IMG/VR virus record: IMGVR_UViG_3300020469_004478
Coordinates: 1-20,172 of that record
Length of the DNA: 20,172 bases
Source of the DNA: a virus
Strand: one strand, 5' to 3'
Positions 1 through 20,172 of the stretch are shown piece by piece. The notes beneath the pieces are model-generated. The model saw nothing but the letters and a program-made list of their open reading frames with translations. It was not told where the DNA came from and did no database searches. Numbering within the stretch: position 1 is the first letter of the stretch; each line of letters opens with the position of its first letter. Position numbers and translations under genes: made by a program.

Positions 1-1125
1 ATAGAAAAAGTAGGATTAGAAGGTGTTGTTCATATTGAAGAATCTCGTACAGGAGAAACTTACTTAGAAACTGTTGAAGGGTTACAGTTTGAAAGAGGAT
101 ATAAGTCTCCTTATTTTGTTACTAATAATAGTAATATGACTGCCACATTAGACAACCCTCTAATCCTTATTGCGGATCAAAAATTAACCCAAGTTAAAGA
201 ATTATTACCTGTATTAGAAGCGGTATCAGCACAAGCAAAATCATTATTAATCATAGCAGAAGATATTGATAATGAAGCATTGGCAACTCTTATTGTTAAC
301 AAAATGAGAGGTACAATGAAAGTATGTGCTGTAAAAGCACCTGATTTTGGTGATAGACGTAAACTAGTATTAGAAGATATTGCTATCACTACTGGTGGGG
401 TAGTATTTGACAAACAAAAAGGAATGAAGCTTGACAAATTCTCTTGGGAGTGGTTTGGTGAAGCTCGTACTATAACAATAGAAAAAGAACAAACAACAAT
501 TGTAGATGGAAAAGGAGGAATTGAACCAATTGAAGCACGTATTGAAGAGTTACAACAACAAATCGATAAAGCAACAACGCCGTTCGAAACAGAAAAACTT
601 CAAGAAAGACTCGCGAAATTCACAGGAGGAGTAGCGATAATTCATGTAGGTGGAAACACTGAAACCGAAATGAAAGAGAAAAAAGATAGAGTTGATGATG
701 CATTACATGCAACAAAAGCTGCTATTGAAGAGGGAATAATTCCTGGAGGTGGAACAGCATTATTATATGCTTCATCAGGTTTAGAGGGTAAAACAACGGG
801 TGCAAAAATTGTAATACAAGCTTGTTCTAAACCCTTCAATCAAATTTTAGTTAATGCAGGATTTGATAAAGTTAAAGGTCAAATACTAGCAGATAATCTA
901 ACCAACTCAGGTAATGATGCTTGGGCGGGGTTTGATATTAAAACTGATAAAGTTGTTAATATGAAAGAAGCTGGTATTATTGATCCAACTAAAGTAGCTA
1001 GAACAGCTTTAGAAAATGCAGCATCAGTAGCGGGTACAGTATTGTTAACAGAATGTACTGTAGTAGATGAACCAAGTGAAGAATCAACTCAACAACAAAT
1101 TGACCCAATGATGGGTATGATGTAA
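1..1125 (+). CDS. groEL: GroEL-type chaperonin, 5'-truncated by window edge
   Basis: The reading frame is open from base 1 and ends at TAA 1123-1125, giving 374 visible residues. About 160 N-terminal residues of a roughly 545-residue GroEL lie outside the window; the first ATG in view (136) is internal. The visible part covers the apical domain and the returning intermediate and equatorial domains. It includes the hallmarks EGLQFERGYKSPYFV, LLIIAEDI, KAPDFGDRR, KLQERLAKFTGGVA, the ATP-hydrolysis segment VDDALHAT with its aspartate, the GGG nucleotide loop and a DPTKVARTALENAASVAG block. The C-terminus is a short Met/Gly tail (MMGMM). Family role: ATP-driven protein folding in the cytoplasm as a double ring with a GroES-type lid. 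No groES is seen here. Phage copies are usually thought to fold virion proteins. It sits just upstream of small phage genes and the clamp loader, so it is phage-carried rather than from a host groESL operon. Confidence 0.97.
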   Translation: MEKVGLEGVVHIEESRTGETYLETVEGLQFERGYKSPYFVTNNSNMTATLDNPLILIADQKLTQVKELLPVLEAVSAQAKSLLIIAEDIDNEALATLIVNKMRGTMKVCAVKAPDFGDRRKLVLEDIAITTGGVVFDKQKGMKLDKFSWEWFGEARTITIEKEQTTIVDGKGGIEPIEARIEELQQQIDKATTPFETEKLQERLAKFTGGVAIIHVGGNTETEMKEKKDRVDDALHATKAAIEEGIIPGGGTALLYASSGLEGKTTGAKIVIQACSKPFNQILVNAGFDKVKGQILADNLTNSGNDAWAGFDIKTDKVVNMKEAGIIDPTKVARTALENAASVAGTVLLTECTVVDEPSEESTQQQIDPMMGMM

Positions 1126-1152
1126 TAATTAATAATTAATAAATAATAAAAA

Positions 1153-1320
1153 ATGACAAAAAATGAAATTTTTGAGATTATTGAAACAAATTTCAATATC
1201 TTATCAGCAGAAAATGATGGAACTACTAAAGCAAGTCAAGCACGAGCTAGAAAAGCAGCACAAGCTATTAAACGAGTAATTACGGATTACAAAAAAGCAT
1301 CTGTGGTTGAATCAAAATAG
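1153..1320 (+). CDS. Small histone H1-like (Hc1-type) basic protein, 55 aa
   Basis: ATG 1153 to TAG 1318-1320, 55 residues. The N-terminal half is predicted helix (MTKNEIFEIIETNFNILSAE). The C-terminal half is lysine/arginine/alanine rich, with KASQARARKAAQAIKRVITD followed by YKKAS. This K-A-x-x-x-R-A-R-K-A pattern resembles the short histone H1-like proteins common in Bacteroidetes, which are thought to coat or compact DNA. The gene fills the space between groEL and the next gene, with 27 A/T-rich bases upstream and no Shine-Dalgarno sequence. I recognise the pattern but cannot confirm the family by alignment. A plain small basic phage protein is the alternative. Confidence 0.72.
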   Translation: MTKNEIFEIIETNFNILSAENDGTTKASQARARKAAQAIKRVITDYKKASVVESK

Positions 1321-1335
1321 TTTCGTATCTTATGG
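1302..1335 (+). promoter_or_regulatory. Putative phage promoter, TTCGTATCTT copy
   Basis: TTCGTATCTT at 1322-1331 is one of five copies of a TCGTATMTT motif in the window. A TG-containing box lies at the same distance upstream as in the others (TGTGG from 1302), and a TTG also lies at 1307-1309. The pattern resembles the Bacteroidetes promoter (TTG, 17-23 bases, TAnnTTTG). The motif touches the ATG at 1332, so a transcript from here would probably start inside that gene and serve the clamp-loader gene at 1582. It is the least certain of the five copies. Confidence 0.4.
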
Positions 1336-1601
1336 CTACACAAATTGAAGAAAAAAATATTTTAATCGCTCGGAGAGTTCCTCCGGGCGATAAATGGAGA
1401 TTAATTGCTAATGAACCAGATGGTCCTACACATAAATCATTAACTGATACTTTAGAGGCATATATGACCAAAACAGGATTTAAAGGAAATTATAGATTAG
1501 AACCATTAAAAAGCAATTTATATGCAATTGATTCTAAAGAAACAGAAGTAATTCCAGAACCAGAAAAAAAATATTCATTATATGGCGAATACGGAGCATA
1601 G
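1332..1601 (+). CDS. Hypothetical protein, 89 aa
   Basis: ATG 1332 to TAG 1599-1601; the start lies 11 bases after the stop of the histone-like gene. The product is small and soluble, with no signal peptide or membrane segment. Visible pieces are a KNILIARRVPPGDKWRLIA strand-like N-terminus, an acidic middle and a proline/lysine/glutamate linker (IPEPEKKYSLYGEYGA). I do not recognise a family. Its 3' end overlaps the gp44 start by 20 bp, so the two are probably translationally linked. A GC-rich inverted repeat lies within codons 12-20. Confidence 0.7.
   Translation: MATQIEEKNILIARRVPPGDKWRLIANEPDGPTHKSLTDTLEAYMTKTGFKGNYRLEPLKSNLYAIDSKETEVIPEPEKKYSLYGEYGA
1366..1390 (+). other. GC-rich hairpin inside coding sequence
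   Basis: TCGCTCGGAG (1366-1375) pairs with CTCCGGGCGA (1381-1390) around a 5-base loop AGTTC. The 10-bp stem is continuous, with one U-G wobble in RNA. It stands out in an otherwise AT-rich region. No T-tract follows, so it is not an intrinsic terminator. It lies about 25-30 bases after where transcription from the putative promoter at 1302-1335 would begin. Confidence 0.5.
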
Positions 1602-2526
1602 TTTACTAGTAGAAAAATATAGACCTAAAACATTAAATAATTATGTTGGCAATGAAAACATAAAAAAATCTATATCTGCATATTTAAATCAAAATGATAT
1701 ACAAAATTTTATATTTTATGGTCCTGCTGGAACTGGTAAAACAACATTAGCAAAAATTATTGTTAATAGTTTAGATTGTGATCATTTATATATTAACGCC
1801 TCAGATGAAAGAGGTATTGAAACTATTAGGGATAAAGTTTCTAGTTTTGCATCTGTTGCTTCATTTAAGCCTCTTAAAGTAGTTATTTTGGACGAAGCAG
1901 ATTTTCTTACGATTCAAGCCCAAGCATCACTTCGAAACATAATTGAAACATTTTCTCGTACTACAAGATTTATTATGACTTGTAATTTTGTAGAACGTAT
2001 TATTGATCCCCTACAATCTAGATGTCAAGTACTTAAAATTGTACCTCCAACCAAAAAAGATGTTGCTAAACATTTAAATTGGATTTGTAATGAAGAATCA
2101 ATTACACATGAAATAAATGATTTAGTACCTTTAGTTAACCAGTATTATCCTGATTTACGTAAGTGTATTAATACTATACAATTATCAACTGTAGATGGTG
2201 GGGCAAATGATTTATATCTTAGTTTAGACCAATCAGTATTAGTATCATCTAATTATATAGATAAAGTAATCAATGCTTTATCAGAGGGATCTAAACATAA
2301 TAAAATAGATTGTTATAATGATATACGTCAAATTATAGCTGATGCTAATGTAGATGATTTTGATGAATTATTCAGAGCACTATATGAAAGGTCATCTGAA
2401 TACTTACAAGATAAAGAAGGTACAGTAGCTATTTTAATAAATGAACATCAATATAAAGCAAATTTCCGTATCGACAAGGAAATAAATACAATGTCGTTAA
2501 TCCAAAATTTAATTAATAATAAATAA
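1582..2526 (+). CDS. 44: Sliding-clamp loader ATPase subunit (T4 gp44 homologue)
   Basis: A 314-residue AAA+ protein, close to the 319 of T4 gp44. It loads the sliding clamp (gp45) onto primer-template DNA in a complex with gp62. Motifs in order: EKYRPKTL near residue 11, Walker A GPAGTGKT (47-54), Walker B VVILDEAD (100-107), sensor 1 around TCN (133-135), the SRC arginine-finger motif (146-148) and sensor 2 around DLRKCINTIQ (Arg193). All catalytic residues are present. The phage type is supported by the gp62-like gene 250 bases downstream. The ATG at 1582 overlaps the previous gene by 20 bp; it is chosen because it leaves the LLVEKYRP motif complete. A host DnaX/RFC-type protein would be longer and would not sit beside gp62. 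Confidence 0.95.
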   Translation: MANTEHSLLVEKYRPKTLNNYVGNENIKKSISAYLNQNDIQNFIFYGPAGTGKTTLAKIIVNSLDCDHLYINASDERGIETIRDKVSSFASVASFKPLKVVILDEADFLTIQAQASLRNIIETFSRTTRFIMTCNFVERIIDPLQSRCQVLKIVPPTKKDVAKHLNWICNEESITHEINDLVPLVNQYYPDLRKCINTIQLSTVDGGANDLYLSLDQSVLVSSNYIDKVINALSEGSKHNKIDCYNDIRQIIADANVDDFDELFRALYERSSEYLQDKEGTVAILINEHQYKANFRIDKEINTMSLIQNLINNK

Positions 2527-2528
2527 TT

Positions 2529-2774
2529 ATGCAACAACAAGTACAACAACCCCCAATTGATTTAAAAAATACAACAGCAATTAAAAATTTTGATGGTGGG
2601 ATTATTTTTCAACAAGGAGTAGTATTAAGAACTGTATCTAAATTTGTAATGGGTACAGATGAAGATGCTCTATTACCAATCCCAGTTTTTTATGATCCAT
2701 CAACTAAGAAAATTTTAAAATCTTCAGTTCCAAAAGAACTTAGAGAAGAATTGGCTGATGAATTAATGGACTAG
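2529..2774 (+). CDS. Hypothetical protein, 81 aa, between gp44 and gp62
   Basis: ATG 2529 to TAG 2772-2774, two bases after the gp44 stop (TAA-TT-ATG junction). The N-terminus is glutamine-rich (MQQQVQQPP). The centre looks like a beta-rich small domain (FDGGIIFQQGVVLRTVSKF, then LLPIPVFYDPSTKKILKS), and the C-terminus is an acidic helix (PKELREELADELMD). I recognise no family. It is not RegA, the translational repressor that neighbours 44 and 62 in T4: RegA is about 122 aa and has a different sequence. Its position between two clamp-loader subunits suggests co-expression with the replisome, but no function is visible. Confidence 0.82.
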   Translation: MQQQVQQPPIDLKNTTAIKNFDGGIIFQQGVVLRTVSKFVMGTDEDALLPIPVFYDPSTKKILKSSVPKELREELADELMD

Positions 2775-2776
2775 GT

Positions 2777-3190
2777 TTGAAAAATATCTTTGATTGGTTA
2801 AAGGCAATTAATACTACCAAACCTCCTGTTGAGTCATTTACTGATAAAGATTGGGAGGTTTGGAATAGTTATATGATTCATAGGTTTTTATCTATGGATC
2901 GTTCTAATATTGAACTAATTAACGAAATTCAGGAGATATTACCACAAGAAAAAAAGAAAATATATTCTATTTATAAAGAATACATCCCAAAAAATAATAA
3001 ATGGAATAAGTATATTAAATCTAAGGTAAAACAACCTAATAAAGACTTAATAGACCATATTAAAGATTATTTTAAATGTTCGAGCAAAGAATCAAAAGAA
3101 TATATAAATATATTGGATACCCCAGAAATTAATCGTATATTAAATGATAGAGGATTAAATAAAAAAGAAATAAAACCATTATTAAAATGA
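2777..3190 (+). CDS. 62: Clamp-loader small subunit (T4 gp62 homologue)
   Basis: 137 residues. The start is TTG 2777, two bases after the previous stop. The first in-frame ATG (Met33) would remove the N-terminal FDWLKAINTTK segment, which resembles the start of gp62 proteins in T4-like marine phages. Other similarities are an IHRFLS segment with following acidic residues, a lysine/tryptophan-rich KNNKWNKYIKS segment, and a C-terminal helical part ending in lysines. Family role: with four gp44 subunits it forms the pentameric clamp loader. The order 44-unknown-62 here is reversed relative to T4, where 62 precedes 44. The call rests on weak pattern similarity plus strong context. Confidence 0.8.
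   Translation: MKNIFDWLKAINTTKPPVESFTDKDWEVWNSYMIHRFLSMDRSNIELINEIQEILPQEKKKIYSIYKEYIPKNNKWNKYIKSKVKQPNKDLIDHIKDYFKCSSKESKEYINILDTPEINRILNDRGLNKKEIKPLLK
3112..3146 (+). promoter_or_regulatory. Putative phage promoter before the 77-aa gene
   Basis: TTG 3113-3115, 20 bases, TATATT 3136-3141, within ATCGTATATTAAATG. The upstream box ATTGGATAC shares TTGGATAC with the site at 17682. The site lies inside the 3' end of gp62, about 40-50 bases before the ATG at 3187, a normal distance for a short leader. Confidence 0.5.
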
Positions 3191-3420
3191 CAAAAGAATT
3201 ATACACTATGTTAAAAACATCTGCTGAAGCAGATAAAGCTAAAGCATTATTGTCGCTTGAATTACTAGGTAATAAGGCAGTTGGTATTGGAGATCATTCA
3301 ACCGAAGATTTTTATAAAAATGCTGAAGAAGCACTTATAAATTTAGTTGATGCTGATGATAGACTTACAACACTAGATACATATTTTAACATTAATAGAC
3401 CAGTACAAGTAAATGGGTGA
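3187..3420 (+). CDS. Hypothetical protein, 77 aa
   Basis: ATG 3187 overlaps the gp62 stop by 4 bp (ATGA). The product is small, acidic and mostly helical: an alanine/lysine-rich helix (TSAEADKAKALLSLELLG), a short loop GIGDHSTEDFY, and a second helix with DADDRLTTLDTYF. No catalytic motif, cysteine cluster or membrane segment is visible. Similar small proteins with a GIGDHST-type loop occur, as far as I recall, in T4-like marine phages, with no known function. It overlaps the next gene by 8 bp. Confidence 0.82.
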   Translation: MTKELYTMLKTSAEADKAKALLSLELLGNKAVGIGDHSTEDFYKNAEEALINLVDADDRLTTLDTYFNINRPVQVNG

Positions 3421-3829
3421 TACAATAACTAAATACCACGAAATGATGAGTGATAGAGAAATTATGGATGCTAAAAGAGGAGTATCAGCAAAATTAGGCA
3501 TACAAGTATTTGAAAAAGAGTATCCTGAATTATCTAAGGAATTTAAAAAAATACAAAAAGAAATGTATGAAATGTTTGCTCGTAAACATATGGATTATGG
3601 GTTAAATAATATTGCTTTGGGCGGAGATATCGTTAATAATAGCGATGATAAACAATTCTCACTAACTGGGTTGTGTATTAGGTTAACTGATAAAATATCA
3701 CGTTTAAAAAATCTATTAGTAAATGGTAGATCATTTGTTGAAGGTGAAGGTATGCAAGATACATTTATAGATATTGCCAATTATGGAATAATCGGTCTTT
3801 TAGTAGGTCGAGATAAATGGAAAAAATAG
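3413..3829 (+). CDS. DUF1599 (Nmad1-type) nucleotide-modification-associated protein
   Basis: 138 residues. The sequence carries three blocks typical of DUF1599: EMFARKHMDYGLNNIALGG (53-71), RLTDKISRLKNLL (90-102) and EGEGMQDTFIDIANYGIIG (110-128). The fold is expected to be all-alpha and related to MazG-like nucleotide pyrophosphohydrolases. The conserved acidic residues around DTFIDIANYG fit a metal or nucleotide site. Family members occur in phages and are linked by context to nucleotide or DNA base modification; the reaction is not established. It lies in the replication block between small phage genes and a nuclease. I am sure of the family and unsure of the role. Confidence 0.85.
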   Translation: MGDTITKYHEMMSDREIMDAKRGVSAKLGIQVFEKEYPELSKEFKKIQKEMYEMFARKHMDYGLNNIALGGDIVNNSDDKQFSLTGLCIRLTDKISRLKNLLVNGRSFVEGEGMQDTFIDIANYGIIGLLVGRDKWKK

Positions 3830-3830
3830 T

Positions 3831-4805
3831 TTGGCCAAAAAAATTCCAAAAATTGTAAAGGAGATTAGAAATAATCCACCTAAACCAATTAATTTTGCTT
3901 ATCAAAAGAATATATCATATTCTCAAATGTCTATCTTTAGAAGTTGTGCCTATAGATGGAAACTACAATACAAGGATAAAATAAAAAGATTCAATTCTTC
4001 AATCCATACGGTATTTGGAACGGCTATACACGAAGTAATGCAGCATTATTTAGATGTTATGTATGAAAAATCAGCAGCAGCAGCCGATAGGGAAATAGAT
4101 ATGGAAGAATATTTTCAAGATAAATTTATATCTGAATATCAATCCCAATATAAATCTAATAATAGTGAACACTTCTCTTCAGCTGAAGAAATGAGAGAAT
4201 TTTTTGAGGATGGAGTAGCTATTTTAGATTGGTTTAAGAAAAAACGTAGTAGATATTTTAGTAAAAAAGGTACATACTTAGTTGGTTGTGAAATACCTAT
4301 TATAATTGCACCAAATAAAATGTTAAATAACGTATTATACATGGGGTATTTAGATGTTGTAACATATTGTGAAACAACAGATACATTCAAGATAATCGAT
4401 ATTAAAACAAGTACTAAAGGTTGGAATTCATATGATAAAAAGAATGAAGATAAACATTTTCAATTAATATTATATAAAAAATTTTTCTCTGAACAATATG
4501 GAATACCTTTAGATAAAATTGAAATTGAATTTTTAATTGTAAAGAGAAAAGTGTTAGATTGGGATGATGAAAAAATAATGTCTCCACATCAAGCATATAG
4601 AGTACAACAATTTGTACCACCAAGTGGTAAAATAAAAATAAATAGAGCTAGTAATGCTGTAAAAGATTTTGTAGCAGAATGTTTTAGTTCAAGTGGAAAA
4701 ATTAAAGAAATAGATTATCCAAAATCACCATCTAAATGGAATTGTACATTTTGTCCTTATGGGGAAGATAAAGAATTATGTGGGGCTGGAGCGCATTTTG
4801 AATAA
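3831..4805 (+). CDS. PD-(D/E)XK nuclease with Fe-S-type cysteines (RecB/Cas4-like)
   Basis: 324 residues. The N-terminal ISYSQMSIFRSCAYRWKLQY is the entry motif of the AddB/Cas4/RecB nuclease family. Then come GTAIHE (His67), the acidic residue of GYLDVV (Asp175), the DIK motif (Asp190, Lys192) and the QxxxY motif (Gln211, Tyr215). Cys39 and the C-terminal set Cys305, Cys308, Cys317 are arranged like the four ligands of a 4Fe-4S cluster in such nucleases. All key residues are present, so activity on single- or double-stranded DNA ends is likely, probably in phage recombination or DNA processing. The start is TTG 3831, one base after the previous stop. The first in-frame ATG (Met33) would cut the entry motif, so TTG is preferred. 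Confidence 0.9.
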   Translation: MAKKIPKIVKEIRNNPPKPINFAYQKNISYSQMSIFRSCAYRWKLQYKDKIKRFNSSIHTVFGTAIHEVMQHYLDVMYEKSAAAADREIDMEEYFQDKFISEYQSQYKSNNSEHFSSAEEMREFFEDGVAILDWFKKKRSRYFSKKGTYLVGCEIPIIIAPNKMLNNVLYMGYLDVVTYCETTDTFKIIDIKTSTKGWNSYDKKNEDKHFQLILYKKFFSEQYGIPLDKIEIEFLIVKRKVLDWDDEKIMSPHQAYRVQQFVPPSGKIKINRASNAVKDFVAECFSSSGKIKEIDYPKSPSKWNCTFCPYGEDKELCGAGAHFE

Positions 4806-4828
4806 TACTTATATATGTATAATAAATG
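4798..4828 (+). promoter_or_regulatory. Weak promoter candidate before the RHH gene
   Basis: The 41-base gap before 4847 contains GTATAATAAATG (4817-4828), which matches the GTATATTAAATG of the site at 3135-3146 in 11 of 12 bases. A TTG lies at 4798-4800, 17 bases upstream of the TATAAT. It lacks the TCG extension and the 20-base spacing of the other copies, so it is only a candidate. Its position at the start of the glycan island makes it worth noting. Confidence 0.3.
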
Positions 4829-4846
4829 TTTTAAATAATAAAGACT

Positions 4847-5047
4847 ATGACAAATAAAAAACCAATGACACTAACGAGTGTCAAAGTCAAAAGCGATTTA
4901 TTCGAGAATTTTAAGATTGAATGTGTAAAACGTAAATTTTCTTTTCAAAAACTTGCAGACCGTAGCTTGTTTTTATATCTTACAGATGAGGATTTTCGTA
5001 AACAAATTACTAATCAAATTAATCTCGATATAAAAAATGATGAATAA
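4847..5047 (+). CDS. Ribbon-helix-helix (CopG/Arc-like) DNA-binding protein, 66 aa
   Basis: ATG 4847 to TAA 5045-5047. A predicted beta strand (TLTSVKVKSDLFENFK) is followed by two helices (ECVKRKFSFQKLADRSLFLY and a DEDFRKQI segment), which is the ribbon-helix-helix layout. Such proteins bind DNA as dimers through the paired strands. The gene is first after a 41-base gap that may hold a promoter, and it overlaps the first glycosyltransferase by 11 bp. It may regulate the island or act as a general phage transcription regulator; the sequence does not show its target. Family confidence is good, role unknown. Confidence 0.8.
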   Translation: MTNKKPMTLTSVKVKSDLFENFKIECVKRKFSFQKLADRSLFLYLTDEDFRKQITNQINLDIKNDE

Positions 5048-6479
5048 AGACTTTAAGTATATCCCTAAAGATAAAAGGAAAAAAATACTCTTAATATGTG
5101 ATGATATTAGAGTACATTCAGGAGTTGCTACTGTAGCTAAAGAAATTGTGGTACATACAGCTCAACATTTTAATTGGGTACAAATAGCTGGATCAATTAA
5201 TCATCCTGAAAAAAATAAAAAATTAGATTTATCAGAAAGTACTAATAATCTATCTGGATTAAAGGATTCATCTGTAGTTTTATACCCTGCTGATGGTTAT
5301 GGTAGTACTCAAATGATAAGAGAAATAATAAAGATGGAAAAACCCGATGCTTTATTTTTATTTACCGATCCAAGGTATTTTATGAATATTTGGAATATGG
5401 AACAAGAAATTAGAAAAAATATTCCAATTTCTTATTTAAATATTTGGGATGATTACCCAGCCCCAATGTATAATAGACCTTATTATGAAGCATGTGACTT
5501 ATTAATGGGTATATCTAAACAAACAGTTAATATTAATAAATTAGTGTTAAAAGGTCATGAGGGTAATAGAATATTTAGGTATATTCCTCATGGAAAAGAT
5601 GTTACTAATTTCTTTCCAATTAAGGATAATGATTTAGATTATATTAATTTTAAATCATCTTTATTTAGGGGTAAAAATCCTAAATTTACTTTATTTTTTA
5701 ATTCAAGAAATATTAGACGTAAACAAATCCCAGATGCAATGATGGCTTTTAGAGGATTTTTAGATTCTCTATCTAAAGAAGAAGCTAAGGAATGTTATAT
5801 GGTTTTGAAAACAGAAAAAGTAACAGATGCTGGTACTGATTTACCTAAAGTAAAAGAATATCTTTTTGATGAAAATTATAAAAATAATATAATTTTTATA
5901 GACCAAAAACTATCAGAACAGCAATTAAATTGGTTATACAATATGGCAGATGCTCATATTTTACTTACTTCTAATGAAGGTTGGGGGTTAGCAAATACTG
6001 AAGCAATGTTAGCTGGTACACCAATTATAGCTAATGTTACGGGTGGGATGCAAGATCAAATGAGATTTGTAGATGAAAATGGAAAATGGTTTACGCCAAG
6101 TGCTAATGTACCTTCTAACCATAGGGGTACTTATAAAGAACATGGTGAATGGGCATTCCCAGTTTATCCAACATCAAGATCAATTCAAGGTTCTCCTCCA
6201 ACCCCCTATATTTTTGATGATAGATGTAGATGGGAAGATGCTATGGAAAGAATAAAAGAATGTTATAACTTAGGAAGAAAAGAATTAAAACTAAAAGGAT
6301 TAAAAGGAAGAGAATGGGCATTAAGTAAGGAAGCAGGTTTTAATTCTAAACACCAGGCAGAAAGAGTTATTGAAGCTTTAGATACATTATTTAATACTTG
6401 GGAACCAAGAGAAAAATATGAAATAATTAATGTTAATAATTATAAAGGTAAATTTTTAAATCATAAAATTGTATATTAA
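5037..6479 (+). CDS. Glycosyltransferase, GT4/GT1-like (GT-B fold)
   Basis: 480 residues. The N-terminal Rossmann half starts at KKILLICDDIRVHSGVA with a glycine-rich acceptor loop. The C-terminal donor domain shows FNSRNIRRKQIPDAM (about 221-235), then NWLYNMADAHILLTSNEGWG and the retaining E-x7-E motif (Glu314, Glu322) in NEGWGLANTEAMLAGTPII. Family reaction: transfer of a sugar from a nucleotide-sugar donor to an acceptor, retaining the anomer. Donor and acceptor cannot be told from sequence. No membrane segment is seen, so the protein is probably cytoplasmic. It begins with ATGATG at 5037, inside the end of the RHH gene, and its stop overlaps the next start by one base. It is the first of two tandem GT4-like genes. 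Confidence 0.92.
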   Translation: MMNKDFKYIPKDKRKKILLICDDIRVHSGVATVAKEIVVHTAQHFNWVQIAGSINHPEKNKKLDLSESTNNLSGLKDSSVVLYPADGYGSTQMIREIIKMEKPDALFLFTDPRYFMNIWNMEQEIRKNIPISYLNIWDDYPAPMYNRPYYEACDLLMGISKQTVNINKLVLKGHEGNRIFRYIPHGKDVTNFFPIKDNDLDYINFKSSLFRGKNPKFTLFFNSRNIRRKQIPDAMMAFRGFLDSLSKEEAKECYMVLKTEKVTDAGTDLPKVKEYLFDENYKNNIIFIDQKLSEQQLNWLYNMADAHILLTSNEGWGLANTEAMLAGTPIIANVTGGMQDQMRFVDENGKWFTPSANVPSNHRGTYKEHGEWAFPVYPTSRSIQGSPPTPYIFDDRCRWEDAMERIKECYNLGRKELKLKGLKGREWALSKEAGFNSKHQAERVIEALDTLFNTWEPREKYEIINVNNYKGKFLNHKIVY

Positions 6480-7759
6480 TGAATAAACCACGTTTTGTAA
6501 TAAGTTGCCCTTTTGATACCTATTCAGGTTATGGGGCACGTAGTCGTGATATAGTTAAAGCTATAATAGAACTAGATAAATATGAAGTTCAACTTTTACC
6601 TCAAAGATGGGGGGAAACTTCATGGGGATTTTGTAAAGATCATCCTGAGTGGGAATTTTTACTAAAATATACTGTCCCTCAAGATTGGCAACAATTTCAA
6701 CCTGAAATTTGGTCTCAAATTACTATCCCAAATGAATTCCAACCTATAGGAAAGTATAATATTGGTATAACAGCTGGAATTGAATCTACCGCTTGCAAAC
6801 CAGAATGGATTGAAGGATTAAATAGAATGGATATAAATTGGGTTTCTTCTAAGTTTGCTAAAGATACATTTGAAAAAATGGCTTATGATAAAAAAGACAA
6901 AAGAACAAACCAAGTAGTACAACAGGTAAAATTAAATAAACCTATCGAAGTTGTATTTGAAGGGGTAGATGTAACAAAGTATCAACCTATAAAACAATCC
7001 GAAATTAAAACTATTAATTTAAAAGATATTAAAGAAGAATTTTGTTATCTATTTGTTGGTCATTGGATGCAGGGTGAATTTGGTCACGATAGAAAAAATG
7101 TAGGTGTATTAGTTAAGTCTTTTTATGATGCCTTTAGACATAAAGTAGGTAAAAAACCTGCTTTAATATTAAAAGCGTCAACAGGAGTTGCTTCTTATTT
7201 AAGTAGAGATTCTATTTTAGATAAAATTAAAAATATAAAAGATAGTTATGGAGATGCTAGATTACCTAATATTTATTTATTAAATGGAGAATTTGATGAT
7301 TCTGAAATAAATGAATTGTATAACCATTCTAAAGTAAAAGCAATGGTTAGTTTTACTAAAGGAGAAGGATTTGGTCGTCCTTTATTAGAATTTGGATTAA
7401 CAGGAAAACCTATCATTGCATCAGGTTGGAGTGGTCATATTGATTTTTTACACCCTGAATATAATGTATTACTATCTGGAAACTTAGAAAATGTACATTC
7501 TTCTGCTGCTAATAATTGGTTAATTAAGGAATCACAATGGTTTCAAGTAAACCAAAAACAGGGCATTAGTGCTTTAAAACAAGTTTATAAAAGTTATAAA
7601 CAATATTTAAAAAGATCTAAAAAGCAAAGACATCATGTTAAAACTAATTTTAGTTGGGATAAAATGAAAGAATTAGTAGGAAATATTCTAGATAAAAATG
7701 TTCCTAAATTACCAACACAGATAAAATTAGATCTACCCAAACTTAAAAAGATAAAATAA
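6479..7759 (+). CDS. Glycosyltransferase, GT4-like (GT-B fold)
   Basis: 426 residues. The N-terminus FVISCPFDTYSGYGARSRDI holds the acceptor-side glycine loop. Mid-protein WVSSKFAKDTFEKM and GVDVTKYQPI mark the domain linker. The donor half shows LFVGHWMQ with a following basic stretch, then the E-x7-E motif (Glu296, Glu304) within KGEGFGRPLLEFGLTGKPII. It is predicted to be a retaining, soluble nucleotide-sugar-dependent transferase. It is only distantly similar to its upstream neighbour, so it is probably a separate acquisition or an old duplication. It is joined to both neighbours by 1-base overlaps (TAATG). Substrates are not predictable. Confidence 0.9.
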   Translation: MNKPRFVISCPFDTYSGYGARSRDIVKAIIELDKYEVQLLPQRWGETSWGFCKDHPEWEFLLKYTVPQDWQQFQPEIWSQITIPNEFQPIGKYNIGITAGIESTACKPEWIEGLNRMDINWVSSKFAKDTFEKMAYDKKDKRTNQVVQQVKLNKPIEVVFEGVDVTKYQPIKQSEIKTINLKDIKEEFCYLFVGHWMQGEFGHDRKNVGVLVKSFYDAFRHKVGKKPALILKASTGVASYLSRDSILDKIKNIKDSYGDARLPNIYLLNGEFDDSEINELYNHSKVKAMVSFTKGEGFGRPLLEFGLTGKPIIASGWSGHIDFLHPEYNVLLSGNLENVHSSAANNWLIKESQWFQVNQKQGISALKQVYKSYKQYLKRSKKQRHHVKTNFSWDKMKELVGNILDKNVPKLPTQIKLDLPKLKKIK

Positions 7760-8202
7760 TGAACCTAGATACAATAATAGATTGTCCTAAATCAGGAGGG
7801 GATCTTTGTTATAAAACAGAAATAAATAAAGATATAACTAATTTTCTTAGTTTATCATGTGGGTTTTGGACTAACACATTAATGAAAAAAGACTCAGAAT
7901 TTTATAATGAACAAATTAGTACTTTACCTGAAATATACAAAGATATAGCTTGGAAAGATCCAAAAACAGAATTAATTTGGATCCCAAATACAATTAATAT
8001 ACAAGATAAAGGAATGATATTTGCTGGAGGAAATAATGCTAAAGAATGGGCTTGGTCTGCTGTAAAAGCTATACCCTTAGGTAAAGATGATAAAGCTAAA
8101 GTAGAGGGCCAAACACATAAGATGGATATGTCAACAATGAAGTCATTTAAAGAACGTGACTATATAGATGCTCTTTCGTATATTGGAGTCTTACCAGAAT
8201 AA
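7759..8202 (+). CDS. Hypothetical protein, 147 aa, within glycosyltransferase cluster
   Basis: The gene is linked by a 1-base overlap to the upstream glycosyltransferase and ends one base before the epimerase start. The protein begins with CPKSGGDLCYKTEI, which looks like half of a zinc-ribbon knuckle with unusual spacing (Cys9, Cys17). A further CGFWTN segment (Cys34) follows, then tryptophan-rich blocks (IAWKDPKTELIWIPNTINI, AKEWAWSAVKAIPLG) and a DMSTMKSF segment. No known catalytic motif is seen. It may be a conserved phage protein stranded within the glycan island rather than a sugar enzyme. Its last codons contain the putative promoter for the next gene. Confidence 0.83.
   Translation: MNLDTIIDCPKSGGDLCYKTEINKDITNFLSLSCGFWTNTLMKKDSEFYNEQISTLPEIYKDIAWKDPKTELIWIPNTINIQDKGMIFAGGNNAKEWAWSAVKAIPLGKDDKAKVEGQTHKMDMSTMKSFKERDYIDALSYIGVLPE
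8155..8186 (+). promoter_or_regulatory. Putative phage promoter before the epimerase gene
   Basis: TTTCGTATATTGG at 8174-8186, with CGTGA (8155-8159) at the same upstream distance as the TTG boxes of the sister sites. It lies within the end of the 147-aa gene. Predicted transcription would begin about 10-15 bases before the ATG at 8204, giving a very short leader. Confidence 0.48.
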
Positions 8203-8203
8203 T

Positions 8204-9043
8204 ATGAAAGTACTAGTAACAGGAGGTGCAGGATTTATAGGGTCTAATTTAGTAAAAAGGTTATTAAATGAAGAACATGAAGTCCATTCTTTAGATAATT
8301 ATTCTACAGGTAATACTGAAGTAAAAGGATGTAAATATTTTAGAGGTGATATTACAGAAATAGATACAATTCATAAAGATTATGATATTATATTTCATTT
8401 AGCGGCTCAATCAAGAGTACAACCATCATTTGATAACCCATCTGAAACTTATAGAGTAAACGTAACAGGAACAGAAGCTGTATGTAAATTTGCGCATAAT
8501 ATAGGAGCTAAAATAGTATATGCAGGATCATCATCAAAACACCATAACCCAGCTACTTCACCATATGCTATGTACAAATATTTAGGTGAAGGTGTTTGTA
8601 AATTATATAAAGAATCATTTAATTTAGAAATTGAAATTTGTAGATTTTATAATGTATATGGCCCTGGAGAAGCATTAGATGAAGTAAATGGTAATGTAAT
8701 TGGTATTTGGAGGTCTAAAATTAATAGGGGAGCAGATATTGAAATAGTTGGTGATGGTAAACAAAGAAGAGATTTTACTCATGTAAATGATATTGTAGAT
8801 GGTTTATATAAAGTGGGAACCATGGGAATAGAACATGAAGATGCTTGGGAATTAGGAACGGGTATAAATTATTCTATTATTGAACTAGCAAAAATGTTTC
8901 AAAATAAATTTAATTGTAAAATATCTTACCTTAAAGACCAACCGGGCAATTATAGAGCTACGCTCTGTGAAAGTAAAGATGCTACTAACATTTTAGGTTG
9001 GAAGCCTTTTGATAAATTAGAGGATCATATAAAAAGTTTATGA
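8204..9043 (+). CDS. NAD-dependent nucleotide-sugar epimerase/dehydratase (extended SDR)
   Basis: 279 residues from ATG 8204, one base after the previous stop. The open frame extends back to 8168, but MKVLVTGGAGFIG is the normal SDR N-terminus, so 8204 is chosen. Motifs: TGGAGFIG NAD-binding loop (6-13), FHLAAQSRVQPSF (64-76), serine cluster GSSSKHHNP (108-116), catalytic YAMYK (Tyr121, Lys125), RFYNVYGPGE (147-156) and GDGKQRRDFTHVNDI (183-197). The family interconverts UDP- or dTDP-sugars, most often by 4-epimerisation. The loop between the serine cluster and the tyrosine is about a dozen residues shorter than in GalE, making a compact version. It supplies a donor for the surrounding transferases; the exact sugar is unknown. 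Confidence 0.92.
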   Translation: MKVLVTGGAGFIGSNLVKRLLNEEHEVHSLDNYSTGNTEVKGCKYFRGDITEIDTIHKDYDIIFHLAAQSRVQPSFDNPSETYRVNVTGTEAVCKFAHNIGAKIVYAGSSSKHHNPATSPYAMYKYLGEGVCKLYKESFNLEIEICRFYNVYGPGEALDEVNGNVIGIWRSKINRGADIEIVGDGKQRRDFTHVNDIVDGLYKVGTMGIEHEDAWELGTGINYSIIELAKMFQNKFNCKISYLKDQPGNYRATLCESKDATNILGWKPFDKLEDHIKSL

Positions 9044-9663
9044 AAATAAGTTATGCAATAACAGTATGTAATGAATACGAAGAGATTCAAAAACTAATAT
9101 CTACTCTTATGTTAAATATAAGAGAAGAAGATGAAGTTATAGTATTATTTGATAAACAATCAGGTACAGCAGAAGTTTGGGATTATTTAGTTGGATTACA
9201 AACTCAGGACTTAATTAAGGCCTATGCTAAATCTTTTAAACATCATTTTGCTGATTGGAAAAACCAACTTACCTCACTATGTAGTGGAGATTATATATTT
9301 CAAATAGACGCTGACGAAATACCAGATAAACAGTTAGTAATTTCATTACCTAAAATAATAGAAGGTAATCCTGATAATGAAGTTTATTTAGTACCTAGAG
9401 TTAATACGGTAGAAGGTTTAACTAATAAACATATTAAAAAATGGGGTTGGAGAGTAGATGATAAGGGTTGGGTTAATTGGCCTGATTATCAATGGAGGAT
9501 TTGGAAAAACAAACCAGAAATTAAATGGATAAATAAAGTACATGAAAAATTAGAGGGGTTTAATACTTATGCTTCATTACCTCCTATGAAAGAATTAGCA
9601 TTATATCACCCTAAAGAAATTCAAAGACAAGAGAAACAAAACGAATATTATAATACACTATAA
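9040..9663 (+). CDS. Glycosyltransferase family 2 (GT-A fold)
   Basis: 207 residues. The ATG overlaps the epimerase stop by 4 bp (ATGA). N-terminal ISYAITVCNEYEEI is the GT2 nucleotide-binding start. The metal-binding acidic motif is QIDADEIP (Asp90, Asp92), preceded by HHFADWKNQL and followed by tryptophan-rich acceptor-side blocks (KKWGWRVDD, WPDYQWRIWKN) and KVHEKLEG. It resembles the short WaaE/KdtX-like GT2 enzymes that add hexoses to lipopolysaccharide cores. Inverting, nucleotide-sugar dependent, cytoplasmic. The precise acceptor cannot be read from the sequence. Confidence 0.9.
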   Translation: MKISYAITVCNEYEEIQKLISTLMLNIREEDEVIVLFDKQSGTAEVWDYLVGLQTQDLIKAYAKSFKHHFADWKNQLTSLCSGDYIFQIDADEIPDKQLVISLPKIIEGNPDNEVYLVPRVNTVEGLTNKHIKKWGWRVDDKGWVNWPDYQWRIWKNKPEIKWINKVHEKLEGFNTYASLPPMKELALYHPKEIQRQEKQNEYYNTL

Positions 9664-10404
9664 ATGAAAAATAATTTAGAAAAAATAGGAAGTTTATGGG
9701 TTGGGGATAAATTATCTAATTTAGAAATTCTTTCAATTAAATCTTTTATATTAAATGGTCATCCATACCATTTGCATGTTTATAACGATATAAAAAACAT
9801 ACCAGAAGGAGTAATCCTTGAAGATGCTAATAAAATAGTACCAGAAAAAGATATTTTTTACGCTCCAGGTAGTAATGGTAGACCTGGATCTTTGGGGGCA
9901 TTTTCAGATTATTTTAGATTTAAAATGATGCAAGAAACCGGAGGGTATTGGGTTGATACTGATATAGTTTGTATACGTCCATTTGATTTTAAAGACCCTT
10001 ATGTATTTGCATCAGAAAATACACATAGAGGAGAACAAGAAGCAACTTCAGGGATACAAAAATTTCCTAAAGATTGTGATGCTGTAAAATATTGTGTAGA
10101 ATATTGTGATTCATTTGAAGATAAAAATAATATTAGATGGGGAGATATAGGTCCTTCTTTAGTTAGAAATGCTATCAAAAAATACAACCTTCAAAAATAT
10201 ATTAAAGATTATAAAATTTTTATGCCAGTTAATTGGTGGGAAGCTAATGAATTTTTTAACCCTAATCCTACATTTCAAATCACCCCTGATACTTATTCTA
10301 TCCATTTGTGGAATGATGTATGGAGTAGTAATGGTATAGATAAAAATGGAGACTTTCACTCTAATAGCATTTACGAACAATTAAAAAAATGGGTAAACAT
10401 ATGA
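9664..10404 (+). CDS. Glycosyltransferase family 32 / alpha-1,4-GT-like
   Basis: 246 residues, starting directly after the previous stop. The N-terminus (IGSLWVGDKLSNLEILSIKS, then NGHPYHLHVY) and the DXD motif in TGGYWVDTDIVCIRPFDF (Asp98, Asp100) are the signature of GT32 DXD sugar-binding proteins. The C-terminal part around GDIGPSLVRNAIKKY and the Trp/His-rich SIHLWNDVW segment resembles the alpha-1,4-glycosyltransferase conserved region. Retaining enzymes of this group transfer hexoses to glycolipids or polysaccharides. It overlaps the start of the dioxygenase gene by 4 bp (or 16 bp with the alternative start there). Confidence 0.9.
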   Translation: MKNNLEKIGSLWVGDKLSNLEILSIKSFILNGHPYHLHVYNDIKNIPEGVILEDANKIVPEKDIFYAPGSNGRPGSLGAFSDYFRFKMMQETGGYWVDTDIVCIRPFDFKDPYVFASENTHRGEQEATSGIQKFPKDCDAVKYCVEYCDSFEDKNNIRWGDIGPSLVRNAIKKYNLQKYIKDYKIFMPVNWWEANEFFNPNPTFQITPDTYSIHLWNDVWSSNGIDKNGDFHSNSIYEQLKKWVNI

Positions 10405-11249
10405 ATATAGATAATAATAATCAACTTTTAAAAAAAATTACTTGTATTAACTATAATAAAAAAGATATATTAAGTATATTACAAAAGTATGGAATGTGTA
10501 TATTACCCAATTATGTAGCAGATAAAATTTGTGATGTTGCAAAGGAAAAATGTATTAAAAGAGTTGAGGTTAAAGAAGATGTAGATTTTGAAGATGGGTC
10601 TTATAGAAGATTTAATGGTAAGAATGTTCCTCCTAAAGGTAGAGGACAAGATAAAAGAGTATATCATGCTGATTGTTTTAGCAACGAAATGGCAGATTTT
10701 AAAAATGATAAATTTATCCAATCTATATGTGAATCCTATATGAGTAAAGAAGAATCTCCTTACTCAGTCCATGTTCAAATATATGATAGAAATAATATTC
10801 CTAATGATTTAACTAGGGGACCCCATCTTGATTCTTTTGAAACAAACACTTTCAAAGCATTTCTATATTTAGATAATGTTACATTAGATGATGGTCCTAC
10901 TTCTTATATTCTAGAAACTCATAAAGATAAAACTTTAAGAGAATCAAAACAAAAGGGAAATCCTGGGCCTAAATACCTTAACAAACCTGAAAATAAATCT
11001 ACTCATCCTACTAATTTTTCATTAGAAGAATTAGGTCAAGAAAGAATTAATAATTGGGTAAAAGTAACTGGAAATAAAGGTGATGTAATTTTGTTTGATA
11101 CTTGGGGGGTTCATTGTGGTACTAATATTTCTTCTAATGGAGATAGACATGTTATTGTAAATTATTATAAACAAGGTAAAGATTTACCCCGTTCTAATTT
11201 TGGTTATGATTATAAAATTGATGAAAAGAATAGTGGAAATTTTAAATGA
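10401..11249 (+). CDS. PhyH-family Fe(II)/2-oxoglutarate dioxygenase
   Basis: 282 residues from ATG 10401, which gives the 4-bp ATGA overlap used repeatedly in this operon. An upstream in-frame ATG at 10389 (16-bp overlap) is possible and would add four residues. The phytanoyl-CoA dioxygenase-type core is visible: HxD iron ligands in RGPHLDSFETNTFKAFLYL (His142, Asp144), DGPTSYILETHK, and the distal histidine plus 2OG-binding arginine in LFDTWGVHCGTN (His238) and GDRHVIVNYY (Arg249). All iron and co-substrate residues are present, so an active oxygenase (hydroxylation) is likely. The substrate is unknown; its place among sugar genes suggests a glycan or lipid-linked intermediate. Confidence 0.88.
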   Translation: MNIDNNNQLLKKITCINYNKKDILSILQKYGMCILPNYVADKICDVAKEKCIKRVEVKEDVDFEDGSYRRFNGKNVPPKGRGQDKRVYHADCFSNEMADFKNDKFIQSICESYMSKEESPYSVHVQIYDRNNIPNDLTRGPHLDSFETNTFKAFLYLDNVTLDDGPTSYILETHKDKTLRESKQKGNPGPKYLNKPENKSTHPTNFSLEELGQERINNWVKVTGNKGDVILFDTWGVHCGTNISSNGDRHVIVNYYKQGKDLPRSNFGYDYKIDEKNSGNFK

Positions 11250-12418
11250 AACAACCTAAAATAAACATAGTAATATTTGCTGCAGACGCAAAACATTTAA
11301 GTTATTTGAATAATGTCATAACAGTAGCATCAAATAATAATTTAAATATATTTGCTATGATATGCCAAGATACAAAATTAAAGTATCCTATTCATCATAA
11401 AAATAGATTTCAAATACTAACTAATTGTAACGAAACAAATTCTACTTTTTCAGAAACTTTAGGAATTAATTTACCTTTTAAACCAGATTGGTTAATTGTA
11501 AGTAGAGAAAGGTGGGACCCTGAAACGTCTATAATTAAAGAATTTAAACATAAATTTAGTTCTAAAATAGGTTTAGTTGAACCTAACTCAGCTATGATTA
11601 ATAGTATTACAGGTTTTTTAGAATCCGAATCTAAAAATCGTTTTATAAATGAAATAGATGTATTTTTTGACCATAGCAACTTTATTAAATCTCAACGTAA
11701 AATATTAGGTTTTAAGGGAAATACGGTAGTAGTAGGTAACCCAAAACATGATGTTAATTTAGATGTTAAAAAGCAAGATCTTCAACATTTAAAAGATTAT
11801 TATAAAATTGATCCTAATAAAAAACAAGTCCTATTTTTTACTCTTCAAAATAAATACAGACATAAATTATTTAAAAAATTTAAAGAATTTAAATTCAATC
11901 ATCCTGAATATCAATACTTTATTAAACCATATCCCGGGGAACCTTTTGATCCTTTATTTCATAAAGATTATTTCCCCAAGTTTTTTATGGAAGGAGTAAC
12001 ACCCATTTTAGAAGAAACACACATTTGGGGAATGTATAATTTATGTGATATTCATGTGGGATGTTTTAGTTCAGTAATGTATTCTTCTTTTTATTTAAAA
12101 AAAGAAATTTATGAATACTCAAAAGAAATAGGTTCACATAAAAATTTAGAATCTAATTTTGATATATTAAATAATTCTGGGGGTCATGAAGAATTATTAG
12201 ATTTATGGTTAAGGTCATTTAACATTAATATAGAAGAATTTAAAAATTTAACTTTAAAAGAAAAAATATTACCTAAATTAGAAAATAATCAAAAAGTTTG
12301 GAAAAGCCTAGAAGATTTAGTATCTTACAGGGAAGATATATTAAAACTGTATGATGAATTTAATGATAAACAGGCATCAGAGCGTATAATCGATTATATA
12401 TTAAATTATGAAAAATAA
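11246..12418 (+). CDS. GT-B-like protein of unknown specificity
   Basis: 390 residues, ATGA overlap with the dioxygenase. The layout looks like two Rossmann-type halves: INIVIFAADAKHLSYLNNVI at the N-terminus, DWLIVSRERWDPE, then VVVGNPKHDV as domain linker, KQVLFFTLQNKYRHKLFKKF, YFIKPYPGE, and a late CDIHVGCFSSVMYSSFYLKKEIY segment. The last block resembles the donor-site serine segment of CDP-glycerol/capsule-type transferases and NeuC-like enzymes. I cannot assign a reaction. It is adjacent to pseB and so could act in the nonulosonic acid pathway (which lacks a visible PseG) or be the transferase that uses the CMP-sugar. Both are inference. Confidence 0.75.
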   Translation: MKQPKINIVIFAADAKHLSYLNNVITVASNNNLNIFAMICQDTKLKYPIHHKNRFQILTNCNETNSTFSETLGINLPFKPDWLIVSRERWDPETSIIKEFKHKFSSKIGLVEPNSAMINSITGFLESESKNRFINEIDVFFDHSNFIKSQRKILGFKGNTVVVGNPKHDVNLDVKKQDLQHLKDYYKIDPNKKQVLFFTLQNKYRHKLFKKFKEFKFNHPEYQYFIKPYPGEPFDPLFHKDYFPKFFMEGVTPILEETHIWGMYNLCDIHVGCFSSVMYSSFYLKKEIYEYSKEIGSHKNLESNFDILNNSGGHEELLDLWLRSFNINIEEFKNLTLKEKILPKLENNQKVWKSLEDLVSYREDILKLYDEFNDKQASERIIDYILNYEK

Positions 12419-13373
12419 AACTATATTAATTACGGGGGGAACAGGATCTTTGGGTAAGGCTCTTATTAAAAAATTAAAAATTAATAATAAAATTATTGTT
12501 TATAGTCGAGATGAGGGTAAACAAGCTTTATTATTTGGTAATAACCCTGATATTATTAGGGTAATAGGAGATATTAGAGATTATAATAAATTAGATGTAA
12601 CATTACAACGTCATTCCCCTGACTATGTAATTCATACTGCTGCTCTAAAAAGAATTGATGATATGGAGTTTCACCCTGATGAATGTGTTAAAACTAATAT
12701 TGATGGGTCTGAAAATGTAGCAAAAGCTTCATTAAAAAATAATGTTAAAAAATGTATTCTTGTTTCTACAGATAAGGCATGTCAACCTGTAAATGTTTAT
12801 GGGTCTAGTAAATTTATTGCTGAGAGAATTTTTACAAATTATGATTATTATTCTACTAGTACAATCTTTTCATCTGTAAGATATGGAAATGTAATTGCAT
12901 CACGGGGTTCATTTGTTCCACTATTTATAGATTGGATTAAACAAAATAAAACTATAAGAGTAACATCTGAAGAAATGACTCGTTTTTTGTTTACTTTAGA
13001 TGATGCAGTAGATACAGTATTAGGGACATTAGAAAATGCTACAGGGGGAGAAGTATTTGTTCCTCAAATTAATTCTTATACTTTACCTATTTGTATTAAA
13101 GCTCTAGAATATATTACAAATAAAAAAGCAACTACTAAAGTTATAGGATTAAGACCAGGAGAAAAATTGCATGAAGATATGTTAGCAGAAACAGAACTAC
13201 CTTTTACATACCAAGTACCTAATATAAATCTTTTACAAATCAGACCCCAATATACTAATAAGTCATATCAAAATTGGGATAAATATAAAGGTCCCCATTT
13301 TAACTCTAAATTATGGGTTAAAGAAAATATAGATGAATTAATAGAATTAATTAATAAGGGTTTAATGTGTTAA
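12408..13373 (+). CDS. pseB: UDP-GlcNAc 4,6-dehydratase (inverting), PseB-type
   Basis: 321 residues. First step of pseudaminic acid synthesis: UDP-GlcNAc to the 4-keto-6-deoxy-L-arabino-hexulose. NADP-binding loop TGGTGSLG (9-16), HTAALKRIDDMEFHPDECVK, and the catalytic set STDKACQPVNVYGSSK: Asp122, Lys123 and Tyr131 lie at the same relative spacing as in known PseB enzymes. RYGNVIASRGSFVPLF, EEMTRFLFTLDDAV and GLRPGEKLHEDM complete the family signature. The protein is the short soluble type without the membrane part of PglF/WbpM-like dehydratases, which favours the pseudaminic over the legionaminic or bacillosamine branch. It overlaps the upstream gene by 11 bp and is followed after 3 bases by the aminotransferase. 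Confidence 0.93.
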   Translation: MKNKTILITGGTGSLGKALIKKLKINNKIIVYSRDEGKQALLFGNNPDIIRVIGDIRDYNKLDVTLQRHSPDYVIHTAALKRIDDMEFHPDECVKTNIDGSENVAKASLKNNVKKCILVSTDKACQPVNVYGSSKFIAERIFTNYDYYSTSTIFSSVRYGNVIASRGSFVPLFIDWIKQNKTIRVTSEEMTRFLFTLDDAVDTVLGTLENATGGEVFVPQINSYTLPICIKALEYITNKKATTKVIGLRPGEKLHEDMLAETELPFTYQVPNINLLQIRPQYTNKSYQNWDKYKGPHFNSKLWVKENIDELIELINKGLMC

Positions 13374-13376
13374 TAT

Positions 13377-14354
13377 ATGAAAGTATTTGAATCAAAATTT
13401 ACTAAAAAAGAATTAGATTTATTAAATCCTATAATTCAAAACGGTCAATTAGGTTTTGGCCCTAATGTATTAGAATTTGAAAAACAATTTACACCCTTTT
13501 CTAATAAACAATACAACGTAGCCACTAATTCAGCAAGTGCTTCTGCTTTTATATTATTTTCTTATTTAAAGGATAAGTATGGGGAATGTGATGTCTATAC
13601 TCCCTCATTAGGTTTTACTTCCCCAGCATGGGCTGCTAAACATTTTGGACATAATATTATATGGGTTGATGTAAATGATAATTTATTGTTTGATATAGAT
13701 GATTATTACAATAAAAGAAAAATTAGATGCGAAAGATATAGTGATAATAACGTAAAACCTGTATTAATGCCCATTTTATATGGAGGTGTTAGTAATATAC
13801 CGGGTTTTGATGATATTAAAGGAGGTTACAATGAAATAGTAATAGTAGACTCGGCCCATTGTGTAACACCTACTATAAAAAATAATTTTATCTTTTTTTC
13901 TTTTCATCCTTACAAACCTATATGTTCAAGTGATGGGGGAATGATCTCAACAAATAATCTGGAGGCATCCGAATATTTTAAATCTTATAGAAATTTTGGA
14001 AGAAAAAATAATAATGAATCCTATGATATTATTCAAGAAGGATTTAAATTTTATATGAATAATTTAAATGCTACTATTGCTTTAATTAGTTTAAAAAAAT
14101 ACAAAAAAGATTTAGAAATTAGGAAAAATAATTATTCTAAATTAGATAATGTTTTATTTCATGATAATAATTCATCTTATTATTTTGCTACAAGATTAGA
14201 TTTTAATGCTAATAAATTTAATAAAAAAAACCAATTAGCACGACATTATCCATTATTACATAAAACAAAGTATTTTAATAATAACAATAAACTACCTAAT
14301 ACAGAACTATTATATAATAAAATAATTAATTTACCTTTATGGACACATTTGTAA
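13377..14354 (+). CDS. pseC: PLP-dependent sugar aminotransferase (DegT/PseC-type), short C-terminus
   Basis: 325 residues; relatives usually have about 370-390. Expected reaction: C4 amination of the PseB product using glutamate and PLP. Visible: FGPNVLEFEKQF, the phosphate-loop region NSASASAFIL, YTPSLGFTSPAWAA, the PLP aspartate in VIVDSAHC (Asp158, His161) and the Schiff-base lysine in FFSFHPYKPICSSDGGMIS (Lys180). The C-terminal HYPLLHKTKYF and LPLWTHL match the family, but the protein stops right at LPLWTHL. It lacks the final helix of about 15-25 residues because the neuB-type gene begins in another frame at 14339 (16-bp overlap). It also lacks part of the middle. Identification as PseC relies partly on the pseB neighbour. 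Confidence 0.87.
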   Translation: MKVFESKFTKKELDLLNPIIQNGQLGFGPNVLEFEKQFTPFSNKQYNVATNSASASAFILFSYLKDKYGECDVYTPSLGFTSPAWAAKHFGHNIIWVDVNDNLLFDIDDYYNKRKIRCERYSDNNVKPVLMPILYGGVSNIPGFDDIKGGYNEIVIVDSAHCVTPTIKNNFIFFSFHPYKPICSSDGGMISTNNLEASEYFKSYRNFGRKNNNESYDIIQEGFKFYMNNLNATIALISLKKYKKDLEIRKNNYSKLDNVLFHDNNSSYYFATRLDFNANKFNKKNQLARHYPLLHKTKYFNNNNKLPNTELLYNKIINLPLWTHL

Positions 14355-15319
14355 TAGCAGAAGCAGGGGCTAATCACAATAAGAATTTTAATCAAGCCTT
14401 GAAATTAATAGACGTAGCTAAAGAATCTGGAGCAAGTGCTGTAAAATTTCAAACATATTCATCTGAAACTTTATATAGCAAAAACACACCAGATTTTGCG
14501 GGGTATAAAAATATAAATCAATTAATAAAAGATATAGAATTACCTCGTGAATGGCAAAAAGACTTAAAACAATATTGTGATGAAATAAATATTGAGTTTA
14601 TGTCTACACCTTTTGATGAGCAGGCAGTAGATGAATTAGTAAATTTAGGAGTCAAAAGACTAAAAATATCAGGATTTGAATCTACAGATTGGAGATTTGT
14701 GGATATGGTAGCTTCAACTGGTTTGCCTTTAATTATATCTATTGGTATAGGGTTTGAATTTAACAAAATGGGGTATATTTTAGATATAGTAGAAAATTAC
14801 GGTAATGATTTAACTCTTTTACACTGTAATAATGCTTACCCAACCCCTATAGAGGATATAAATTTAAATAATATAAAAGCTTTACAAGGATTTAAAAATG
14901 TTAAGGCTGTAGGATTATCAGACCACACAACTTCAATTTTAACCCCGGCTTTAGCTGTTGCTATTGGAGCAACTACAATTGAAAAACATTTTACGTTATA
15001 CAAAAATTCCCCTGGTCCTGATCATGCATTTGCATTAGAACCAGATGAATTAAAAAGTATGGTAGATAATATAAAAATTGCAGAAATTATGGTAGGTAGT
15101 AATAAAGATAAATATAGTAAATCTGAGTTAGATTTTACTAAAGCTAGAAGATCAATAGTAGCAAAGTCAAATATAAAAATAGGAGATTTATTAACTACGG
15201 ATAATATAACTACAAAAAGACCTTATATAAAGAATAATGTGCCTGCCTCAGAATGGTTCAATATATTAGGTAAAAAATCTACTAAAAATTACAAATTTGA
15301 TGAATTTATAAAATGGTAA
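14339..15319 (+). CDS. pseI: Nonulosonic acid synthase (NeuB/PseI family)
   Basis: 326 residues. Condenses phosphoenolpyruvate with a six-carbon 2,4-diacetamido or N-acetyl sugar to a nine-carbon acid. N-terminal TIM-barrel motifs: VIAEAGANHNKNFNQALKLI (Glu8, His13), SAVKFQTYSSETL (Lys36, Gln38), FMSTPFDEQAVDEL, LKISGFESTDW, GLSDHT (192-197), EKHFTL and SPGPDHAFALEPDEL (225-237). The C-terminal part from about residue 268 (ARRSIVAKSNIKIGDLLT) is the SAF/antifreeze-like domain. The usual PGxGI-type loop there reads RPYIKNNVPASEW, a deviation near the substrate end. Context with pseB/pseC-like genes points to PseI rather than sialic acid NeuB, but sequence alone does not settle it. Confidence 0.9.
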   Translation: MDTFVIAEAGANHNKNFNQALKLIDVAKESGASAVKFQTYSSETLYSKNTPDFAGYKNINQLIKDIELPREWQKDLKQYCDEINIEFMSTPFDEQAVDELVNLGVKRLKISGFESTDWRFVDMVASTGLPLIISIGIGFEFNKMGYILDIVENYGNDLTLLHCNNAYPTPIEDINLNNIKALQGFKNVKAVGLSDHTTSILTPALAVAIGATTIEKHFTLYKNSPGPDHAFALEPDELKSMVDNIKIAEIMVGSNKDKYSKSELDFTKARRSIVAKSNIKIGDLLTTDNITTKRPYIKNNVPASEWFNILGKKSTKNYKFDEFIKW

Positions 15320-15843
15320 AAGGAAAAAAAATAATATTAACTCGCGTTGAAAAAGAAAACTTAGAACAGTTACGTAAATGGAGAAATATTCCTGAATTAA
15401 GAAAATATTTTAGGGAACATAAAATTATAGGAATAGATAATCAATTAAAATGGTATGAAAATAGGGTATTAGGAGATTCTAACCAATACAATTTTGAAAT
15501 AAGAACACAAGAAAATAAATTAATAGGTCATTGTGGTTTATATTATATAAATTGGATAAGTAGAACTGGAGAATTTGGGATTTACATAGGAGATAATGAT
15601 TATAGAAATGGAGGGTATGGTTCTGATGCCCTAAGAACTTTAATTAAATATGGTTTTGAAGATCTTAATTTAAATAGAATTTGGTGTGAAGTATATAGTA
15701 ATAATGATGCATTAGACGTTTATAAACATATTGGATTTGTATATGAAGGAAAAATGAGAGAAAGTTATTATAATGAAGGTAAATATTGGGATTCTTACAT
15801 ACTAGGAATGTTAAAAAAAGAATTTAATGAAAGATATAAATGA
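15313..15843 (+). CDS. pseH: GNAT N-acetyltransferase, PseH-like
   Basis: 176 residues. The GNAT fold of the RimJ/RimL-like type is shown by the acetyl-CoA loop YRNGGYGSDALRTL (Arg98 to Gly103), the preceding strand EFGIYIGDN, and C-terminal NRIWCEVYSNNDALDVYKHIGF followed by EGKMRESYYNEGKYWDSY. In pseudaminic synthesis PseH acetylates the 4-amino group of the PseC product with acetyl-CoA. Placement between the synthase and the cytidylyltransferase supports that role. It overlaps the upstream gene by 7 bp and the downstream one by 17 bp. The family call is firm; substrate identity is inferred from neighbours. Confidence 0.87.
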   Translation: MVKGKKIILTRVEKENLEQLRKWRNIPELRKYFREHKIIGIDNQLKWYENRVLGDSNQYNFEIRTQENKLIGHCGLYYINWISRTGEFGIYIGDNDYRNGGYGSDALRTLIKYGFEDLNLNRIWCEVYSNNDALDVYKHIGFVYEGKMRESYYNEGKYWDSYILGMLKKEFNERYK

Positions 15844-16522
15844 CATTTGTATAGTAGTACAAGCTAGGTTAGGCTCACAACGTATCCCTAGAAAAATGAT
15901 AAAATCCTTTGCAGGGACTACTTTAATTGATATTCTTTTAAATAAACTTGTTAGTTTAAACTCTACAGATTATTCCAAAGTTTACTTTTGTGCCCATGAA
16001 CAAGAACTTTTAGATATTGCTACTAACTATCCGATTAACATTATAAAACGTAGTAAGGCATCAGCAAATGAAGAAAAAAATATAAAAATTTTATATGAAT
16101 GGTCTAAGGAAATACCAACTAAACATATAGTAATGGTATCAGCTTGTAACCCATTATTACAGATAAACACTATAGATCAATTTATTTACCAATACCAAAA
16201 TTCACACAAAGAAGGTGCTATTAGTGTTTATGAATCTAAAAATTACTTTTGGAATTCAAAAGGTAAAATGTTGAATAAATGGCCTAAAGGATTTACTTCT
16301 ATGAATACTAAATTTGTAGAACCAACTAAAGTAGCAGCCCATTGCATGTATGGGTCTAGAGTAGATTTAATTAAAGAAGGTAATTGGGTTACAAATAAAC
16401 TACCATATGAACCTGAACTAATAAATATGCCCGAAATTGAAGCTTTTGATATTGATGAACCTTGGCAATTTAAAGTTGCCGAACAATTGTATAAAAATAA
16501 AAAAGATTTATGGATAAAATAA
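15827..16522 (+). CDS. pseF: CMP-nonulosonate cytidylyltransferase (PseF/NeuA-like)
   Basis: 231 residues. Activates the nine-carbon acid as its CMP derivative. The CTP-binding signature VQARLGSQRIPRKMIKSFAG (about 11-30) is complete. Later VSACNPLLQINTIDQFI corresponds to the substrate-contact region with a Pro-Leu after Asn, and EAFDIDEPWQFKVAEQLY at the C-terminus is the usual closing motif with metal-binding aspartates. It overlaps the acetyltransferase by 17 bp and the following GT2 by 13 bp. The product is the expected donor for a nonulosonic acid transferase; none of the neighbouring transferases can be assigned that job with certainty. Confidence 0.88.
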   Translation: MKDINDICIVVQARLGSQRIPRKMIKSFAGTTLIDILLNKLVSLNSTDYSKVYFCAHEQELLDIATNYPINIIKRSKASANEEKNIKILYEWSKEIPTKHIVMVSACNPLLQINTIDQFIYQYQNSHKEGAISVYESKNYFWNSKGKMLNKWPKGFTSMNTKFVEPTKVAAHCMYGSRVDLIKEGNWVTNKLPYEPELINMPEIEAFDIDEPWQFKVAEQLYKNKKDLWIK

Positions 16523-17697
16523 CATTTTGTATACCAAGTAAGTCAAATTTACGTTACCTAAAAACTTGTATTCCTTCTATTAGAAAAAACGCTTGTAGGA
16601 ATGACCATGATGTTATAATATTTGTTGACTCAGATGAAGATGGTACAGTTGAATGGTTAGAACAAGTAAAAGATGAATATAATTTAACTTACTACATAAA
16701 TCCTAAATTAGGGAAAGAATTATATGGTATAGGAAGAGCTTATGATTACTGTATTGAAAAATCTACCACTGATATCTTTATGATATTCCACGCCGATATG
16801 ATGTTAGGTAAAGATGCTGATTTAAAAGCATTTAATCATTTAAAAGAAAAAACTGTAGTGTGTGCTACAAGAATCGAACCTCCTTTACATCCAAATAATG
16901 GAGAAAAAATATTATTAGATTTTGGAATATGGCCTGAAGAATTTAAAGAAGATGATTTTAATAAATATGTAGAAGAACATAAAGAATTAGATAAAATAAC
17001 TGAAGGTATATTTGCTCCCTGGATGATGTACAAGCAAGAATTCATGGATATAGGGGGCCATGATCCTATAATGCATTCTTGTAGAGAGGACTCAGATGTA
17101 TTTAATAGAATGTCACTTGCTAGATTTAAATTTATACAACCTTGGAATAGTTTAGTTTATCACCTTACTGGTAGAGGAGCAGGTAGCTTTGATGGAGATG
17201 AAGAAAGACATAAAAAATGGCAGGCTGATATGAATAAGTCAACTTTAGAATTTATTCGTAAATGGGGTCAAAATGTTAATCATACTTCTTTAATGAAACC
17301 TATAGTTTCACCTAAATATAATATTGGAATTATATTAAAAAACGGTAATGAAACTTTAGTTAAAATATTAGAACCATGGGCTGATACACTTTATGTTGAT
17401 GAAGGTAATGTTCCTACTTTAATCAAAAATTATATTAATAGTGAACAACCTAATACCGCATTTGATTTATTTGATAGATTAAAACCCTATGATAATGAAA
17501 AAAATAGTGAAATATTAGTAGAAGTAGATGGAACCAGTTTTGACCAACAAGATTTTAAAATCTTAACCCAATTACCAGATATAATTAAAGATAGTGGTAG
17601 TATTGGAAGATTTAAATTAGGAAATATAATTGTAGAGATTATTCAAATGAACGAATATCAAGATAAATTAATTAAAATAAATTTGGATACTACATAA
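16510..17697 (+). CDS. Glycosyltransferase family 2 with extra C-terminal domain
   Basis: 395 residues. The GT-A part spans roughly 1-265: ITFCIPSKSNLRYLKTCIPS, FVDSDEDGTVEWL, the metal motif MIFHADMMLG (Asp96), a GIFAPWMMY segment and the catalytic-base region GGHDPIMHSCREDSDVFNRM (Glu193, Asp194), then VYHLTGRGAGSF. Residues about 268-395 form a further domain that I do not recognise: it starts at SPKYNIGIILKNGNETLVKI and includes ILVEVDGTSFDQQDF and GNIIVEIIQMN. Inverting, nucleotide-sugar dependent. It is the last gene of the island; the next gene follows a 44-base gap with a promoter-like site. Confidence 0.88.
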   Translation: MDKITFCIPSKSNLRYLKTCIPSIRKNACRNDHDVIIFVDSDEDGTVEWLEQVKDEYNLTYYINPKLGKELYGIGRAYDYCIEKSTTDIFMIFHADMMLGKDADLKAFNHLKEKTVVCATRIEPPLHPNNGEKILLDFGIWPEEFKEDDFNKYVEEHKELDKITEGIFAPWMMYKQEFMDIGGHDPIMHSCREDSDVFNRMSLARFKFIQPWNSLVYHLTGRGAGSFDGDEERHKKWQADMNKSTLEFIRKWGQNVNHTSLMKPIVSPKYNIGIILKNGNETLVKILEPWADTLYVDEGNVPTLIKNYINSEQPNTAFDLFDRLKPYDNEKNSEILVEVDGTSFDQQDFKILTQLPDIIKDSGSIGRFKLGNIIVEIIQMNEYQDKLIKINLDTT

Positions 17698-17714
17698 ATA
17701 GTTCGTATATTCCG
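17682..17714 (+). promoter_or_regulatory. Putative phage promoter before the zinc-ribbon gene
   Basis: TTTGG (17682-17686) and TTCGTATATTCC (17702-17713), giving TTG, 20 bases, TATATT. This is the best-placed copy: the TATATT box lies in the 44-base gap between two genes, about 30 bases before ATG 17742. It fits the Bacteroidetes TTG...TAnnTTTG pattern and would start transcription around 17719-17722. Confidence 0.62.
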
Positions 17715-17741
17715 GCCTAATTTTTAAAAGGTTATATATTT

Positions 17742-18092
17742 ATGCAACAGACTATTAAAACCCCCCGTACTGTGAAAATGATCCCATGTATTAGATGTAA
17801 AAAAGACATGCCTGAATTAAGGTTAACTAAATTTGGATATGATTTTTGTGTTAACTGTTCAACAGTTGGTGCTAAAAGAGGTGTTCCTGTAACAAGAGGA
17901 TCAGGTGATCACACTTACACTGAAACTATTGTTATGGAAGAAGATCAATATCAAGATTTTGTATTAGCAACAGCTATCGAACGTGGTGATACTAAAACAG
18001 CTAAAGCTGAAATGTTAAATATGGATAAAGAAGAACGTAATTTACAAGGTCCATTCCAAATTATTAACAATACAGATAAAGATAGAAGCTAA
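17742..18092 (+). CDS. Zinc-ribbon protein, 116 aa
   Basis: ATG 17742 after the only sizeable gap in this part. Four cysteines form a CxxC-x16-CxxC zinc site: CIRC (16-19) and CVNC (36-39), separated by KKDMPELRLTKFGYDF. The spacing recalls DksA/TraR C4 fingers, but the long helical coil of DksA is missing, so I do not call it DksA. The rest is VGAKRGVPVTRGSGDHTYTE, then an acidic helical tail rich in Glu, Asp and Lys. It may bind nucleic acid or RNA polymerase. It is the first gene behind a promoter-like site, so it probably heads a transcription unit running to the terminator at 20112. It overlaps the next gene by one base. Confidence 0.85.
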   Translation: MQQTIKTPRTVKMIPCIRCKKDMPELRLTKFGYDFCVNCSTVGAKRGVPVTRGSGDHTYTETIVMEEDQYQDFVLATAIERGDTKTAKAEMLNMDKEERNLQGPFQIINNTDKDRS

Positions 18093-18706
18093 TGCCTAAG
18101 GCAAAACCACTATCTAAAGAACAAATTTTAGCAGCTCAAGCCAAAACAAAATCTAATATGGCTGCTGCTCGTTATCTTCATGTGTCATATCAACATTATA
18201 AGAAGTGGGCTAAATTATATAAATTATTTGCGGGTCATAAAAATCAAAGTGGTAAGGGTATTCCTAAATTTTTAAAAGGACCTAAAAAAATGCCCCATAT
18301 GCTTGAAATAATTGAAGGTAGGATAGCAGCATCTTCATTTGATCCTAATAAACTTAAATATGCTTTAATAGAGCAGGGATATTTATTAGAGGAATGTGCT
18401 GTATGTTCTTTTAATGAAAGGCGAGTATTAGATTATAAAATGCCTTTGTTACTTCATTTCCAAGATAATAATAGTAATAATTACAGCCTAGATAATGTTC
18501 AGCTATTATGTTATAATCATTATTTTTTAACTGTGGGAGACATTTTTAATGATAAAGATGTTAAGCAAATTGAAACTAAACAGGAACATTTTGGGACTAC
18601 AGAAAAAGTAGAGTGGGAAGTTGATGATTATCATTTACAACGTTTAAAAGAATTAGGCTTAGATGATGATGATGATGATGTTAACCAATATATTTCAAGA
18701 ATATGA
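18092..18706 (+). CDS. HTH plus HNH-like zinc domain protein, 204 aa
   Basis: The N-terminal segment KEQILAAQAKTKSNMAAARYL and following VSYQHYKKWAKLY looks like a helix-turn-helix (about 9-45), followed by a lysine/glycine linker. Residues 100-150 resemble an HNH nuclease: CAVC (102-105), PLLLHF (His122), a DNNSNNYSLDNVQLLC stretch (Asn135, Cys140) and YNHYFLT (His143). In usual HNH proteins the second knuckle is CxxC followed by His. Here it is C-x2-H and the final His position is Tyr144, so nuclease activity is doubtful. The C-terminus is acidic with a run of six aspartates. It could be a DNA-binding regulator or a degenerate endonuclease. Confidence 0.83.
   Translation: MPKAKPLSKEQILAAQAKTKSNMAAARYLHVSYQHYKKWAKLYKLFAGHKNQSGKGIPKFLKGPKKMPHMLEIIEGRIAASSFDPNKLKYALIEQGYLLEECAVCSFNERRVLDYKMPLLLHFQDNNSNNYSLDNVQLLCYNHYFLTVGDIFNDKDVKQIETKQEHFGTTEKVEWEVDDYHLQRLKELGLDDDDDDVNQYISRI
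18662..18679 (+). repeat. (GAT)6 trinucleotide repeat
   Basis: Six perfect GAT units in frame, encoding the Asp-6 run near the C-terminus of the HTH/HNH-like protein. Short repeats of this kind can change length by slippage; here a change of units would keep the frame. Confidence 0.9.
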
Positions 18707-18882
18707 AAAAAGCAAGACGAGCTAGATCATTAGATAAAAAATATCATAAAATAACTAAAGATTATGATAAACAAAAATCTAGACATTTAGAAAAATTAAC
18801 TGATAAAATACTTAAAAATGATGAAAAAGCTCAACAGTTAAAATCTAAAACAATGAAAGGTGACTTTCTAAAAAACTTTTAA
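18703..18882 (+). CDS. Small basic coiled protein, 59 aa
   Basis: ATG 18703 overlaps the previous stop by 4 bp (ATGA) and runs to TAA 18880-18882. The product is very lysine/arginine rich (MKKARRARSLDKKYHK at the N-terminus) and nearly all helix, with alternating charge (SRHLEKLTDKILKNDEKAQQ). It ends in GDFLKNF. No family is recognised. It fills an otherwise empty 180-base space between two genes and uses the same junction types as its neighbours (ATGA before, TAA-TT-ATG after), which supports it being real. Confidence 0.75.
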   Translation: MKKARRARSLDKKYHKITKDYDKQKSRHLEKLTDKILKNDEKAQQLKSKTMKGDFLKNF

Positions 18883-18884
18883 TT

Positions 18885-19193
18885 ATGAAATTTAAACACA
18901 ATTGGGAATTTGATACTATAGAAGAAGTAAATAATATCTTTAAAGATGGAATGAAAGAACTAAATGATTTAATTGTAGACACTGCTATAAAAAATTTAAA
19001 AACAAAAAGAGTAACAATTCCAGTAGTATCTATCTATACTAAAGATGAAGATGTAACATATGATATTATGATTGATCGTCCTGATATGATTGAAACATTA
19101 GAACAGAATTTAACTACAATGGAAGAGTATGAAGATTATGAGCGTTGTCAAAAAATTGTTAGTGCCTTAGATTATTTAAAATCAAAATCTTAA
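18885..19193 (+). CDS. Hypothetical protein, 102 aa
   Basis: ATG 18885, two bases after the previous stop, with no Shine-Dalgarno sequence. Acidic and mostly helical: NWEFDTIEEVNNIFKDGMKE, then a strand-like KRVTIPVVSIYTKDEDVTYD, and a C-terminal helix MEEYEDYERCQKIVSALDYL. No signal peptide, membrane segment or known motif. Likely a small soluble phage protein; function unknown. Confidence 0.82.
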   Translation: MKFKHNWEFDTIEEVNNIFKDGMKELNDLIVDTAIKNLKTKRVTIPVVSIYTKDEDVTYDIMIDRPDMIETLEQNLTTMEEYEDYERCQKIVSALDYLKSKS

Positions 19194-19195
19194 TT

Positions 19196-19726
19196 ATGAG
19201 AACATTTTTATTATTATTTATATTATTTATTGTACCTTCAAATAAACCAATACCCCAAGAATTACCTGTATTAGAGGTTAAAGATATTAAAAAAGAGGTT
19301 ATTGAAATTAAAGGCATGAATGAATTTTTATTCGCTATAGGACACCAAGAATCAGGTAATAGATATTTTATTGTGAATAGATATGGTTATATGGGTAAAT
19401 ACCAATTTGGTAAATCAACATTAAAAACTTTAAAAATTAAAGTAACTAAAGAAGCATTTTTAAATAGCCCTGATTTGCAAGAGTATGCAATGCAACAGCT
19501 TTTAAAATATAATAAAAAGAAATTACAAAATTATATAGATAAGTTTGATGGTCAAACTATAAATGGTATTTTAGTGACAGAGTCAGGTTTATTAGCAGCT
19601 GCTCATTTAGGAGGAGCTGGTAGTGTTAGAAAATGGTTTAGAAATGGTAAAGTAAGAAAAGATGGTAATGGAGTTAAAATAACTACATACATGCAGCGTT
19701 TTTCTGGATACACATTATATTTATGA
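19196..19726 (+). CDS. Lysozyme-like/transglycosylase-fold endolysin candidate with N-terminal signal
   Basis: 176 residues. A hydrophobic N-terminus (MRTFLLLFILFIVPS) is a signal peptide or signal-anchor. The core FLFAIGHQESGNRYFIVN has the glutamate (Glu52) in the ESGN context typical of lytic transglycosylase/lysozyme folds. It is followed by YGYMGKYQFGKSTLKTL, an SPDLQEYAMQQLL helix and LLAAAHLGGAGSVRKWF, all in the order of this fold. Role: cleavage of peptidoglycan glycan strands, either in lysis or, less likely, as a virion enzyme. The hydrophobic start without a clear cleavage site resembles SAR-type endolysins. No holin is recognised in the window. Overlaps the open frame that follows by 4 bp. 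Confidence 0.82.
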   Translation: MRTFLLLFILFIVPSNKPIPQELPVLEVKDIKKEVIEIKGMNEFLFAIGHQESGNRYFIVNRYGYMGKYQFGKSTLKTLKIKVTKEAFLNSPDLQEYAMQQLLKYNKKKLQNYIDKFDGQTINGILVTESGLLAAAHLGGAGSVRKWFRNGKVRKDGNGVKITTYMQRFSGYTLYL

Positions 19727-19736
19727 TAAAAAGATT

Positions 19737-19871
19737 ATGGCACGAATTGTTGTATCGGATTACAAAGCTAATAAGCGTAAAAAACGACCTGGAGTACACT
19801 CAAAAAATAATACAAGTAGAAGTAAACAAAGCAAAAACTATGTCAAAGCATATAGAGGCCAAGGGAAATAG
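19737..19871 (+). CDS. Small basic protein, 44 aa (RPGVHSK...SKNYVKAYRGQG type)
   Basis: ATG 19737, ten bases after the lysozyme stop, to TAG 19869-19871. The product has MARIVVSDYKANKRKKRPGV near the start and SKNYVKAYRGQGK at the end. This arrangement (K/R-rich, RPGVHSK, a Ser/Lys linker, SKNY-K-YRGQG) is one I recognise from small uncharacterised proteins of Bacteroidetes and their phages. The role is unknown; the strong positive charge suggests nucleic-acid binding. The gene lies inside a longer open frame (from 19723, another phase). The protein-like pattern here argues that this phase is the real one for bases 19737-19871. Confidence 0.7.
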   Translation: MARIVVSDYKANKRKKRPGVHSKNNTSRSKQSKNYVKAYRGQGK

Positions 19872-19872
19872 A

Positions 19873-20034
19873 ATGCAACTAAGTACAATAGCATTATTTA
19901 ATCATATGACTGAAGAAGATTTTATGGCAATCCATAATGCGGGTCAATTAAAGAATTTATGTATGGCTTTAAGTCTAGATTTACAATCAATTAAAGATGA
20001 AAAATTTAAAAATAATAACACTTACTCAGCATGA
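19873..20034 (+). CDS. Hypothetical protein, 53 aa (internal start of a longer frame)
   Basis: The frame is open from ATG 19723 (103 aa, ATGA overlap with the lysozyme gene) to TGA 20032-20034. Bases up to 19871 are better explained by the 44-aa gene in another phase, so I prefer ATG 19873, one base after that stop. ATG 19840 is another option. The preferred product begins MQLSTIALFNHMTEEDFMAI and continues with HNAGQLKNLCMALSLDLQSI; it is helical, with no recognised motif. If 19723 is the true start, the protein has an extra basic N-terminus (MIKRLWHELLYRITKL). Confidence 0.6.
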   Translation: MQLSTIALFNHMTEEDFMAIHNAGQLKNLCMALSLDLQSIKDEKFKNNNTYSA

Positions 20035-20161
20035 ATGGAATGATGCTATGAAACTTCCTACACCTCATAGGAATAAAAAGAAATACTATAAAAAAATAAA
20101 ACATAAGAAAAGCGGCGACCAATTTGGTTGCCGCAAATATTTTTCGTATATTCACGTATAA
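19997..20161 (+). CDS. Possible small basic protein, 54 aa, overlapping terminator
   Basis: ATG 19997 to TAA 20159-20161, with an internal ATG at 20048. The first part (MKNLKIITLTQHEWNDAMKL, then PTPHRNKKKYYKKIKHKK) looks protein-like and strongly basic. The last third is read through the terminator hairpin, which is unusual. It overlaps the previous gene by 38 bp. No family is recognised. Kept as a candidate because the 74 bases before the terminator would otherwise be empty. Confidence 0.38.
   Translation: MKNLKIITLTQHEWNDAMKLPTPHRNKKKYYKKIKHKKSGDQFGCRKYFSYIHV
20112..20144 (+). terminator. Intrinsic (Rho-independent) terminator
   Basis: GCGGCGACC (20112-20120) pairs with GGTTGCCGC (20126-20134), a 9-bp GC-rich stem with one G-U wobble and loop AATTT. 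An A-rich stretch precedes it and a T-rich tail (ATATTTTT) follows. It is the only clear terminator in the window and would end the transcription unit that includes the small genes from 17742 and possibly everything upstream. Confidence 0.85.
20123..20155 (+). promoter_or_regulatory. Putative phage promoter directly behind the terminator
   Basis: TTTGG (20123-20127) lies in the loop and 3' arm of the terminator hairpin. TTTTCGTATATTCACG follows at 20141-20156, giving TTG, 20 bases, TATATT. The spacing and both boxes equal those at 17682. It would restart transcription for the next gene, outside the window. Confidence 0.6.
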
Positions 20162-20172
20162 AATAAAGGTTA

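Follow-up and report, generated by a model that had tools for sequence, protein, structure and literature searches.

Modular nonulosonic acid biosynthesis genes in a variable glycan island of T4-like phages

The window analyzed here is a 20,172 bp stretch of viral DNA (positions 1 to 20,172 of IMG/VR record IMGVR_UViG_3300020469_004478), and contains five consecutive plus-strand genes with predicted roles in nonulosonic acid (NulO) biosynthesis. These code for a PseB-type UDP-GlcNAc 4,6-dehydratase of the 5-inverting branch (12408-13373; Polysacc_synt_2, 269.6 bits), a DegT/DnrJ/EryC1 sugar aminotransferase with a PseC-like role (13377-14354; DegT_DnrJ_EryC1 PF01041, 127 bits), a NeuB-family NulO synthase (14339-15319; NeuB PF03102, 240 bits, plus a SAF domain), a GNAT N-acyltransferase with a PseH-like role (15313-15843; Acetyltransf_3, 74.5 bits), and a NeuA/PseF-type cytidylyltransferase, a putative CMP-nonulosonate synthetase (15827-16522; CTP_transf_3 PF02348, 53.9 bits). 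All five proteins surpass the Pfam gathering scores, and their catalytic residues are invariant or almost so among 35-56 homologues and are kept in about 50 phage copies, in agreement with a first-pass annotation that recognized five real pathway genes with visible catalytic residues. That annotation described them as five overlapping genes; they are indeed consecutive and overlap at three of the four junctions, but the first two are separated by 3 nt.

Further plus-strand genes for glycan synthesis surround this set. The conserved left border comprises a GT4-type glycosyltransferase (5037-6479; PF00534, 42 bits) and a GT4-like glycosyltransferase (6479-7759; PF00534 sub-threshold), which are 52% and 51% identical, respectively, to their counterparts in Flavobacterium phage vB_FspM_immuto (Immutovirus, NC_055915). 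To their right are an NAD-dependent sugar epimerase/dehydratase of the SDR type (8168-9043; PF01370, 159 bits; 42% identical in immuto) and a GT2 glycosyltransferase (9040-9663; PF00535) that is part of the conserved island frame and is 61% identical in immuto, where the NulO genes are absent. These are followed by two cassette-specific genes, encoding a DXD-type glycosyltransferase (9664-10404; PF04572, 33 bits; PF04488, 21.7 bits) and a PhyH-type Fe/2OG dioxygenase that is a candidate tailoring enzyme (10389-11249; PF05721, 35 bits); PhyH-type genes are also found in further NulO loci. A gene for a predicted GT-B fold protein (11246-12418) completes the left side, and a GT2 glycosyltransferase (16510-17697; PF00535, 44 bits; 65-68% identical in relatives and 44% in immuto) forms the conserved right border. 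The T4-like phage context proposed earlier holds, with T4-type clamp-loader genes within the window and T4-type portal, terminase, capsid and sheath genes in its relatives.

The cassette occupies the same place in many contigs, including phage contigs of 128-160 kb. Immuto has the same slot, with PD-(D/E)XK, two GT4 and GT2 genes at its left, and the GT2, o177 and HNH genes shared with the window at its right; the shared flank genes are 35-61% identical. The slot in immuto, however, is filled not by the NulO set but by WecE-like aminotransferases, a pilin-glycosylation-like gene and an epimerase, and no NeuB match was found in that genome. That isolated Flavobacterium phages have a homologous island without NulO genes had escaped the first-pass annotation. 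In Immutovirus-like T4-type phages this slot is the hypervariable glycan island, with conserved flanks and a variable sugar cassette, and the placement of a NulO set within it is new here. Matches to the T4-late-promoter-like sequence TATAAATA number four, below the chance mean of 10.8; sigma-70 and terminator scans gave nothing beyond shuffles, and tRNA and Rfam searches returned nothing.

None of the five enzymes reaches an equivalog cut-off among the NCBIfam equivalog models, so "-like" is the correct description, specific Pse names are not, and we infer all of the substrates. The dehydratase scores best with the PseB model TIGR03589 (277 bits against a cut-off of 408; FnlA 218, LegB 41), matches Helicobacter pylori PseB in the PDB (2gn4, E 2e-64), and keeps D122, K123 and the YxxxK lysine without variation across 48 phage copies; it is a predicted PseB-type, inverting UDP-GlcNAc 4,6-dehydratase at the family level only. 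The aminotransferase certainly belongs to the DegT family; it scores higher with PseC (94 bits, cut-off 424) than with LegC (65), both far under cut-off, and its Schiff-base K180 and D158 are invariant in 35 copies. The synthase, with active-site residues invariant in 52 copies, favors NeuB_NnaB (305, cut-off 400) over PseI (266, cut-off 340), and its top PDB matches are the Campylobacter jejuni pseudaminic acid (Pse) synthase 8h2c, which is first, SpsE 1vli and NeuB 1xuu. The GNAT protein comes closest to its model (PseH TIGR03585, 86.7 bits, cut-off 93.1), with spermidine acetyltransferases as its nearest PDB entries and PseH 4xpk at 2e-11. The cytidylyltransferase scores 43 bits with the PseF model (cut-off 206), its family profile matches CMP-NeuAc synthetase 1qwj at 1.7e-12, ahead of KdsB, and the first 14 PDB fold matches of its AF2 model (pLDDT 93) are all CMP-sialate, Kdn or Pse synthetases (TM 0.67-0.80); fold and profile together identify it as a predicted CMP-NulO synthetase that is not Pse-specific. 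The general mark of NulO biosynthesis, a NeuB-type synthase with its active site and SAF domain alongside a CMP-NulO synthetase, is present.

Phylogenetic placement of the synthase, part of the check suggested in the first-pass annotation, puts it in none of the labelled groups: the phage NeuB proteins form a separate deep clade (100/100 support) outside the labelled PseI, LegI, NeuB and SpsE sequences, and the PseI rows form another 100/100 clade. With PseC and PseF scores also far under cut-off, neither the specific names PseC, PseI and PseF nor the pseudaminic identity given earlier is supported. A scan of a genome collection for a bacterial NeuB donor returned only one distant Helicobacter gene (34%), and hence no donor was found. 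This NeuB is present on 57 IMG/VR contigs at 52-93% identity, and neuB reads were tabulated in eight of nine viromes in 2013 (Roux et al. 2013, PMC3877843), at odds with the earlier remark that such a pathway is uncommon on a phage with T4-like replication genes.

Across 51 non-redundant loci, PseB and an aminotransferase each accompany NeuB in 48, and the cytidylyltransferase does so in 47; the three loci without PseB are cut contigs. The genes for the PseB-type, aminotransferase, N-acyltransferase, NeuB-type and CMP-NulO synthetase enzymes are by these comparisons linked, intact and co-inherited, and the earlier reading of a near-complete NulO pathway on a phage stands, as the steps fit and some 50 phages show genetic linkage of the set. 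The first-pass annotation did not remark that the amino and acyl enzymes are exchanged. The aminotransferase slot is occupied either by DegT or by a class III aminotransferase with a Gfo/Idh protein (13 of the 51 loci), never by both, and the acyl slot by an acetyl- or a formyltransferase, the latter at the GNAT position in relatives; a deacetylase is present in some loci. Mapped on the NeuB tree, the aminotransferase type changes at least seven times and the acyl type at least 13 times. Contig L106 is 90-95% identical to the window in its flanks, 99% in PseB and 97% in a glycosyltransferase, but it has an RmlD-like reductase where the window has DegT, and identity falls to 34% in NeuB, 28% in GNAT and 56% in the cytidylyltransferase; the amino, synthase, acyl and CTP genes were exchanged as one block. 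A modular NulO set swapped among related uncultured T4-like phages is new here. The swapped enzymes are those that set the exact sugar chemistry, and different phage lineages therefore probably make different NulOs.

The first-pass annotation had implied that PseG is missing, and there is none in the window record. The absence extends across the family, a point not made before: in 50 records searched whole, which are contig fragments beyond which a distant hydrolase gene might lie, none matches the PseG model TIGR03590 at E<=0.01 and none matches the NeuC/LegG model TIGR03568. As a control, TIGR03590 matches 21 of 21 Helicobacteraceae genomes, with some of the weak matches resembling MurG. A family apparently having no recognisable PseG or NeuC is also new here, and the host most likely supplies the UDP-removing step.

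We consider it probable that these genes constitute a NulO module in a hypervariable glycan island, with which the phage would make CMP-NulO for a phage-specified glycan. UDP-GlcNAc would be converted to UDP-4-keto-6-deoxy-L-HexNAc, then to a 4-amino sugar and a 4-N-acyl sugar. Once UDP has been removed, condensation with phosphoenolpyruvate would give an L-configured di-N-acyl NulO of the pseudaminic type, to be activated as CMP-NulO. Island transferases, of which the 11246-12418 product is the best candidate, would then use it for the glycan, and the purpose may be to give the virion, or the surface of the infected cell, a decoration that varies. A broader proposal, which we advance tentatively as a real possibility, is that T4-like aquatic phages have an exchangeable NulO system that does without the canonical UDP-sugar hydrolase, relying on a hidden hydrolase, on a novel substrate or obligately on a host enzyme, and that recombination of amino, acyl and synthase modules lets them make a wide range of different NulOs, some perhaps undescribed, which would coat the virion or infected cell variably.

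An authentic pseudaminic pathway, equivalent to PseBCFHI of Campylobacter and Helicobacter and completed by a host PseG, is unlikely. The PseB-C-H-G-I-F pathway of C. jejuni and H. pylori has the same five enzyme families and roles, and the PseB- and PseH-like scores and the first-ranked C. jejuni synthase point in this direction. The phage set, however, resides in a T4-like phage genome, lacks PseG, has very weak PseC and PseF scores and a NeuB that is not within the PseI clade and scores higher with NeuB_NnaB, and exchanges its aminotransferase and acyltransferase for unrelated families, the module swapping implying several products. The legionaminic (LegB-C-H-G-I-F) and neuraminic (NeuC-B-A) pathways share the NeuB-type synthase and NeuA-type cytidylyltransferase, but the phage dehydratase is PseB-type rather than LegB-type, no NeuC or LegG is present, and the phage NeuB is outside the LegI and NeuB clades.

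The genes could instead serve two branches, with PseB, DegT and GNAT making a UDP-diamino-trideoxy-hexose that is transferred directly, and NeuB and the cytidylyltransferase making CMP-NulO from another free aldose of the host. PseG would then not be needed, as the lack of a hydrolase in all 50 records would suggest, and in the stretch read of loci L112 and L116 the GT-B gene, a second NeuB and the cytidylyltransferase are present but PseB is not. Overlap of the DegT and NeuB genes, the presence of PseB alongside them in 48 of the 51 loci, the acyl enzyme gene adjoining NeuB, and the block exchange in L106 all speak against this, and we regard it as distinctly unlikely.

It is more doubtful that the GT-B fold protein (AF2 pLDDT 91) is itself an unrecognised hydrolase of UDP-sugars or a hydrolysing epimerase, which would make the window pathway complete and could give a new NulO stereoisomer. 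Its fold matches (TM ~0.55) include UDP-GlcNAc 2-epimerases and NeuC, profile comparison with NeuC gives a probability of 83 over 323 columns (PseG: none, 0.07), and in all loci that are not truncated its gene adjoins NeuB or a second NeuB. The protein is, however, equally similar to TagF-type CDP-polyol polymerases, which are also among the fold matches (21.8 bits with PF04464, cut-off 22.1), and the gene is present in only 21 of the 51 loci, including those with no PseB in the stretch read, where a CMP-NulO transferase fits better. A PDB profile search gave no match, and a structure search of viral models returned mostly generic glycosyltransferases. We favor it as a candidate CMP-NulO transferase tied to the NulO set, the missing hydrolase being less likely. 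Chance acquisition of host DNA or a binning artefact with no phage function, conceivable for a 20 kb fragment, is contradicted by the T4-type genes flanking the cassette, its recurrent position in contigs of up to 160 kb, the intact catalytic residues and the separate phage NeuB clade, and can hardly be correct.

NulOs are nine-carbon, sialic acid-like sugars that govern recognition by hosts and phages as well as by immune systems. Phages in which this pathway is carried and reshuffled would provide new NulO enzymes and might transfer such genes between bacteria. Two questions also become testable: to what use phages put the sugars they make themselves, and whether NulOs can be synthesized without PseG or NeuC. 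We found no reports of a phage NulO pathway in the open-access literature, subscription journals being outside this coverage. Phage-encoded O-acetyltransferases act on the capsule NulO of A. baumannii (PMC6586298), and are likewise phage genes altering surface NulO chemistry, but in that report's account of them each is a single tailoring enzyme acting on a host NulO, rather than a set for biosynthesis carried by a T4-like phage. The neuB and neuA reads in uncontaminated viromes (Roux et al. 2013, PMC3877843) are reads only, without genomes, pathway context, module swapping or the missing hydrolase, and the phage NulO cassettes described here offer those neuB reads a genomic origin.

At the left end of the window, a virus record of 20,172 bases, lie a partial GroEL gene, genes for T4-type clamp-loader subunits (phrog_168, phrog_225) and one for an exonuclease, and at the right end an HNH gene and a lysozyme-like gene; between the two sides lies an island of co-directional sugar genes (~5037–17697). 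Within it, five forward-strand genes (12408–16522) encode a PseB-type dehydratase (12408–13373), a DegT aminotransferase (13377–14354), a NeuB-family synthase (14339–15319), a GNAT protein (15313–15843) and a cytidylyltransferase (15827–16522). The families proposed in the first-pass annotation are borne out, as each protein matches its expected Pfam family above the gathering score and catalytic residues are conserved: D122, K123 and the YxxxK lysine of PseB in 48/48 phage homologues, the Schiff-base lysine of DegT in 35/35, and, in 52/52 NeuB sequences, ten active-site positions, one of them the SAF-domain arginine (reference numbering of N. meningitidis NeuB). The GroEL chaperonin gene (1–1125) adjoins the clamp loader and its product shares ~59% identity with the GroEL of Flavobacterium phage vB_FspM_immuto (NC_055915), whose GroEL gene has a GroES gene beside it. 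The island also contains a PhyH-type Fe/2-oxoglutarate dioxygenase gene (10389–11249), and similar genes recur in other islands.

The pathway was initially read as pseudaminic-type; a nonulosonate (NulO) pathway stands but a specifically pseudaminic one does not, given an independent synthase clade and scores below the cut-offs of the curated equivalog models (PseB 277 bits, cut-off 408; PseC 94, 424; PseH 86.7, 93.1; PseF 43, 206). The synthase itself scores 305 bits with NeuB_NnaB (cut-off 400) versus 266 with PseI (cut-off 340). For the synthase tree, bacterial PseI references were labelled by score above cut-off, LegI or NeuB references by a neighbouring NeuC or LegG, with or without an above-cut-off LegB in the genome, and three solved structures were included. 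The phage synthases group in a clade of their own (100/100), separate from PseI (100/100), LegI, NeuB and SpsE, and the synthase lends the name PseI no support. The dehydratase falls on the PseB/FnlA side and not with LegB, which makes an L-configured, pseudaminic-like sugar our best guess. The cytidylyltransferase is the weakest of the five members; its family profile matches CMP-NeuAc synthetases ahead of KdsB, and a fold search gives only CMP-sialate, Kdn or Pse synthetases among its first 14 matches, profile and fold together confirming its predicted type as a CMP-NulO synthetase.

NeuB-type synthases require a free sugar, and UDP must therefore be removed, the known chemistry of PseG, NeuC and LegG. 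Model searches of 50 records found neither PseG nor NeuC in any of them at E 0.01; the PseG model matches 21/21 Helicobacteraceae genomes, though short of its cut-off, with some of the weak matches resembling MurG. Neither hydrolase was found in an apparent full circle of ~178 kb, a composite by coordinates of two overlapping close relatives (140 and 128 kb). The leading explanation is that the host would supply this activity. The main candidate in the window is a GT-B protein (11246–12418), with a confident predicted model that resembles UDP-GlcNAc 2-epimerases/NeuC and TagF-type transferases alike, and a profile that matches NeuC (at probability 83, though with low column confidence) and not PseG. 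However, it is present in only 21/51 loci and occurs also where no PseB is seen, and we therefore favour it as a candidate CMP-NulO transferase. NeuB clusters on Azospirillum and Halorussus plasmids, which include either a formyltransferase plus Gfo/Idh or DegT plus an SDR, show neither PseG nor NeuC among the genes annotated within 6 kb and may be cellular examples of hydrolase-less clusters.

Such a set had been considered uncommon on a phage with T4-like replication genes, which is incorrect: a scan with a synthase alignment lists matches in at least 57 IMG/VR contigs (52–93% identity). Reads of neuB are also on record for 8 of 9 viromes (Roux et al. 2013, PMC3877843). Among 51 non-redundant loci, 48 encode PseB (the three others are cut contigs), 48 an aminotransferase and 47 the cytidylyltransferase. 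In long relatives there are genes for a portal, terminase, capsid and tail sheath of T4 type, and the capsid is 57% identical to that of immuto. Immuto shares the border genes (PD-(D/E)XK, two GT4 and GT2 to the left; GT2, o177 and HNH to the right; 35–61% identity) but carries a different sugar set between them, and by this comparison the island is a conserved slot with exchangeable content, of which the NulO set is one.

The above-average interest of the phage NulO set rests on the missing hydrolase and on module swapping. DegT serves as the aminotransferase in 35 loci and a class III enzyme in 13, and no locus has both; a Gfo/Idh oxidoreductase accompanies class III in 13/13 and DegT in one locus. 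The acyl enzyme is a GNAT or a formyltransferase, with a PIG-L deacetylase added in some loci. On the synthase tree, the aminotransferase type switches at least seven times, with well-supported branches requiring five of these changes, and the acyl type switches at least 13 times. In a near-identical phage (L106), DNA identity is 90% over window coordinates 5279–13373 and 95% over 16435–16957, and the aminotransferase-to-cytidylyltransferase block between (L106:8122–11026) is exchanged: an RmlD-like reductase replaces DegT, NeuB and GNAT are 34% and 28% identical, and the cytidylyltransferase, whose gene retains its 3' end, is 56% identical. Such strong variation suggests that difference itself is selected, as would be expected of a receptor or of a coat that is recognised. 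Among the island genes, none was recognised as encoding a flippase, polymerase or lipid-carrier transferase, which fits, weakly, with a glycan assembled in the cytoplasm, either on part of the virion or on DNA; export by host genes could also serve.

The class III enzyme is glutamate-1-semialdehyde-aminomutase-like (L006:4661–8004, with its Gfo/Idh partner), and the pair always jointly replaces DegT. A second NeuB-like protein lacking the SAF domain (NeuB2; L005:5207–6037) occurs in 22/51 loci, in some adjoining a YhcH-type gene or second cytidylyltransferase gene, and groups in a separate clade with relatives from Marine virus AG-345-L05 and from an uncultured phage of 484 kb.
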